Of a DNA stretch of 64,000 nt, positions 1 to 64,000 are shown piece after piece; positions within the stretch are counted from its first letter, which is position 1, and each line of letters starts with the position of its first letter. The position numbers and the translations under genes are program-made. The stretch spans positions 1,817,014-1,881,013 of the forward strand of contig NC_021313.1 of assembly GCF_000403645.1 (NCBI RefSeq). Reading direction: 5' to 3'. The DNA comes from Salinarchaeum sp. Harcht-Bsk1. Lineage in GTDB: Archaea > Halobacteriota > Halobacteria > Halobacteriales > Salinarchaeaceae. Below the pieces are notes generated by a model, which was not told the DNA's origin, ran no database searches, and saw only the letters and a list, made by a program, of their open reading frames with translations.

Positions 1-5
1 CTCCC

Positions 6-206
6 TTATGCGGGTGTGATCACATTCTGTTTGCTCGACCGAGACTGGATTTCGTGCCCACACTCGGGACACTCGTAGTCGAGATGGGTGGCGTGGACGT
101 GGATGATCCAGTCTCCGTTGATGCGACTTTCGTGTGAACAGTTCGGACAATAGAGCGTTGCCTTGTGAGGCAGCTGACGCTCGGCGTGGTTGTTGGAGGG
201 AACCAT
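6..206 (-). CDS. Small two-CxxC zinc-finger protein (DUF8106-like)
   Basis: A 66-residue protein with two knuckles, CPNC near residue 20 and CPEC near residue 46, separated by a short segment around GDWIIHVHATH. The spacing and the GDW...YECPEC pattern resemble the tiny haloarchaeal zinc-ribbon proteins now grouped in DUF families such as DUF8106; that family name is from memory. The likely fold is one zinc ribbon, with a nucleic-acid or protein-binding role inferred only from the fold. I chose the ATG at 206 rather than the GTG at 212 because a TATA-like GTTATC lies about 27 bases upstream (229-237), which suits a leaderless message. It lies at the window edge in AT-richer DNA, so its partner genes to the left are not visible. 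Confidence 0.7.
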   Translation of the reverse strand: MVPSNNHAERQLPHKATLYCPNCSHESRINGDWIIHVHATHLDYECPECGHEIQSRSSKQNVITPA

Positions 207-861
207 TTCCACTTCTATGGCTCGTACCCGGATAACGGTGCCGTTGTCCGTTCGGTACTCTATTGAGAGTAATACTCTGGATGCGAATGCTATGAGGATG
301 CGGTCCTCTTCGAAGCGTCAGCGGCGGCTCAACCACTGATGGGTCTCGAACATCGGGTGCACTCACTTGAGAAAGGAATCGGGCGGGTGGAGGACAATTC
401 TGACTGCCACCAGCAGTTGGTTTGTCCGTTACGAGACCACGAGCGGCGGTATAACGACCGAGATGAATCACTCAGTCTCTCCGACGAGTGGCTCCAGAGA
501 AGCAAACTCGCTCGGGTCGTTCGGCGGCGTAGCTGATGCGTAGGTACTAGTATTCAGAGAACTCTGCAGCGTCGAACTCACCAGCCAGCTACTGCTCTCT
601 CCGGGGGAATTTCGCAGTCAAAATTGATTCGGCAGTCGCCTCGCGCGCGGAAAATCACGCGAATTGCTCGATCGAGGGAGATGACGACGCGGAATCCGCG
701 GGTGAGGGCTGGAGCCTCGGGCTGCGTGGCGGGATAGAATCTACTGCTAGCTTTCTCGTGACGCAGACCTTCAGCAGGAATCTACTAGTAGAACCGGACT
801 CGAAGCGGTATTCTTCTGCCTATATTGTTCCACGCCTCGGCAAGTCACTGGCCCGCGGTCG
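207..861. other. 650-base stretch without a convincing gene
   Basis: This stretch is AT-richer than the rest of the window. A 65-codon plus-strand frame at 339-536 has no recognisable domain, RBS or promoter and I do not call it. Two related palindromes stand out: TACTAGTA at 545-552 and the perfect 12-mer TCTACTAGTAGA at 781-792, the second preceded by a similar TCTACTGCTAG near 741. They may be regulator sites or remnants of decayed mobile DNA. Nothing else was identified. Confidence 0.4.
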
Positions 862-1668
862 CTACCCCGTAGTTTCGGAAATATACGATTCGACAGCTTC
901 CGCATCAACGTTTGAGCCAGGAGTCATGCCCATGTCGTAGAGTTCTTGATCTCCGACAGCCAGACGGTAGTGTTCGAGGCTTTCGCCATAGGCTTGAATG
1001 TGTTTCCCGGTTTCCAGTTGAACGTCTGCAGCCTTCTCTATGAGGTCCAGTATCGGACCGATCGAACCTGCTGACGGGATGTGGTCGTTAAATATCTCTT
1101 CGAGAAGATTGTTGCTGATGCCAAGTTTTCTCCGCTGAAGGTTATCCAGGTCATCGGCATCTTGGTCAATAAAACCCTGCAGAGATCCGATAGCTGATTT
1201 TTTCTCTCGTTCATAACCGAGGCCGGTCTGATCTTCCGGCTGATAGCCATCGACAAATGGGTTGAATACTCCGCCGGTGTTGATATCTTCTGTTACAGGA
1301 GCAATTGTGCCTGAGGTTGTGTCTACGAATTGCCATGGGTGTTCCCCGTCTATGTCTGTATTTTCTAGATCTGTGTAGACAATCGCTGTGCCGTGCTGAC
1401 TTTCATTAACATATATTGCCCGGAATGCTTTTCCGTTGTTTTGTTCCTGGTATTGGTTTAGTTCTTGGTTGAATGTGTTGGCTATTTCTTGGATTGTTGC
1501 TGCGAATCTGTGATTCCAGGCCGAGAATGCTGTTGGGTGTACGTGTCTTTGGTGTGTCCTGACTGCGTTTTGTGCGTCGCCGATAATGTGTTCCAGTTGT
1601 GTGAGTTCTGAGTACCATTCTTTGTCCCAGTGGCCGTACCCTTCTGTTGAATTATGGTTGGAGAACAA
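862..1668 (-). CDS. Hypothetical protein, probably the C-terminal part of the lipoprotein gene at 1684-2082
   Basis: A 268-residue frame with lower GC than its surroundings, rich in N, Q and E, and without a domain I recognise. Residues 1-80 look helical; the middle contains a probable beta segment (FRAIYVNESQ, TAIVYTDLEN); the C-terminal 120 residues are mostly helical. Its only upstream start is a TTG at 1668 with no ribosome site. It is in exactly the same frame as the Tat lipoprotein gene upstream, separated from it by one TGA and five sense codons (N-N-Q-G-L). The simplest reading is that both are one ~405-residue surface lipoprotein gene broken by a nonsense change. Reinitiation, or two genuine genes, remain possible. 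Confidence 0.5.
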   Translation of the reverse strand: MFSNHNSTEGYGHWDKEWYSELTQLEHIIGDAQNAVRTHQRHVHPTAFSAWNHRFAATIQEIANTFNQELNQYQEQNNGKAFRAIYVNESQHGTAIVYTDLENTDIDGEHPWQFVDTTSGTIAPVTEDINTGGVFNPFVDGYQPEDQTGLGYEREKKSAIGSLQGFIDQDADDLDNLQRRKLGISNNLLEEIFNDHIPSAGSIGPILDLIEKAADVQLETGKHIQAYGESLEHYRLAVGDQELYDMGMTPGSNVDAEAVESYISETTG

Positions 1669-1683
1669 AAGTCCTTGATTATT

Positions 1684-2082
1684 TCAGTTGTATTTTTCTT
1701 GGTTGTTATTCTCCAGCTCCTGAATCACCTGATCGTAGACAGCGGCCTGGTGCCACTCCGAGACGCAGTTCTCGTAGAGGGCTGCCCTGTCGAAGCGGTG
1801 ATCGTCCCACGTCTGCTCCGTATTTCGCGTCCCAATGTTCTGCCCGGACGCGTCTTTCAGATCCACGATATACGCCGCAGGCGGCTCTTCCGACGGGCCC
1901 TCTCCGTCGCCGTCGGAGTCCGTTCCGCCATCGGCATTCGACGTTTCAGCTCCTCCCGATGCGACAGTGTCGTCCGCGGAGCTATCGTCGTCGGAACCGC
2001 CAGACGAGCAGCCAGCCACTGCGACGCCCACGGCCGTTGCTACGCCCCCGAGCAATCGCCGGCGTCGAATCCCGCCCGCCAT
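1684..2082 (-). CDS. Tat-type lipoprotein, N-terminal part (in-frame TGA at 1684-1686)
   Basis: The 132-residue product opens with a twin-arginine lipoprotein signal: RRRRLLGG, a hydrophobic stretch and lipobox VAGC with the acylated Cys near residue 25. A low-complexity Ser/Asp/Gly linker follows to about residue 66, then a short folded segment from AAYIVDLKDASG onward. This is the usual build of haloarchaeal surface lipoproteins, with a linker that lifts a C-terminal domain off the membrane. Here the domain is cut short after about 65 residues by a TGA, and reading continues in frame for 268 more codons beyond it. A strong TATA-like box at 2107-2118 fits a leaderless start at the ATG. Its substrate or function cannot be told. 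Confidence 0.65.
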   Translation of the reverse strand: MAGGIRRRRLLGGVATAVGVAVAGCSSGGSDDDSSADDTVASGGAETSNADGGTDSDGDGEGPSEEPPAAYIVDLKDASGQNIGTRNTEQTWDDHRFDRAALYENCVSEWHQAAVYDQVIQELENNNQEKYN

Positions 2083-2106
2083 TCAGTTACCGTAGGTCAG
2101 TGAAGT

Positions 2107-2118
2107 GAATACTAAATA
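2107..2118 (-). promoter_or_regulatory. TATA-like box of the lipoprotein gene
   Basis: On the minus strand the sequence reads GTATTTAGTATT, centred about 30 bases before the ATG at 2082. The position suits archaeal TBP binding for a leaderless or near-leaderless transcript. Confidence 0.5.
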
Positions 2119-2252
2119 CGTTGGGGGAAGCCAGGCATTCGACCTCAGCTGCGAATCGGCTCTCACCACTGGCACTTCTCTCGGTCGATTTGATCGTGAG
2201 CGGCTATCAGGAATACATTTCCCGGCGTGTATCATCCCGGATGGGGCCCGCA

Positions 2253-2293
2253 GAATTCGGCCGCCTCACACCTGAACGGTCGATTCGTTCGAT
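2253..2293 (+). repeat. Left copy of an imperfect direct repeat flanking the toxin-antitoxin pair
   Basis: It begins GAATTCGGCCGCCTCACAC (19 bases identical to the copy at 3084), then 6 diverged bases, then GGTCGATTCG (10 identical) followed by TTCGAT versus TCCGAT. Both copies have the same orientation, about 831 bases apart, with the PIN/RHH operon between them. Further similarity fades after about 41 bases. Confidence 0.75.
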
Positions 2294-2371
2294 GGTCGAA
2301 CGAGCTAGTCGGTGTCACGTGATCCACGTACGGTCAAAACCGATCAGAAGGGAGAGCAACTGTACTCCGAG

Positions 2372-2788
2372 TCAGATCGTGTCGAACGAGTCGATCACAT
2401 TGCTCGTCGAGAACGTCTCGACCACGTCCTGTTCGTCGAAGTCGGAATCGTCACTCCAGATAGCCGCATCGCGGGCGATCGCACACGCTAGGTAGAGTAC
2501 GTCGTCGGGGTCGGTCTCGCCGATTGCGTCATCTGCCCGCTCGATGGCCGGATAGAACTCAGCAGCAGGTACGACTTCGACGTACTGGAACAATAGGTCG
2601 ATAAACTGTGCCACTCGGTCCGGCCCCATCCCGGACTTCTCGACGATCAACTCCTCGTAGTTCTCGATTTCTTCGGAGACGAACGCTGGTGTCAGCAGGT
2701 CAGGTTCGAGCGTGACAATGAGCTCCCGCGTTTTCGAATCGGCGATGAGTGCGGAGATGACGACGTTGGCGTCGACGACCAGCTTCAT
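2372..2788 (-). CDS. PIN-domain toxin, VapC-like ribonuclease
   Basis: 138 residues, the normal length of a single PIN domain. The start MKLVVDANV carries the first metal-binding acid (D6); E40/E43 follow in the second helix; DPDDVLYLACA (D95/D96) and IWSDDSDF (D113/D114) give the remaining acids of the four-acid site that binds Mg or Mn in PIN nucleases. Such toxins cut tRNA or other RNA when freed from their antitoxin. The gene lies 9 bases downstream of the RHH gene, antitoxin first, as in vapBC operons. This PIN branch is close to COG1569-type proteins, whose RNA targets are mostly unknown. Whether it is toxic is inference. Confidence 0.85.
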   Translation of the reverse strand: MKLVVDANVVISALIADSKTRELIVTLEPDLLTPAFVSEEIENYEELIVEKSGMGPDRVAQFIDLLFQYVEVVPAAEFYPAIERADDAIGETDPDDVLYLACAIARDAAIWSDDSDFDEQDVVETFSTSNVIDSFDTI

Positions 2789-2797
2789 TCGTCCAGT

Positions 2798-3028
2798 CTA
2801 CGCCGATTCTTCGTCAACGCGCTTGCGCCCGCTCTCGTTGATCTTGTCCGCGATTTCCTGCACGTCGCTCTCAGTGAGTTCGCTCTCGCTGGTGAGTTCG
2901 TCCATCACTTCGAGCGTCTCGATTTTGTCCTGGATCGCCTGGCGCGTGACCTCGCTCCAGTTAATCTCGGGGTGTTTCTCCATTCGCTCTTTGAGATCGT
3001 CGTCCACGTTGACCGTGATACTGGGCAT
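2798..3028 (-). CDS. Ribbon-helix-helix antitoxin of the PIN toxin
   Basis: 76 residues. Residues 1-40 (PSITVNVDDDLKERM... NWSEVTRQAI) match the RHH fold: a short beta strand followed by two helices, with the SEVTRQAI helix typical of CopG/VapB antitoxins. The acidic, helical C-terminal half would wrap around the PIN toxin. As in other vapB genes, the RHH dimer probably represses its own promoter; a TATA-like GTATTCT lies at 3050-3057, about 27 bases before the start. Operon order and the 9-base spacing to the PIN gene support a co-regulated pair. Confidence 0.8.
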   Translation of the reverse strand: MPSITVNVDDDLKERMEKHPEINWSEVTRQAIQDKIETLEVMDELTSESELTESDVQEIADKINESGRKRVDEESA

Positions 3029-3083
3029 ACGGATATCTATGGGATTACAGAATACTGTGTCTTTCGGTGTATTTCAACCTCAT

Positions 3084-3123
3084 GAATTCGGCCGCCTCAC
3101 ACGCAAAGGTCGATTCGTCCGAT
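3084..3123 (+). repeat. Right copy of the direct repeat flanking the toxin-antitoxin pair
   Basis: It shares GAATTCGGCCGCCTCACAC and GGTCGATTCG with the copy at 2253 in the same orientation, with a 5-base diverged spacer in place of 6. It lies just outside the antitoxin promoter, so the two copies bracket the whole transcription unit. Confidence 0.75.
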
Positions 3124-3249
3124 CATCGACCCAGAGCCTGCAACGCCACGGACATCTTTCTGATTTGAACCATTAGTGGGCGCGACAACGTTGCCCACTT
3201 GCGTTGAGCTGTCTTCCTTGACATTCAGGAGACGAGAGAAATGACGCAG

Positions 3250-3259
3250 CCCTTAACAT
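3250..3259 (+). promoter_or_regulatory. TATA-like box before the TPR gene
   Basis: CCTTAACATC sits 23-32 bases ahead of the ATG at 3282, the spacing expected for a leaderless haloarchaeal transcript. Confidence 0.45.
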
Positions 3260-3281
3260 CGCCGGACGCCAAACCGCTCCA

Positions 3282-4007
3282 ATGACAGACCGAGAGGATC
3301 ACGACTATTCCGAGGGACAGGGCCTGCCGGAGTCTCCGGAGGGCTTCGACCTCGACCCGCCGGAACTCGCCGTGGATCCCGACCAGGTCGACCCCGTCGA
3401 CTCCCGGGTCGTCGCCGACACGCTCGACGAGCGCCAGATCGCCAGCGAGAACGTCGACGCCGAGTCGCTGCTGGAGGTCGGCCTCGAGTACGTGCGGATC
3501 AACCGCTTCGAGGAGGCTACCGAGACGTTCGAACGGGCCGCCCGCTACGCCGAGGGCGAGTCCGTCGAGCAGGAGGCCTGGACGAACAAGGGCGTCGCCC
3601 ACGCCGAACTCGAGGAGTACGACGCCGCGATCGGCGCCTACCGCGAGGCGCTCTCGCTCGACGGTACGTCCGATCACGAGGCGTCCGCGGAGACGAACCT
3701 CGCGTACGCGCTCTGGGAGTCCGGCCAGACCGCCCAGGCGCTGGAGCACGCCGAGCGCGCCGTCGAGGCCGACGAGCGCTTCGCCCGCGGCTGGTACAAC
3801 CGCGGCTTCTTCCTGCTCGAGCGCGGGCTCGCCGAGGACGCCATCGACGCCTTCGACAACGCCCAGCGCCTTGGGATGCGGAGCCCCGAGCTGCTCGAGG
3901 AGAAGGCCCGCGCGCTCGAGGAGGCCGGCGAGTACGACCGTGCCGAGGAACTGGCCGACGAGGCCCAGGAGCTCCGCGAGCAGGCGGAGGCGGAGATGAT
4001 CGAGTGA
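3282..4007 (+). CDS. Tetratricopeptide-repeat protein
   Basis: 241 residues. After an acidic disordered N-terminus of about 58 residues come roughly five TPR units of ~33 residues at about 61-92, 96-127, 133-163, 165-197 and 199-230, each with the W/L-G-Y/F-A-A-P-like spacing (for example GVAHAELEEYDAAIGAYREAL and GWYNRGFFLLERG). There is no signal peptide or membrane segment, so it is a cytoplasmic helical scaffold for protein contacts; the partner is unknown. It overlaps the next gene: the TGA stop sits inside GTGATGG, so it is probably co-translated with the DUF424 gene. Confidence 0.85.
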   Translation: MTDREDHDYSEGQGLPESPEGFDLDPPELAVDPDQVDPVDSRVVADTLDERQIASENVDAESLLEVGLEYVRINRFEEATETFERAARYAEGESVEQEAWTNKGVAHAELEEYDAAIGAYREALSLDGTSDHEASAETNLAYALWESGQTAQALEHAERAVEADERFARGWYNRGFFLLERGLAEDAIDAFDNAQRLGMRSPELLEEKARALEEAGEYDRAEELADEAQELREQAEAEMIE

Positions 4008-4375
4008 TGGCCGACGACGCTCGAGAGCGCCGGGACGATCGACCGACCGGGGACGCCCGGGGGAACGGGGACGAACGGACGATGATCTGCAACGAGCGAT
4101 CGACGAAGGAGGGGCTGCTCGTCGCGATCTGCGACGACGACGTGCTCGGCGAGTCCTTCGAGGAGGGCGAGATCTCGCTGACCGTGACCGAGGAGTTCTA
4201 CGGCGACGAGGCCGTCCCCGCCGAGGCTGCGCTCGCGAGCCTCCGCCGTGCCACCGTCGCGAACCTCGTCGGCGAGCGCGCGGTCGGGATGGCGATCGAG
4301 GCCGGGATCGTCGAGGAGCAGAACGTTTTGGAGGTGGGCGGCACGCGCCACGCGCAGGTCCTGTCGGTCCGCTAA
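4007..4375 (+). CDS. DUF424 family protein
   Basis: The conserved part starts at MICNERSTKEGLLV and continues through CDDDVLGESFEEGEIS, EEFYGDE, GERAVGMAIEAGIV and LEVGGTRHAQV, the pattern of archaeal DUF424, about 95 residues of unknown function found across archaea. The ATG at 4007 overlaps the TPR stop (TGATG), but the first 25 residues it adds are Arg/Asp-rich and outside the family, so the ATG at 4082 (97 residues) may be the true start; a GTG at 4004 is also in frame. Family members are often near translation or tRNA genes, which hints at an RNA role, but nothing here proves that. Confidence 0.8.
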   Translation: MADDARERRDDRPTGDARGNGDERTMICNERSTKEGLLVAICDDDVLGESFEEGEISLTVTEEFYGDEAVPAEAALASLRRATVANLVGERAVGMAIEAGIVEEQNVLEVGGTRHAQVLSVR

Positions 4376-4462
4376 CCCCGTCCCAACTTCCGCTAACCCC
4401 GTCCCGACTTCCGCTAACCCCTTCTCGGCTTCCGATACTCCTTCTCGGCTTCCGATTACCCC
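4370..4462 (+). repeat. 21-base tandem repeat starting at the DUF424 stop codon
   Basis: About 4.5 head-to-tail units: 4370-4390, 4391-4411, 4412-4432, 4433-4452 and a partial at 4453-4462. The core is CGCTAACCCC followed by GTCCCRACTTC or TTCTCGGCTTC. The first unit contains the TAA stop of the upstream gene, so the array looks like duplication of the gene's own 3' end. Units decay in order, the third and fourth sharing TTCTCGGCTTC. Confidence 0.8.
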
Positions 4463-4799
4463 GCTACCACTGCGGCTGCTACAACGAAGAGAGCGACTGC
4501 CCCGCCAACACAACCTGACGCAGCGGAACGACGGTCCCAGCGGGCGGGTCCGCCGGGGCGACTCGTGACCGACCGAACCGGCCGCCTGGCCAACTGGAGG
4601 CACTCAGTTCTTTCGCTTTAACCCCGCTTCAGCAGCGTCGTAGAACGGCTGCGTGCCGAATCGTCGGCCGCTCGTGACAGCCGCTCCGAACACGTTCGGC
4701 GGCCCGTAACATCGGGGCCTTCCCGTGGATTCGGAGCCCGCGCGTCGTGCGCGTAACTCCAAACGTTCAAGGTCGTGAGCCCGAAAGCCTCGGAGAGAC
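4463..4799. other. Intergenic region upstream of coxB
   Basis: Non-coding on both strands as far as I can see. A GCTTTAACC at 4613-4621 and CGTTCAAGG at 4764-4772 are TATA-like; the latter is about 30 bases before the coxB GTG and is the better candidate. Nothing else was seen. Confidence 0.35.
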
Positions 4800-5801
4800 G
4801 TGGCACCAGACATCGCATACCCGGCTGCCGCCGTCGATCTGCTCCTCCAGAGCGGGTACGACGGCATGACGCGGGTCGACGTCTTCTCGCAGATCTACCT
4901 CGTCTTCCTCGCCCTGGGGACGATCGTCGGCACCGTCGTCGTCACGTACACGCTCTACAAGGTGTACAAGTATCGCGCCGGCGCCGGACACGACTACGAC
5001 GTTGGGCGGCCCCAGCTCGGCGAACTGCCGACCGGGGCGGACAAGGGTGGTCGAAAACTGTTCCTCTCCTTCTCGCTGTCGGCGATCATCGTCATCTCGC
5101 TGATCGCCTGGACCTACGGCTTGCTCCTCTACGTGGAGACCGGCGGCGCCGAGGTCCCCGAGGACGGCGTCGAGGTCGAGGTCGTCGGGGACAACTTCGC
5201 CTGGGAGTTCGAGTACATGGACGACGAGACGATCCCCCGCGACCAGCTCAACGACACGGTCGGGGTGATCGGACAGCAGGAAACTGCGGCGGCGTTACGG
5301 GAGGCGAGATCCGACGGAAGCCTGTCCTACTCGGAGGCGCTCGCCGCACGCATGGACGAGGCCTCCAACGACTCCGTCGCTGCCTCGGACGTCTCGACGA
5401 ACGTCCGGGCGATCGGGACGTTCCGGATCCCCGTCGATCGCGAGATTCACATCGACGCGACCTCGGGTGACGTCTGGCACAACTTCGGCATCCCCGAGCT
5501 TCGGGTCAAGGCCGACGCCATCCCCGGCGAGGTGTCCGAGCAGTGGTTCGTCGCCGAGGAGGAAGGGGAGTACACCGCTGCCTGTTACGAGCTGTGTGGC
5601 TCCGGCCACTCCGGAATGAACGCGCAGGTGATCGCAATGTCGAACGAGGACTATCAGAACTGGTATCAGGGACAGGTAATCGGGATCGATACGGCAATCG
5701 AGCAGCTCGAGGCTGGCACGTACGTGCAGTCCGCGAGCGGTTCCGGGAACGCCTCCGCGAGCGGTTCGGCGTCCGGTAGCGCTGGAGGTGTCGGCGCATG
5801 A
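4800..5801 (+). CDS. coxB: Cytochrome c oxidase subunit II with CuA site
   Basis: 333 residues, membrane bound with the CuA cupredoxin domain outside. Membrane helices at about 28-52 and 87-112 are followed by the beta-barrel. CuA ligands are visible: H227 (DVWHNFGIP), C262, C266, H270 and M273 in CYELCGSGHSGM, with E264 as the carbonyl ligand. CuA takes electrons from the soluble donor, halocyanin or cytochrome in haloarchaea, and passes them to subunit I. Two oddities: a ~65-residue acidic insertion (about 142-205) between the first strands of the cupredoxin domain, and a Ser/Gly/Ala tail after 310. GTG start with GGAG a few bases upstream. It overlaps coxAC by ATGA, so the pair is one operon. 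Confidence 0.95.
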   Translation: MAPDIAYPAAAVDLLLQSGYDGMTRVDVFSQIYLVFLALGTIVGTVVVTYTLYKVYKYRAGAGHDYDVGRPQLGELPTGADKGGRKLFLSFSLSAIIVISLIAWTYGLLLYVETGGAEVPEDGVEVEVVGDNFAWEFEYMDDETIPRDQLNDTVGVIGQQETAAALREARSDGSLSYSEALAARMDEASNDSVAASDVSTNVRAIGTFRIPVDREIHIDATSGDVWHNFGIPELRVKADAIPGEVSEQWFVAEEEGEYTAACYELCGSGHSGMNAQVIAMSNEDYQNWYQGQVIGIDTAIEQLEAGTYVQSASGSGNASASGSASGSAGGVGA

Positions 5802-8314
5802 GCACCGAGACGCACGACGAGGGCGGGCACCTCCCGCCGATGACCTCGGTCCGGCGCTGGCTCGTCACGACCAACCACAAGGACGTCGGGCTGCTCTATC
5901 TCGCCACCTCGCTGTTCTTCCTCGTGCTGGGCGGCGTCCTCGCACTGCTGTTCCGTATCCAGCTGTGGGGCTCCGGCGGAGGGTTCCTCAGCGCGCTCAA
6001 CTACAACCAGGCGGTGACGATCCACGGCCTGCTGATGGTGTTCTGGTTCCTCTCGCCGTTCGCCTTCGGCTTCGCGAACTACATCGTACCGCTCCAGATC
6101 GGCGCGAAGGACCTTGCGTTCCCGCGGCTCAACGCCCTGAGCTACTGGCTCTACCTCGCGAGCGGCCTCATCGTCGCGGTGTCGTTCTTCCAGGGCGGTG
6201 CCTTCGCGGGCGGCTGGACGATGTACGCACCGCTCAACATGCCGATCAACACGCCGACCATCGGCGGGACGGCGACCGTCCTCGGACTCACGCTGTTCAT
6301 CATGTCCACGACCATCGGGACGGTGAACTTCCTGACGACCATCCACCGCGGTCGCGCTGAGGGGATGGGACTCTGGAACCTCCCGATGTTCACCTGGTCG
6401 ATCCTGCTGACCGTCTGGATGATGCTGTTCGCGTTCGCGGCGCTGCTGGCGGCGCTCCTCCTGCTGTCGTACGACCGCGTCATCGCAGCCGGACTCGGCG
6501 GCGCGGAGGCCGTCCACTACTTCGGTCCGGAGGCGAGCGGTTCGCTCCTCTGGGCACACCTCTTCTGGTTCTTCGGACACCCCGAGGTGTACATCGTCTT
6601 CTTCCCCGCCCTGGGCGTCATGTTCGAGGTCTTCCAGACGTTCACGGGGCGGCGGATCGTCGGCCGGAAGTGGGTCATTCTGGCGATGGTGCTCGTCGCC
6701 GTCCAGTCGTTCCTCGTCTGGATGCACCACATGTTCCTCTCCGCGATCAACCTCGAGATCAAGACCCTGATGATGGCGACGACCATCGGGATCTCGCTGC
6801 CGTTCGACCTGATGGTCTTCTCGATGATCTACACGACGGTCAAGGGGAGGGTGCGCTTCGCGACGCCGTTCCTGTTCGTGCTCGGCTCGCTCCTCCTGTT
6901 CATCCTCGGTGGGATCACGGGGGTCTTCCTCGGCGCCGTCGTGCTCGACTACGAGTTCCGGGGCACCTACTGGGTCGTCGCCCACTTCCACTACGTGATG
7001 GTGGCGGGCGTCACCGCGCTCGTCGGCGGCCTCTACTACTGGTGGCCGAAGATGACCGGGAAGATGTACTCGGAGTACCTCGGGAAGCTCCACTTCGCCG
7101 CGTACTTCATCGGGTTCAACCTGCTCTACCTCCCGATGTTCTTCGCCTGGGAGACGCCGCGACGCGTCTTCATCTACCCCGAGGAGCTGGCCATCTTCCA
7201 GAAGATGGCGACGGTGGGAGCGTTCGTGTTCGGACTCTCCTTCCTCATCATGTTCTACAACTTCGCGAAGAGCTACCGGCACGGCGCCGAGGCCCCCGAC
7301 AACCCCTGGGAGTACTCCCAGACGGCCGAGTGGGCCATCGACTCGCCGCCCACCCTCGAGAACTGGAAGGGCCGCGTCAGCTACGCGAGTGGCTCCCTCG
7401 AGTTCGTCAAGCCCGGTTCCAACGACGCGGGCGGCAGCACCAGCGCGACGGCAGCGGACGGCGGCACCGCGGCGACCGACGGTGGTGCCGTGGTGGCAGC
7501 CGGCCAGCTCGACACCGTGGAGCAGGTCGACGACAGCCACGAGGAGCCCCATCCGGACCACGCCAGCATGTGGCCCGCGACGATCGGACTGGGGATGTTC
7601 GTGCTCTTCCTCGGCCTCTCCGGGCTCACGACCACCAGCGGCGTGCTCTACCCGGCGCTGACGGGGACCGGACTCCTCATCTTCCTCGGCGCCGCGCTCG
7701 GCTTCGGGCTCGAGGAGTTCGACGCGCCGGAAGCCAACGTGGCCGAACGCTGGCCGTTCGAGGGCGTCGGGAAGAACAAACTCGGCGTGTGGTTCTTCCT
7801 GGCGAGCGACGTGATCGTCTTCGGTGCCGTCATCGGCGCCTACCTCTTCAGCCGGATCGCCTACGGCTGGTCGGAGTGGCACCACGGTGAGGTCGTGCCG
7901 CCGTTCCTCTGGCCCGGCATGGTCAACACCTTCGTCCTGTTGACCTCCAGCTTCACGGTCGTACTGGCGATGGTGTACGCCGAACGGGGCAACAAGAAGG
8001 GGCTCGTGGCGTCGCTCGGGACGACGCTGCTGCTGGGCATCGTCTTCCTCGGCATCAAGGCGTGGGAGTGGTCCTACGAGTTCAGCCACGGCGTCTACCC
8101 GTGGACCGACATCTGGTACACGTCCTACTTCGTGACGACCGGGATGCACGCGCTGCACGTGATCCTCGGCCTGATGGTCGCCGGATTCATGTTCTGGCGC
8201 TCGACGAACGGGGCGTACCTGGACGACGACGAACCCGTGGAGCTGTTCGGGCTCTACTGGCACTTCGTCGACATCGTCTGGGTGTTCCTGTTCCCGATGT
8301 TCTACCTGATGTAG
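5798..8314 (+). CDS. Cytochrome c oxidase subunit I-III fusion
   Basis: 838 residues. Residues 1-500 are subunit I of an A-type haem-copper oxidase: low-spin haem ligand H76 (TIHGLLMVFW), CuB/tyrosine motif GHPEVY with H261, E263 and Y265, CuB histidines H310-H311, and haem ligands H396/H398 (AHFHYVMV). E263 marks the D-channel glutamate of A1-type pumps. A hydrophilic Ala/Gly/Asp linker (about 540-585) joins it to subunit III, starting near HASMWPATIG at 588 with KNKLGVWFFLASD and the C-terminal WHFVDIVWVFLF. The I-III fusion is known from several haloarchaea and thermophiles. It reduces O2 to water and pumps protons. Subunit IV is not in the window. Confidence 0.95.
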   Translation: MSTETHDEGGHLPPMTSVRRWLVTTNHKDVGLLYLATSLFFLVLGGVLALLFRIQLWGSGGGFLSALNYNQAVTIHGLLMVFWFLSPFAFGFANYIVPLQIGAKDLAFPRLNALSYWLYLASGLIVAVSFFQGGAFAGGWTMYAPLNMPINTPTIGGTATVLGLTLFIMSTTIGTVNFLTTIHRGRAEGMGLWNLPMFTWSILLTVWMMLFAFAALLAALLLLSYDRVIAAGLGGAEAVHYFGPEASGSLLWAHLFWFFGHPEVYIVFFPALGVMFEVFQTFTGRRIVGRKWVILAMVLVAVQSFLVWMHHMFLSAINLEIKTLMMATTIGISLPFDLMVFSMIYTTVKGRVRFATPFLFVLGSLLLFILGGITGVFLGAVVLDYEFRGTYWVVAHFHYVMVAGVTALVGGLYYWWPKMTGKMYSEYLGKLHFAAYFIGFNLLYLPMFFAWETPRRVFIYPEELAIFQKMATVGAFVFGLSFLIMFYNFAKSYRHGAEAPDNPWEYSQTAEWAIDSPPTLENWKGRVSYASGSLEFVKPGSNDAGGSTSATAADGGTAATDGGAVVAAGQLDTVEQVDDSHEEPHPDHASMWPATIGLGMFVLFLGLSGLTTTSGVLYPALTGTGLLIFLGAALGFGLEEFDAPEANVAERWPFEGVGKNKLGVWFFLASDVIVFGAVIGAYLFSRIAYGWSEWHHGEVVPPFLWPGMVNTFVLLTSSFTVVLAMVYAERGNKKGLVASLGTTLLLGIVFLGIKAWEWSYEFSHGVYPWTDIWYTSYFVTTGMHALHVILGLMVAGFMFWRSTNGAYLDDDEPVELFGLYWHFVDIVWVFLFPMFYLM

Positions 8315-8494
8315 GACGTCGGGACGCTCGACGTTTCTCCGCTGCCGGTGTCGCCACAGTTCACGATCGCCGCCGACACCTGGTGAGTGACCTGTTCGAA
8401 GCAACTCGTCAGCAGCGCTACGGTCGATCCGGACGACCGGCGGAGCGCTGACCCCGGTCTACCCGCCGGGGACTGCGTTACCTGCGCCGAACCG

Positions 8495-8875
8495 TCAGTC
8501 CCACTCCGTCAGCGCGTCGAGTTCGTCGAGGTAGTCGTCGCGAGGAACCTGATAGCTGTCGCGATAGTCGATCGCGCCCTCGGCGAAGTCGGCCGCGACG
8601 GTCCGGAGACGGTCGAGGGCGTCTTCGCGTCGGTCGAATCGCTCCTCCGCGACGGTGACCTCGGGTTCGAGAAAGAGCGTGACGAACCAGTCGGCCGCGG
8701 CGTCGCGTTCGGGGCCCGGCCGTCGACTGTTTCGCCGGCCGCGCGTGCAGTAGAGCGTCGGCATGCACGCGGCGGGGAACGCGTCGCCGTCGAAGACGTC
8801 CGGGCGGTAGGCGAGGATCAATCGCCCGTCCTCGCCCTCGTTCCAGACCTCCCAGCCCGCCGGCGGGTCGTCCAT
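8495..8875 (-). CDS. Conserved haloarchaeal protein (DUF5820-like)
   Basis: 126 residues, acidic, with no signal or membrane segment. The start DDPPAGWEVWNEGEDGRLIL, YRPDVFDGDAFPAACMPTLY and the C-terminal DYRDSYQVPRDDYLDELD match a small family I know only from haloarchaea and believe is DUF5820; its function is unknown. The Arg-rich TRGRRNSRRPGPE loop at about 44-56 is unusual in such an acidic protein. A TATA-like GGCTTTTCG lies about 27 bases upstream. It is convergent with the oxidase operon. Confidence 0.8.
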   Translation of the reverse strand: MDDPPAGWEVWNEGEDGRLILAYRPDVFDGDAFPAACMPTLYCTRGRRNSRRPGPERDAAADWFVTLFLEPEVTVAEERFDRREDALDRLRTVAADFAEGAIDYRDSYQVPRDDYLDELDALTEWD

Positions 8876-9351
8876 GCCCCTCGTTCGGTCGCCCCGGCGA
8901 AAAGCCGTGCGGACTCGAATCCGACGACGTCCGTCCGTCCGTCGCCGCGGGCCGATCGAGCCCCGGGCTATCCCACCCTATATAAATGGCTCCGTAGCCC
9001 GGGCCATCCAATCGCCGACCACACTGCCGCCCCTCGATTTCACGTTCTGAGAACGGGGAGAATATTGCTGACATATATCTATTGGGGCCACGCTTATGTC
9101 GCTGGAAACCTGGTAATGAAAGGAGTATCGGTATCCGAACCGATCGAGCCCGCCGGTCCCCGCCGAGTCCCTCGCCCCGCGACGTGTCTGCCGCCGTCGG
9201 GTGTGGTAAGCCAAGCCATGACAACGAACGATCGACGCGCCGGCCGCTCCGGGCGGCCAGTGCGCGCACGAACCAGGCCAGCCCGACAGAGTACCGCCGC
9301 ACCACCGAGCGCCGACCGCCCAGCCGGTCGGAGGTCGACGGAGGTGGACGC
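8876..9351 (+). promoter_or_regulatory. Long upstream region of the prkA operon
   Basis: 476 bases before prkA1. Two good TATA-like boxes lie on the plus strand: TATATAAA at 8979-8986 and CATATATC at 9072-9079. Transcription from the second would begin near 9100 and leave a leader of about 250 bases. A frame starting at the ATG 9117 runs 79 codons and stops in the ATGA that starts prkA1, but its Arg/Pro-rich composition is unlike haloarchaeal protein, so I do not call it a gene. GGAGGTG at 9340-9346 is the ribosome site of prkA1. Confidence 0.5.
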
Positions 9352-11427
9352 ATGAGCGACGGCACGGAGACGCTCGCGGAACTCAGCGCCGAGTACCAGG
9401 CGTCGATCCCGGAGGACCTCCGCGAGCCGCGGTCCTTCGAGTGGTACCTCGAGACGCTCGAGACCGATCCCGCGGTCGCCCGTGCCGCCCACCAGCGGGT
9501 GGCCGACATGTTCGACTACTACGGCGCGGAGTACGACGAGGACCGCGGCGTCGTCGAGTACGAACTCGCGAGCGAGGATCCCCTCCACGACGGCGAGCAC
9601 ACGTTCTACGGTCGCGTCGTCCACGAAGCGATCCACGAGTTCGTCAACAAGGTCAAGTCCGGAGCCCGCGGGCTCGGCCCCGAGCGGCGTATCCTGCTCC
9701 TCCTGGGTCCCGTCGGCTCCGGGAAGTCCGCCTTCGACGCGCAACTCCGGCGCTACTTCGAGGACTACACGATGCGCGACGCGGGCCGGATGTACACCTT
9801 CCGGTGGACCAACCTCCGGGACGTGATCGAGGACCAGGACCCCGCCGACGACACCGTCCGGTCCCCGATGCAGCAGGATCCGCTGGTCCTCCTGCCACAG
9901 GCCCAGCGCGACACGATCCTCGAGCAGGTCAACGAGGCGCTCGACGCTCCCTACACCATCCGGAACGAGCAGAACCTCGACCCGGAGAGCGAGTTCTACA
10001 TGGACGAACTCCTGGCCCACTACGACGACGACCTCCAGAGCGTGCTCGACAACCACGTCGAGGTCGTCCGGCTCGTCGCCGACGAGAACAAGCGTCGCGC
10101 CCTGGAGACCTTCGAGCCCAAGGACAAGAAGAACCAGGACGAGACGGAGCTCACCGGCGACGTCAACTACTCGAAGATCGCGGTCTACGGCGAGTCCGAC
10201 CCGCGCGCCTTCGACTACTCCGGCGCGTTCTGTAACGCGAACCGCGGCATCTTCTCCGGGGAGGAGCTACTGAAGCTCCAGCGGGAGTTCCTCTACGACT
10301 TCCTGCACGCCACCCAGGAGCAGACGATCAAGCCCCGGAACAACCCCCGGATCGACATCGACCAGGTGATCGTCGGGCGGACGAACATGCCCGAGTACAA
10401 GGACAAGAAGGGCGACGAGAAGATGGAGGCGTTCAACGACCGCACCAAGCGGATCGACGTCCCCTACGTGATGGCCTACGAGGACGAGGCCGAGATCTAC
10501 CGGAAACTGCTGGGCAACGCCGACGTCCCGGACGTCCACGTCGAACCCCACACGCTGGAGATGGCCGGCCTCTTCGGCGTCCTGACCCGGATCGAGGAGC
10601 CCGACGCCGACACCGTCGACGTCCTCCAGAAGGCCAAGGCCTACAACGGCGAGGGCGACGCCCTCGAGGACGTCGACGTCAAGAAGCTCCGCGAGGAGGC
10701 CCAGGCGGCCGCCGCCGTCGGCGAGGGGATGGAGGGCGTCTCGCCGCGGTTCATCGGCGACGAGATCGCCGAGGCGATCATGGACTCGACCCACCGCGGT
10801 CGGGACTACCTCTCGCCGCTGACCGTCTTCTCCTTCTTCGAGGAGAACCTCGAACACCACGGCTCGATCGCCGAGGAGCGCTTCGCCGAGTACTACCGCT
10901 ACCTCGAGCGCGTTCGCGAGGAGTACCGCGAACGCGCCATCGAGGACGTCCGGAACGCGCTGGCCTACGACGTCGAGGAGATCCAGCGACAGGGCGAGAA
11001 GTACATGGACCACGTCATGGCGTACATCGACGACGACACCGTCGAGGACGACATCACGGGCGCAGAGAGCGAACCGGACGAGACCTTCCTTCGGGCGGTC
11101 GAGGAGAAACTCGACATCCCCGAAGACCGCAAGGACGACTTCCGCCAGGAGGTCAGCAACTGGGTCTCCCGTCGCGCTCGCGAGGGCGAGGCGTTCGACC
11201 CCACGGACAACGAACGCCTGCGCCGCGCCCTCGAACGGAAGCTCTGGGAGGACAAGAAGCACAACATCAACTTCTCCGCGCTGGTCAGCGCCAACGACCT
11301 CGACGAGGACGAGCGGACGAAGTGGGTCGACTCGCTGATGGACCTCGGCTACTCCGAGGAAGGGGCTCGCGAGGTCCTCGAGTTCGCCGGCGCGGAGGTG
11401 GCCAAGGCGGAACTGGAGGACGAATAA
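9352..11427 (+). CDS. PrkA-family AAA+ protein kinase, first paralogue
   Basis: 691 residues, close to the bacterial PrkA/YeaG length (~640). The N-terminal AAA part has a Walker A GPVGSGKS at 119-126; NANRGIFSGEELLKL and the sensor-like VGRTNMPEY follow; the C-terminal third is the helical region assigned to the kinase part in PrkA. E. coli YeaG phosphorylates proteins in vitro and is induced by nitrogen stress; whether kinase or AAA+ work is the main activity is debated. GTG/ATG alternatives upstream were rejected because GGAGGTG sits 5 bases before ATG 9352. It is the first gene of an operon with prkA2, the DUF444 gene and spoVR. Unlike prkA2 it lacks a long disordered insertion. Confidence 0.9.
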   Translation: MSDGTETLAELSAEYQASIPEDLREPRSFEWYLETLETDPAVARAAHQRVADMFDYYGAEYDEDRGVVEYELASEDPLHDGEHTFYGRVVHEAIHEFVNKVKSGARGLGPERRILLLLGPVGSGKSAFDAQLRRYFEDYTMRDAGRMYTFRWTNLRDVIEDQDPADDTVRSPMQQDPLVLLPQAQRDTILEQVNEALDAPYTIRNEQNLDPESEFYMDELLAHYDDDLQSVLDNHVEVVRLVADENKRRALETFEPKDKKNQDETELTGDVNYSKIAVYGESDPRAFDYSGAFCNANRGIFSGEELLKLQREFLYDFLHATQEQTIKPRNNPRIDIDQVIVGRTNMPEYKDKKGDEKMEAFNDRTKRIDVPYVMAYEDEAEIYRKLLGNADVPDVHVEPHTLEMAGLFGVLTRIEEPDADTVDVLQKAKAYNGEGDALEDVDVKKLREEAQAAAAVGEGMEGVSPRFIGDEIAEAIMDSTHRGRDYLSPLTVFSFFEENLEHHGSIAEERFAEYYRYLERVREEYRERAIEDVRNALAYDVEEIQRQGEKYMDHVMAYIDDDTVEDDITGAESEPDETFLRAVEEKLDIPEDRKDDFRQEVSNWVSRRAREGEAFDPTDNERLRRALERKLWEDKKHNINFSALVSANDLDEDERTKWVDSLMDLGYSEEGAREVLEFAGAEVAKAELEDE

Positions 11428-11651
11428 TGGCGACGGATCACTGGGGAGCACCGGTCCGGACGCCGACCGCGGTCGCGACGCGGGACGCCCCGCTGCGCCG
11501 ACTGCCGGTGGACCCCGGGCGCTGTGCGATCCGCGGTCCCGGCGACCAGCGACGGCTGCGTGCGAATCGATCGCCGTCCGACGCGTCGCAGTCCCACGCG
11601 ACCGGGGACCGCCCCGACGCCCCGTCCCAACCCGACGGTGATCCGGGATGA
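11427..11651 (+). other. 74-codon frame filling the prkA1-prkA2 gap
   Basis: It starts at the ATG of TAATG, where prkA1 ends, and stops inside the ATGA that starts prkA2, so translation could pass through it by coupling at both ends. The composition (Arg, Pro, Ser and Thr rich, few acids) is unlike a haloarchaeal protein and no domain is visible. It could be a leader or coupling frame rather than a functional protein, or chance. Confidence 0.25.
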
Positions 11652-14113
11652 GCGGCGAGGAGTACGTCGACGCCGCCGACCGCTCGCTCGCGGCGGCCTA
11701 CGAGCCGCCGATGGACCTCGCGGCGTACGTCGACCTCGTGCTCGAACAGCCCGACCTCGCCGGGCACGCCGCGAAGTACCTCGTGGACGCAATCGAGGCC
11801 GCGGGCACGCGGACGGTCATCGAGCGCGGCGAGGAGTTCGAGCGCTACCGGTTCTTCGACGACCCCTACAACGACGGCGAGCACGCGATCCTCGGCAACA
11901 CCGCGACGCTGAACCGGCTCGTCGACGACCTCCGGTCGATCGCGGCCGGCCGCGGCAAGCACGAGAAGATCGTCTGGATCGAAGGGCCGACGGCGACCGG
12001 CAAGTCCGAACTCAAGCGCTGTCTCGTCAACGGCCTGCGGGAGTATTCGAAGACTGAAGCCGGACGCCGGTACACGATCGAGTGGAACGTCCGTGGCGCC
12101 AGCGACACCCGCGGCCTCTCTTATGGCGGCGACGAACCCGCCGACGAGGACGACTGGCACGAGAGCCCGGTCCAGACCCACCCGCTCTCGGTGTTCCCGG
12201 AGGACGTCCGCGACGACATCGTGGCGGCGATCAACGACCGTCGCGAGGGCCACGTGCCGATCAGGGTCGAGACGGAACTCGATCCGTTCTCCCGTGAGGC
12301 CTACGAGTACCTCGAGGAGCACTACCGGCGACAGGGCGTCGAGGACCTGTTCTCGGCGATCACGGACCCGGACCACCTCCGGGTCAAGAACTACGTCGTC
12401 GACGTCGGGCAGGGCATCGGCATCCTCCACGCCGAGGACACCGGCGGGCCCAAAGAGCGCCTGGTCGGCTCCTGGATGGCCGGCATGCTCCAGGAACTGG
12501 ACTCACGCGGGCGGAAGAACCCGCAGGCGTTCAGCTACGACGGCGTGCTGGCCCAGGGCAACGGACTGGTCACGATCGTGGAGGATGCCGCCCAGCACGC
12601 CGACCTGCTCCAGAAGCTGTTGTCGGTTCCCGACGAGGGCCGCGTGAAACTCGACAAGGGGATCGGCATGGACCTCGACACCCAGCTACTGGTCATCTCG
12701 AACCCCGACCTCGAGGCGACGCTGAACCAGCACGCCGAGCGCGCCGACGCCGACCCCCTGAAGGCGCTCAAGCGGCGGCTGGACCGCCACGACTTCACCT
12801 ACCTGACGAACGTGTCGCTGGAGGCACAGCTCATCCGCCGGGAGCTCACCGGCGAGCACGAGGTCTGGACTCGCACCGACGCCACCGACCGCGACGAGCG
12901 GGTGCGCGCACCGGCGACGCTGTCGGTACGGACCTCCGGCGCTATCGCGCCGGGGGACCTCGACGGCGCCGGTAGCTCCGAGGACCACATCGGCGAGGGC
13001 GCGCTCGCCGGCGCCGATTCGGTCATCGCAGGGAGTGCCGGGGACGGGGACGACGCCGGCGTTCGCGACGTGGCGAGCGTCCGCGACGTCGAACTCGCTC
13101 CCCACGCCATCGAGGCCGCCGCGACGTTCAGCGTCCTCACGCGATTGACCGACGAGGAGACCGGCTCCGACCTCGACCTGCTGGAGAAGGCGCTGCTCTA
13201 CGACCGCGGCTACCTGACCGACGGCGACGAGCGGGTCGGGATCGACGAGTTCGACGTCGACGGGTCGCGGGACGGCCACCACGGCGTCCCCGTCACCTTC
13301 ACGCGGGACGTGCTCGCGGAGCTGTTGCAGGCGGACCGCGACCGGCACCACCCCGACCTTCCCGTCGAGGACGTCGTCCTGCCCGAGGACGTGCTCGACG
13401 CGATGGTCGCGGGGCTGGAGACCGCGCCCGTGTTCTCGCCCGGCGAGCGCACGGAGTTCGAGTCTCGCGTGGGCCCGGTTCGCGAGCACGTCCGGGAGCG
13501 CCAGACCGACGACGTGATCGACGCGATCACCGCCGAGCGATCCGTCGATCCCGAGGCCGTCTCGGAGTACGTCAAGCACGTCTACGGCTGGGCAACCGGC
13601 GAGCCGATCGAGAACGACCGCGGCGAGCGCATCCAGCCCGACCCGCTGACGATGAAGGTCTTCGAGATCGAGTCGCTGGGGCGCTTCGTCGAGGGCGATT
13701 ATACCGGCAACGAGGCCAGCGACGAGGTCGCGCAGTTCCGCCAGGAGAAGGTCGTCACGGCCCTCAACCGTCACGCATGGGAGCACCGCGGCGAGGACTT
13801 CGCCGTCGAGGCGGTCGACCTCACCGCGATCCCGGTGATCGCGGACGTGCTCGAGGGCGCCGACTGGGACGACGTCAGACGTCGCCACGAGGAGTTCGAC
13901 CCGAGCCAGTGGGCCGACCCGCCGGCCAACACCGAGACGGCGGCGGTGAAAGAGCGCACGATCGAGCACATGGTCGCCGAGCAGGGCTACTCCGTGGCCT
14001 CGGCGGAGCTGACCAGCCGACGCGTCATGGAGACGGTCGCCGACGACTGGGAGGCCGACCAGCCCGGTGACCACACCGGCGACGAGTTCCCGGACCGCAA
14101 CGGAGGTGCCTGA
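11648..14113 (+). CDS. PrkA-family AAA+ protein kinase, second paralogue
   Basis: 821 residues. Walker A GPTATGKS at 113-120, [13 protein letters not shown] (compare EDPLHDGEHTFYG in the first paralogue), and a Walker-B/sensor region around [13 protein letters not shown] and [13 protein letters not shown]. It differs from prkA1 by an Asp/Gly/Ala-rich insertion of about 90 residues (roughly 415-475) between the AAA and C-terminal parts. The two paralogues are well diverged, so the duplication is old; a hetero-oligomer of the two is plausible but not shown. It is followed within 3 bases by the GTG of the DUF444 gene, indicating one transcript. Confidence 0.9.
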
Positions 14114-14115
14114 CA

Positions 14116-15417
14116 GTGGGACTGATCGACGACCTCGAGCGGTTCCACTCCGTCGGCGAGGATCGCCGCGAGGACCTCAAGGAGTTCGTCGCCTACGGCG
14201 ACCTCTCCGCGAGCGACGCCGACAGCGTCCGCGTGCCGATCAAGATCGTCGACCTGCCGGAGTTCGCCTACGACAAGCGCGACCAGGGCGGCGTCGGCCA
14301 GGGCGACGCGGAGGTCGGCCAGCCCGTCGACGCCGAGCCCCAGCCCGGCGACGAGGAGGGCGACCCCGGCGAGGAGGGCGGCGAGCACGAGTACTACGAG
14401 ATGGATCCCGAGGAGTTCGCCGAGGAACTCGACGAGGAACTCGGCCTCGACCTCGATCCGAAGGGCAAGCAGGTCGTCGAGGAGATCGAGGGCGACTACA
14501 CCGACGTCGCCCGCGCCGGTCCCGACTCCACCCTCGACTTCGAGCGGATGTTCACGGAGGGCCTCAAGCGCAAGCTCGCGACGGAGTTCGACGAGGACTT
14601 TCTGCGGGAAGTGTGCAAGGTCGAGGGGATCACCGTCGGGGACGTCTTCGAGTGGGCCCGCGACGAGCACGTCCCGGTGTCCCACGCAGCGGTCGCGAAG
14701 CTCCACGGCGAGGTCGCCGACGAGCGAGGCGCCTGGGAGTCGATCGCCGACGTCGAGGCCAACGTCGAGCGCACCCCCGTCCGCCAGCGGATCCGCGAGC
14801 AGGGGCTCGACCACGTACCCTACCGCCGCGAGGACGAGCGCTACCGCTACCCCGAGGTGATCGAGGAGCGCGAGCGCAACGTCGTCGTGGTGAACATCCG
14901 CGACGTCTCCGGCTCGATGCGCCAGAACAAGCGCGAACTCGTCGAGCGGGTGTTCACGCCGCTGGACTGGTACCTCCAGGGCAAGTACGACACCGCGGAG
15001 TTCGTCTACATCGCCCACGACGCCGAGGCCTGGGAGGTCGAGCGCGAGGACTTCTTCGGTATCCGCAGCGGTGGCGGCACGAAGATCTCCTCGGCCTACG
15101 AACTCGCCGAGGAGCTCCTGGACTCATACCCCTACAGCGAGTGGAACCGCTACGTCTTCGCCGCGGGCGACTCGGAGAACTCCAGCAACGACACCGAACA
15201 GTCAGTGATCCCGCTGATGGAAGCGATCGACGCGAACCTCCACGCCTACGTCGAGACCCAGCCCAGCGGCAACGCGATCAACGCGACGCACGCCGAGGAG
15301 GTGGAGACGTACTTCGGCGAGGACTCGGGGGACGTGGCGGTCGCCTACGTCAGTGGCCAGGAGGACGTCACCGACGCGATCTACGAGGTCCTCTCGACGG
15401 AGGACGATTCACAATGA
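14116..15417 (+). CDS. DUF444 (YeaH/YhbH) VWA-domain protein
   Basis: 433 residues. The N-terminal domain has the family opening [16 protein letters not shown], followed by an acidic Gly/Glu linker at about 60-100. The C-terminal half is a von Willebrand A-like domain with a MIDAS motif DVSGSM (D263, S265, S267) and the conserved [15 protein letters not shown], which suits metal-dependent protein binding. In bacteria yeaH is almost always next to prkA (yeaG), and loss of the two gives related stress phenotypes. The start is GTG, 3 bases after prkA2, and the stop overlaps spoVR by ATGA, so this gene is tightly coupled on both sides. Confidence 0.93.
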
Positions 15418-17405
15418 GCACGCCAGACCGCTACCAGGCACAGCAGCAGGCCCGCAGACTGGAGCGACCGGTCGCCGCGGCCCGCGAACTGGCCCAGACA
15501 CTCGGCCTGGAGCCCGTCCCGGTGAACTACTGGATCGTCGACTACGACGAGATGAACGAACTCATCGCCTACGACGGATTCCAGACGCGCTATCCCCACT
15601 GGCGCTGGGGGATGAAGTACGACCGTCAGCAGAAGCAGGACCGCTACACCGGCGGGAAGGCCTTCGAGATCGTCAACAACGACAGCCCGGCCAACGCCTT
15701 CCTCCAGGAGTCCAACCCGCTCGCCGACCAGAAGGCCGTCATCACGCACGTCGAGGCCCACGCCGACTTCTTCGCGAACAACCAGTGGTTCGGCCTGTTC
15801 CCCGGCGAGGAGGGCGGTGCCACGGCCATGCTCGAACGCCACGCCACTCGCATCCGGGAGATCATGGAGGATCCCGAGATCGACCGCGAGGCCGTCGAGT
15901 CCTGGATCGACACCGTCCTCACGCTCTCGGACACGATCGACCAGCAGCGGGCCTTCTCGCGGGACCTCGGCGCGGACGGCGACGCGGCCGACGAGATCGA
16001 CCTCGCCGACCAGCTCGACGACCTCGACATCGGCGATGAGGTGCGCGCGGAGGTCTTCGACGAGGAGTGGCTCGAGGCCCAGGCCGAGGAGGAACTGCTC
16101 GACCGCGACGCGCCCGAAGCCGACGTCCTCGCCTTCCTGCGCGAGCACGGCATGGCCTACGACGCCGAGGCCGAGCGCGCCGTCGAGTTCGAGGAGTGGC
16201 AGCGCGAGGTGCTCGAACTCTTGCGCGCGGAGGCCTACTACTTCGCGGCCCAGCGGATGACGAAGGTGATGAACGAGGGCTGGGCGGCCTACTGGGAGTC
16301 GATCATGATGGCCGGCGAGACGTTCGCCGACGCGGACGAGTTCGTCACCTACGCCGACCACATGGCGAAGGTGCTGGCCTCGTCGGGGCTGAACCCCTAC
16401 GCGCTCGGCCTCGAACTCTGGACCTACGTCGAGAACCGTACGAACCGCCAGGAGGTCCTCGAGCGCCTGCTCGCCGTCGAGGGCGTCGACTGGCGCAGCC
16501 TCGAGGCGACCGTGGACTGGGACGCCGTCCAGGCGGCGCTGGAGCCGCCGGAGGCCGTCGCCGCCGCTGGCGGCACCGATCTCGAAGACGTCGCTGCGCT
16601 CCCGGACCACCTGATCGACCGCGAGGAAATCGAGGCCGCTCGCGAGGGCGCCTTCGACCCGAGCGAGGAGTCCTGGCGCCTCCTGAGCTACGAGGGGATG
16701 GCTCGGCGACACTACTCGCTGGTGCGTCCCGAGCACCGGCGCTTCCTGCGGGACGTCTCCCGGGACGAACTCGAGGAGATCGCCCGGTACGTGTTCGATC
16801 AGGATCGCTACGCGACGATCGAGGACGCCCTCGCGGACGTCGACTTCACCGCCGGCTGGGACCGGATGCGCGAGATCCGTGAGAGCCACAACGACGTGAC
16901 GTTCCTCGATTCGTTCCTGACCGAGGAGTTCGTGGCGACGAACGACTACTTCACCTTCGAGTACTCCCGGGCCGCCGAGGAGCACCGCGTCGCGAGCACC
17001 GACCCCGCCGACGTCAAGAAGAAGCTCCTGCTCCAGTTCACCAACCTCGGCAAGCCCACGATCACCGTCGAGGACGGCAACTACGGCAACCGGAACGAAC
17101 TGCTGCTCGGTCACCACTACAACGGCGTCGCGCTCGACCTCGCGCAGGCCGAGCGCGTGCTGGAGCGCACCTTCGAACTGTGGGGCCGACCCGTCAACCT
17201 CGCGACGATCGTCAAGGAGGTCGACGAGCACGACGTCGAGGTCGCTCGGCGGCGCAGTCGCGAACCGGACCCCGAGGAGTCCGGGAAGTTGCTCCGGTAC
17301 GACGGGAGTACGATCGAGCACCGCGACATGCCCTGGAGCGAGGTCGACCACCTCGCGGCCGACGACGTGGACTACGACACCAAGCCCGAAGAGTGGCTGC
17401 AGTGA
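15414..17405 (+). CDS. SpoVR family protein
   Basis: 663 residues, longer than the ~510 residues of bacterial SpoVR/YcgB because of extra acidic sequence around 180-215. Family blocks are present: [64 protein letters not shown] and [14 protein letters not shown]-like [11 protein letters not shown]. SpoVR was named from spore cortex formation in Bacillus, but it occurs in many non-sporing organisms beside prkA and yeaH; its biochemical activity is not established. The conserved His/Glu ([13 protein letters not shown]) could form a metal site, which is my inference. The start overlaps the DUF444 stop by ATGA; it is the last gene of the operon. Confidence 0.93.
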
Positions 17406-17531
17406 CTCGCTGCGGCCGTTCGAGAGCTCTCGGGCCGCTGGCGTGGCCGTCGCGTCGACGCTCCGGACCCGACGGCCCGAATTCCGCCCGAACACTGACG
17501 TGTGTTGCCCGCCACAACAGAATCGACCGGC

Positions 17532-18053
17532 ATGGTCCGCTACGAGACCGTGGTGGAGGACGAGACCGTCTACGTCGCCACCGACGAGGATCGCCTCGAA
17601 ATCGGCGAGCTGGCGACGATCGTCGAGCTCGTCGGCGGTCGCGCCTGGACGATCGAGTACTCAGATCGCGAGAAACAGGCTCACCCGGAGCTGAACACGG
17701 CCGACGAGGGACTGACGGTCGACGTGGTGGACACGATCAACGCGATGACGTTCGGCGAGGCGTTCGTCGAGACGCTCGCGGCCCAGCCCGGTGCGAGCAC
17801 GGCTCGCCACGGCGGTGAGGGCGACGCAGCGGACGGGGGTGGTGCTATCGACGACCAAGCGGACGGAGACGACGATATCGGCTACGAGGAGGGCGGATGG
17901 GGCGATACCGACGACGAAGCGAGCGGGGGCGACCCCACCGGCGACGAGGCGAGGGGAGGCAACGACATCGACGACGAGGCCGACGGCGTCTCCCCACGAC
18001 TCGGCCTCTTCGTCGGCCGTCTCCTCGAGAATCTCGAGTACGGGCTCCGGTAG
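17532..18053 (+). CDS. Haloarchaeal hypothetical protein with long acidic linker
   Basis: 173 residues. Residues 1-85 form the only folded part (VRYETVVEDETVYVATDEDRLEIG, then WTIEYSDREK and TVDVVDTINAMTFGEAF); residues 90-150 are a run of Asp/Gly/Ala-rich near-repeats; the last ~20 residues (LGLFVGRLLENLEYG) form a predicted amphipathic helix. The long linker and terminal helix suggest a tethered domain, but I recognise no family. I chose ATG 17532 because sequence before it (LPATTESTG) is not protein-like. It may read on from spoVR, 126 bases upstream. Confidence 0.65.
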   Translation: MVRYETVVEDETVYVATDEDRLEIGELATIVELVGGRAWTIEYSDREKQAHPELNTADEGLTVDVVDTINAMTFGEAFVETLAAQPGASTARHGGEGDAADGGGAIDDQADGDDDIGYEEGGWGDTDDEASGGDPTGDEARGGNDIDDEADGVSPRLGLFVGRLLENLEYGLR

Positions 18054-18115
18054 GTGAACGCCCGACAGCGGCGACGTTGTTACCACGTCGGCACCCCCGG
18101 CCCACACCTGCGGGT

Positions 18116-18123
18116 GATTTATG
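18116..18123 (+). promoter_or_regulatory. TATA-like box before the rubredoxin-like gene
   Basis: GATTTATG lies 25-32 bases ahead of ATG 18148. The spacing supports that ATG, not the in-frame ATG at 18121, as the leaderless start. Confidence 0.6.
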
Positions 18124-18147
18124 CCTATCGCCGCCCTGGTGTCACAC

Positions 18148-18441
18148 ATGCCAACACAGGACGTACCCAGCGTGTCGCTCGGCGAGGGCATCTACACCGA
18201 GGGTGGCGAACGTGTCGGCACGATCCGCGGGTTCGACGCGAGCGGCTTCTACGTCACGCTCAAAGCCGGCGTGGACGCGCCGACGACCGAGGAGCACAGC
18301 ACCGTCGGCGAGGTCGGCGAGATCAATCTGATGTGGCGCTGCTGGCAGTGCGGCGAGACCGGGCGGATCGACGAGATGCCGGATCACTGCCCCTCCTGTG
18401 GCTCGCCCGCGGAGGAGCTCTACTACTGGACGGAGGACTGA
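18148..18441 (+). CDS. Rubredoxin-like zinc-ribbon protein (DUF7130-like)
   Basis: 97 residues in two parts: a beta-rich N-terminal module (SLGEGIYTEGGERVGTIRGF, GFYVTLKAGV) and a C-terminal ribbon MWRCWQCGETG...DHCPSCGSP with four Cys in CxxC pairs, the knuckle spacing of rubredoxins and zinc ribbons. This two-part form is common in haloarchaea and I believe it is filed as DUF7130. It probably binds Zn or Fe; a redox role cannot be read from sequence. It is a single-gene unit with its own TATA box. Confidence 0.8.
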   Translation: MPTQDVPSVSLGEGIYTEGGERVGTIRGFDASGFYVTLKAGVDAPTTEEHSTVGEVGEINLMWRCWQCGETGRIDEMPDHCPSCGSPAEELYYWTED

Positions 18442-18656
18442 CGGGAGAGACCGACGGGGCTACGAGGGACTCACCGGTGACTGCGCGGAGGAGCCCGGCA
18501 GGCGAAGCGGCGATCCGGGACTGCGGGCGCTCGGGGGATCGGTCAGCGACGGCCCCGTAAGCGACTGCCACGGACGGCCGCCGCGGCGCGGACGACCCAT
18601 CGCCCGATCGCGGAAGGGAAGCTTGAAGCGCCGTCGGCCCACCACATTTCGCTCAG

Positions 18657-19730
18657 ATGGCACTCGACGTCGGCGGGATCGTCTCCCTGCTCCTCCTCGC
18701 GCTCCTCGTGCTCGGGCCGGCCGCGTGGGTGATCCACCACTACGCCGTCCTCCAGGATTTCCGGACCGCTCGGACCGTCTTCCGGCTCGACGCGACGTCG
18801 CTGGCGGTCGGCGGGGTGCTACTCGCCGGCAGCGTCGCACTCGTCGTGATCGCGTTCGAGCCCGCAGCACCGCTGGCGATGATCTTCGGCGGCACCCTGC
18901 TCGTCTTCGGCATCGCGGGCGTCACCATCGCCGTCGCGAACCTCGACTGGTACCTCGCGAGCCGCCGGCTGCCCGTCGATTCGCCGGCGTCCGTCGAGCC
19001 CGGACCGGTCCAGCTGGAGGGCCGTGCCGTCCCGCTCGGGGAGTTCGTCCCCTCCGCCGTCACGCAGACCGATTCGCTGGCCTACCGTGGCTCCACCCGG
19101 GAGGAGTACGCCGTCCTCGGGAGGGGGTACGCCTCCTCCACCTGGTCGGCCGTCTCCGTCGCCGAGGGAGCGACGCGCTTCGGCGTCGTCGATCCGGCGG
19201 CGATCGAGGGAGTCGGCGACGACGAGGCGGCCACGAACGGCCGGGAACTCCCGGCGAAGTTCCGCGCGGAACTGGACGATCCCGACGTGGAGCTCCCGGC
19301 GGACGTCCGGCCGATCGCCGTCGACGCCGATGCCGCCGAGTTCCCGCTGCTCTTCCCGACGAGCCGCCTCGTCGAACTCAGCCCGGCAGGCGCGACGCTC
19401 GACGGCCTCGAACGGACCATCCCCGCCGAACCGGGCACCACCGTTCCGGTCGCCGACGAACTGGCGCGGGGCACTCGCTCCCGGCCGCGAGAGTACAGCG
19501 AGCGCCGCCTCGACGCGGGCGATCCCGTATACGTGCTGGGGACTGCCCGCGAGACCGCCGACGGCGAGATCGAGATTGGCCCCGATCCCGACGGCCCGCC
19601 GTTCGTCGTGACGCGGCTCACTGCCGAGGCGGCCACCGCCCACGCCCGACGCTTCTGCCGAACCTACGGGCTGCTCGGACTCGCCTCGCTGGCTGCCGGT
19701 GCCGGCCTGATCGCGTCCGTCGGGCTCTGA
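18657..19730 (+). CDS. Membrane protein with GIDE-like domain
   Basis: 357 residues. Helices at about 5-26, 42-62 and 66-92 and a C-terminal helix at 337-355 enclose a cytoplasmic part (100-325). That part has features of the GIDE domain of MUL1/GIDE-type proteins: EGRAVPLGEFVPSAVTQTDS, the SLAYRGSTREEY segment, and the family's most constant stretch RRLDAGDPVYVLGTA, matching the usual E..L..GD.VYVLG.A pattern. MUL1 is a mitochondrial RING E3 ligase; here the RING is absent, as in prokaryotic relatives, so the role is unknown. The gene stands alone between small genes. Confidence 0.7.
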   Translation: MALDVGGIVSLLLLALLVLGPAAWVIHHYAVLQDFRTARTVFRLDATSLAVGGVLLAGSVALVVIAFEPAAPLAMIFGGTLLVFGIAGVTIAVANLDWYLASRRLPVDSPASVEPGPVQLEGRAVPLGEFVPSAVTQTDSLAYRGSTREEYAVLGRGYASSTWSAVSVAEGATRFGVVDPAAIEGVGDDEAATNGRELPAKFRAELDDPDVELPADVRPIAVDADAAEFPLLFPTSRLVELSPAGATLDGLERTIPAEPGTTVPVADELARGTRSRPREYSERRLDAGDPVYVLGTARETADGEIEIGPDPDGPPFVVTRLTAEAATAHARRFCRTYGLLGLASLAAGAGLIASVGL

Positions 19731-19855
19731 ATCGATCGCTGCGTCGGTGACCGCGTCCGGCGCTGCGTAGCCAGGGCAGACTGGGCGGCGACCCGAACGA
19801 GCACAGCAACGGCCCGACCGTCACGCAAATGAGCCACCACCGTTCACTCACGGGC

Positions 19856-20827
19856 ATGGAAGTGCTCGTGATCGGTGCCGGGAGTCTCGGGAGCCTCGTC
19901 GGTGGCCTGCTCGCGCCGGACCACGACGTGACGCTGGTCGGTCGGGATCCACACGTCAGCACGATCCGCACCGCTGGGCTCGCGATCGGCGGGGAGATCC
20001 AGACGCGCGTCGAGCCGTCGGCGACGATCCCCCAACGGGTGAGCGCGTCGGCGGACCTCGCGATCGTGACGGTCAAGGCCGGCGACACGGCGGACGCCGC
20101 GGAGACGCTCACCGAGTGCGACGTCGAGGCGGTCTGGTCGCTCCAGAACGGCCTCGGCAACGAGGCGACCCTCGCCGAGGCGCTCGACGTCCCAGTGCTC
20201 GCCGGGACGGCGACCTACGGTGCCGACCAGTCCGCGCCCGGGAGCGTGACCTGCACCGGGATCGGTGAGGTCGCGATCGGGCCGCGACCGGAGACGGAAA
20301 CGCCGGAGGCGGATCTGGCGCTCGCCGAGGAGTATGGCGAGGCGCTCTCCGGCGCCGACGCCGCGACGACCGGCGGTACGGACGCCGACGCCGACGCCGA
20401 GTCCCCGCCCGGACTCGACGTCCTGGTGGACCCGGCGATGCCCGAGCGACTCTGGCGAAAGCTCGCCGTCAACGTCGGGATCAACCCGACCACCGCACTG
20501 GCTCGCGCCGATAACGGCGCGCTCGCCGAGGACGAGATCGCAGCGACGGCACGTACCGCCGCTCGCGAGACCGCACGCGTCGCGCAGGCGAGTGGCGTCG
20601 ACCTCGATGAGGCCGACGCGGCGGCCGAACTCGACGCAGTCGTCGAGGCCACTGCGGACAACCGCTCCTCGATGCTCCAGGACGTCGAACGCGGACGACG
20701 GACAGAGATCGACCAGCTGGCCGGCGCCGTCGTCGATCGAGCCGAGGAACACGAGGTCTCTGTGCCGGTCGCGCGCACGCTCACTGCGCTCGTCAGGGCG
20801 TGGGAGCGGGCGAACTACCTGCGATAG
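19856..20827 (+). CDS. panE: 2-dehydropantoate 2-reductase (ketopantoate reductase) family
   Basis: 323 residues. The N-terminal Rossmann domain opens MEVLVIGAGSLGS with GxGxxG at 7-12 and binds NADPH; VTVKAGDT and SLQNGLGNE are the substrate-site blocks of the family; the C-terminal helical domain carries WRKLAVNVGINPTTAL, with the catalytic Lys in RKLAVN, and NRSSMLQDVERGRRTEID, with the conserved Asn/Ser that bind substrate. It makes pantoate for coenzyme A; archaea then use pantoate kinase. A Thr/Asp/Ala insertion at about 165-185 is non-conserved. I took ATG 19856 because the nine residues before it lie outside the family. Confidence 0.87.
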   Translation: MEVLVIGAGSLGSLVGGLLAPDHDVTLVGRDPHVSTIRTAGLAIGGEIQTRVEPSATIPQRVSASADLAIVTVKAGDTADAAETLTECDVEAVWSLQNGLGNEATLAEALDVPVLAGTATYGADQSAPGSVTCTGIGEVAIGPRPETETPEADLALAEEYGEALSGADAATTGGTDADADAESPPGLDVLVDPAMPERLWRKLAVNVGINPTTALARADNGALAEDEIAATARTAARETARVAQASGVDLDEADAAAELDAVVEATADNRSSMLQDVERGRRTEIDQLAGAVVDRAEEHEVSVPVARTLTALVRAWERANYLR

Positions 20828-20915
20828 GGCTGGCCGCTCGACGCGGAGCAGCGTCGCTATCGAAGCAGCGCGATCGAGGGGAACATCGACGCTCGAAAAA
20901 CCGAAGCTGGCCGCC

Positions 20916-21278
20916 TCAGAAGGGCGCCTGCGGGCCTTCGTCCTCGGTCGACTCCTCGCCGCCTGCGTCCTCGCCGGGGAAGGATGGACTCATCCCGCCA
21001 CCGCCGTGGCCGCCACCGTCCATGCCGGTCGAGGCGTGGACCTGCTCGATCTCGGGGATCTCCTGAACCATCCGGGACTTGATCGCCTGGATCGTCATCG
21101 GGGAGATGCCACAGCCGCTGCAGGCGCCGCCGAGCTGGATGGTGACCTCGCCGGTCTCGCGGTCGAGGTCCTGGATCGCCGCGGAGCCGCCGTGCATCTG
21201 AATCTGGGGAAAGTTCCGCCGGAGGAAGTTCGCGACGCGCTCCTCCAGGTCGTCGCCCTCCTGTGTCTCCGTACTCAT
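20916..21278 (-). CDS. NifU C-terminal-like Fe-S scaffold protein
   Basis: 120 residues. Residues 10-85 are a NifU-C domain with VANFLRRNFPQIQMHGGSAAI and the cluster-binding CxxC at C53/C56 (GGACSGCGISPMTIQ), followed by IKSRMVQEIPEIEQV. Such proteins carry or build Fe-S clusters for transfer to target enzymes. The tail after 87 is Gly/His/Met rich (GGGHGGGG) and then acidic; the Gly/His stretch could bind metal but is not part of the family. It is transcribed alone; a TATA-like CCTAAGC is 27 bases upstream. Confidence 0.87.
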   Translation of the reverse strand: MSTETQEGDDLEERVANFLRRNFPQIQMHGGSAAIQDLDRETGEVTIQLGGACSGCGISPMTIQAIKSRMVQEIPEIEQVHASTGMDGGGHGGGGMSPSFPGEDAGGEESTEDEGPQAPF

Positions 21279-21475
21279 ACGCCCGGATTGGCCACGAACG
21301 TGCTTAGGCCTTTGGTTGGGCGACGGCGGCCGGGCGAGCCAGTCGCTGACGGCTCCACGATGCAGGTGCGCGCCCGTCGACTCGGCGAACCGACGCGACC
21401 CTTGCAGCCGATCGAACGCGCCGGCTGCGTGCCACCGACGGCGGAATGCTGTCCTCCTCCGTTCGACGGAAAGCC

Positions 21476-21481
21476 CATATA
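21476..21481 (+). promoter_or_regulatory. TATA-like box before the ArsR-type regulator
   Basis: CATATA is centred 27 bases before ATG 21506, which selects this ATG over the in-frame start 60 bases further up. Confidence 0.6.
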
Positions 21482-21505
21482 CGACCGCGCCCATGGACCG
21501 TTCAC

Positions 21506-22300
21506 ATGGCCGACCTCTTGCCCTCCATCCCCGACGCGTCGGCCTCGGACGACGCCGAGCCGCGCGTGGTCGGCCTCGACGACGAGGACGCAGACGACGT
21601 ACTCGGGGCCCTCTCCTCGGAAACCGCACGGGAGCTGTTCGCCGCCCTCACCGACGACCCCGGCCACCCATCCGCCCTTGCGGATCGGGTCGACACATCG
21701 CTCCAGAACGTCCAGTACCACCTCGCGAAGCTCGAGGACGCCGGGATGGTCGAGGTCGTCGACACGGCCTACTCCGCGAAGGGACGCGAGATGGACGTCT
21801 ACGCGCCGGCCGATCGCCCGCTGGTCCTCTTCGCAGGCGACGAGGAGGACCAGACGCTACTCGACCGCGCGCTCGGGCGACTGCTCGGCGGCGTCGGCGT
21901 CCTCACCGGCGCGAGCCTCGCGGTTCGTGGGCTGGCCGGCGCTGAGCAATCCGCCCAGCGCGAATCGACGGTCGACCTGACCGGTGACAGTGGGGACGCC
22001 GCGGCGCCGGCGACCGACGGGGGGTCGAGCGGTGCCGCGGAGGGAGACGACGCTGCACGGGATACGGCCACGGAGTCGGCCGACGCGGTCGGCGACGGTG
22101 CCGCGGACTACGCCCTCACCACCGACGGCTCCGCGGGCGACCAGACCGTCGAACCGTTCGCCCAGGAGTTCGCCTGGCTGGCCGAGCCGCTCGACGCGAC
22201 GCCGCTGCCACCGGAGCTCTTCGTCTTCGTCGTCGGCGCGACCCTGCTCGCCCTCGCCGTCGGCGCGTGGTACCTTCGGGAGCGTCAAACGCGCGTTTGA
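21506..22300 (+). CDS. Membrane-anchored ArsR-like transcription regulator
   Basis: 264 residues. A winged-helix domain at about 25-110 carries LGALSSETARELFAAL, SALADRVDTSLQNVQYHLAKLEDAGMVEV (recognition helix NVQYHLAKLE) and the wing around YSAKGREMDVYAP. A low-complexity acidic Ala/Asp/Gly linker (about 165-225) follows, then PLPPELFVFVVGATLLALAVGAWYL, a single C-terminal membrane helix. A DNA-binding domain tied to the membrane suggests sensing of a membrane signal or partner, a build common in haloarchaea. No metal-binding Cys pair of ArsR sensors is present, so arsenic or metal sensing is unlikely. Targets unknown. Confidence 0.82.
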   Translation: MADLLPSIPDASASDDAEPRVVGLDDEDADDVLGALSSETARELFAALTDDPGHPSALADRVDTSLQNVQYHLAKLEDAGMVEVVDTAYSAKGREMDVYAPADRPLVLFAGDEEDQTLLDRALGRLLGGVGVLTGASLAVRGLAGAEQSAQRESTVDLTGDSGDAAAPATDGGSSGAAEGDDAARDTATESADAVGDGAADYALTTDGSAGDQTVEPFAQEFAWLAEPLDATPLPPELFVFVVGATLLALAVGAWYLRERQTRV

Positions 22301-22621
22301 GTCTTCGGCACGACCTTTTCGGACCGGTGTGTAGCCGAGCGTGGGCGCCACTCGGTGCCCGCCCGGCCCTCCAGCCCTCCGTCGCCGGACGCACCGATCC
22401 ACCCGATGCGGTGCGTGGCACACCCGCGACGTTCCCCGCCCCTGCGGACGGCTCCCACGTCGCCACGGTCCCGGCCGTGACCCCGCCGGGGCCCTGGCTT
22501 CGGTCCTGCTGACCAGCGACTGCCCTCCAACCCGTCGAGTAATTGCCGCTTGCATACCAGATCCGTGCGAGCCGTCGCCGCGAGGGGTAGCCACAAGTGG
22601 TCGGCCCGCAAACGACGCTCC
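22301..22621. other. Intergenic, nothing recognised
   Basis: About 320 GC-rich bases between the ArsR-like gene and the winged-helix gene. No gene, tRNA or strong repeat was seen. A weak CACAAG at 22592-22597 is 27 bases before the next start. Confidence 0.3.
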
Positions 22622-23209
22622 ATGTCGCTGGACGTCGACGGGCCCGAACTGCGCGAGCGGGTCCGGAGCGCGTTCGTGGACGCCGAACCACTGACCACCG
22701 CCGAGGTGGCCGTGGCGGCCGACGTTCCCGAACCCGCGGTGACGGACGCCCTCGAGGAACTCGTCGAGGCCGGCGACCTCCGGGTGACGGAAGTTCGGGG
22801 CGTCGACATCCGCCAGCGCAAGTACGCCGAGGACGACGACGAGATCGACCTCGAGGAGCCCTTCGACCTGTACTTCCGTCCCGCCGAGGATCTACTCGAG
22901 ACCGTCGGCACTCGCGACGGCAGCGACGTGCCCGAGGACGCCGACCCCGTCGAGCGGCGGCTCGCGCGGATGGACGTCGGCGGTGCCAGCGGGATGATGC
23001 GCGACTGGAAACGCGATGCGGTCCGGGCAGCCCGGGAACACCTGATCGAGACAGGTCCCTGCGATCCCGCAGAGCTCCGCGAGGTCGTCTACCCCGCTCA
23101 CGAGGCAGGATTCGACGACGCCGACGCGTGGTGGGACTGCGTGCGACCGCGGCTCGCCCGGCTCCCCGGTGTGGTCATCGATCGGGGCACCTGGGACGCG
23201 ACGGAGTAA
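22622..23209 (+). CDS. Winged-helix protein of unknown function
   Basis: 195 residues. Residues 1-65 look like a helix-turn-helix: RERVRSAFVDAEPLTTAEVAV followed by VPEPAVTDALEELVEAGDLRVTEVRG, ending in a wing-like strand. The C-terminal half (RDWKRDAVRAAREHLIETGPC...LREVVYPAHEAGF...WWDCVRPRLARLPGV) looks like a second, related winged helix. The tandem HTH build suggests a DNA- or RNA-binding regulator; I do not recognise a named family. ATG 22622 chosen because upstream codons are Arg-rich. Confidence 0.7.
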   Translation: MSLDVDGPELRERVRSAFVDAEPLTTAEVAVAADVPEPAVTDALEELVEAGDLRVTEVRGVDIRQRKYAEDDDEIDLEEPFDLYFRPAEDLLETVGTRDGSDVPEDADPVERRLARMDVGGASGMMRDWKRDAVRAAREHLIETGPCDPAELREVVYPAHEAGFDDADAWWDCVRPRLARLPGVVIDRGTWDATE

Positions 23210-23249
23210 GACGGGGCAGAACCGGTGCTCGGCGATCGAAGGCGTCCGC

Positions 23250-23705
23250 TCAATCGCCGTCAGCCGATGCCGCGTCCTCACTGCGGACGACGAGCACCGG
23301 GATCGAGGCACCGTCGACCACGCGTTCGGAGACGCTGCCAAGTGACGTCAGCTTCTCGCGGGGGCTCTTGCCGTGCGAGCCGATCGCGACGAGGTCGACC
23401 GCCTCCTCGTCGGCGTAGTCGAGAATCTCCTTGTACGGCGTTCCGTGGCGCTGCTCGGTGACGACCGGGAGTCCCTTCCGCTCGGCTGCGGCCGAGAGTG
23501 CCTCGAGCGCAGCCCCGCCCTCGTCGGTGAGCGTGGCCTCGACGTCGGGTCGGGTCTCGGGGTCCGCGGCGTCGGTGATCCGCTTGTCGACGACGTAGAG
23601 GCCGTGGACGGTCGCGCCCTCGTTCTCGGCGATGCGAAGCCCGTGGCGAAGCGCCGCGTCGACCGCGTCGCTGCCGTCCGTCGGAATCAGGACGTCGTCG
23701 TACAT
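23250..23705 (-). CDS. Universal stress protein (UspA family)
   Basis: 151 residues, single Usp domain. It starts YDDVLIPTDGSDA with the ATP-binding Asp of the first strand; the nucleotide loop IGSHGKSPREKLTSLGSVSERV fits G-x2-G-x9-G(S/T), so it is probably the ATP-binding subtype. VVDKRITDA and PVLVVR complete the Rossmann-like fold. Haloarchaea carry many such proteins, induced by stress or starvation. A second, distantly related Usp gene lies 0.6 kb downstream on the other strand. Confidence 0.93.
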   Translation of the reverse strand: MYDDVLIPTDGSDAVDAALRHGLRIAENEGATVHGLYVVDKRITDAADPETRPDVEATLTDEGGAALEALSAAAERKGLPVVTEQRHGTPYKEILDYADEEAVDLVAIGSHGKSPREKLTSLGSVSERVVDGASIPVLVVRSEDAASADGD

Positions 23706-23827
23706 ACCTCGGCCTACGCACGCGAGGGCAATGAAATGGCGGGTAGGTGAAACCTGCCGTGGGTCAAGCTAGAGGGAGACTGAATAACGAAATCGTTCCA
23801 CTGGCGTCGCTCGCTTGGGAGCGCTGC

Positions 23828-24022
23828 TCACTCGGCGGCCAGTAGCTGCAACGCCTCCCTGATGTGGAATCTGGCCGCCGGATCCTCGGTCCGTTCGAGT
23901 GCGGCTCGCAGATGGGCCGCGAGCGTGTCCTCTGCGCAGGTCGAGGAGTTGATCACCGCCGATCCCGCCATCCCTCCCCCAGTCGCGTCGATAGTCATGA
24001 TCGACGTTTGCCTTTCCCACAT
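23828..24022 (-). CDS. Small haloarchaeal hypothetical protein
   Basis: 64 residues. The C-terminal half (AEDTLAAHLRAALERTEDPAARFHIREALQLLA) is helical and looks like a short helical hairpin; the N-terminal half is Gly/Thr/Ser-rich. I recall similar 50-65-residue proteins with a RYHIREALQLL end in other haloarchaea, without a function. ATTAAGAAAT on the minus strand (24041-24050) is centred about 24 bases before the ATG at 24022, which supports that start over the ATG at 23998. Confidence 0.6.
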   Translation of the reverse strand: MWERQTSIMTIDATGGGMAGSAVINSSTCAEDTLAAHLRAALERTEDPAARFHIREALQLLAAE

Positions 24023-24040
24023 TGTAAGTGTATCGTTGTA

Positions 24041-24050
24041 ATTTCTTAAT
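24041..24050 (-). promoter_or_regulatory. TATA-like box of the small hypothetical gene
   Basis: Minus-strand ATTAAGAAAT, 19-28 bases before ATG 24022; the surrounding 30 bases are unusually AT-rich for this genome. Confidence 0.5.
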
Positions 24051-24316
24051 GCCCAGTATGAATTATGCGCTGCCTTTAGCTATGTCAAGTAGCAACGGCG
24101 ATTTGCTGCTCCAGCTGCAGCACCGAATCGGCCCGAGCGGCGCCGAGTGACGATCGATCGACCGGCACCCGAGCGTTGATCGGTCGGACGGCTATCCAAA
24201 CGACACTCGTTCGGACCGGCATCCGGGCGACGAGCGACCATCGACCGCCACGAGTGTCGGCGGCCCGGAGGGGAGTGAAAGGCTGAAAATGCGGACTGCC
24301 GGCCCCAGCCGTGGTG
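24051..24316. other. Divergent intergenic region with inverted repeat
   Basis: The region between two divergent stress-type genes, with no coding frame. It contains a perfect 10-base inverted repeat, CGACACTCGT at 24201-24210 and ACGAGTGTCG at 24250-24259, 39 bases apart and about 60 bases upstream of the usp TATA box. It could be a regulator site or a transcript structure. Confidence 0.5.
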
Positions 24317-24324
24317 ATTTTAAG
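24317..24324 (+). promoter_or_regulatory. TATA-like box of the second usp gene
   Basis: ATTTTAAG centred 27 bases before ATG 24348; a typical haloarchaeal leaderless promoter. Confidence 0.65.
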
Positions 24325-24347
24325 ACGCTCCGGTACCCATTCACCAC

Positions 24348-24779
24348 ATGGCGATTCTCGTTGCCTACGACGGCTCGGATCCGGCACAGGAGGCGGTCGA
24401 AGAAGCGATCACCGTGTACGACGACGAGATCGTACTGCTCCGAGTGCTGGAACTCTCCAGTGGGTCGATCGCAGCGGGGGTCGACCTGCTGCAGGAGCGC
24501 ATCAAAGAGGAACGAGACGAGCAGGCCAGGGAACTCTCCGAAGCGATGAAGGAACTGATCGACGACGCCGACGTCGAGTTCACGATCGAGACCGTCGTCG
24601 GGCAGCCGTCTCGAGCGATCGTCGACTACGCCGAGGACCACCCGGAGATCGACCGGATCGTGATCGGCAGCCACGGTCGGGAAGGGGTCTCGCGCGTCCT
24701 CCTGGGGAACGTCGCGGAGAAGGTGGTGCGTCGCTCGCCGGTCACTGTGACCGTGGTTCGGGAGGAGCAGCGGGAGTAG
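24348..24779 (+). CDS. Universal stress protein (UspA family)
   Basis: 143 residues, one Usp domain. It starts AILVAYDGSDPAQEAVEEAI; the loop IGSHGREGVSRVLLGNVAEKV and the last strand PVTVTVVRE give the ATP-binding signature. A long charged helix (QERIKEERDEQARELSEAMKE) replaces the shorter segment found in the first Usp of this window, so the two are not recent copies. It is monocistronic with a clear TATA box. Confidence 0.93.
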   Translation: MAILVAYDGSDPAQEAVEEAITVYDDEIVLLRVLELSSGSIAAGVDLLQERIKEERDEQARELSEAMKELIDDADVEFTIETVVGQPSRAIVDYAEDHPEIDRIVIGSHGREGVSRVLLGNVAEKVVRRSPVTVTVVREEQRE

Positions 24780-24959
24780 CCTGACAGTTGGCATCGGGCG
24801 GCGAGCCGCTCGGAAGTCTCTCCCTGCCCTCCCTTTCAGCCCGCTGGACCGTCCGCCGGGTTAGACGCAGGACGGTGCCCGTCGTTCTCGATTGGCGAAG
24901 GTCCCGCGGGTAACAGACTCCTAACAACGCTCCTTCGGCCGTGTACCGAACACGAGCAC

Positions 24960-26312
24960 ATGACCACGACCGGCGAGATCGCGAGGTTCGTGCGCGAGAC
25001 CGAATTCGACGACCTCCCCGACGACGTCGTCGACGCGACCAAACGCCGCATCCTCGACTCCGTCGGCATCGCGCTCGGTGCCGTGGGTGCCGCGCCCGTC
25101 GAGGCGGTGCGCCGGACGGTGCACGAGGACGGCGGGCTGGACTGTTGCATGTGGGCCTCGGAGGGCCGCGCGTCGATCTCGGGCGCGGCGATGTACAACA
25201 CGGTGCTCACGCGCTACCTCGACTTCATGGACTCGTTCCTCGCGCCCGGCGAGACGCCCCACCCCAGTGACAACGTCGGCACCGTCCTGGCCGTCGGCGA
25301 GCACGTGGACGCGTCGGGGGAGGACCTGCTCGCGGCGACGGCGATCGCCTACCAGCTCCAGGGCGAACTCGCCTGGGCGGCACCGGTCCGTGACCGGGGG
25401 TTCGACCACGTCACGCACACCGTGCTCACGCAGGCCGCTGCAGCGGGCAAACTCCTGCAACTCGACCACGAACAGCTACAGCACGCGATCGGCATCGCGG
25501 GGACGGCGCACAACGCCCTGCGGGTCACCCGAACGGGTGGCATCAACGAGTGGAAGGGCGTTGCCGCCGGCAACGCCGCGCGCAACGGCACCTACGCCGC
25601 GCTCCTCGCGAGCAACGGGATGGAGGGCCCGACCGACCTCTTCGAGGGCCAGAAGGGCTGGCAGCAGGTGATTTCTGGCGGCGACTTCGCCCTCGACCTC
25701 GATCCCCCCTGCCCGCGGCTCCACGACGTCATGTGCAAGCGCTACGTCGCTGAGACCTACGCCCAGTCCGCCGTCGAGGGGATCGTCGAACTCGCGAACA
25801 CCGTCGCCCTCGATCCGGACGCCGTGGAGTCGATCGACCTCTCGACGTTCCACGGCGCGAAGCTCATCATCGGCGGCGGGGAAGGCGACCGCCACGTCGT
25901 CGAGACGAAGGCCCAGGCCGACCACTCGCTGCCCTACATGCTCGCGGTGGCAGCGATCGACCGCGAACTGCTCACCCGGCAGTACGAGCCCGAACGCATC
26001 CAATCCGACGACGTACAGCGCCTCCTCCGGACGGTCTCCGTCGAGGAGGACCCCGCACTCACCGAGCGGTTCGAGGCCGGCGAGATGCCCGCGGTGATCG
26101 ACGTCGAACTCGCCGACGGGACGGTCCACCACGTCGAGAAGGACGCCTTCCGCGGGCACCCCACGGACCCGATGGACTGGGACGATCTGGACGAGAAGCT
26201 CCGCCCGATGGCGACCGACGTCTACGGCGAGCACCGGTGGGCGAACGTCACCGAGTGCGTGCAGTCCCTGGAGGACCGCTCCGTCCACGACCTGCTGGAA
26301 CTGCTCGACTGA
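24960..26312 (+). CDS. MmgE/PrpD family dehydratase-like protein
   Basis: 450 residues, full length for the family. Helical domain blocks: VDATKRRILDSVGIALGA, AAMYNTVLTRYLDFMDSF, HPSDNVGTVLAVGE and IGIAGTAHNALRVTRTGGINEWKGVAAGNAARNG; the C-terminal lid has CPRLHDVMCKRYVAETYAQSAVEG and KAQADHSLPYMLAVAAID. The family includes 2-methylcitrate dehydratase (PrpD), immune-responsive gene 1 decarboxylase and others, so the substrate cannot be set from sequence alone. No prpB or prpC is near, which argues against a plain methylcitrate cycle here. The next gene, 160 bases down on the same strand, is comA-like. Confidence 0.88.
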   Translation: MTTTGEIARFVRETEFDDLPDDVVDATKRRILDSVGIALGAVGAAPVEAVRRTVHEDGGLDCCMWASEGRASISGAAMYNTVLTRYLDFMDSFLAPGETPHPSDNVGTVLAVGEHVDASGEDLLAATAIAYQLQGELAWAAPVRDRGFDHVTHTVLTQAAAAGKLLQLDHEQLQHAIGIAGTAHNALRVTRTGGINEWKGVAAGNAARNGTYAALLASNGMEGPTDLFEGQKGWQQVISGGDFALDLDPPCPRLHDVMCKRYVAETYAQSAVEGIVELANTVALDPDAVESIDLSTFHGAKLIIGGGEGDRHVVETKAQADHSLPYMLAVAAIDRELLTRQYEPERIQSDDVQRLLRTVSVEEDPALTERFEAGEMPAVIDVELADGTVHHVEKDAFRGHPTDPMDWDDLDEKLRPMATDVYGEHRWANVTECVQSLEDRSVHDLLELLD

Positions 26313-26472
26313 GCGAGGCTCGGATCGCGCGCTTCGCTCCCTTCCTCTCTCTCTCTCTCGCTCTGGCACCCTCCCTCGCTCTCGCTTCCCGTCCCGGCTC
26401 CCGTCGCCGTCCACGGCCGACCGCCCGACTAACCTCCGACTACCAATTCGTCCCGCGACCGGTCGTCGAGGT

Positions 26473-27303
26473 ATGGCAGATCCAGACCGGCCGTTCGACT
26501 TCCTGCACGCCAACGAGCGCCCCGAGAAGCCCCGCGAGACCGGCATCACGGAGATCCGCGGCCCGTACTACGACCCGATGGGTCCCCGAGAACTCCGCGA
26601 CATTCTCGAGACGATGGGCCACTACGTGGACATCTACAAGTTCTCCGGCGGCTCCTTCGCGCTGATGCCCGAGGAGGTCGTGACCGAGATGATCGACTGC
26701 TGCCACGAGTTCGACGTCCGCGTGAACACCGGCGGGTACGTCGAGAACGTCCTCCTGCGGAACAACGACGCGGTCGGACAGTACGTCGAGGAGTGCGACC
26801 GCCTCGGCTTCGATATCGTCGAAATCTCCTCGGGCTTCCTCGCGATCGACACCGACGACATGGTCGCGATGACGGAACTGGTCGCCGAGCACGGCCTGGA
26901 ACCCAAGCCCGAGATCAACGTCCAGTTCGGCGCGGGCGGCGCGTCCGACCCCGAAGAACTCGAGCGTGAGGGCCAGCAGGACCCCCAGCAGGCGATCGAG
27001 GAGGGCCGCCGGCACCTCGACGCTGGGGCCGATCACCTGATGGTCGAGGCCGAGGGGATCACCGAGGAGGTCCGCGAGTGGCGCACCGACGTCGTCTACG
27101 AGATCGAGAACGCCCTGGGGATGGAGAATCTCGTGTTCGAGGCGCCGGGACCCGAGATGTTCGAGTGGTACGTCAAGAACTTCGGCCCCAACGTCAACCT
27201 GTTCGTCGACAACTCACAGATCGTCGAACTCGAGTGCATGCGCTCGGGGCTCTGGGGCAAGGCGACCAGCTGGGGACGGGTCGTGACCTACGGCGGGGAG
27301 TAA
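26473..27303 (+). CDS. Phosphosulfolactate synthase (ComA) family
   Basis: 276 residues, family length. TIM-barrel blocks of ComA are present: GGSFALMPEEVV, NTGGYVENVLLRN, DIVEISSGFLAID, PKPEINVQFGAGG, GADHLMVEAEGI and FEAPGPEMFEWYVKNFGPNVNLF. ComA adds sulfite to phosphoenolpyruvate to make phosphosulfolactate, the first step of coenzyme M synthesis in methanogens. Haloarchaea make no coenzyme M that I know of, so a different product, sulfolactate or another sulfonate, is likelier. The gene follows MmgE/PrpD on the same strand; a shared path is an inference from position only. Confidence 0.87.
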   Translation: MADPDRPFDFLHANERPEKPRETGITEIRGPYYDPMGPRELRDILETMGHYVDIYKFSGGSFALMPEEVVTEMIDCCHEFDVRVNTGGYVENVLLRNNDAVGQYVEECDRLGFDIVEISSGFLAIDTDDMVAMTELVAEHGLEPKPEINVQFGAGGASDPEELEREGQQDPQQAIEEGRRHLDAGADHLMVEAEGITEEVREWRTDVVYEIENALGMENLVFEAPGPEMFEWYVKNFGPNVNLFVDNSQIVELECMRSGLWGKATSWGRVVTYGGE

Positions 27304-27338
27304 CGCGTCCGGGCACTGGGTGAAGCAGTACTCCTTGC

Positions 27339-28343
27339 TCACGCGGTCTCGCCACGGAACCACTGCGGAACGTACCCGGCTACCAGTCGGTCGAACTCGG
27401 GGACGAGTACCGGCAGCGCGACGGCGAACCCGAAGCCGATGCCAGCGAGTCCGGCGGTCGCGGCCGCTTCGTCACCCACCACGAGTCCCGTGATCACCAG
27501 CGCGAGCAACGCGAGCATCGGCCCCACGGCGAGGAGCGCGCGAAGCGGTGGCCACCGCTCGGTATCGAGTCGATCCCCGTCGGGCGCGACCGGATCGGCG
27601 GTACCGGTCGCGCGGAGCCGCAGTCCCTGCCAGCCAGCGAGCGCGCCGAGCGCGGCGCCGAGCGCGACGACCGAGTCGTGGGGCGGCCTCGCCGAGCCGT
27701 CGAGGCCGAGCGTCGGTGCCGTCACAAGGACGCCGGCGACGCCAACGGTCGCTGCGATCACGAACGCCGTCGTCGGCCGGTCCAGCGGCGAGGCTTCGGT
27801 CGCCCAGGCGACGCCGGCCAGCACCGTCAGTCCGATCAGGACGCCCGCGACGACGTCGACGAGGTAGTGCACGCCGAGCGCGACTCGCGTGAGCGAGACG
27901 AGCGCGACCAGGCCGCCCGCGAGCAGCCAGCGCCAGCGGGCGTCGCCGACCCGAACCGCGCCGGCGAGCCCCAGCAACACGACCGTCGAGAGCGTGGCGT
28001 GGCCGCTCGGGAACCCGTGGCCGCCGCCCGTCGCGGTCGCCTCGAAGATCCCCCGGAGTGCGGCCGGGTAGAGCTCCGCGGTCGCCAGCGGCGTGGTCGG
28101 GCGCGGCAGCGCGAAGACCGCCTTCAGCGCCTCGACCAGCGCGGCGGTGGACAGCGCGAGGCCGAGCACGACGGCGACGCGTTCCCGGTCGCGCGGACGG
28201 AACAGGTAGGTGACGACGGTCGCGCCGAAGAGGAACCAGACGTCGCCGAGCTGGGTCAGGAGGCCCAACAGCAGTGCCGACTGGTCCGGGAGCAGCGAGT
28301 GGATCAGCTCGACGACGCCGAGGCTCCGTGACACGGCCCGCAC
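27339..28343 (-). CDS. PAP2 superfamily membrane phosphatase
   Basis: 334 residues with about ten hydrophobic stretches. The three PAP2 motifs are intact: KAVFALPRP (KxxxxxxRP-like), GFPSGHATLS with the catalytic His, and SLTRVALGVHYLVDVVAG with the second His and Asp. It would remove phosphate from a lipid such as phosphatidate-like or polyprenyl diphosphate at the outer face of the membrane. The C-terminal ~150 residues add four further helices of unknown use, seen in other haloarchaeal members. The start is a GTG; a TATA-like GCTTACC lies 27 bases upstream. Confidence 0.88.
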   Translation of the reverse strand: MRAVSRSLGVVELIHSLLPDQSALLLGLLTQLGDVWFLFGATVVTYLFRPRDRERVAVVLGLALSTAALVEALKAVFALPRPTTPLATAELYPAALRGIFEATATGGGHGFPSGHATLSTVVLLGLAGAVRVGDARWRWLLAGGLVALVSLTRVALGVHYLVDVVAGVLIGLTVLAGVAWATEASPLDRPTTAFVIAATVGVAGVLVTAPTLGLDGSARPPHDSVVALGAALGALAGWQGLRLRATGTADPVAPDGDRLDTERWPPLRALLAVGPMLALLALVITGLVVGDEAAATAGLAGIGFGFAVALPVLVPEFDRLVAGYVPQWFRGETA

Positions 28344-28479
28344 CTACACCGTGAATCGTGGTAAGCGCTGTGGAGCACTACACGCCATGGCTACGAGACG
28401 GCAAGCGCACGGCGTCTCCACGGGTCCCACTGGCACGCCCCCGGAAGGCAGAAGTGCGCCGCGGTGCCCAGATTCGTCG

Positions 28480-29232
28480 ATGACCGACGTCTTCGGGCGG
28501 ATGGTCGCGGACTACCACCGCGACGCCCTGGCCGGCCAACCGACGTACGAGCGCAGCGACGGCGACGAGTCCACCGCCCAGTGCGCCTGGTACTTCGCCG
28601 GCCCCGAGGACTGGGGATCGCTCGAAACAACGGTGATCGAGGCCTGCGCGGCTGCACCGCCCGGTCAGAGCCGTGCGACGCCTCGCGTGCTCGACGCCGG
28701 CTGTGGTCCCGGCCGTGCGCTCGGCCCGCTCGCGGATCGGGGTGCCGACGTCCTCGGGATCGACGAGAGTCCGGGCGCGATCCAGGTCGCACGCGAGTGG
28801 ACGGGGCAGCCTGCGATCGTGGGCGACCTGGCCACGCCACCGCTTGCCAGCGACGCGTTCGACGCCGCACTCTTCCTCGGCACCCACGTCGGCACGGGCG
28901 GTTCGATCTCCGCCCTGCGCGACCTGCTCGCCGAACTCGATCGCGTGCTCGCTCCCCGGGGTCGGATCGTCGCGGACATGTACGATCCCACCGCCGTCGA
29001 AGCCGAGGACCTCAGCGAGTACCTCGACGGTCGCTGGCTCGCCGACGGCGTCGCGACGAGGCGATTTCGCCTGCGATACGACGGCACAGCAGGTCGCTGG
29101 CGAACGCTCCTGATGGCCTCGCCGGACGCGCTCGAAACGATCGTGGCACCGACGTCGTGGTCGATCGGACGGGTCGAACGCGACGAGGGAACGCGCCATC
29201 TGTTCGTGCTCGAACGCGGGGCCGACCGGTGA
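28480..29232 (+). CDS. Class I SAM-dependent methyltransferase
   Basis: 250 residues. Motif I VLDAGCGPGRALGPLADRGADVLGID (G-C-G-P-G), acidic post-I D, then GDLATPPLASDAFDAALFLG (motif II/III) and LDRVLAPRGRIVADMYDP. This is a Methyltransf_11/25 Rossmann fold that binds S-adenosylmethionine. A small-molecule substrate is probable since there is no RNA- or protein-binding extension. The start MTDVFGRMVADYHRDA is preceded by weak GAAGTG at -27; upstream codons do not look coding. Confidence 0.82.
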   Translation: MTDVFGRMVADYHRDALAGQPTYERSDGDESTAQCAWYFAGPEDWGSLETTVIEACAAAPPGQSRATPRVLDAGCGPGRALGPLADRGADVLGIDESPGAIQVAREWTGQPAIVGDLATPPLASDAFDAALFLGTHVGTGGSISALRDLLAELDRVLAPRGRIVADMYDPTAVEAEDLSEYLDGRWLADGVATRRFRLRYDGTAGRWRTLLMASPDALETIVAPTSWSIGRVERDEGTRHLFVLERGADR

Positions 29233-29346
29233 CGACGCGGTGTGTCGACCGACGACTGCGACCGTCGCCGCAGCTACAGGCCGTCGAAGCCTCGAGGTAG
29301 GACCGACCTACCGGGTGTCCGCTCGCTGGTAGCTTGGCCACGAAAG

Positions 29347-29353
29347 CTTTATC
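29347..29353 (+). promoter_or_regulatory. TATA-like box of the TSP3-repeat protein gene
   Basis: CTTTATC centred 28 bases ahead of the GTG at 29378, selecting that start; an upstream in-frame TTG at 29360 would lie within the promoter itself. Confidence 0.6.
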
Positions 29354-29377
29354 AGTCGGTTGGTTCGCTGCCCGTAC

Positions 29378-30361
29378 GTGGCATCCATCCCGAGGCGCTC
29401 GCTGCTGGTCGCGATCGCGATCGTGCCGATCGCGTTCCTGGCAATCCTCGGCGGCACGAACGTCGTCGCCCTCGACGACGACGGCGCACCGGCAGCGGCA
29501 GAAGTGTGGGGTGGCTCCGATCCCTTCGTCACCGACACCGACGGCGACGGGCTCGACGACGCCACCGAGTACGACATCGGAACGGATCCGCGGGTCGCGG
29601 ACACCGACGGCGATGGCGTCGAGGACGGGCGGGAGAGACAGCTCGGAACGGACCCGACTCGGGCCGACACGGACGACGACGGCCTGCCCGACGGCAGCGA
29701 GGTCGCCATTGGCACTGACCCGTTCCTCGCCGACACCGACGGGGATGGACTCCCCGACGGCGCGGAGGTCGACGGGGCGACCCGCGACGGCGTCTCGCTA
29801 CCCGACGCCGATCCGCTCAGGATGACGCTCTACGTCCGGATCGATCACGCCGAGGGTGCAGCTCCCGTTAGCGCCGCCGACGCCGAGCGGCTCGCGGCCC
29901 ACTTCGCAGCGATGCCGATCGAGAATCCTGACGGCTCGACGGGCGTCGATCTCCAGGTCCAGCGCGGCGATCGGCTCAAGGTCGGACCCTACACCGGCGA
30001 GAACTTCGACGCGCTGGCGGCGGCGTCCGAGCGGGTCCGAGGCGATCGCAGCCGAGTCGCTCGCGGTATCCTCGTCGTCCCGTTCGAGAGCGACCTCGCC
30101 TCCGTCGGCTACGGGCGAACGCCGGGGCGGTTCCTGGTCGTCGACGCCGGGGCCTCCGCCGACGATCGCGAGTCGATCGCCGTCCACGAGCTCCTCCACA
30201 ACGTCCTGGGGGAGCTGGACGCATCACCCGGGCGCTGCGAGGCCGACCCCGCGCACTACTGCGACGGCGGCTGGCTCGAACCGTCGCTGGGCGACGGGTT
30301 CGAACGGACGCTCCCGCAACCGGTCGCGGAGCAGGTCGAGGACGACGGTTTCCAGGGCTGA
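29378..30361 (+). CDS. Secreted calcium-repeat protein with HELLH metalloprotease-like domain
   Basis: 327 residues from a leaderless GTG. An N-terminal hydrophobic segment (LLVAIAIVPIAFLAILGG, about 7-25) exports or anchors it. Residues ~48-122 hold four thrombospondin type-3 repeats of the DTDGDGLDD...GTDP type, each a Ca-binding loop. The C-terminal domain (130-327) has HELLHN with H270/H274 and a following His/Asp-rich segment (DPAHYCDGGWL), the HExxH zinc signature of metallopeptidases. TSP3 repeats in front of a peptidase suggest calcium-stabilised, cell-surface proteolysis. I do not recognise the protease family; whether it is active is inferred from the motif only. Confidence 0.75.
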   Translation: MASIPRRSLLVAIAIVPIAFLAILGGTNVVALDDDGAPAAAEVWGGSDPFVTDTDGDGLDDATEYDIGTDPRVADTDGDGVEDGRERQLGTDPTRADTDDDGLPDGSEVAIGTDPFLADTDGDGLPDGAEVDGATRDGVSLPDADPLRMTLYVRIDHAEGAAPVSAADAERLAAHFAAMPIENPDGSTGVDLQVQRGDRLKVGPYTGENFDALAAASERVRGDRSRVARGILVVPFESDLASVGYGRTPGRFLVVDAGASADDRESIAVHELLHNVLGELDASPGRCEADPAHYCDGGWLEPSLGDGFERTLPQPVAEQVEDDGFQG

Positions 30362-30406
30362 AGGCGGCCCCTCGACCCGGCGCCGATCGTCACCGTCCGC
30401 TGCGGC

Positions 30407-30979
30407 TCACAGCGGGAACGACTCGACCGTCTCGTAGACCGGTCCGTCGTCCTCGAGCGTGGACTCCGTCAGGGTGACCGCGTCGACCTCGAACGTCCCG
30501 ACGTCGGGCGATCGTTCTTCGAGCACGGACTGGACGTGTCCCTTGCCGCCCGCGTGGTCCATCCGCCCGATCGTCACGTGGGGCGTGAACTCGTGCTCCT
30601 CGGGATCGAAGCCGAGCCCGACGGTTCGCTCCTCGATGGCTCGCTGAAGCGCCAACAGCTCGCCCGCGCCCTCGTCGATCCCGACCCAGAGCACTCTGAT
30701 GTACTCCGGCGAGGGAAAGGCGCCGAGTCCTCGCACCCCGACCTCGAAGGATCCGACGTCGGCGTCGGCCACGCCAGCCGCGATCGCGTCGACCGTCGCG
30801 TCGAGGTCCGGGTCGTCGCCGGCCGTCGTCTCCGGCACGTCCCCGAGAAATTTCAGCGTGACGTGGGCCTGCTCGGGATCAATGAGCCGCACCCCGCTGG
30901 CCTCGCCGAACGGCTCCTGCACGTCTGCGACGGCGTCCGCGAGGTCCTCGGGAAGGTCGACGCTGACGAACAGTCGCAT
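30407..30979 (-). CDS. thpR: RNA 2',3'-cyclic phosphodiesterase
   Basis: 190 residues, normal for the 2H phosphoesterase family once called LigT. It starts MRLFVSVDLPEDL; both catalytic H-x-T-x motifs are visible, HVTLKFLG (H39) and HVTIGRMD (H134), in the symmetric two-lobe arrangement. It opens 2',3'-cyclic phosphates on RNA ends; the archaeal and bacterial enzymes act on tRNA halves in vitro. A TATA-like CCTTTTCCC lies about 27 bases upstream. It is convergent with the HELLH protein gene. Confidence 0.93.
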   Translation of the reverse strand: MRLFVSVDLPEDLADAVADVQEPFGEASGVRLIDPEQAHVTLKFLGDVPETTAGDDPDLDATVDAIAAGVADADVGSFEVGVRGLGAFPSPEYIRVLWVGIDEGAGELLALQRAIEERTVGLGFDPEEHEFTPHVTIGRMDHAGGKGHVQSVLEERSPDVGTFEVDAVTLTESTLEDDGPVYETVESFPL

Positions 30980-31163
30980 GCCCGTTCTCCGACGAGCGCA
31001 GGGAAAAGGTCGTCGTGGCTCCGTGTTGGCACCGATCGCGGATGCGGTCGCTGAGCGGTTGCGTTGCGGTGATGGAGCAGTGGCGGGGCGGTGGCGGAGT
31101 GGCGGCGGAGCGGTCGCGGGCTGATGCGGCGGCCGTGGCGGTGGCTGGCCTTTTTCATGGACG

Positions 31164-31207
31164 TTTTTGCGGAGAGCAGGCGCTCCAGCGCCTGCTCTCC
31201 GGAAAAA
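31164..31207 (-). terminator. Long perfect hairpin at the end of polC
   Basis: Inverted repeat with a 13-base perfect stem (31171-31183 with 31188-31200, starting GGAGAGCAGGCGC) and a 4-base loop TCCA. After one more pair (170/201) and one mismatch it extends by a TTTTT/AAAAA pairing (31164-31168 with 31203-31207). It begins 3 bases after the polC stop on the minus strand. There is no U-run beyond the stem, so it is not a classic intrinsic terminator; transcript end protection or processing is an alternative. Confidence 0.6.
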
Positions 31208-31210
31208 GGT

Positions 31211-34200
31211 TCACATGAAGTCGTCCAGCGAACTCGCCTTGTTCTTGTCGTTCTCGAACACCCGGGCGATCGACCTGTCGAGGACCTCGAGGCGCTGTTT
31301 CGTGTACTTGCGGGCGCCGTACTCCTCGGCGACTTCCATGGCGGTCTCCATGTACTTGTTCACGGAGCCCTCGTGGACGGTGAGCGTGATGTCGCCGCCA
31401 CACTCCCGGCAGTCCCGCGAGAGCGGGGCCCGGCGGAACTTCTCGCCGCAGTCGAGACACCGGACCTCCTGTCGGGAGAACGCTCGCAGGTTGCCGATCA
31501 GGTCGGGGAGGAAGTGGTACTCGATGACGCGCTCGGCGACGTCGGTCTCGTCGACGGCCCGGAGCGTCCGAGCGAGTTCGAGCTGGGCGTTCATCTTGTC
31601 CATCATCGAGTCGAGCGTCTTGTACGCCGAGAGATCGGGGCCGGCGGCGATGTCTGTCGTATCGTGGGTGAAGCCGAAGCCGGAGTACTCCTCATCGGTG
31701 CCGAGGGTGTCCTCGACGATCTCGACGTCGACGTCCTCGGGGTCGGCCAGTTCGCGAGTCGCCTCGTAGAACTCGCGGGGGTACTCGGTGACGACGTCGA
31801 CGTTGTGGGCCTCGTCGTCGATCTCCTGGGGGTCGATCCGGGAGGACATGACGAGCGGGGCGTCCATCCGGCCCCCGCGTTGGTCAGGGAGGTAAGACTT
31901 GGAGAAGTTGAGGAGGCCGTCGAGGAGGAGCATTACGCAGTCTTCGTCCCCGTCGCAGTTTCGGCGCTTCGCCGCGTGGAAGTACGGATGTGCGTAGCCC
32001 CCCGCGACGTTCGTGAACCCGATCACCCTGCCCACCACCGCGGCGGAGGTGTGCGGCGCCATCCCGAAGACGAGTTCGCCGACGAGGTCGTCGTTGTCCT
32101 CGAGTTCGTAGTACGGATCGAGCCCGTAGTAAGACTCCAGCAGGTCGTCGACGAAGTCGGCGGTCTTGAGCATGTGCTCGGCGCCGCCCTCTGAGAGGAT
32201 CACGTCCTGGACTTTCAGTTCGACCACCTGGTCCTCGTGGCGGAGGTCGTCGCCGTGGACGTCTTCCTCGTACCCGAGCTGGCGGAACTGGTCGACCGAG
32301 ACGTCCAGTTCGGCGGGCTTGACCGCGGTGACGGGCAGGTCCGTCATGTCGTAGCGGACGGTACCGTCCTTGAACGCCGAGACGCCGTGCTTGGCGCGGA
32401 GGACGCCCTTCTCGATGGGCTCGGGCGTCTTGAGCCGTGAGGTGAGCCCCTTGACGCCTTTGAGCATGTCGAAGGCGTGCTCGCGTTCGCCGACGGCGTC
32501 CATCGCGTCGTGGTAGGCCTCGCCGACGTCGATGCGGCGCTCCTCGACGGCGGAGCCCTCGACCTCGCATCGGTCGCACTGCACCCGGCCGGCGTCGTCG
32601 GGTTCGAGCACCGTGTCGCACTCGGGGCAGGTGTAGTGGGGCTCGATGTGCTCGCCGCAGTCGGGGCAGCGAGGCTCGTGGGTCTCCACGTCGCAGTCGT
32701 GGCACTTCCGGACGCCGATCTCGACGGCGACCTCGCCCGGCGTCTCCGAGAGCGAGTCGGCGTGGTGGGTCGCGGCGCCGACGTCGCGCTGGTCGCCGCC
32801 GGCGTTCCCGATCGGGAAGAGCGTGTGGACCGCGGGCGAGAGTTCCCTGGACTCGGACTTCTCCGGACGGCCCATCCGACAGCCGACGCGAGTGGGCGCC
32901 TTCTCGCGGATTTCGAAGGGCGCGACGGCGTCGACGGCCTTCACGGCGTTGTTCCCGTCCTCCCACTCTCGCGCCTCGCTCGGGAGGTCGTCGAGGGTCC
33001 ACGGTCGCTGGCGATCCTCGTCGAGCCCGAGCGAGGCGGCGAGCGGGCGCCAGGCTGGGACGAAAATATCGTCGTCGCGCTGGCGGTGGGGAACGAGCAG
33101 GGTTTCGAGGGTCCGGGCTACCTCAGGGTCGAATTCGAGGACCAGTTCGGTGTCGTTCCCTGTGGTGCCATCGGTGGGTGCTGTGGCTGCGGTGCCTCCG
33201 TCAGCGACTGCGTCACCGGGGCCGGCGTCCGGAGACCGAACTTCTCCGACAGCGACGGCGTCGGCGAGCCGATCGACGTCCCCGACCGACACGTCGTGCC
33301 AGACGTAGGTGTACGCGGGGTGGAGCGGCGCGTCGAATTCCTCGGCCCACTCGATCGCGGTCTCGGGATCGGGGTCGGCGAGGTCGACCGCGGGGTCGTC
33401 CTCGAGCGCCTGGACGTCGACGCCCGCGGCCTCGAGGTCCTGCGCCCACCACTCGGTGGCGTAGGCCGCCGGTGCCAGCGGGTGGTTGTTCTCGACGAAC
33501 TCGCCGTAGTTCACGAGGTACTCGCCGAGGTCGAGGATCGCCTCGACGCCGTTGCGGACCTCCTTGGCCTCCGCGTCGTCGGCGATCCGGCGGACGTCGC
33601 CGTTCGCAAGCCGGACCGTCGGTCCCTCGATGGAGTCGACGGGGACCACGCCCGCGGCCTTCCCGGGCAGTTCGGTCTTGATCTGGGTGCCCGGCGCGAG
33701 GAAGTCGTCGACGAGCCGCATCGTCGCGGGGTGGACGCCCGCGGTCGCGTCGCCGAGATTTCGGCTCCGGCCGTAGCGCAGCCGGAAGCCGCCCGACTCG
33801 CTGGGGTGGCCGAAGACGGGGCGGCCGGCGATGAGATCGCGCAGGAACTTCCCGTTCTCGTCGATCCGGGGCGGCCCGTCGGGCCCGTCCGCGTGGGCAT
33901 CTCCTTCCTCGTCTTCGGCGTTTGCGGTTTCCTCCTCGGAAGCGCTATCGCCGCTCTCGGCTTCGTCCGCCTCCTCGTCGCCGTCGTTCTTGCCGATGGT
34001 TCCGTCGATGAGGTCCTGGAGCCAGGGCCACTCGACCTCGTCGAGATTCCGGGTGTAGCGCTGGATCTTCGGCGCCTTCAGGGCGATCCCCTCCGCGAGC
34101 ACGAGGCACATACCGCCGCGGGCGGAGTTGGTGTCGATCCGTTCGAGGTCGCGAAAGCCCGAGACCTCTTCGTCGCTGGTTGCTTCCCCGTCGAGCATGA

Positions 34201-34831
34201 CGGGGCAGTGCTCCGTGATGAACTTCGACTCCTTGTCCTTGGGCGTGTACTGGAGCCCCGTCTCGTTGGAGTAGAGTTCGATCTCCTCGGCGTAGCGCTC
34301 GATCTCGTCGTCCCGGGGTTTGAACTCGCCGACGTCGAGCAGGCTCCGGGCGTAGTCGGCGACGAGCACCGAGAGCGCCTGGGCGGTCCCACCCGCAGAG
34401 CGGATCGGGCCCGCGTACGCGACGGTGACGTAGTCGGTGCCGTCGTCGTTCTGGTCGATCTCGACGCGGTCGATCCCCTCGATCGGCGCGGCGACGACGC
34501 CCTCGGTCAGGAGTGCGACCGCGGTCCGGACCGCGCCCTCGATCTTGCCGGCGTCGGACTCGTAGCTGCCGACCCGGCCCTCGACGAAGTCCTCGACGAG
34601 TTCGAGGGCGGCCTCCTCGCGGCTGAAATCGTCCTCGAGTTCGCGGACGCGCTCGGCGACGCCCTCGATGCCGAGGATGTTCTCGACGCGGTCGGCCATG
34701 TCCCGCGCCGTCGGAATCTCGACCTCGGGCTCGGGGTCCTCGCCGCGGGACTTCGCCTCCTCGGCGATCGCCATCGCGCGGTCGAGTTCGGCCTCGAGTC
34801 GGTCGAAGTACTGTTCGTCCTCCGGTTTCAC
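31211..34831 (-). CDS. polC: DNA polymerase D large subunit DP2
   Basis: 1206 residues, the catalytic subunit of archaeal family D replicative polymerase. The active-site block [20 protein letters not shown] has D960 and D962, with [13 protein letters not shown] after it. Conserved [29 protein letters not shown] and KAAGVVPVD blocks precede it. Zinc ribbons: [20 protein letters not shown] and CPECD...CDRCE in the middle, CLDCGEKF...CRECGG at the end. Two acidic haloarchaeal insertions lie around 270-310 and 530-560. No intein interrupts the active-site blocks, unlike many haloarchaeal polC genes. I take GTG 34831 because GGAGGTG lies 6 bases upstream and the product starts MKPEDEQYF as in relatives; GTG 34840 is the alternative. 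The small subunit DP1 is not here. Confidence 0.97.
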   Translation of the reverse strand: [1206 protein letters not shown]

Positions 34832-34907
34832 GGTGGGCACCTCCGATTCCGTGGATTATCGGCCTGCGAGCCGCGGGTCGTGAGCGCCGAGCGTCGGCGA
34901 CGCGACC

Positions 34908-35327
34908 TCACAGCCACAGGTCCAGGTCCGTCGGTTCGTGGTGCGCTCGTTCGAGCGGTTCGGCGAATTTGCGGAAGTGCACCTCGCCGGCGAACACCTC
35001 CGCCGAATCGAGGTGGCCTGCGAGCGCGGTGCCGTCCGGCCGCGAGAGCACGGCGTGGGTGTGGGCGAACCGCTCCCCGTCGAGGATGGAGACGTTGCCC
35101 ACGCACGCCGCGACCTCGAGGTGTTCGTCGAAGTACACCGGCTCGTACTCCTTCTTCTCCTGGTCGTAGAACCACATCTCGGCGTCACGCACCGAACCGA
35201 GCGCCGTGAACCAGCCCGCGTCCGCCTCGACTTCCTCGGCGAGCGCTTCGATCTCTGCACGCCAGTCTGCCCCAGTCGAAAGCCGGGCGACGTACTCGTC
35301 CGTCGTCTCGACTGCCCGGTAGTCCAT
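34908..35327 (-). CDS. PPC/DUF296-domain protein
   Basis: 139 residues, one PPC (plants and prokaryotes conserved) domain. The typical blocks are present: IEALAEEVEADAGWFTALGSVRDAEMWFYD, LEVAACVGNVSILDGE, AHTHAVLSRPDGTALAGHL and EVHFR. The H-x-H in FAHTHAV fits the metal-binding site seen in prokaryotic PPC structures, which form trimers. In plants PPC sits on AT-hook DNA-binding proteins; here there is no AT hook, so DNA binding is doubtful. A TATA-like CGTTTTTGG is 27 bases upstream; it is read towards polC with an 76-base gap and could lead into it. Confidence 0.87.
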   Translation of the reverse strand: MDYRAVETTDEYVARLSTGADWRAEIEALAEEVEADAGWFTALGSVRDAEMWFYDQEKKEYEPVYFDEHLEVAACVGNVSILDGERFAHTHAVLSRPDGTALAGHLDSAEVFAGEVHFRKFAEPLERAHHEPTDLDLWL

Positions 35328-35681
35328 GTGGGAACACCACGGCGGGGTTCACCAAAAACGTTCACTTCCCGGGCCCGGTATGGTCGGACTGGGAGCGGCG
35401 TAGTTACCGCGTGTGATTCAGTGGTTGGGGCTTCTTCGGGTGGATTCTGGAACATACTGGTACGCCAAAACCGGTGCGCAGTGGCAACTGCGAACCGATT
35501 GGAAGCCCCCACTCGTCGATCCAGATTCGCTCTCGGCCGACGGCGAGCAGCGCGAGTCGCGCGCAAGCGAAGCGAGTGTGGTGGTTCGAGATAGTGTCTG
35601 TTGACTCGAGACAGGAGTGCGGTGTCCGAGACGGCGAAGCTGGCTCCACAACCGCGAACGTCCGAACGAAAATCCGAAAAC
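35328..35681. repeat. Intergenic region with dispersed GC-rich repeat (copy D)
   Basis: No gene in 354 bases. GGGGCTTC at 35427-35434 and GAAGCCCC at 35512-35519 form a perfect 8-base inverted repeat. The right arm lies in AACCGATTGGAAGCCCCC, nearly identical to AACCGCTTGGAAGCCCCC at 58514-58531. From 35560 a run GCGCGAGTCGCGCGCAAGCGAAGC resembles the CGCTCGC-rich cores of the repeats at 39.2 and 58.5 kb, in opposite orientation. Confidence 0.5.
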
Positions 35682-36260
35682 TCAGTCCTGGACGTCGATG
35701 GAGTCGTCCTCGGCCAGGTCGATCACGACGTCGAAGCGGTCCCGGTATCCCTCCAGCACGTCCTCGTCGTGGACCTCCGTGGAGAGGTGGAACAGGCCGA
35801 CTGCGTCGTGATCGACCAGCAGGTCGAGGATTCGCTCGACGGCGTCGCGCGCCTCCTCTTCGCCGGCGTAGTAGGCGAGTTCAGTGACGGAGTCGAAGCT
35901 GAGTCGAATCTTGCCGTCGTGGGACTCGAGGAACTGTTTGGTCTGCTCCACGATGCCGTCGGTGTCGTCGGGCGAGGAGACGTAGTGGACGTCGTCCCGC
36001 GTCCGTCGGGAGTACCCACGTTCGACGGAGAGGGTGTCGAGGATGACTGCGCGGTCCTCGTCGACGTCGTAGTAGTCGAGTTTCTGGGTGACCTCCCGGG
36101 CGGTGGTCCGGGTCGAGATCACGAGGAAGTGGTCGGTGTCTTTTTTGAGGAAGTCCGTGTCCACGCGGTCCGTCTCGGCTGTGCTCGGATGGACCAGCAG
36201 TACGCTCGTCCCCCCGGGAATCGAGTCTGGCCCCCCGTCGACCGCGAGCTCGTAGTCCAT
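35682..36260 (-). CDS. KaiC/RecA-like protein lacking the P-loop (DUF7090-like)
   Basis: 192 residues. Strand and helix order follows archaeal KaiC-like domains: GGTSVLLVHPSTAETD..., DHFLVISTRTTAREVTQKLDYYDVD (the LYVSTEE-like second strand), RAVILDTLSVERG, IRLSFDSVTELAYYAG (the Walker B-like strand with D at its end), and AVGLFHLSTEVHDED. In true KaiC the first loop reads GxxGxGKT; here it is HPSTAETD, so ATP binding by a Walker A is not possible. It is therefore probably a regulatory pseudo-ATPase. I believe it is the haloarchaeal DUF7090 family. TATA-like AATTAAG at 36281-36287 fixes the start. Confidence 0.72.
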   Translation of the reverse strand: MDYELAVDGGPDSIPGGTSVLLVHPSTAETDRVDTDFLKKDTDHFLVISTRTTAREVTQKLDYYDVDEDRAVILDTLSVERGYSRRTRDDVHYVSSPDDTDGIVEQTKQFLESHDGKIRLSFDSVTELAYYAGEEEARDAVERILDLLVDHDAVGLFHLSTEVHDEDVLEGYRDRFDVVIDLAEDDSIDVQD

Positions 36261-36280
36261 ACCCACCGAGTGCGGTGCAG

Positions 36281-36287
36281 TGACCTT
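36281..36287 (-). promoter_or_regulatory. TATA-like box of the KaiC-like gene
   Basis: Minus strand GAATTAA(G), centred 24-27 bases before ATG 36260. Confidence 0.5.
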
Positions 36288-36414
36288 AATTCCTGTTCGA
36301 CAGTCCGTGACAGGCTTCGACCCGCTGTGGCAACCGCAGCATGCGTCCATGCCGCCGGCCGCCCCAGCGCCACCAGTCGAAATTCCCATGCCGATTCCGC
36401 CGCTGGTTTCGCGT

Positions 36415-37098
36415 ATGAGCGTCCGCGAGGAGTTCGACGACTGGGCCGCAGAGGGCCGCGACCGGGGGATGGAAGAGCGCCACTGGCACACCGCAAAGCA
36501 CGCGCTCTCGGCGATGCCGGTCGAGGCCGGCGACACGGTGCTCGATTTCGGTTCGGGCAGCGGCTACGCGGCTCGTGCGCTCCGGGAGGCCGCCGACGCC
36601 GGCCGTGCGATCGGGGTCGACGGCGCGCCGGAGATGGTGGGCAATGCCCGCGAGTACACCGACACGGAGGAACCGGTCGAGTTCGTGGCCGCCGACTTCC
36701 ACCACCTGCCGCTCCCCGACGATTCCATCGACCACGCGTTCTCGATGGAGGCCTTCTACTACGCCGCGAATCCCCACGAGGCCCTGGCGGAACTGCGCCG
36801 CGTCCTTCGTTCGGGCGGCACGTTCTACTGTGGGGTGAACTACTGGGAGGAACACCACTACAGCGAGGGTTGGCAGGAGAACATCTCGATCCCGATGACG
36901 CGCTGGAGCGAAGCGGAGTACCGAGAGGCGTTCCGCGAGGCAGGCTTCCATCTCGCCGGCCAGACGCGGATCCCCGACACCGAGAGCGAGATTCCGCCGA
37001 AATCGGAATTCCCCACCGAGTGGTACGACAGCCCGGCGGAGTACCGCGAATCCGATCGGGAGTACGGCACGCTGTTCACCGTCGGCGTCGCTCCCTGA
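36415..37098 (+). CDS. SAM-dependent methyltransferase
   Basis: 227 residues. Motif I VLDFGSGSGYAARAL, post-I GVDGAPEMVGNA, then VEFVAADFHHLPLPDDSIDHAFSMEAFYYA (motif II) and LRRVLRSGGTFYCGVNYWEEH; Methyltransf_11 fold. The EEHHYSEGW and ISIPMTRWSEAEYREAF segments belong to a haloarchaeal branch I know only as 'methyltransferase domain protein'. The start MSVREEFDDWAAEGRD is chosen because the preceding 45 codons are Pro-rich and not in the family. Substrate unknown. Confidence 0.85.
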   Translation: MSVREEFDDWAAEGRDRGMEERHWHTAKHALSAMPVEAGDTVLDFGSGSGYAARALREAADAGRAIGVDGAPEMVGNAREYTDTEEPVEFVAADFHHLPLPDDSIDHAFSMEAFYYAANPHEALAELRRVLRSGGTFYCGVNYWEEHHYSEGWQENISIPMTRWSEAEYREAFREAGFHLAGQTRIPDTESEIPPKSEFPTEWYDSPAEYRESDREYGTLFTVGVAP

Positions 37099-37158
37099 CG
37101 GACTCGCTCGCTGCCAGCCGCGACTGTTTCGGCGGAAACTACCGAACCTCTTCGGCTT

Positions 37159-37662
37159 TCACTTGATTTCCACCGAACGGACGAACGGCAGGTCCGAGAT
37201 CACGTTCAGCAGCTCGCCCGGTGCCTCGCCGTCGATGATCACGTAACAGCGCGCCTCGTCGGTGAACTCCGGATCCTCCGTGATGATCTGGCGGATCGAC
37301 AGCTCGCGCTCGGCGAGCAGCTTGCTGATCTCCGCGACGATGCCGTGCTCCTCGGCCTCCGCGACCTCCACGGTCAGGACCGTCAGATCGAGCACCGGTG
37401 CGAGGTCCATCAGGCTCGGCACCTGGGAGATGTTCTGGAAGATGCGTCGGAGCTCCTCGTCCTCCAGGATCGCGTCCGTCGTCGAGTCAACGACGCGCCG
37501 GTCGACGTCGATCTCGCGGGCGATGCCGGTATTGGGGATCTCGATGCCGCCGGAAACGACCCGCCCCTCGTCGTTGACCGAAAAACCCCGCTCGAGAAGG
37601 AGGCGGATCACCGCCTGCTGACTCGGACTGCCCTCGAACTTCTCCAAAATCTCGTCGAACAT
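37159..37662 (-). CDS. ACT-domain transcription regulator of amino-acid metabolism
   Basis: 167 residues. Residues 1-75 form a helix-turn-helix part (SQQAVIRLLLERGFSVNDEGRVVSGG...NTGIAREIDVDRRVVDSTT) in which the second helix reads IAREIDVDRRVVDST. Residues ~93-165 form an ACT domain (LTVLTVEVAEAEEHGIVAEISKLLAERELSIRQIIT), which usually binds an amino acid. This HTH-ACT pairing is found in archaea as a presumed feedback regulator of amino-acid genes. hisB lies 0.9 kb away but on its own promoter, so a link is unproven. TATA-like TTCAAAAC is 27 bases upstream. Confidence 0.85.
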   Translation of the reverse strand: MFDEILEKFEGSPSQQAVIRLLLERGFSVNDEGRVVSGGIEIPNTGIAREIDVDRRVVDSTTDAILEDEELRRIFQNISQVPSLMDLAPVLDLTVLTVEVAEAEEHGIVAEISKLLAERELSIRQIITEDPEFTDEARCYVIIDGEAPGELLNVISDLPFVRSVEIK

Positions 37663-37919
37663 GCGCCTTCGTTGGCCACGGGTGGTTTTGAAGGTGCGGG
37701 ATTTTTCGTGAGGATTCCACAGCGCCCGTGGCACCATGCGCGGATTCCGAAACGACTGTGAACCGGTCCTTCGCCTGCTCGCGTAACGACCCAGGAATTC
37801 TCCATCCGATCCGAAGCCGACTCGGGGTCAGTCGGGCCAACCGACGGTGACAAACTATTGTCTGTGCACGAAGAAATAGGTGGAAAGAACGATGGGGCTC
37901 GGCCACGGACCGATCGCGC

Positions 37920-38477
37920 ATGCAGTCCTCCAGACGGCAGTTGCTCGGGACGATCGGCAGCGGCCTGGCGCTCTCGCTCGGCGGATGTCTCTCGAGTGAC
38001 GACGATGGCGGGAACGACACCGACGCGACGTCCAGTGACGCCACAGGCACGAACGGGGGATCGGACCAGTCCGTGGATGGATCGGATCGATCCGGCGACG
38101 GATCCAGCGAGTCCGGCGACGGCGAGGGATCCCTGGTCGTCCGCCTCGTCGGCCCGGACGAGGAGTACCGGCTCTTCGACCGCTCCGGCGTCGCGACGGT
38201 CGGTGAAGTTACCCGTGGGAACGAGGCGCCGTACGTGCCGGTGTCGCTGACCGAGGATCGAACGGCGACGATCGTCGACCTCGCACAGCGCGTCGGGCTC
38301 GGGGATCGACACGACGCCTTCGAGGTCGTGGCGGTCCTCGACGGCGAGGAGATCCATCGCGCCCAGGTCGGCGCGGAACTCGCTCGGGACGTGCAGACCG
38401 GCGAGTGGGAGGGTTCGTTCGTCGTCTACGCTCGGGACGCGGAAGAAGCCCGGCGAATCAGAGCGGCGCTCCGCTGA
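37920..38477 (+). CDS. Tat lipoprotein with SecD-P1-like domain
   Basis: 185 residues. Signal SSRRQLLGTIGSGLALSLGGC with lipobox Cys at 23, an acidic Ser/Asp/Gly linker to about 68, then a folded domain of ~115 residues. In that domain, APYVPVSLTEDRTATIVDLAQRV, FEVVAVLDGEEIHRAQVGAELA and GSFVVYARDAEEARRIRAALR follow the order and key residues of the P1-head subdomain of SecD (xxVxxTLTxEGA..., ...VLDGEVxSAP..., ...F-S-x-EEAxxLAxxL). SecD uses this head outside the membrane to pull preproteins; here it is free on a lipid anchor. The match is by eye and is my inference. Confidence 0.7.
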   Translation: MQSSRRQLLGTIGSGLALSLGGCLSSDDDGGNDTDATSSDATGTNGGSDQSVDGSDRSGDGSSESGDGEGSLVVRLVGPDEEYRLFDRSGVATVGEVTRGNEAPYVPVSLTEDRTATIVDLAQRVGLGDRHDAFEVVAVLDGEEIHRAQVGAELARDVQTGEWEGSFVVYARDAEEARRIRAALR

Positions 38478-38518
38478 GTGCCGTCCAGCGTCGTCGGTTC
38501 ACCAGCGTCTGGATCGCT

Positions 38519-39106
38519 CTACAATTCGCCCTTCGTGCTAGGCGCCCCCGACCGGCGCTCGTCGATCCGCGTCGCGTCGTCCATGGCCCCCGCGACGGCC
38601 TTGAACAGCGCCTCGATCTCGTGGTGGGCGTTCCGGCCCTCGATCTCGGCGTGCAGTGTCAGCCCGGCGTTCAGCGCCAGCGACTCGAAGAAGTGCCGCG
38701 CCATGTCGCTCGCCAGTTCGCCCACCGCCGCCTGGGAGAACGTCCCCTCGAAGTAGAAGCGGGGCCGTCCGGAGACGTCGACGACGACCGACGCCACGGA
38801 CTCGTCGAGTGGGACCCGTCGGTCGGCGTAGCGCACGATCCGCTCGCGTTCACCGAGCGCCTCGTCGAAGGCCTCGCCCAGCGCGATCCCGACGTCCTCG
38901 ACCGTGTGGTGGTCGTCGACCTCGAGGTCGCCGTCGCAACTCACCGTGAGGTCGAAGAGGCCGTGCGTCGCGAGGGCCTCCAGCATGTGGTCGAAGAAGC
39001 CGATGCCGGTGTCCACCTCGGCCTCCCCGTCCCCGTCGATTTCCAACGTCAGGTCGATGTCGGTCTCCGCCGTCTCGCGGCTGACCGCCGCCGCTCGGTC
39101 GCTCAT
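38519..39106 (-). CDS. hisB: Imidazoleglycerol-phosphate dehydratase
   Basis: 195 residues, the single-domain archaeal form. Two-fold repeated metal-binding blocks are intact: [20 protein letters not shown] with [16 protein letters not shown], and [37 protein letters not shown]; they bind Mn in the 24-mer. It removes water from imidazole glycerol phosphate in step six of histidine synthesis. The last residues ([16 protein letters not shown]) end in the family's PSTKG. TATA-like TTTGTAG sits 27 bases upstream. hisA is 2.9 kb away on the same strand but not in the same unit. Confidence 0.96.
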
Positions 39107-39195
39107 GGGCAGTTCGTTGGCGGAGCCCCTACAAATCGCTGGCGCTCCCATGTGTCGTGGTTGCAGGCACGAACCGCTCAGGCAGGACCGCACCG

Positions 39196-39393
39196 GCAGC
39201 CGCCTCGAAAGCCCTCGGCCGGCTCCAGTCGCGCGACTCGCTGCGCGCTTCGGCTCGCTCGCTACCGCTCGCTCACCTCCAGTGCTTGTTCCGAAAGGCT
39301 CGCTCACGCTCGCCTTTCGACGTTCGCCTCGCTTCGCTCGGCTCACCTTCGTCGTGCTTCCCGGAGCCGGCCTCGCCCTTTCAGTCCGCCAGG
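39196..39393. repeat. Dispersed GC-rich repeat, copy A (gap 39107-39471)
   Basis: Ends match copy B at 49825: left GCAGCCGCCTCGAAAGCCCTCGGC versus AACAGCCGCTTCGAACGCCCTCGGC, right GCCTCGCCCTTTCAGTCCGCCAGG versus the same with ACACC. The ends are inverted repeats of each other (GAAAG..C..GGCCGGCT, 14 of 18 bases). The interior is rich in GCTCGCTCGC. The rest of this 365-base gap shows no gene. Confidence 0.6.
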
Positions 39394-39471
39394 AGAGACG
39401 GTTGACTCATCGGTCTGGTTCGCGGTGGAGCGCCCACGCTCGCGTTTCCCGGTCGACTGTCAATAGGCCGC

Positions 39472-40719
39472 CTAGTCGCCGCTGGCGCAGGCGGCGTCGT
39501 CGGTCGGCGTCCGGCGGACCTCCGCGATCCGCGCGATCACGATCGTGACGAGCGCCAGCCCGAGCGGGATCAGGAGGAGCTGCATCCCGAGGACGGGATC
39601 GGCGTCGCTGATCGCGAAGCCCATGATCGCGGGCATGACGCCGACGCCCAGCGAGGAGGAAATCGCAGCGACGGCGGTGACGGGGCCGCTGTACTCCGGC
39701 GCGGCGTCGGTGGCGTAGGAGACCAGCAGCGGGAAGGCACCGGAGATGAGCAGGCCGATGGCGAGGATCCCCGGGAGCAGCCACAGTCCCTCGGCGAGCG
39801 TGAACGTGACGACGAACACGGGCACGAGGAGGCCGAGGATCGCGACGAGCAGCCGGACGTAGCCGACGCGCTCGGAGAGGCGACCGTAGACGAAGCGGCC
39901 GGGGACGTAGCCCGCGATCATGATCGAGAGCGTGACGCCAGCGATCCAGCTCGGCAGTTGGCTCTCGGCGTACGTGGGGAGCCAGAGGAAGAGGCCGCCC
40001 TCAACGCCGGTCGCGAAGAACATCACGAGCGCCATCCCGAGCACTTCGGGGCGCCGGAGGAGGCTCAGGACGTCCTCGCGAGCGAGCGGTTCCTCCTGGG
40101 TCTCGACGGCGGGCTCGTCGAGGCGCCAGACGACGACGCCCAGTCCGAGCAGGAGGACCGCGAAGATCCAGAAGACGAACCGCCAGGACGCCAGCGCGAC
40201 GACCGCGACGACGAGCACCGGCGCGAGCGCCGCGCCGGCGGCCCAGGTCATGTCGTAGTAGCCATAGATCCGGCCGCGTCTGGAGGGGTAGAAGTGGCTG
40301 AGGAGCGGGCGGTTCAGCCCCCGGACGACGCCCATCATCGCGCCCTGCACGACGACCGCGCCGAGGAACACGAGCAGTATCGGCGCCGCGCCGAGCGCGA
40401 GCAGGGCGACGGCGTTGCCGACCAGGCCGCCGGCGATCAACAGTCGCGCCCGCAGGTGGCCGGCACCGAAGCCGACGAAGGTCACGGCGAAGAGGTAGCC
40501 CAGCGTCCCAGCGGGCGCGATGAGGCCGAGCTGCCACTCCGGTGCGCCGAAGGCAGTCTCCAGCTCCGGAATGACCGGTCCGCGTGCCATCATCGCGCCG
40601 CCGCCGATCGCGAGCGCCGCGAAGATGACGGCCGTCCAGCGCAGCCGGTTCGCGCGGTTCACGTCGTCCTTTGGGGTCGTTTCGGGCTGGCTCGCCTCGG
40701 CGGATTCGGCGTCACTCAC
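39472..40719 (-). CDS. Major facilitator superfamily transporter
   Basis: 415 residues with twelve predicted membrane helices in two six-helix halves. MFS marks: the A-motif-like RARLLIAGGLVGNAV between helices 2 and 3, GVVRGLNRPLLSHFYPSRRGRIYG (motif with conserved R and G before helix 5) and the second-half equivalent GRFVYGRLSERVGYVRLLVA. The central loop holds the acidic TQEEPLAREDVLSLLRR. Substrate unknown. The start GTG 40719 has GGAGGTG 9 bases upstream; the 36 codons above it are Arg/Pro/Ala-rich and not membrane-protein-like. It is divergent from a TrmB regulator, which may control it. Confidence 0.88.
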   Translation of the reverse strand: MSDAESAEASQPETTPKDDVNRANRLRWTAVIFAALAIGGGAMMARGPVIPELETAFGAPEWQLGLIAPAGTLGYLFAVTFVGFGAGHLRARLLIAGGLVGNAVALLALGAAPILLVFLGAVVVQGAMMGVVRGLNRPLLSHFYPSRRGRIYGYYDMTWAAGAALAPVLVVAVVALASWRFVFWIFAVLLLGLGVVVWRLDEPAVETQEEPLAREDVLSLLRRPEVLGMALVMFFATGVEGGLFLWLPTYAESQLPSWIAGVTLSIMIAGYVPGRFVYGRLSERVGYVRLLVAILGLLVPVFVVTFTLAEGLWLLPGILAIGLLISGAFPLLVSYATDAAPEYSGPVTAVAAISSSLGVGVMPAIMGFAISDADPVLGMQLLLIPLGLALVTIVIARIAEVRRTPTDDAACASGD

Positions 40720-40862
40720 CCGACCTGCACCTCCGTCCGGATCCGCCACAGCGGGAGGGCAGCGCGGCCTGCCCGATCCGCCCGCTTGGTTCGGGGCGGA
40801 TCGAGCTACTGCAGACTCGGTGTACACTCATTCGAGTGGACCGATGCAGCCCGTCGAGAAAA

Positions 40863-40881
40863 CTTTTTCTAATAGTAAAAG
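40863..40881. promoter_or_regulatory. Palindromic operator candidate in the trmB promoter
   Basis: CTTTT-n-CTA-n-TAG-n-AAAAG, a 19-base palindrome with only the three spacer positions unpaired. It covers the A+T-rich TATA zone (-31 to -13 from ATG 40894), so bound protein would block transcription. A second small palindrome, CACTC-attc-GAGTG, lies at 40825-40838 between this site and the divergent MFS gene. Confidence 0.65.
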
Positions 40882-40893
40882 AAAGACAGTTCA

Positions 40894-41982
40894 ATGGCTT
40901 CGGATCGGCTCCGCGACGCGCTCGCCGACCTCGGGCTCTCTCGCACCGAGATCGACGCGTACCTCGTCGTGCTCGAGGGTGGTGAGGCGACCATGCGGAC
41001 GGTCTCGGAGCGCGCGGACGTCTCCCAGAGCTACGTCTACGAGATCGCCGGCGAACTCGCCGACAGGGGCCTCATCACCGTCGACGAGAGCGTGACGCCG
41101 ACGATGCTCCGGGCGCGACCGCCCGCCGAAGCAGTCGAGGCCCTCTCGACCCGGCTCTCGGCGTTCGAGCGGGCGGCGAGCGAGCGATACGCCGCGACCG
41201 GCACCGAGGACGCCGGCTTCGAGACGATCCGCTCGGCGCGGACGGTCCGCCGACGGATCGAGCGACAGATCGAGCGGGCCGAGGAGGAACTGTACCTCGT
41301 GCTCCCCGCGAGCGAACTGGGGAACCTCCGCGACCTGCTGATCGAGGCACGGGCCCGTGGCGTCACCGTCTACTGCATGCTCACCGCTCCGGAGCCCGAC
41401 ACCGCATTCGAGGGCAACCGTCCAGCGACCGACTGGGCGACCGTCGTGCGAACGTGGGACGGCACGCCACCGATGCTGGTGCTCCGGGACGGGTCCGGCG
41501 GCGTCATGGGTGCCCACGGGCTCCTCACGCCTGGCTCGGACGAACTCGACCACGCGGTCGCGTTCGGGCAACCGGAGGTCGCCGGCGCGTTCTACGGCTC
41601 CTCGCTCGGGAACGTCTGGCCGATGGGGAACCAGCGGGCCGTGGCGGAACCGCCTGCATTGCCCGCCCGGTTCGACTTCTTCCGATCCGGCGTGACCGCG
41701 GCCGCGATTCACTGGCAGGCGGGAACGGAGCTACTCGCTGACGTGGTCGTCGTCGACGGCGACGGTGGCGGACAGCGAGAACTGACCGACGTGCCGGTGA
41801 TCGGCGTCCGCCAGAGCATGGTGGAGCCGACCGAGGCCGCATTCCCTGTCGAGAGTGCCCTCCAGTTGGCGACGGACGAGGGCGACATTTCCGTCGGCGG
41901 CCTCTCCGGGGGTTTCGGTGCCTACCACGAGCCGTTCGCGGCGAACGCCGTGACGCTCCGTCGCGCGGACGCCAGCCGCTAG
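40894..41982 (+). CDS. TrmB family transcription regulator
   Basis: 362 residues. An N-terminal TrmB winged helix (LADLGLSRTEIDAYLVVLEGGEATMRTVSERADVSQSYVYEIAGELADRGLI) is followed by a coiled dimer helix (LSTRLSAFERAASERYAAT) and a TrmB_C / phospholipase-D-like sensor domain (RRIERQIERAEEELYLVLPASELGNLRDLLIEARARGVTVYCMLTA...). TrmB proteins bind sugars and control sugar transport or central carbon genes. The divergent MFS gene is the natural target, and the palindrome over its own promoter suggests autoregulation. The effector is unknown. Confidence 0.9.
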   Translation: MASDRLRDALADLGLSRTEIDAYLVVLEGGEATMRTVSERADVSQSYVYEIAGELADRGLITVDESVTPTMLRARPPAEAVEALSTRLSAFERAASERYAATGTEDAGFETIRSARTVRRRIERQIERAEEELYLVLPASELGNLRDLLIEARARGVTVYCMLTAPEPDTAFEGNRPATDWATVVRTWDGTPPMLVLRDGSGGVMGAHGLLTPGSDELDHAVAFGQPEVAGAFYGSSLGNVWPMGNQRAVAEPPALPARFDFFRSGVTAAAIHWQAGTELLADVVVVDGDGGGQRELTDVPVIGVRQSMVEPTEAAFPVESALQLATDEGDISVGGLSGGFGAYHEPFAANAVTLRRADASR

Positions 41983-41994
41983 TGCTGGCAGTGC

Positions 41995-42735
41995 TCAGTC
42001 CTCCGCGTCGAGCGCAGCCAGCGCCGCTTCGAGCGTGAACTCGCCCTCGTAGAGTGCGCTGCCGACGACGACCGACGCGGCGCCGGCCTCCCGCAACGCG
42101 AGCACGTCGTCGATCGTCGCGACGCCGCCGCTGGCGATCACCGGGATCGAGACGGCGTCGACGAGGTCGGCGACCGGTTCGGTGCGGACGCCCTCGAGCT
42201 TCCCCTCGACGTCGACGTTCGTGAAGAGGATGCCCGTGGCGCCGAGGTCGGCGTAGCGCTGGGCGGCCTCGGCGGGTGCGAGACCGGTACCCTCCGTCCA
42301 GCCCTCGACGACGACCTCGCCGTCCTTCGCGTCGAGGCTGACGACGACGCTGTCGGGACGGCGCTCGCTGATCGCCGCGACGATATCGGGGTCCTCCACG
42401 GCCGCGGTTCCCAGGATGACGCGATCGATCCCGAGGTCGAGCAGTTCGACCGCGTCGTCGACGGTCCTGATCCCGCCGCCGAGCTGGACGGTAACCGTCT
42501 CGGGCACGGTCTCGACGATCCGCTCGACGGCGTCGGCGTTGATCCGCTCGCCCTCGAAGGCGCCGTCGAGGTCTACCAGGTGGAGCGTCGTCGCTCCCTG
42601 GTCGAGCCAGCGCTCGGCGGCCTCGACCGGATCGCCGTAGCGGCGGTCGGTCCCACGCTCGCCCTGGACCAGCTGGACGACTTCGCCGTCCCGGAGGTCC
42701 ACCGCCGGGACGACGGTGAACGCGTCGGTCGTCAT
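41995..42735 (-). CDS. hisA: ProFAR isomerase (HisA)
   Basis: 246 residues, a (beta/alpha)8 barrel. First half: VVPAVDLRDGEVVQLVQGE with catalytic Asp in the first strand, TLHLVDLDGAFEG and QLGGGIRTVDDA with the first phosphate loop; second half: SLDAKDGEVVVEGWTE, GILFTNVDVEGKLEG with the second catalytic Asp, VIASGGVATIDD and SVVVGSALYEGEFTLE. It performs the Amadori isomerisation, step four of histidine synthesis. MTTDAFTVVP start chosen at 42735; the 62 codons above are not conserved. It is convergent with the TrmB gene, 12 bases apart. Confidence 0.96.
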   Translation of the reverse strand: MTTDAFTVVPAVDLRDGEVVQLVQGERGTDRRYGDPVEAAERWLDQGATTLHLVDLDGAFEGERINADAVERIVETVPETVTVQLGGGIRTVDDAVELLDLGIDRVILGTAAVEDPDIVAAISERRPDSVVVSLDAKDGEVVVEGWTEGTGLAPAEAAQRYADLGATGILFTNVDVEGKLEGVRTEPVADLVDAVSIPVIASGGVATIDDVLALREAGAASVVVGSALYEGEFTLEAALAALDAED

Positions 42736-42820
42736 GGTTCGGATCGGGTGGGCCTGGGGCGTATCGCTTTCGCTCCCGGTCGGGGGCGCTAGCACAATCC
42801 TGTGTGGGTAGGCCGCTGCG

Positions 42821-42897
42821 GTATCGAGAATCTGTAGGCCAGCCAGGTATCGCGAGTCTGCAGTCCAGCCAGGTTTCGCGAGTCTGCTGCCCCACAG
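42821..42897. repeat. 26-base tandem repeat upstream of hisA (gap 42736-43048)
   Basis: Three units, 42821-42846, 42847-42872 and 42873-42897, each starting GTATCG or GTTTCG, then (A/C)GAGAATCTG or CGCGAGTCTG, then a CCAGCCAG-like end. They lie about 85 bases before the hisA start and 150 before the transducer start. No gene is visible in this 313-base gap; the last 60 bases before 43049 are AT-rich. Confidence 0.75.
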
Positions 42898-43014
42898 GCC
42901 AGCGAACGCTCGCAGAATCATTCACTGATATGTACTGTAATACTATCCAACGGTGGAAAATAATCCAGCACCTCGTCGTTGTATCTAGGAAGAAATTCGA
43001 GTAAACCACCAATA

Positions 43015-43023
43015 CGTTTTATC
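43015..43023 (+). promoter_or_regulatory. TATA-like box of the transducer gene
   Basis: CGTTTTATC centred about 29 bases before ATG 43049, in an AT-rich stretch. Confidence 0.65.
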
Positions 43024-43048
43024 TGGTTTCCGCTGGAAGCCAGGTACC

Positions 43049-44842
43049 ATGACTTCGGCCCTTCGGGTGCTCACGCCACCGGTCCTCGCGATCGTCGGCG
43101 TCGTCGCCGGCTGTCTCCTCGCGGTCTGGGCTGGGACCATCGCGCTCACTGGTGGCTCGATCACGCTGACGAACCTCGCCGTGCTCGCCGGTGGGCAACT
43201 CGCCGTGGTTACCGTGGGCCTGGCGGTCGCAACGACCGTACCGCGAGGCAAACTCGAGCCGCTCGAGCAGGCTGCCCGCGACCTCCAGCGTGGCGATCGC
43301 CCAGCCGACCTCCCCACGGATCGCGACGACGAGGTCGGTCAGGTCGCGGCGGCGATGGCGTCACTCACTGCCGATCTCGCCGACGCCGAGCAGCGGGTGG
43401 TGCGCGCCGAGCGCCGGGCCGAGGATCGCGCTGCGGAGCTCACGGCCCTGTCGGAGGCGCTCTCAGCCCACGCCGAGGCGTTCGAGGCCGCCATGGATCG
43501 AGCGGCTGCGGGCGACCTGACGACCCGCATCGAGGCCGAGGCCGACGACGACCGTCTCGCGACGCTCGCCGGCGAGTTCGACGCGATGCTCGCCGAGATC
43601 GAACGAACGATCGACCGGCTCAAGCGCTTCTCGAACGACGTCGCGATTCACGGCGAAGAGGTCACCGCGAGCGCGGCGGAGGTCCAGCACGCCAGCGAGC
43701 AGGTTTCGACATCCGTCCAGGAGATCTCCGAGACGACCGAGACGCAGTCGCGGACGTTCGAGCGGGTCGCCGAGCGGATCGACGAACTCGCCGACGCCAC
43801 CGAGTCGATCGCCGTCCGGGCGGAGACCGTCTCCCGCGTGGCCGAGCGGACCGCGGAGACCGGCCAGCGTGGGCAGGAGGCCGCACGGGACGCCGCGATG
43901 GCGATGGAGTCGATCGACGCGAGTTCCGCCAGCGCGACGGAGGAGATGGCGGACCTGGAGGCACTGGTCGACGAGATCGACGAGGTCGCGGAGTTCATCT
44001 CCGAGGTCGCGGAGGAGGTCAACGTCCTCGCGCTCAACGCGAACATCGAGGCATCTCGGTCGGCCGCCGACGCGAACGAGGGCTTCGCCGTCGTCGCGAA
44101 GGAGGTCAAGGACCTCGCCGCGGAGACGAAGTTCTCCGCCCAGCGCATCGAGAACCTCGTCGGCGAGGTGAAGGTCCAGACCGAACTCGCCGCCTCGGAG
44201 GTGCAATCGACCAGGGACGCCGTGACGGAGGGCCGCGATACCGTCGAGGAAGCGATCGACGCCCTCGCGGAGATCGCCGACTACGCCGACGAGACCCACG
44301 AGGGCGTCCTCGCGATCTCGGAGGCGACCGACGAGCAGACCTCGGCGACGGACGACGTCGTCTCGATGGTCGACCACGCCGCGAAGCTCAGCCGCGAGGT
44401 GGACGCCGAGGCCGGCACCGTCGCCGCGGCCGCCGAGCAACAAACCAGCGCCCTCACCGAGGTCTCCCACGGCACGGGCCAACTCTCGACGGAGGCCCAG
44501 TCGCTTCGGGACGCGCTCGATCGCTTTCAAACGGCCGTGGAACCCGAGGAGGCGAGCCGTGGCTGGCTCCCCGAGGCGTCGACGGCGGGCGAGGGCCCGC
44601 GAGCCAGCGACCAGCCCGCTCCGCTGCAGTCCGGTGGCGCCCGGTCGGCGGCACCGAACGCTGCGTCCCGAAACGAAGCCGGTGGCGGTCCCGACGGCGA
44701 CGAGCGGACCGCCGCGTCGACCGACGCTCCCGATCGAACGACGGCCGCCGACGGCGACGAGCAGGACGCTGCGTCGTCCGACGGAGACTGGCCCGGCGCG
44801 TGGGAGCCGACGGTGGAACCGGCAACGCACGACGAGCAGTGA
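43049..44842 (+). CDS. Halobacterial transducer (methyl-accepting protein) without sensor domain
   Basis: 597 residues. Two membrane helices at about 12-34 and 42-64 are joined by only ~7 residues, so no extracellular ligand domain exists. HAMP follows (RGKLEPLEQAARDLQRGDRPADLPTDRDDEVGQV, about 66-120), a second HAMP-like repeat (MDRAAAGDLTTRIE...LAGEFDAMLAEIE, about 148-193), then the cytoplasmic coiled coil with the hairpin tip EVNVLALNANIEASRSAADANEGFAVVAKEVKDLA at about 323-360. A disordered acidic tail starts near 505. This is the build of sensory-rhodopsin transducers HtrI/HtrII, which sense through a partner opsin, but no opsin gene is adjacent. It should signal to CheA/CheW. Confidence 0.92.
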   Translation: MTSALRVLTPPVLAIVGVVAGCLLAVWAGTIALTGGSITLTNLAVLAGGQLAVVTVGLAVATTVPRGKLEPLEQAARDLQRGDRPADLPTDRDDEVGQVAAAMASLTADLADAEQRVVRAERRAEDRAAELTALSEALSAHAEAFEAAMDRAAAGDLTTRIEAEADDDRLATLAGEFDAMLAEIERTIDRLKRFSNDVAIHGEEVTASAAEVQHASEQVSTSVQEISETTETQSRTFERVAERIDELADATESIAVRAETVSRVAERTAETGQRGQEAARDAAMAMESIDASSASATEEMADLEALVDEIDEVAEFISEVAEEVNVLALNANIEASRSAADANEGFAVVAKEVKDLAAETKFSAQRIENLVGEVKVQTELAASEVQSTRDAVTEGRDTVEEAIDALAEIADYADETHEGVLAISEATDEQTSATDDVVSMVDHAAKLSREVDAEAGTVAAAAEQQTSALTEVSHGTGQLSTEAQSLRDALDRFQTAVEPEEASRGWLPEASTAGEGPRASDQPAPLQSGGARSAAPNAASRNEAGGGPDGDERTAASTDAPDRTTAADGDEQDAASSDGDWPGAWEPTVEPATHDEQ

Positions 44843-45054
44843 CTGGACCGGGCAGTTCCAGACGTCACTGCTCGTCCGCGGACGGATAGCGACGCCACCG
44901 ATGCTGTCGAGTCCCCCGCGACGCGACGTTCGCACAGCAGACTGTCGCATTCAAGACGGATGCCCAGTTTGAAAGGGGGATTCTTGCGTCATTGCTTCAC
45001 GATCGGCGAATTACGGGGGGAACGATCGCGATAATTGTCCGAACCTCTACGTAC

Positions 45055-45465
45055 GTGGGGTCCCCCGCCGAATCGGAGGCTGTGATCGAGGAGGCACTGC
45101 CTGCCGACTGGGAGCGCGAGCGACGACCCGGCGGCGTCGACACCGATCGTCGCCCGTCCTTCGTGGCGTTCCGTCACAGCTCAGGCGACGTACGGGTCCG
45201 GATCGCGCCACCGAACCCAGAACTCGACCGACACGCCCACCTCCTCACCGTGACACTCTATCCCGGCACGGAACTCGCGACGACCAGCGAGGTGCGATCC
45301 GTCACGAGCGAGGACCGCGTCGCCGACCTCGCCGTCGACTGGATGAAGCTCTTCGACGGTGCCTACGACGGCCCCGGCGACGTCGAGCGGGCGGCCCAGT
45401 TCGCGATCGAGCGGATCGCGCCGCCGGACGTCGTGCTCGACTCGCTGGTGAACGACGACGAGTGA
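45055..45465 (+). CDS. Haloarchaeal hypothetical protein
   Basis: 136 residues from GTG 45055; the frame stays open to 44992 but those codons are not acidic and include a probable promoter (GATAATT at 45030-45036). Acidic alpha/beta protein with blocks ESEAVIEEALPADWERER, RPSFVAFRHSSGDVRVRIAPP, HLLTVTLYPGTELATT and a C-terminal helix DVERAAQFAIERI. No signal, membrane segment, Cys or known family. It lies downstream of the transducer with its own likely promoter. Start uncertain. Confidence 0.6.
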   Translation: MGSPAESEAVIEEALPADWERERRPGGVDTDRRPSFVAFRHSSGDVRVRIAPPNPELDRHAHLLTVTLYPGTELATTSEVRSVTSEDRVADLAVDWMKLFDGAYDGPGDVERAAQFAIERIAPPDVVLDSLVNDDE

Positions 45466-45529
45466 GCCTCGCGTGCGGGTTGGCCGACTCCCGCGGAATC
45501 CCTTTGCTTCCGGGTCCACTCTGTAGCCC

Positions 45530-46525
45530 ATGGAATACTTCGTCACTGGCGGGACCGGCTTTCTCGGCGGCCACGTGACGCAACAGCTGGTTGCGGACGG
45601 GCACGACGTCGTGGCGCTCGCCCGATCGCCAGCGGACGCCGACGACCTCCGCGACCTGGGCGTCGACGTCGTACAGGGCGACGTCACGGATCGCGAGACC
45701 CTCCGCGAGCCGATGTCGGGCGTCGACGGAGTCTTCCACGTCGCTGCCATGTACCGCCTCGGCGTCGACGATCCCGCTACGATGCGCGACGTCAACGTCG
45801 AGGGGACCCGCAACGTCCTGGACCTCGTCGCGGCGCTGGATCTCCCGAAGGCCGTCTACACCTCCACGCTCGCCGTGAACTCCGACACGAACGGGGAGCT
45901 GGTCGACGAGTCCTATCGCTTCGAGGGGACCCACCTGTCGGCGTACGATCGGACGAAGGCCGAGGCCCACGACGTCGCGATGGCACTCGCGGCGGACGGC
46001 GTGCCGATCGTGACGGTCATGCCTGGGGCGATCTACGGTCCGGGCGACACCAGCCAGCTCGGCGGCATCTGGCGGGACTACCTGCGCGGTGAGTTCCCGG
46101 CGGTCCCCCGACGGACAGCCTGGTGCTTCTCCCACGTCGACGACGCGGCCCGGGCACACCTGCTGGCGATGGAACGGGGCGAACCCGACGAGGCCTACAT
46201 CGTGGCGGGCCACCCGATGACGCTCGTGGAGGTCCTCTCGGTTGCGGAGGAACTGACGGGAATCCCCGCGCCGCGTTCGGTATCGCCGGCGTGGTTCCGG
46301 TTGGCGTCTCGCCTCGCGGGGCTCCTCGAGCGCGCGGTCACGTTGCCACCCGACTACCGTGCCGAACCGTTGCGGGTCCTCGGCGGTGCGACATACCTCG
46401 GCGACGACCGGAAAGCACGCGAGGAACTCGGCGTCGAGCACCGGTCCTTCGAGGCGGGATTCGCCGAGGCGCTCGACGCGATGGCGAGGGAAGAGGAGGT
46501 CGACGTCACGGTCGATCGTCCCTGA
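45530..46525 (+). CDS. NAD(P)-dependent epimerase/dehydratase family protein
   Basis: 331 residues, extended short-chain dehydrogenase. Nucleotide loop TGGTGFLGG at 6-14, GDVTDRETL (adenine pocket Asp), the VFHVAAMYRLG block, VYTSTLAVNS (catalytic Ser/Thr) and SAYDRTKAEAHD with the Y-x-x-x-K pair. The C-terminal part (SHVDDAARAHLLAMERG, AYIVAGHPMTLVEVL) resembles the dihydroflavonol-4-reductase/hopanoid-HpnA branch rather than sugar epimerases. Exact substrate unknown. Single gene; convergent with cgi121. Confidence 0.88.
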   Translation: MEYFVTGGTGFLGGHVTQQLVADGHDVVALARSPADADDLRDLGVDVVQGDVTDRETLREPMSGVDGVFHVAAMYRLGVDDPATMRDVNVEGTRNVLDLVAALDLPKAVYTSTLAVNSDTNGELVDESYRFEGTHLSAYDRTKAEAHDVAMALAADGVPIVTVMPGAIYGPGDTSQLGGIWRDYLRGEFPAVPRRTAWCFSHVDDAARAHLLAMERGEPDEAYIVAGHPMTLVEVLSVAEELTGIPAPRSVSPAWFRLASRLAGLLERAVTLPPDYRAEPLRVLGGATYLGDDRKAREELGVEHRSFEAGFAEALDAMAREEEVDVTVDRP

Positions 46526-46535
46526 GGTCTCGTTG

Positions 46536-47087
46536 CTACCGCTCGACGGCGAGCAGCGCCACCCGCTCCCTGACGAGCGTCGCGAGGTCGGCGTCGCTGG
46601 CGGCGAGTTCGGCCTCGTCGATCCCGAAGAACGACCGGAGCCGCTCGGGATCGCCGAGTTCGGCACCGCGTTTCAGGTCGGCGGGCTCGATCAGGTCGCG
46701 GACGGCGTCCGCAGCCGCCGTCTCGGCTGCCCGGACGTCGCCCTCGCTCCCACTCACGCCGTCCGCATCGATATCGTCGTCGAGTCTGGCGACGAGCACG
46801 ACGACCGGCGTTCGTCCCTCGGCGACGCCCAGTTTCAATGCGACCTCGATCTGGCGGGTGCCGGCGGCGTAGCAGAGCACCTCGACGGCCGGATCGCGTG
46901 CGATCGCCTCGCCGCGATCGATCGCGCGGCGGGCCGTCCGCAAAGCGTGGTCGAGGTGTCCCCTGCTGGCGACGTAGCGGGCGTCGAACGCCTGGACGAC
47001 GCAGCCGTGCTCCTCCCCGATCGCGGTGAGGGACTCGAGAAACGCGTCGAGGTCCTCGACGTCGGCGTAGCCCTCGACGAGTCTCAC
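46536..47087 (-). CDS. cgi121: KEOPS complex subunit Cgi121
   Basis: 183 residues. VVRLVEGYADVEDLDAFLE opens the protein; family blocks are HGCVVQAFDARYVASRGHLDHALRTARRAIDRGEAIA, AVEVLCYAAGTRQIEVALKLGVAEG and PVVVLVARL. Cgi121 helps the KEOPS complex (Kae1, Bud32, Pcc1) bind tRNA for t6A37 synthesis, and in archaea it recruits the CCA end. The start is GTG 47087 with GAGGTGG 6 bases upstream. It lies 52 bases after hel308 on the same strand, so both are probably one operon. Other KEOPS genes are not in the window. Confidence 0.88.
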   Translation of the reverse strand: MRLVEGYADVEDLDAFLESLTAIGEEHGCVVQAFDARYVASRGHLDHALRTARRAIDRGEAIARDPAVEVLCYAAGTRQIEVALKLGVAEGRTPVVVLVARLDDDIDADGVSGSEGDVRAAETAAADAVRDLIEPADLKRGAELGDPERLRSFFGIDEAELAASDADLATLVRERVALLAVER

Positions 47088-47139
47088 GACTGGCCACCTC
47101 GACGCGGTAGCTGGCGGGCCCGCCGATCGCCGCGCTCGG

Positions 47140-49686
47140 TCACGAGAAGTCACCCAGGTTCGCCTGGTCGCCGTTGGCGTCGTCGTCGGCGCTGGCGTCC
47201 GGTCCGCCGCCGCTTCCGCCCGATCCGCTCGCTGCCTCCACGCTCGCCTCCGCGTCCTCGTCCGGTTCGACGGCCTCCATCGAGGCGTCCTCTCGCCCGG
47301 CGTTCTCGAGGATGGTCTCCGCGGTCGCCTCGCGGCCACGGAGGGCACCGAGAATCACGCTCTTGTCCGCCGTCCGGAGCGCCTCCCGGTTCTCGATCCC
47401 GGCGCGATAGAGCCGCCGCGCCCGCTTGCGACCGACGCCCCGTACCCCGACGAGTTCGAGGAGTTCGTCCTTCACGCCGTGCTGGACGCGCATCCTGGCC
47501 TCCCGGACGTCGTCGACGACCGGCGCGCCGAGTTCCGCGACGATCTCCTCGGTCGCGCCGAGCAGCCACTCGGCGGTGTCGACCTTCGAGCGGATGTCGC
47601 CGGGGCCGACGCCGTAGCGGTTCGTGATCTTGTCCTCGTCGAGTTCCTCCGCCCAGTCCTCCAGCAGTTTCGCGGTCTTGAGCGCCGACAGCCAGTGCTC
47701 GAAGCGGTCCTCCTCGTACTCGCTCGGTGCGGCGCCCAGTAGCTCCGTCTCGTGCTCGTAGTAGAGTTCGCTGTAGGTCTCGCGATCGCCCGAGCGGAGG
47801 TACAGTTCGTACATGTCCGGTGTGCGCGAGACGAGGTGGTACAACGCGAGCGGGGTGAGGGGCACGTCGTCGGCGTAGGTCGGGCCGGCGTCCTCGGCCG
47901 GTTCGGTCGCTGCTTCTACGTCATTCTCGGCGCCATCAGCCGCGTCGTCACCGGCAGTGGCGGAATCGACGAGTTCGCTGGCCGGCGTGAATCCGCCGCT
48001 GGCGCTCTCCTCGTTGAGCGCGGCCTCGGCGTCGTCGAGCGGGACCTCCTCACTGGTTTCGTCGCGGCGTTCTGCCGCCGAATCTCCCGACGCACTCCCG
48101 TCGTCGACCACCAGCGCGTGCTCGATGCCGTCGACGATCGTCGCGGCGCTCATCGGGTCGAGGTAGAGCCGCGAGACGGTGTGTCCGAGGTTGGTCGCCG
48201 TGAGCGTTCCGCCGTCCCGCTCGAGGAAGTCGTTGCGCTGGAGGTAGACGAGGACGTCCTCGACCACGCGCCCGATGCGGCCGGCCTCGCTGGTCTGGCT
48301 GGCGTAGAGCGTTTCTTCGAGGAAGGAGAGGAGCTCCTCTCTGGAGCGGGCGAACCCGGAGGCGACCGTCGCGAGGACGTGGGTCCGGAGCGCGGGCTCG
48401 GCGGCGAGCTTCGACTGCACTGGCTCCGGATCGGCCTCGACGTAGCGATCGAACAGTTCGTCGAGTTCGTCGTGGCCCTTCGCGAGCAGGAGCGCCTCGC
48501 CGTAGGGGTCCATGCCCGGCCGGCCCGCCCGGCCCATCATCTGGTGGACCTCGAGGACGGGCAGGGGCTGCATCCCGCCGGCGTTCCCGTCGAAGCGCCG
48601 CCAATCTCGGACGACGACCCGGCGGCTCGGGGTGTTCACGCCCGCCGCGAGCGTGGGGGTCGCGGAAACGACCTTCACGAGCCGATCGCGGAACGCGTCC
48701 TCGACGAGGCTGCGGTGCTCGCTCGCGAGCCCGGCGTGGTGGAAGGCCGCGCCCTTCGCGACGGCGTCGGCGAGGTCGTCGCTGGTCTCGGTGTCGCTGA
48801 CGTCCCGGATCTCCTCGGCGAGCGTGGCGAGTTTGGCGCGTTCCTCGGGTTCCAGATTCGGTTCGACGACGGAGCCGAGTCGCCCCGCCGCCGCCTCGGC
48901 GTTCCGCCTGGAGTTGACGAACACCAGCGTCGAACCGCCGTCCTCCAGGGTGTCCCGGACGATCGCACCGGTCGCGGACTCGCTGGCCCCGACGGGAAGC
49001 TCTTCGCGCGTGTGGCCCTCCTCGCCGTCGTCGAAGTGCGCCGCGCCGCCGTAGTGCACGCCCATCCGGAGGTCGATCGGGCGCCAGTCCGTGTCGACGA
49101 GTTCGGCGTCCAGCCACTCGGCGATCGCGTCGGCGTTGTCGATCGTCGCGGAGAGGGCGACGATCTGTGCGCCGGGGTTCAGCTGGCGGAGCTTTGCGAG
49201 GGTGACTTCCAATGTCGGGCCGCGCTCGGGGTCGTCGATCAGGTGGACCTCGTCGGAGACGACGCAGCCGAGGTTCTCGATCCAGGAGGCCCCGTTGCGC
49301 ACGAGCGAGTCCACCTTCTCCGAGGTCGCGACGATCAGGTCCTTGCTCGCGAGCCACTCGCCGCTGGCCTCGTAGTTCCCGGTGGAGACGCCGACGTCGA
49401 TGCCCAGCGCCTCCAGCTGCTCGAACTCCGCGGCCTTCTCGCTGGCCAGTGCCCGGAGTGGGACGATGTAGAGCGCCGTCCCGCCGCGGTCGATCGCCGA
49501 GATCATCGCGAGTTGGGCGATCAGCGTCTTCCCGCTCGCGGTCGGCACGCTCGCGACGAGGTTATCCCCTTGCGTGACGCCCGCCTCGACCGCCTCCGCT
49601 TGCGGCGGGTACAGCGAGTCGATCCCGTCCTCGCGCAGTAGCTCGGCGGCGCCGGTTGGCAACTCCGGGATCGTCTCGACGTCCAT
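47140..49686 (-). CDS. hel308: ATP-dependent DNA helicase Hel308
   Basis: 848 residues, superfamily 2 helicase. Walker [10 protein letters not shown] at 46-54, DEVH at 145-148, SATIDN, and [11 protein letters not shown] (motif VI) around residue 385. Then the winged helix, ratchet domain and C-terminal helix-hairpin-helix ([23 protein letters not shown]). An acidic insertion of ~90 residues sits at about 535-620. The C-terminus QANLGDFS fits a PCNA-interaction peptide (Q-x-x-L-x-x-F-x). Hel308 unwinds lagging strands at stalled forks. ATG 49686 chosen since the extension above it is Pro/Arg-rich. Upstream gene of cgi121. Confidence 0.95.
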
Positions 49687-49824
49687 TCGGGCCGAGGTAG
49701 GCGCGTGTTCCGGGTTAGGGTTTCGGATGCGTGGTCGGGTGAATTCGGGTGGTGGGCCTGGATTTCGTATCGCGGATAGTGGTTCATCGGCTGCCGCGCC
49801 CGTACTCCCCGAGACCGCATCTGC

Positions 49825-50006
49825 AACAGCCGCTTCGAACGCCCTCGGCGGTCTCGCGGTCACTCGCCGGCACATCCCGCCGCTCTCCGCACCGCCCGCG
49901 GCGCGATTGGGCCGCCCGAGCGATCGCGACAGGAGCGGTCGGCTCGGCCGACCGCCTGCACCTGGCGGCTTCACCGCCACGCACGCCTCGCCCTTTCAGT
50001 ACACCA
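49825..50006. repeat. Dispersed GC-rich repeat, copy B (gap 49687-50110)
   Basis: Both ends match copy A: TTCGAACGCCCTCGGC on the left and GCCTCGCCCTTTCAGT on the right, with the interior diverged. It occupies the space between hel308 and the HAD gene. No gene lies in this 424-base gap. A weak CTCAAG at 50079-50084 is at -27 from the next ATG. Confidence 0.6.
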
Positions 50007-50110
50007 GGGCCGGCAGGTAGTCGAGCGGCTGTCTCGGGTGGCTGTTCCCCTGCCTGCCCCCGAGCCGATCCCAAACCGCTCAAGCAGCCTCGGCCCCAAC
50101 CTGCATTCGA

Positions 50111-50764
50111 ATGGGGTACGACGCGGTCGTCTTCGACAACGACGGGGTGCTCGTCGAGCCAACTGACTGGGACGTGATCCGGGCGGCCATCCGGGAGGCC
50201 TTCAACGAGGTCGGGGTGGTCGAGCCTGCCGACGAGCACGTCGAGCGGCTGATCGGCGTCACGGTCGACGACGTCCACGCCGTCGCCGATGCCTACGATC
50301 TCGACCCCCACGAGCTGTGGGAGGCTCGCGACACCGCAGGCTCGCGGCACCAGTCCGAACTGGTTCGGAACGGTGGGAAGAGCCTCTTCCCCGACGTCGC
50401 TGCCCTCTCGCGGATCTCGCGCCCGATGGGGGTCGTCTCGAACAACCAGCACGCGACCGTCGAGACGATCGTCGACCACTACGAACTCGAGGAGCACTTC
50501 GATGTCGTCTACGGCCGGCAGCCGACGATCGAGGACGTCGCGAACAAGAAGCCCGAACCGTTCTACCTGAACAAGGCGCTCGACGAGATCGGTGTCGAGG
50601 ACGCGATCTACGTTGGGGACAGCGTCAAGGACATCGAGGTGGCGCGCCGCGTGGGCGTCGACGCGGCGTTCGTCCGACGCTCGCACAACGACGGCGTCGA
50701 ACTCCCCCACGAGCCCGAACTCGAGGTCTCCGACCTGGAGCGTCTCGCCGACGCGATCGAGTGA
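50111..50764 (+). CDS. HAD superfamily phosphatase, phosphoglycolate-phosphatase-like
   Basis: 217 residues. Motif I VVFDNDGVLVE with nucleophile D9 and acid D11, a helical cap (about 18-90), motif II GVVSNNQHATVE (Ser/Asn), the Lys of NKKPEPFYLNKAL and motif IV VGDSVKDIEVARRVG with the metal-binding Asp. This is subfamily I with C1 cap, in the Gph/phosphonatase group. Small phosphorylated metabolites are the likely substrates. Single gene. Confidence 0.88.
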   Translation: MGYDAVVFDNDGVLVEPTDWDVIRAAIREAFNEVGVVEPADEHVERLIGVTVDDVHAVADAYDLDPHELWEARDTAGSRHQSELVRNGGKSLFPDVAALSRISRPMGVVSNNQHATVETIVDHYELEEHFDVVYGRQPTIEDVANKKPEPFYLNKALDEIGVEDAIYVGDSVKDIEVARRVGVDAAFVRRSHNDGVELPHEPELEVSDLERLADAIE

Positions 50765-50876
50765 TCGTCCGGGCCGTCACCGGGCACGTCGTACTGGCTC
50801 CTACGCCAGCTTATGTTTCGAACGATGCCACCGATTCCAGTATTCATTTCCGGGACGAGTCGGTGCTTCGTCTCGT

Positions 50877-51248
50877 ATGCAACGACGACGTTTCCTGTCG
50901 GCGGCGACGGCAGCGACCACGGCGGCGATGGCCGGTTGTTCCGGGCTCCTCGGCGGCGACGGCGGCGGCAAGAGCGCCCCCGAACAGACGGTCGAGGATC
51001 TCTACGCGGCGATCGACGCGGGGAACGCGGAGGAGGCGCGATCCTACATCCACCCGGACGGCCCGCTCGCGGAGAACCCGGCCGTGGCCGGCTTCGGAGA
51101 CGCGCACATCGCCATCGAATCGACGACGCTCGTGGAGAAGACCGATTCGCGTGCGACCGTGGAGTACGTCCTCGTCGTCAACGACGAGGAGTTGACCAAC
51201 GAGCACGAACTCCGGAAGCACGAGGGCGAGTGGCTGGTCTGGGACTGA
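50877..51248 (+). CDS. Tat lipoprotein with NTF2-like domain
   Basis: 123 residues. Signal MQRRRFLSAATAATTAAMAGC with lipobox Cys at 21, a short Gly/Asp linker, then EQTVEDLYAAIDAGNAEEARSYIHPDGPL...ESTTLVEKTDSRATVEYVLVVN...RKHEGEWLVWD, which has the helix-then-curved-sheet order and W-rich end of NTF2/SnoaL-like folds (DUF4878-type lipoproteins). It lies on the outer face. Ligand or partner unknown. TATTCATTT at 50841-50849 may be its promoter. Confidence 0.78.
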   Translation: MQRRRFLSAATAATTAAMAGCSGLLGGDGGGKSAPEQTVEDLYAAIDAGNAEEARSYIHPDGPLAENPAVAGFGDAHIAIESTTLVEKTDSRATVEYVLVVNDEELTNEHELRKHEGEWLVWD

Positions 51249-51341
51249 CCGGCGTGGTTTCGCCTGTCGTCGACGCTGCTCCCGCGTGAGGTGCTGGCAC
51301 AGGGGCCGAACGTTGAAGCCCGGGGACCTGCTCGACGCGGT

Positions 51342-51971
51342 ATGATCGACGCGACCGAGGAGGCGACAGTTCGGACGCGCGTCCTGAACGGCGTCGCCGT
51401 CCCGAGCACCGATCTCGAGGAGGGCGTCGACACGTATCCGACCCACGAAGAAACGGTGGTGGCTGCCCTCAGACGGCACGTTCGCCGCGGGGATCGTGTG
51501 GTCGTCGTGGGCGGTGGCTGGGGCACGAGCACCGTCGTGGCGGCTCGGATGACGCACTTCGAGGGCGAGGTCACGACGTTCGAACCGGCCTCGGAGATGC
51601 TGGAGATCGTTCGACGGACCGTCGAGGTCAATCGCGTCGCCGACGTCGTCACGCTCGAGCACGCAGCGATCGGCTCGGTGTCTGACTCCAGCGAGCGGAT
51701 CTTCGGCCGGGCCGACGGGGACGTCCGTCCGCCGTCGGCGATTCCGGACTGCGACGTGCTCGACGTCGACTGTGAGGGTGCCGAACTCGACGTGCTCCGC
51801 GGACTGGAGTGCCGTCCCAGACTGCTCACAGTCGAGGCGCACCCACACCTGGGCGGTTCGCACGACGAAATCGAAGCGGAGTTCGACCGACTCGGATACG
51901 AGATCGCTCACCGAGAACCGATCGCGTCCGACGACGACATCGTGAACTACGTCGCACGTCGGGATCGATAG
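51342..51971 (+). CDS. FkbM family methyltransferase
   Basis: 209 residues. HEETVVAALRRHVRRGDRVVVVGGGWGTSTVVAARM carries the SAM loop; VTTFEPASEMLEIVRRTVEVN is the acidic loop; CDVLDVDCEGAELDVLRGLE is the FkbM signature (D-V-E-G-A-E), and TVEAHP the final strand. FkbM enzymes methylate hydroxyl groups of sugars or polyketides; haloarchaeal members often lie near glycosylation genes, but none is here. TATA-like TTGAAG at 51313-51318 favours ATG 51342. Confidence 0.83.
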   Translation: MIDATEEATVRTRVLNGVAVPSTDLEEGVDTYPTHEETVVAALRRHVRRGDRVVVVGGGWGTSTVVAARMTHFEGEVTTFEPASEMLEIVRRTVEVNRVADVVTLEHAAIGSVSDSSERIFGRADGDVRPPSAIPDCDVLDVDCEGAELDVLRGLECRPRLLTVEAHPHLGGSHDEIEAEFDRLGYEIAHREPIASDDDIVNYVARRDR

Positions 51972-52026
51972 CCCGGTTCCCCGTCCGCCGGGTTGATACC
52001 CGCAAGGCTCCGATCCAGGCCAACGC

Positions 52027-52557
52027 ATGGACTGGTACAACGAGCCTGCCGAGTGGTCCGAAACCGACGATCGTCTCACCGTCGCCGTCGAGGGCGACAC
52101 CGACTTCTGGCGGCACACGCTCCACGACTTCGTCGCCGACGACGCCCACTTCTATCACCGCGACGTGTCCGGCGATTTCACCGCGACGGTGAAGCTCACA
52201 GGGGACTACGCGGCCCAGTACGACCAGGCCGGGTTGATGGTGCGCGAGGACGAGACCACGTGGGTAAAGTGCGGCGTCGAACTCCTCGACGGCGTCCAGC
52301 AGGCCGGTGCGGTGATCACACGCGACGCGTCGGACTGGTCCGTGCTCCCGCTGGCCGAGGACCCGGACTCTGTGTGGATCCAGGTCGAGCGGATCGGTTC
52401 GGCCGTGGAAGTGTCCTACTCGCTCGACGGCGAGGCGTTCATGCTGCTCCGCCAGGGCTACCTCAGCGACGCCGAGACGCTGCGGGTCGGGCCGATGGCC
52501 GCTGCGCCCCAGGGCGAGGGGTTCGAGGTCGTCTTCGAGAACTTCTCCGTCACGTAG
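52027..52557 (+). CDS. DUF1349 family protein
   Basis: 176 residues. It is a beta-sandwich of the concanavalin-like DUF1349 group: TDFWRHTLHDFVADDAHFYH, GDFTATVKLTGDYAAQYDQAGLMVREDETTWVKCGVELLDG, GAVITRDASDWSVLP, SVWIQVERIGSAVEVSYSLDGE and RVGPMAAAPQGEGFEVVFENF. The fold is typical of carbohydrate-binding or glycan-handling domains; the yeast relative Ree1 affects enolase. No signal peptide, so it is cytoplasmic. Single gene. Confidence 0.87.
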   Translation: MDWYNEPAEWSETDDRLTVAVEGDTDFWRHTLHDFVADDAHFYHRDVSGDFTATVKLTGDYAAQYDQAGLMVREDETTWVKCGVELLDGVQQAGAVITRDASDWSVLPLAEDPDSVWIQVERIGSAVEVSYSLDGEAFMLLRQGYLSDAETLRVGPMAAAPQGEGFEVVFENFSVT

Positions 52558-52631
52558 AGCGGGGCTGCCCTGGAGTCTCCAGGATCGGATCCAGCGCGTG
52601 CGCTCCGGAGGGCGGCGTGGTGTGACCGGTC

Positions 52632-52802
52632 TCAGGCCTGGACCGACGTATCGACCGTGTGGTCGATGCGAACGATCCCGTAGTTGCACTCTGCACACCG
52701 GAACTTGCGCTTCCGACCGATGTGGACCTCCGTGCGTGCGGTGAGCCAGAAGGTCCGCTCCTCGCCACACTCGGGGCACTCGAGTTCGAGTTCGTCGCTC
52801 AT
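52632..52802 (-). CDS. 56-residue zinc-ribbon protein
   Basis: Too short for usual gene finding but well supported. The protein starts MSDELELECPECGEERTF and carries CAEC at 36-39 in RKFRCAECNYGIVRIDHTV, two CxxC knuckles 24 residues apart. This is a single zinc ribbon of a type frequent in haloarchaea (probably DUF7838-like, from memory). A TATA-like GTTGAAAC on the minus strand is ~30 bases before the ATG. Codon third positions are GC-rich like its neighbours. Role unknown; ribbon proteins of this size often bind RNA or a larger partner. Confidence 0.78.
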   Translation of the reverse strand: MSDELELECPECGEERTFWLTARTEVHIGRKRKFRCAECNYGIVRIDHTVDTSVQA

Positions 52803-53021
52803 CGTCAGTCGTTCCGGCGCGGGACGGTTTCAACGGTTCGATTCTCGCGGCTGTAGCGCCGCCGCTCGGTCCCGCCCACCGCGCGCTCGGCGGTCTCGAC
52901 GGCGGCACTTTAAGTATTGAACCACATACTGCGATACCAAATTCCTCGATCGCACGAACTGGTTCGGGCGGCGTTCGGAAACCAGACGGCCCAAATACGC
53001 TCCAGCCCGGAATTTCGTCAA

Positions 53022-53693
53022 ATGAACCGACGAACGGTGCTGTCCCGACTCGGCGGCGCGGCAACCCTGGGAATCGCGGGCTGTCTCGGTGGCGACGGCG
53101 GTGGCGGCGACGGGAACGTCGTGCTCGACGAACCGGATCGCCAGTTCGAGAGCGCCGACGTACCCTACCCGGCCTGGGGCGAACGCGTCCCCGACGTCAC
53201 CCTCCCTGCGATCCCGGGCGAATCGCCCGTCTCGGTTCGCGAACTCGACGAGCCGGCGCTGCTCACCTACTTCTACAGCAGTTGCCAGACCGTCTGTCCG
53301 GTGTTGATCTCGACGCTCCGGAACGTCCAGGCTCACGCACAGACCAACGGGTACGCCGACGAGGTGCAGTTCCTCCCCATCACGTTCGACCCCGAGCGCG
53401 ACACGGCGGAGCGCCTGCAGGACTACGCCGACCAGATGAACGTCGACCTCTCGGCGGGGAACTGGCAGTTCCTCCGCCCCGAGTCTCCCGACCGGGCGAG
53501 GACCGTCGTGGACGAGCAGTTCGGCGTCGTCTTCCAGCGCACTCACCCCGAGGACATGGACATGTACATGTTCACCCACGGCGCGATGACGACGCTCGTC
53601 AACGCCGACGGCTACGTCGAGCGCGCTTACCGGTCGCAATCGCCCGATCAGGACCGAATCGTCGACGACCTTGCGACGGTGAGATCCGCGTGA
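53022..53693 (+). CDS. SCO1/SenC family copper-site assembly lipoprotein
   Basis: 223 residues. Tat signal NRRTVLSRLGGAATLGIAGC with lipobox, Gly/Asp linker, then a thioredoxin-fold SCO domain: LTYFYSSCQTVCPVLIST with copper ligands C88 and C92, FLPITFDPERDT, and the third ligand H186 in YMFTHGAMT. SCO delivers copper to, or keeps reduced, the CuA cysteines of oxidase subunit II. ATG 53022 chosen because the Tat motif follows it directly; AAATAC is at -27. The stop overlaps the next gene's GTG (GTGA). Confidence 0.92.
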   Translation: MNRRTVLSRLGGAATLGIAGCLGGDGGGGDGNVVLDEPDRQFESADVPYPAWGERVPDVTLPAIPGESPVSVRELDEPALLTYFYSSCQTVCPVLISTLRNVQAHAQTNGYADEVQFLPITFDPERDTAERLQDYADQMNVDLSAGNWQFLRPESPDRARTVVDEQFGVVFQRTHPEDMDMYMFTHGAMTTLVNADGYVERAYRSQSPDQDRIVDDLATVRSA

Positions 53694-54214
53694 GGCGACG
53701 GCAGGCGCTGGCCGCGGTCGCGGGCCTGGGGCTCACCGGCGGGAGCGCGTGGATCGCGAAAAACGGCATCCCGGGCCGGGAATCCACGGCGTCCCGGCTA
53801 CCGATTACCGTCGAGACCCTCGACGCGCGTGGATCGAGCGCGGGCGAGACGCCGGTCCCGATCCCCGGCTCCGTGACCGTCGTGGATCTGTTCGCGACGT
53901 GGTGTCCGCCCTGCGACGAGCAACTCGCGATCCTCGACGACGTCCGGTCGTCGTATCCGTCCGTCGAGTTCGTCTCCGTCACGAACGAGCGCCCGAGCGA
54001 CGCGCTCACCCGCGAGGACATCGCCGCGTGGTGGAACGACCACGACGGCAACTGGACGCTGGGGCTCGATCCGGGCAGCGACCTGCTCGCCGCATTCGGC
54101 GCGAGCGGGCTCCCCTACGTCGCGATCGCCGACGCAGACGGGTCGATCCGCTTCCAGGACGGTGGGCTGGTGGAGGCCGGACCCCTCCGACGGGAACTCG
54201 ACGAGTTGGTCTAG
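53690..54214 (+). CDS. TlpA-like thioredoxin-fold protein
   Basis: 174 residues. Tat-like start RRRQALAAVAGLGLTGG, export with or without anchoring (no lipobox Cys). Thioredoxin-fold domain with TVVDLFATWCPPCDEQL (C72/C75) and GLPYVAIADADGS carrying the cis-Pro. TlpA-type proteins reduce Cys in apo-proteins outside the membrane, including CuA and cytochrome c. GTG start overlaps the SCO1 stop; ccdA follows one base after its stop, so the three are one transcript. Confidence 0.9.
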   Translation: MRRRQALAAVAGLGLTGGSAWIAKNGIPGRESTASRLPITVETLDARGSSAGETPVPIPGSVTVVDLFATWCPPCDEQLAILDDVRSSYPSVEFVSVTNERPSDALTREDIAAWWNDHDGNWTLGLDPGSDLLAAFGASGLPYVAIADADGSIRFQDGGLVEAGPLRRELDELV

Positions 54215-54215
54215 C

Positions 54216-54872
54216 GTGGCCGAGACCGTCGTCGGTGCACTGGCGTTCGCCGCCACGGCGGGCGTGGCGACCTTCTTCGCGCCCTGCGCGTTTCCGCTCC
54301 TCCCAGGCTACGTCGGCTACTACGTCCACGAGAACGATCAGGAGACGTCGATGGTCCTGCCCGCCGGTGCGGCAGCCGGCGGGGCACTGGCCGCACTCGC
54401 CGTCGTCGCCGCCGTGGTCCTGATCGTCGGCCAGCCGGTGAAGGCCGCGCTTCCGACCCTCGAGCCGGTGATCGGCATCGGCCTCGTGGCGCTCGGGGTC
54501 GCGATCCTGCTCGGCCGATCGCCGGAGCTGCGGATCGCGCTCCCGGAACGCCCCTCGTCGGTGGTCGGCTTCGGCGTCTTCGGCGCCGCCTACGCCGTGG
54601 CCGCCGCCGGCTGCGTCGTTCCCCTGTTCGTCGGCGTCCTGACGCAGGCGCTGGGCTTCGGTATCGGGCCTGCCGCACTCGTTCTGGGGGTCTACGCACT
54701 GGCCGTCGCCGCGCCGCTGGTCGGCGTGACGCTGCTGGCGGGCGCCGGCGTCGACGAGTGGCAGCGACTGGGCAGGCACAGCGGTGCCATCCAGACGGTC
54801 GCGGCAGTCACGATGGTGCTGGCCGGCGTCTGGCAGCTGTACGTGGCGATCTTCCGGTTCGGCGCGATCTAG
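54216..54872 (+). CDS. CcdA/DsbD-type thiol transporter
   Basis: 218 residues with six membrane helices. The two redox Cys are in the conserved places, C24 in FFAPCAFPLLPGY and C133 in AAGCVVPLF. CcdA carries electrons from cytoplasmic thioredoxin to an outer protein, here surely TlpA. GTG start right after the TlpA stop (TAGCGTG). The operon SCO1-tlpA-ccdA forms a closed route for reducing and metallating copper proteins outside the cell. Confidence 0.9.
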   Translation: MAETVVGALAFAATAGVATFFAPCAFPLLPGYVGYYVHENDQETSMVLPAGAAAGGALAALAVVAAVVLIVGQPVKAALPTLEPVIGIGLVALGVAILLGRSPELRIALPERPSSVVGFGVFGAAYAVAAAGCVVPLFVGVLTQALGFGIGPAALVLGVYALAVAAPLVGVTLLAGAGVDEWQRLGRHSGAIQTVAAVTMVLAGVWQLYVAIFRFGAI

Positions 54873-55022
54873 CGGCTCCTCCGCCGCCAGCACTGACGAG
54901 CCAGCTCGACGATCGGTGCCTCGACCGGGCCCGTCCATGACGGCGATGGCAGGTCGATTTAATAATTGGAACGCTATCCTTTGCCAAGGTTAGTCAGATT
55001 CGACCCGAATGTTCGCAGCCAA

Positions 55023-55050
55023 GTTAATAACAGTGTATCGGCTAGGCCGA
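55023..55050 (+). promoter_or_regulatory. Metal-ATPase promoter with palindrome
   Basis: TATA-like GTTAATAA at 55023-55030 is 27 bases before ATG 55055. Between it and the start lies TCGGC-TAG-GCCGA (55038-55050), a perfect 5+5 palindrome that would sit at the transcription start and could be the operator of a metal-responsive repressor. A second AT-rich stretch (ATTTAATAATT) is at 54957-54967. Confidence 0.6.
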
Positions 55051-55054
55051 CTCG

Positions 55055-57433
55055 ATGACTGCTGACGCTGCCGACGGCGCTGCTGGCAGGGACGACGGGG
55101 CCGCCGGTGGCGACGACGCCACCGCCGAGCTCCGGCTGTCGGTCCCCGACATGGACTGCGCCTCGTGTGCGGGCAAGGTCGAGCACGCGATCGAGGGGAT
55201 CGACGGCGTCGCGGCGTTCGACACCCGCCCGACGACGGGCACGCTGAAGCTCACCTACGACTCCGCAGGGATCTCGATCGAGGAAATCGTCGCGTCGATC
55301 GAAGCGGCTGGCTACGAGGTCGTCGACGCACCGTCCGAGAGCGGCGGCGGTGCTGCCGATCGGGACGGCGACGGGGCGGACGATCACGCGACCGACGCCG
55401 CCACGGAGCAGCGCCTGCTGACGAGTTCGCGGGCGGTGAAGACCTGGATCGCCGGTGCGTTGCTCGCGATCGGTCTCGGACTCGAGTTCGTCGTCGCTGG
55501 CGCGGACCCGCAGGTCGCGACGGTGCTGGGCAGCGAACTTCACCTCGCGGACGTCCTCTTCGTCGGTGCCGTTTCGATCGGCGGGCAGGAGATCCTCCGT
55601 GGCGGCGTCGTTTCCGCCCGGCAGCGGAACCTCGACATCGACTTTCTGATGTCGACGGCGATCGTCGGCGCGCTGGTCGCGAGCGTCGGCTTCGGCGAGG
55701 CGCTGTACTTCGAGGCCGCGACGCTCGCCGTCCTGTTCTCGATCGCGGAACTGCTCGAGACCGCGTCGATGCAGCGGGCCCGCAGCTCCTTCGAGGAGCT
55801 GGTCGAACTTTCGCCAGAGGAGGCGACAGTGTGGCGTGACGGCGAGGAGGTGACGGTGCCCGTCGGTGCACTCGAAATCGGCGAGGTCGTCGTCGTGCGC
55901 CCCGGGGAGCAGGTCCCCACCGACGGCGAGGTGACCGATGGCGAGAGCGCGGTGAACCAGGCGCCGATCACGGGCGAGTCGGTGCCCGTCGACAAGACCG
56001 TCGGCGACGAGGTCTACGCCGGGACGATCAACGAGGAGGGGTATCTCGAGGTGCAGGTCACCGCCGAGGCCTCGGACACGACGCTCTCCCGCATCGTGGA
56101 GTTGGTCGAGGACGCGCAGGCGAACAAGACCGAGCGGGAGCAGTTCGTCGAGCGCTTCGCGGACTACTACACGCCCGCGGTCGTCGCGTTCGCCATCCTC
56201 GTGACGCTCGGGACGCCGTTCCTGATGGGCGTCACCTGGCCGACGGCCGTGGTGTACGGTCTCACGCTGCTCGTGCTCGCCTGCCCCTGCGCCTTCGTCA
56301 TCTCGACGCCCGTCTCGGTGGTCTCGGGGATCACCAGCGCCGCGAAGAACGGGGTCCTGATCAAGGGCGGCAATCACCTCGAGGCGATGGGCGCCGTCGA
56401 CGCCGTCGCCTTCGACAAGACCGGGACGCTGACGAAGGGCGCGTTGACCGTGACCGACGTCGTGCCGCTGAACGGGAACTCCCAGGAGGACGTGCTGGCG
56501 TGCGCTCACGGCCTCGAGACCCGCTCGGAGCACCCCATCGGCGAAGCGATCGTCGCGGAAGCCGGTGCGGCAGGCGTGGCGTCGGGCAATCGCGCGGTCG
56601 ACGACTTCGAGTCGATCACTGGCAAGGGCGTCCGCGCAGAACTCGGTGGGACGCCCCACTTCGCGGGCAAGCCCGGTCTCTTCGACGAACTCGGCTTCGA
56701 CCTGTCCCACGTCCACGCGACGACCGACGGCGGCGTTGTGACGCGGACCGCCAGGCAGATTTGTGACCGGAACAACTGCCTCGATCTCCTGGAGGAGACG
56801 GTGCCCGAACTCCAGGCCGAGGGCAAGACCGTCGTGCTCGTCGGCACCGACGACGAACTCGAGGGCGTCATCGCCGTCGCGGACGAGGTCCGCCCCGAAG
56901 CCAAGCGTACGATCGAGCGCCTGCGCGACCTCGGCGTCGACCGCACGGTGATGCTCACCGGCGACAACGAGCGGACAGCCCGCGCGATCGCCGAGCAGGT
57001 CGGGGTCGACGAGTTCCAGGCCGAACTGTTGCCCGAGGAGAAGGTCGAGGCGGTGGAGAAGCTGGATGCAGACACGGAGGGCGGCGTGGCGATGGTCGGC
57101 GACGGGATCAACGACGCGCCGGCGCTCGCGACGGCGACCGTCGGCGTCGCGATGGGCGCCGCGGGGACCGACACCGCCCTGGAGACCGCCGACGTCGCGC
57201 TGCTCTCCGACGACCTCTCGAAGCTGCCCTACCTCTACGAACTCGCCGGCGACGCGAACGGCGTCATCCGGCAGAACGTCGTGGCGAGCCTCGGCGTGAA
57301 GGCCGGATTGGCGCTCGCGGTGCCGTTCGGACTGGTGCCGATCTGGCTGGCCGTCCTGGCGGGCGATGCCGGGATGACCATCGGCGTGACCGGGAACGCG
57401 ATGCGGCTGTCGCGGGTCGAGGCCGATGGGTAG
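55055..57433 (+). CDS. P1B-type heavy-metal ATPase, Zn/Cd/Pb export type
   Basis: 792 residues. N-terminal HMA domain with MDCASCAGK (C35/C38), linker, eight membrane helices, TGE loop in ITGESVPVDK, metal-site CPC (C410/C412) in LACPCAFVISTPVSVVSGIT, phosphorylated D454 in DKTGTLTKG, MLTGDNERTA, GDGINDAPALA, and a final DAG (D771/G773) in the last helix (AGDAGMTIGVTGNAMRL). CPC with D-x-G is the P1B-2 mark of ZntA/CadA pumps, so zinc or cadmium rather than copper is expected. The N-domain has an extra Cys pair, CDRNNC (near 569), also seen in haloarchaeal relatives. It has its own promoter. Confidence 0.93.
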   Translation: MTADAADGAAGRDDGAAGGDDATAELRLSVPDMDCASCAGKVEHAIEGIDGVAAFDTRPTTGTLKLTYDSAGISIEEIVASIEAAGYEVVDAPSESGGGAADRDGDGADDHATDAATEQRLLTSSRAVKTWIAGALLAIGLGLEFVVAGADPQVATVLGSELHLADVLFVGAVSIGGQEILRGGVVSARQRNLDIDFLMSTAIVGALVASVGFGEALYFEAATLAVLFSIAELLETASMQRARSSFEELVELSPEEATVWRDGEEVTVPVGALEIGEVVVVRPGEQVPTDGEVTDGESAVNQAPITGESVPVDKTVGDEVYAGTINEEGYLEVQVTAEASDTTLSRIVELVEDAQANKTEREQFVERFADYYTPAVVAFAILVTLGTPFLMGVTWPTAVVYGLTLLVLACPCAFVISTPVSVVSGITSAAKNGVLIKGGNHLEAMGAVDAVAFDKTGTLTKGALTVTDVVPLNGNSQEDVLACAHGLETRSEHPIGEAIVAEAGAAGVASGNRAVDDFESITGKGVRAELGGTPHFAGKPGLFDELGFDLSHVHATTDGGVVTRTARQICDRNNCLDLLEETVPELQAEGKTVVLVGTDDELEGVIAVADEVRPEAKRTIERLRDLGVDRTVMLTGDNERTARAIAEQVGVDEFQAELLPEEKVEAVEKLDADTEGGVAMVGDGINDAPALATATVGVAMGAAGTDTALETADVALLSDDLSKLPYLYELAGDANGVIRQNVVASLGVKAGLALAVPFGLVPIWLAVLAGDAGMTIGVTGNAMRLSRVEADG

Positions 57434-57506
57434 CTGTCTAGCATCGACGCTTTTCAGACAGCCTTCCCCGTCTGCCGTGGACTGCTTTCTGAGCCGAGCG
57501 CGGGGC

Positions 57507-57827
57507 CTATATCGTCGACTTGATTCGTGTCGACTCTACGAGCGTCATTCCGCCAACGAAGAAACAAACGAGGGCGAATGCAGTGAGCTGCACTGCGACA
57601 CCTATTTTCGTGCCTTCGATGGTTTGCTCAGTGAACGTGAACGAGACCATCCCGAGAGACATGACGTATCGCTGGGCAAGCACGCCGAGATCGGTGTATA
57701 GCTTGAACAGGGTATAGAAGCCGAAGAGCACTACAGCGAGACCAAACAGTCTCGTCACGCGACCCGCGAGTCGACCGGTCGCATCGCTGTATCCTGTCCC
57801 ATCTCCCAGGTCTCCAACCGGTATCAT
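57507..57827 (-). CDS. Small membrane protein
   Basis: 106 residues with three probable membrane helices (about 23-45, 60-75 and 78-98): RLFGLAVVLFGFYTLF, RYVMSLGMVSFTFT and VQLTAFALVCFFVGG. N-terminus acidic (MIPVGDLGDGTGY). I recognise no family. GC is lower than in its neighbours, so it may be a more recent arrival. ATG 57827 chosen over 57917 because a TATA-like ACTATTTTC lies ~25 bases above it. Confidence 0.6.
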   Translation of the reverse strand: MIPVGDLGDGTGYSDATGRLAGRVTRLFGLAVVLFGFYTLFKLYTDLGVLAQRYVMSLGMVSFTFTEQTIEGTKIGVAVQLTAFALVCFFVGGMTLVESTRIKSTI

Positions 57828-57946
57828 AGATCCGCTTCGAAGGTTCAGAAAATAGTCGTTTGGGCTGTCGTCCAGAACTCTCCTCTTGGTAACTCGGATG
57901 GGTATTCGGCGGGACACCCAAGTGACTGCCCACCCTCCTCCCGGCC

Positions 57947-58480
57947 ATGAAGATCTACACCGGCCGCGGCGACGAGGGGATGACCGACCTCAGGGACATG
58001 TCCCGCGTCTCGAAGACCAGCCCCCGGATCGAGGCCTACGGCACGGTCGACGAACTCAACGCCGTCGTCGGGACGGTCCGTCCCTCCGCGTTCGAGGACG
58101 TCGAGGAGGCCCTCGCCGCGGTCCAGAACCACCTCCACGTCGTGCAGGCCGACTTCGCGAACCCCGATCCCGACGAGGACGATCCGATCGTGCGGGAAGA
58201 ACACGCCGACGAACTCGAAGCGTGGATCGACGAGTTTCAGGAGGAGCTGGAGCCCCTGGAATCGTTCATTTTGCCTGGGGGAAGCGAGGAGGGCGCGAAG
58301 TTGCATCAAGCGCGAGCCGTGAGTCGGCGGGCCGAGCGCCGTGCCGTGGACTTCGCATCGAAGGAGGGCGCCAACGAGGCCGCGATGGTGTACCTGAACC
58401 GGCTCTCCGATCTCCTGTTCGTAATGGCCCGGCTGGTCAATCAGCGCGAGGGCGTCGAAGAGGAGAACCCGACGTACTAG
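57947..58480 (+). CDS. Cob(I)alamin adenosyltransferase, PduO type
   Basis: 177 residues. It starts MKIYTGRGDEGMTDL with the ATP loop TGRGDEG; PRIEAYGTVDELNAVVG, ILPGGSEEGAKLHQARAVSRRAERRAV (R-x-x-x-R-R-x-E-R) and YLNRLSDLLFVMARLVN are all present. It transfers the adenosyl group from ATP to Co(I)-corrinoid to make adenosylcobalamin, forming a trimer. Haloarchaea salvage cobamides and use adenosylcobalamin for ribonucleotide reductase and methylmalonyl-CoA mutase. Weak TATA CCCAAGTG at -27. Confidence 0.94.
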   Translation: MKIYTGRGDEGMTDLRDMSRVSKTSPRIEAYGTVDELNAVVGTVRPSAFEDVEEALAAVQNHLHVVQADFANPDPDEDDPIVREEHADELEAWIDEFQEELEPLESFILPGGSEEGAKLHQARAVSRRAERRAVDFASKEGANEAAMVYLNRLSDLLFVMARLVNQREGVEEENPTY

Positions 58481-58518
58481 ATTGGGTTTGCCGGGAAGAG
58501 AGTTACCGCTGTAAACCG

Positions 58519-58644
58519 CTTGGAAGCCCCCTCCCGCTCGCGCCCGCTCGGTCGCTGTGCTCCTCGGTTCGCTCGTTCCACTCGCTCACCTGCGGTGCTT
58601 GCTTCCCGAGCGAACGCGACCGGTCGGCCCCTTCCAATCCCACC
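58519..58644. repeat. Dispersed GC-rich repeat, copy C (gap 58481-58827)
   Basis: Bounded by CTTGGAAGCCCC at the left and GGCCCCTTCCAATCCCACC at the right, which are imperfect inverted repeats of each other. The interior is GCTCGCTC-rich with CGCTCACCTGCGGTGCTTGCTTCC, similar to CGCTCACCTCCAGTGCTTGTTCC in copy A. The rest of the 347-base gap holds no gene that I can see. Confidence 0.6.
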
Positions 58645-58827
58645 CCGTGGGTCATGGGCGGGTCTAAGTGCGGTGGACCGCCGAGCAGGCTACGGCCGAC
58701 TGGATTCCGAACGCGGTCGCTGGCCGGAATCCAATCGACGGGTGGGGCTTCCGTAGGCGATTGCGGTCGCGGTACCGTGTGCTGACTCGCAACTGCAGAC
58801 CGATCCAGGTTCACCCGAATTCAACCC

Positions 58828-59709
58828 TCACTCCAGGGCGTCGAAGGTCTTCTCCGCCCACTTCACCGCGAACGGGGCCCCACGATTTCGGTAGGCCTCG
58901 GTGTCCAGCGCCGCGTACGGAGCGGGCAGTTCCAGTGCGTGCTTCACGGCAGCGCAGGCCAGTTCCGCGGCGTCGGGGAAGTCGGTCTCGCCCCGGGCCA
59001 CCTCGCCGGGAAGCCCGTCGAGCCTCCCTTCGAGCCGATCGCCGGCGTCCTGCCATGCGTCGCCGAGCTTGGACAGATCCTCGTCATCGGCGCCGACCCA
59101 TTCCGCGAACACGTCCCGCGTGTGGAGGCCGAGCCAGGCGTCGTACAGCGCCGCCGCGAGCTGGTAGGTTCCCGCCGGATCGAGCGGCGTGGCGTCGGCA
59201 AGCGCCGGGTAGTGCTCCCGGAAGAAGCCGAGGAAGTGTTCGGGCGGCGGGCTCGTGGACGGTGGCGATCCGGGGCCGCCGGTCTCGACAGCGCCGTCGC
59301 CCGACGCTCCCCCGTCCTCGACGCCCGGCACCGAGACATCCAGCCCCAGTTGTACCAGCGCGTGTGCGAGCAGGAAGTCGACGAAGGATTCCGGAGAGCC
59401 CTCGATCCGCGGTTTGACCAGGATCGTCGGCGGCTCGGTCTGGCGCGTCCAGACGACGCTGCCGTCGCCGGGCGCACCGATCGTGAAGTCGCTGCTGGCG
59501 TACTGTTCCAACAGTGCTGGCGAGTCCGGGGGCAGCCACGCCGCCGGGTAGCGATGCGGTTCGAGACGATCGACCAGCAGGCCGAGGTCCTCCGCGACCG
59601 CGGGATCGAGGGTCTCGAAGTCCTGCTCGGTGTCGAGGATCTGGGCGTCGGGAGCGTGGCGCTCGCGGACGGCGGCGACCGGTGCCGACAGCGCGCGCTC
59701 GCTGAACAT
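58828..59709 (-). CDS. Conserved haloarchaeal protein (DUF7089-like)
   Basis: 293 residues, acidic. FSERALSAPVAAVRERHAPDAQILD, DRLEPHRYPAAWLPPDSPALLEQYA, DGSVVWTRQTEPPTILVKPRI, SFVDFLLAHALVQLGLD, LGFFREHYPALADATPL, TYQLAAALYDAWLGLHTRDVFAEW and AELACAAVKHALELPAPYAALDTEAYRNRGAPFAVKWAEKTFDALE are conserved-looking blocks. No motif I can name; all helical, no signal. A Gly/Ser/Pro linker at 133-155 divides two halves. I believe this is DUF7089. Its ATG overlaps the stop of the 28-residue gene upstream (TGATG), so the two are co-translated. Confidence 0.8.
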   Translation of the reverse strand: MFSERALSAPVAAVRERHAPDAQILDTEQDFETLDPAVAEDLGLLVDRLEPHRYPAAWLPPDSPALLEQYASSDFTIGAPGDGSVVWTRQTEPPTILVKPRIEGSPESFVDFLLAHALVQLGLDVSVPGVEDGGASGDGAVETGGPGSPPSTSPPPEHFLGFFREHYPALADATPLDPAGTYQLAAALYDAWLGLHTRDVFAEWVGADDEDLSKLGDAWQDAGDRLEGRLDGLPGEVARGETDFPDAAELACAAVKHALELPAPYAALDTEAYRNRGAPFAVKWAEKTFDALE

Positions 59710-59795
59710 CAGGCGACGTAGACGCCGATCAGCGCAAGCGTCAGGACCGCTGCGATCGCGACCACCGTCAGCACGATCTTCGTGGGCTCGCTCAT
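59709..59795 (-). CDS. 28-residue single-helix membrane peptide
   Basis: The product reads MSEPTKIVLTVV then a hydrophobic run (AIAAVLTLALIGVYVA), a single membrane helix from residue 7 to the end with a charged, probably cytoplasmic, N-terminus. Stop and next start share TGATG, so ribosomes can pass on to the DUF7089-like gene. A TATA-like GTTTCAC is about 27 bases before the ATG. Coding is supported by the coupling, the promoter and the strong hydrophobic bias; it could anchor its downstream partner to the membrane. Confidence 0.65.
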   Translation of the reverse strand: MSEPTKIVLTVVAIAAVLTLALIGVYVA

Positions 59796-59914
59796 GCGAT
59801 TTGGTTGCGTGGGGGTCGTGAAACGCCTTCCGATCGGTCGGGATCGGGCGACGACGTCGACCGCGCACTCGACGGCGACACAACGGCTATGCTGCGAACC
59901 ACCGAAGGGGACGT

Positions 59915-60706
59915 ATGAACGGCGGCGACGACCGGATCGAGCCGCTGTCGCCTCGCCGTCGCGGGACGGTCGACTACATGCGGATGGCCGGCCGGCGGAG
60001 CAACGTCCACGGGCTCGTCGAGGTCGACGTCACGGACGCGAGAGCGGCGATCGACGACGCGGAGGCCGAGACGGGCGAGCCCCTCTCGTTCACCGCCTTC
60101 GTCGTCTCCTGTCTCGCCCGGGCGATCGAGGACCATCCCGACGTCAACGCGTACCGGGACTGGCGCGGGCGGGTGCACGTCTTCGAGGACGTCGACGTGA
60201 ACGTGCTGGTCGAGACGACGATCGACGGCGAGCAGGTCGGCGTGCCCCACGTGCTCCGGCGCGCGAACGAGCGGTCCGTCCGGTCGATCCACGACGAGAT
60301 CCGGAGCGCGCAGGCGTCCTCGGACCCGACGAACCTCTCCTGGGCCGGCAGGATCGCACTCCGACTTCCGGGTCCGATTCGCCGGCTCGTCTGGCGGCTC
60401 CCGCAGGTGTTCCCCCGGCGCTGGAAGCGCCTGGCGGGCACGGTCGCCGTGACCTCCGTCGGGATGTTCGGGGCGGGCGGCGGCTGGGCGATCAGCCCGA
60501 CGAACTACACCGTGCAGTTGACCGTCGGCGGGATCGACGAGAAGCCGCGATTCGTCGACGGCGAACTCCGGAACCGCGAAATCCTCGACCTCACCGTGAC
60601 CGTCGACCACGACGTCGTCGACGGTGCGGCCGCGGCCCGGTTCGGGGGGCGGCTGCGCGAACTGCTGGAGGACGCCCATGGACTGGATCCGCCGGAGGAC
60701 GCGTGA
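59915..60706 (+). CDS. Stand-alone 2-oxoacid-dehydrogenase E2-like acyltransferase domain
   Basis: 263 residues. It has only the catalytic CAT-like domain of E2 chains, with no lipoyl or E1/E3-binding part. Visible: PLSFTAFVVSCLARAIEDHPDVNAY (hydrophobic core strand and helix), VFEDVDVNVLVETTIDGE, GTVAVTSVGMFGAGGGWAISPTNYTVQLTVGG and catalytic DHDVVDGAAAARF (H232; usual form DHRxxDG). Such stand-alone proteins are seen in actinobacteria and haloarchaea and may acetylate or acylate something other than a lipoyl group. No E1 or E3 gene is near. Confidence 0.85.
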   Translation: MNGGDDRIEPLSPRRRGTVDYMRMAGRRSNVHGLVEVDVTDARAAIDDAEAETGEPLSFTAFVVSCLARAIEDHPDVNAYRDWRGRVHVFEDVDVNVLVETTIDGEQVGVPHVLRRANERSVRSIHDEIRSAQASSDPTNLSWAGRIALRLPGPIRRLVWRLPQVFPRRWKRLAGTVAVTSVGMFGAGGGWAISPTNYTVQLTVGGIDEKPRFVDGELRNREILDLTVTVDHDVVDGAAAARFGGRLRELLEDAHGLDPPEDA

Positions 60707-60827
60707 CTCCGTACTGACGGCGGCTTCCGTCGGTTCCACCCAGGCTTTTCTCGGGGGAGACCGTCGCTTCGAGCGTCATGCCAGCTCGACGCACGCGCAG
60801 GCGCCACCACGCAGCCGGTGATCGCGG

Positions 60828-61826
60828 ATGAACGACACGCTCTCCGGACTCCTCGGGTTCGCGATCACGATGCTCGTCGCGGGAATCACGGCCGCCGCGG
60901 GCATCGTGCTCTTCTGGTACCTCCCGGCCTCGGGCACGGAGCTCGTCGGCATCCTGCTCGCGGTCGTCGTGACGGTGGGCGGTTTGCGGCTCGGTCGCTC
61001 GATCGCGGACGACGCACTCTCGCCGTACGACGTCGCCGAGGTCGGCGTCGAGGGGCCGATCGTCCGGGAGGACGGCGGCTCACCGCTGCCCACCGCGCCG
61101 TCGGCCGCGGACGCCGACGAGATCGTCGAGCAGATCGAGCGCGCGGACGACGACGGCGCGGTCGACGCACTCCTGCTCCACCTCAACACGCCCGGCGGCG
61201 AGGTGGTGCCCAGCGAGGACGTTCGCGCGGCCGCCGAGGCCTTCGACGGCCCCACCGTGGCCTACACCACGGATCTCTGCGCGAGCGGCGGGATGTGGAT
61301 CGCGAGCGGCTGCGACGAACTATGGGCCCGGGAGGGATCGATCGTCGGCTCTGTCGGCGTCCGCTTCTCCCAGCTCCGCTTCGACGAGTTCGCCGAGGAG
61401 ACGGGCATCAACTACGAGGGGATCGTCTCCGGCGAGTACAAGGACGCCGTCAGCGCGCCGTTCAAACCGCTGGAGGACGACGAGCGAGAGTACCTCCAGG
61501 GGCTCTCGGACGCGTGGTACGAGCAGTTCGTCGAGCGGGTCGCCGACGCGACGGACCTCGACGAGCAGGCCGTCAGGGACACCGAGGCGAAGGTCTACCT
61601 CGGGAGCGACGCGGCGGCGGTGGGCTTCGTCGACGAACTGGGCGACCGCGACGCCGTGGAAGCCGCGGTCGCCGAGGACCTCGACACCTCCGAGGTCACG
61701 GTCGAGCGCTTCGAGCCCCAGCGCTCCTTCCCCCGCCGTCTCCAGGGCGGCGCTGCGACGCTCGCCTACGCCTTCGGCGCCGGCCTCGCGAGCGTCGTGT
61801 CCGGCGACCGGCCGGAGATGCGATAG
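60828..61826 (+). CDS. sppA: Signal peptide peptidase SppA-type S49 peptidase
   Basis: 332 residues. Two N-terminal helices (about 7-31, 38-58) anchor it; LLLHLNTPGGEVVPSEDVRAAAEAF, YTTDLCASGGMWIASGCDELWA with nucleophile S153 and GSIVGSVGVRFSQLRFDEFAEETGINYEGIVSGEYKDAVSAPFKPL with general base K205 are the S49 blocks. It clears leftover signal peptides in the membrane; some archaeal relatives act on larger proteins. The start may be co-transcribed with the E2-like gene 122 bases upstream. Confidence 0.92.
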   Translation: MNDTLSGLLGFAITMLVAGITAAAGIVLFWYLPASGTELVGILLAVVVTVGGLRLGRSIADDALSPYDVAEVGVEGPIVREDGGSPLPTAPSAADADEIVEQIERADDDGAVDALLLHLNTPGGEVVPSEDVRAAAEAFDGPTVAYTTDLCASGGMWIASGCDELWAREGSIVGSVGVRFSQLRFDEFAEETGINYEGIVSGEYKDAVSAPFKPLEDDEREYLQGLSDAWYEQFVERVADATDLDEQAVRDTEAKVYLGSDAAAVGFVDELGDRDAVEAAVAEDLDTSEVTVERFEPQRSFPRRLQGGAATLAYAFGAGLASVVSGDRPEMR

Positions 61827-61880
61827 CCCAGTTCGTTCGACGAGGTCGCTCTCGCCCGATCGGTCACGCTCGGTCGGCCT

Positions 61881-61982
61881 CGATCGGATCGTCGGTTGCC
61901 CCCGATCGGATCGTCGGTTGCCCCCGATCGGATCGTCGGCTACCCCGATCGGGGCTTCGGTTGCTACCGATCGGCTCCTCGC
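61881..61982. repeat. ~22-base tandem repeat between sppA and alaS
   Basis: About 4.5 units, at 61881-61902, 61903-61924, 61925-61945, 61946-61966 and a partial from 61967; core CGATCGGATCGTCGGTTGCCCC shortened in the later copies. Each contains the palindrome CCGATCGG. Units 1 and 2 are identical; units 3-5 decay. Like the array at 4370 it lies just after a gene's 3' end. Confidence 0.8.
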
Positions 61983-62093
61983 CGACCGCGAACGAGTTAC
62001 CGAGGCCGCGAGTTGGCCCGCGTGATCGCACGACGGCGGCCCGCTACCACCGTCCCGGAACCCTTTTGCACGGCGACCGGCAGGTAGGTCCCA

Positions 62094-64000
62094 ATGAGCG
62101 ACCTCGAGGAGGAGTACCGCCTCGACTACTTCGCGGAGGAGGACTTCGTCCGCCGCGAGTGCGTCGAGTGTGGCGACCACTTCTGGACGCGCGATCACGA
62201 CCGCGAGACGTGCGGCGAGCCGCCCTGCGAGACGTACACCTTCATCGACGACCCCGGCTTCGCCGAGGAGTACACCCTGGAGGAGATGCGCGAGGCCTTC
62301 CTCTCCTTCTTCGAGGAGCACGGCCACGAGCGCATCGACCCCTACCCCGTCGCCGCGAACCGCTGGCGCGACGACGTCCTGCTCACGCAGGCATCGATCT
62401 ACGACTTCCAGCCGCTGGTCACGTCGGGCGAGACGCCGCCGCCGGCGAACCCGCTGTGCATCAGCCAGCCCTGCATCCGGATGCAGGACATCGACAACGT
62501 CGGGACGACGGGGCGGCACACGATGGCCTTCGAGATGATGGCCCACCACGCGTTCAACGCCCGGGAGGATATCGAGGACGCGGAGCAGTACGCTTACGAG
62601 GGCGAGGTCTACTGGAAGGACCGGACCGTCGAACTCTGCGAGGAGTTCTTCGCGTCACTCGGCGCGGATCGCGAGCGGATCACCTACATCGAGGATCCGT
62701 GGGTCGGCGGCGGCAACGCCGGGCCGGCGATCGAGGTCATCTACGAGGGCGCGGAGCTCGCGACGCTCGTCTTCATGTCGATGACGCAGGATCCCGACGG
62801 CGAGTACGAACTCAAGGACGGGAATCGCTACGCCCCGATGGACACCTACGTCGTCGACACCGGCTACGGCCTCGAGCGCTGGACCTGGGTCAGCCAGGGC
62901 ACGCCGACGGTCTACGAGGCGATCTACCCCGACCAGATCGCATTCCTCAAGGACAACGCCGGGATCGAACTCACCGACGAGGAGGCCCAGATCGTCCACG
63001 ACGCCGCCGCGCTCGCCGGCAATATGGACATCGACGAGGCCGAGGACCTCGAGGCCGCACGCGACGAGATCGCCGCCGAGGTCGGCGTCGACGTCGCCGA
63101 CCTCGAGGCGCTGATGGAACCCCTCGAGACGATCTACGCGATCGCGGACCACTGCCGCACGCTCGCCTACATGTTCGGCGACGAGATCGTCCCATCGAAC
63201 GTCGGCACCGGCTACCTCGCGCGGATGGTCCTCCGCCGCACGAAGCGGCTCGTGGACGAGGTCGGCGTCGACGCGCCGCTCGACGAACTCGTCGACATGC
63301 AGGCCGAGCGTCTGGGCTACGAGAACCGCGACCACATCCGCGACGTCGTCCGCACGGAGGTCGAGAAGTACCGCGAGACGCTGGAGCGGGGCCGCCGCCG
63401 CGTCGAGGACCTGGCCGCCGAGCACGCCGAGGCCGGCGAGCCGATCCCGACCGAGGAGCTCGTCGAGCTCTACGACTCCCACGGCATCCAGCCGGACATG
63501 GTCGAGGACATCGCCGAGGCCCAGGGCGCCGACGTCGACGTGCCCGAGGACTTCTACGGCCAGGTCGCCGCTCGTCACGACCAGGAGACCGGCGGTATCT
63601 CCGCCGCGGACGCCGACGAGCGCTTCGCGGACCTCCCGGCCACGGAGAAACTCTACTACGACGACCAGCAGGGCACGGAGTTCGAGGCCGTCGTCCTCGA
63701 CGTGTTCGAGCGCCAGGAGGGCTACGACGTCGTGCTCGACCAGACGATGTTCTATCCCGAGGGCGGTGGCCAGCCGCCGGACCACGGCACGCTCGCCTCG
63801 GACGACCGCACCGTGGACGTGACCGACGTGCAGATCGAGGACGGCGTGATCCGCCACCGGACCGACGGCGAACTCGACAAGGGCGACATGGTCCGGGGCA
63901 AGATCGACGTCGATCGCCGTCGCCAGCTCATGCGCAACCACACCGCGACCCACGCGGTGATCCACGCCGCTCGCCAGGTGCTCGGCGACCACCTCCGGCA
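62094..64000 (+). CDS. alaS: Alanyl-tRNA synthetase, archaeal type (C-terminus beyond window)
   Basis: 635 complete codons; no stop before the end. Archaeal N-terminal zinc-type extension CVECGDHFW...[11 protein letters not shown] is present, then the class II catalytic core ([78 protein letters not shown]), the tRNA-recognition helices and the start of the editing domain with [14 protein letters not shown] and [13 protein letters not shown] (HxxxH). It attaches Ala to tRNA(Ala) and clears Ser and Gly mischarging. About 290 more residues are expected. A TATA-like TTTTGCA is 27 bases before the ATG. Confidence 0.97.

Follow-up and report, generated by a model that had tools for sequence, protein, structure and literature searches.

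Introduction

Small single-span subunits or regulators of bacterial membrane complexes, such as those of the CydX, AcrZ and KdpF type, have about 30 residues and one helix, and their genes often adjoin the gene of the partner. In Haloferax, overlapping TGATG and ATGA gene pairs couple translation by termination-reinitiation, and SD motifs help to a variable extent without being essential (PMC6728339). Coupling by short overlaps is nearly abolished by a spacing of about 20 nt, and close pairs encode subunits of a complex in 45% of cases, as against 5.6% of distant pairs (PMC10666635). To form extracellular vesicles, H. volcanii needs the arvABC (oapABC) genes, which had earlier been tied to the replication origin by their location; in this species deletion of ArvA lowers and its overexpression raises vesicle output (PMC10927574).

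Here a two-gene locus of the haloarchaeon Salinarchaeum sp. Harcht-Bsk1 is described, which lies in a stretch of 64,000 nucleotides of contig NC_021313.1 (the window). It encodes a microprotein of the PF24004 (Microp_archaea) family and a protein of the DUF7089 family (PF23363). Both families are already in Pfam; what is new is that the two are linked almost obligately and in one direction only, together with the promoter of a probably leaderless mRNA and the frequent proximity to arv. In the literature searched, no paper was found on the PF24004 family, nor any that ties it to DUF7089.

Organization of the locus

The features are collected in Table 1. The minus strand from 59795 to 59709 translates as MSEPTKIVLTVVAIAAVLTLALIGVYVA followed by a stop codon, the TGA of which (59711-59709) has a single base in common with the ATG of the DUF7089 gene (59709-59707), reading ...GCCTGATGTTC... 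The pair is isolated in the window, with a divergent gene 119 bp upstream and a cobalamin adenosyltransferase gene converging from downstream. A tie to the window neighbours (cobalamin adenosyltransferase, SppA) was considered and rejected, as among the 78 loci Salinarchaeum laminariae (L005) is the only other one with this arrangement. Searches against PHROGs and NCBIfam gave no match, and a scan for sigma-70 promoters and terminators, which is ill-suited to archaea, gave nothing useful.

Table 1. Features of the microprotein–DUF7089 locus, in positions of the window
Feature	Position	Strand	Remarks
Microprotein gene (PF24004 Microp_archaea family), 28 residues, single-helix membrane	59709..59795	-	alone below Pfam cut-off
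TGATG: microprotein stop and DUF7089 ATG, one base in common	59707..59711	-	sequence reading; recurs in relatives
DUF7089 protein gene, 293 aa	58828..59709	-	PF23363 profile match; AlphaFold2 mean pLDDT 89.6
GTTTCAC, degenerate TATA-like element, -29 to -23 from microprotein ATG	59818..59824	-	relatives' consensus TTTAA, -30 to -26
Divergent intergenic region, 119 bp, microprotein to 2-oxoacid dehydrogenase acyltransferase-domain gene (+)	59796..59914	.	

The microprotein

The microprotein consists of one hydrophobic helix, with a mean Kyte-Doolittle value of 2.9 over 19 residues. Against PF24004 it scores 17.5 bits (E 0.0031), below the curated cut-off of 27 bits, and such a gene is easily overlooked, in agreement with the expectation of the first-pass annotation that gene finders miss it. 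It is assigned to the family because its relatives pass and its sister is 75% identical: PF24004 recognizes each of the 49 aligned relatives at E <= 0.01 (best E 1.3e-16). A profile derived from the alignment A1 finds the window copy at E 3e-10, a value that is optimistic as A1 already contains this copy.

At DUF7089 loci the homologous peptides start with MS-x-A-T-K-I-V-L.., and the alignment of relatives shows no variation at S2 and T5 and hardly any at K6, V8 and T11. The pooled pN/pS of 23 close pairs is 0.24, which points clearly to purifying selection, although the value is a guide and no formal test, because the pairs have branches in common and are not independent. Positions 11, 15 and 19, which are spaced as in helix-packing motifs, hold G, A, S or T in 96, 100 and 91% of 96 sequences; the window copy has V11, A15 and T19.

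The small frame had been proposed as a one-helix peptide gene, and a homologous peptide lies upstream on the same strand at 77/77 evaluable DUF7089 loci (of 78 public loci, L060 stops at a contig edge). Together with the pN/pS these homologues rule out a chance open reading frame; sequence comparison thus confirms the 28-aa frame as a real gene, far from what chance similarity would explain.

The DUF7089 protein

The overlapping gene had been called DUF7089-like, and its product matches PF23363 over the full length (profile 1-258 of 258) with 412 bits and E 9e-124, over the cut-off. The AlphaFold2 model is confident (pTM 0.88, besides the pLDDT in Table 1) and needs no transmembrane-like helix; the protein is probably cytosolic. 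No fold relatives were found in the PDB (best E 1.4) or among viral models (best E 1.2), and a sequence search of the PDB and a search of plasmid records for DUF7089 were also without match. A Gly/Ser/Pro-rich insert at about residues 126-155 (59245-59334) is missing from most relatives, and its core, at about residues 133-148, is modelled with low confidence (pLDDT < 50). In one genome (G010:C2:689175-689942) DUF7089 carries one in-frame TAA, and the microprotein there is intact.

Promoter and probable leaderless start

When an archaeal transcript begins at the ATG, its TATA element sits at about -30 to -26. The upstream profile of the peptide ATG has TTTAA at exactly this distance (TTTAA or TTTAT in relatives). 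In 146/168 sequences, drawn from the partly overlapping sets of public loci and panel genomes, TTTA starts at -32 to -28, compared with 0/168 at a control position. In these 146 sequences the distance from the element to the start codon is thus the roughly 27 nt that a leaderless transcript requires, so the microprotein mRNA is probably leaderless; in the window the element is degenerate. A TATA-like box at -27 had been noted from the window, and this holds for most of the relatives; the window copy itself has only the weak GTTTCAC, with a T run at -28 to -26 and a two-base shift from the consensus.

Overlap, spacing and probable translational coupling

In 72 public loci the peptide, always starting with ATG and 28-32 residues long, ends at most 11 nt upstream of DUF7089; the overlap is exactly 1 nt in 54 of these loci, and in 12 the genes abut. 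In a panel of one genome for each of the 77 DUF7089-bearing genera, the peptide is present in 77/77, within 183 nt in 76/77, at <= 10 nt in 66/77 and with the 1-nt overlap in 42/77. Termination-reinitiation is expected of co-directed genes at about -8 to +10 nt, a range that contains the spacing in the window (-1 nt) and in those 66 genera. An SD-like 4-mer precedes the DUF7089 ATG in only 3/87 TGATG cases, so independent SD-driven initiation of DUF7089 is unlikely. Since overlaps of this type couple translation in Haloferax (PMC6728339; PMC10666635), coupling is likely for most of the microprotein–DUF7089 pairs, as had been suggested from the window, and reinitiation at this pair is inferred from the same experiments. 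A fixed ratio of peptide to DUF7089, also suggested then, can only be inferred, because reinitiation efficiency varies among gene pairs.

The gap exceeds 20 nt in 8/77 genera, where coupling is unlikely by the same experiments and both genes are still kept. At four Halosimplex loci the peptide lies 1.8 kb upstream of DUF7089 with an antisense gene, seen only as an open reading frame, inserted between them; the Halosimplex-like panel genome L169 has an insertion there too (gap about 1.8 kb), and at a single locus of Halomarina the peptide is 42 nt upstream. An initial reading of these Halosimplex and Halomarina loci as DUF7089 without the peptide was thereby overturned. A small frame that is missing or broken where DUF7089 stays, which would have counted against the proposed pairing, was thus never encountered: the frame is nowhere broken, and the departures are the insertion (four Halosimplex loci and one panel genome) and the 42-nt gap. 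At the Halosimplex-type loci L043, L045, L049, L051 and L169, which have the inserted gene, DUF7089 follows an unrelated short frame (MTT.. or MIT..) and has its start in a TGATG.

A leaderless start, a TGATG overlap and the lack of an SD motif are also the expected look of a leader that only delivers ribosomes to DUF7089, with amino acids of no importance. Such a role is scarcely credible for a peptide with invariant S2 and T5, near-invariant K6, V8 and T11 and a pN/pS of 0.24, which moreover persists where DUF7089 is gone; a pure leader peptide is rejected on this amino-acid conservation and survival.

Distribution and one-way dependence

Among 392 genomes of the haloarchaeal class, DUF7089 is found in 366 and the peptide in 384 (98%), so that the name of orphan, given to DUF7089 by the first-pass annotation, was too strong for a family near-universal in the class. 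Both genes are present in 366 genomes, the peptide only in 18 and neither in 8; DUF7089 alone is found in 0, part of which count is due to shared ancestry. The co-occurrence has a Fisher p of 1e-10, uncorrected for phylogeny. The genome of Haloferax volcanii matches both families. Outside the class, no convincing homologues were found in 295 genomes across the phylum, with one sub-threshold match (G569, E 0.005). One genome, G303, has two microprotein copies (G303:C20:5489-5575 and G303:C79:20277-20348), with DUF7089 beside only one of them.

DUF7089 appears to need the microprotein, and the 18 peptide-only genomes, set against none with DUF7089 only, argue that the peptide has a role independent of DUF7089 and would function also without it. 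The suggestion that the peptide is an anchor or regulator for its partner is only partly supported: as its sole purpose this does not fit the 18/392 genomes that keep a conserved peptide alone. In genus g30 (L143-L146, L148-L150) a lone microprotein is located elsewhere, mostly near a ribose-phosphate pyrophosphokinase-like gene, and a partner gene is not evident.

It might be supposed that the microprotein has a membrane role of its own, unrelated to DUF7089, and that the pairing reflects co-expression or inertia with no contact between the two. The 18 DUF7089-less genomes in which the microprotein is fully conserved, in several of them as a lone transcript, and the loose spacing in 8/77 genera fit this idea, which nevertheless seems on balance rather unlikely: DUF7089 is never found without the microprotein, the exact overlap is met repeatedly in different families, and genera that lost the common neighbourhood still have the pair intact. 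Another idea is that the pair serves aerobic membrane energetics and DUF7089 is dispensable in anaerobes. Only 4/392 genomes lack COX1 (G001, G007, G093 and G129), and all of them lack DUF7089 (Fisher p 1.5e-5). These four, however, come from no more than two or three lineages, 22 COX1-bearing genomes are also without DUF7089, and two of the four keep the microprotein (G001 and G007 being without it), which makes this idea very improbable.

Genomic neighbourhood

Within 6 kb upstream of the pair, arvA-arvB-arvC (small GTPase, OapB PF09846 and OapC PF09845) is found co-oriented in 51/77 genera, with a gap from arvC to the microprotein down to 84 nt. After the pair, DUF7090 (PF23365, weakly also DUF7504) is found in 60/77 genera, nearly always on the opposite strand. 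In 11/77 genera, including that of the window, both neighbours are absent within 6 kb, and in 10 of these 11 no more than a few bases separate the microprotein from DUF7089, the exception being the Halosimplex-like L169. In L147, L151, L154, L156 and L158, which have no DUF7089, the microprotein stays between arvABC and DUF7090, which suggests a loss of DUF7089 from this position.

These arrangements raise the question of whether the pair has an accessory part in vesicle formation driven by ArvABC (OapABC). Besides the co-orientation and small gaps, the microprotein lies beside arvC in some DUF7089-less genomes (64 nt in L155, 110 nt in L154), and the level of ArvA alters vesicle output in H. 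volcanii (PMC10927574). Against this stands the separate promoter of the microprotein. Moreover, genomes that lack the microprotein still have arvB, which in the window genome is found at a distance of 210 kb from the pair, and the synteny with DUF7090, on the opposite flank, is just as strong, so the cluster may be a mere inherited neighbourhood. An accessory role in vesicle formation is hence doubtful. An obligate location in the arv operon is contradicted by the separate promoter, by the linkage in only 51/77 genera and by the lack of such linkage in the window genome. Inheritance of a common neighbourhood is taken here to explain the arv link, with a functional tie possible.

A model for the pair

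The reading preferred here, to which a probability of roughly 0.5 is given, is that of a self-standing membrane microprotein to which a cytosolic DUF7089 protein is added by termination-reinitiation and docking. The locus would be a two-gene leaderless operon, with a promoter about 27 nt upstream and an mRNA beginning at or beside the microprotein ATG. The microprotein is predicted to span the membrane once, presumably with its N-terminus (S2-T5-K6) inside and a helix over about residues 7-28. Ribosomes ending the microprotein at its TGA would reinitiate at the overlapping ATG to produce DUF7089, whose production would therefore be confined to the places and times at which the microprotein is produced. 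The microprotein would be the self-sufficient partner, and its small residues (11, 15 and 19) suggest helix packing with itself or another membrane protein; DUF7089 would be the accessory one, most likely docking on the microprotein at the inner membrane face. Against this coupled docking stand the 8/77 genera with gaps above 20 nt, in which coupling is expected to fail and both genes are retained. In a broader and unlikely version, the pair would be a nearly universal haloarchaeal membrane module, in which a self-packing microprotein recruits DUF7089 and works with the ArvABC GTPase system in membrane shaping or vesicles.

The conservation of this small membrane protein, about 29 residues long and present in 98% of the genomes, is striking. 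The one-way dependence joins two families of unknown function into a single unit that is testable in Haloferax volcanii, and a first gene of 28 codons that is probably leaderless and joined to the next by TGATG makes an unusually small natural case for the study of termination-reinitiation.

Comparison with known systems

The relatives of the window microprotein in PF24004 (Archaeal microprotein) have equal length and the same N-terminal motif, whereas the window copy differs in scoring under the cut-off; likewise, the DUF7089 protein matches PF23363 in full length but bears an insert that most members lack. The ArvABC/OapABC vesicle operon (PMC10927574) is the usual upstream neighbour of the pair. 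Homology does not make the pair a component of it, and roughly one genus in three, like the window genome, has the two apart. The published TGATG/ATGA reinitiation pairs (PMC6728339; PMC10666635) have the identical 1-nt overlap in the same organism group, and by analogy the present pair is probably coupled as well; its upstream gene, however, has only 28 codons, and an SD-like motif is missing. With the small subunits and regulators of the CydX, AcrZ and KdpF type, to which it is likened by description only, the microprotein has in common a length of about 30 residues, one helix and an adjoining partner gene; those proteins serve membrane complexes, whereas the partner of the haloarchaeal microprotein looks soluble.
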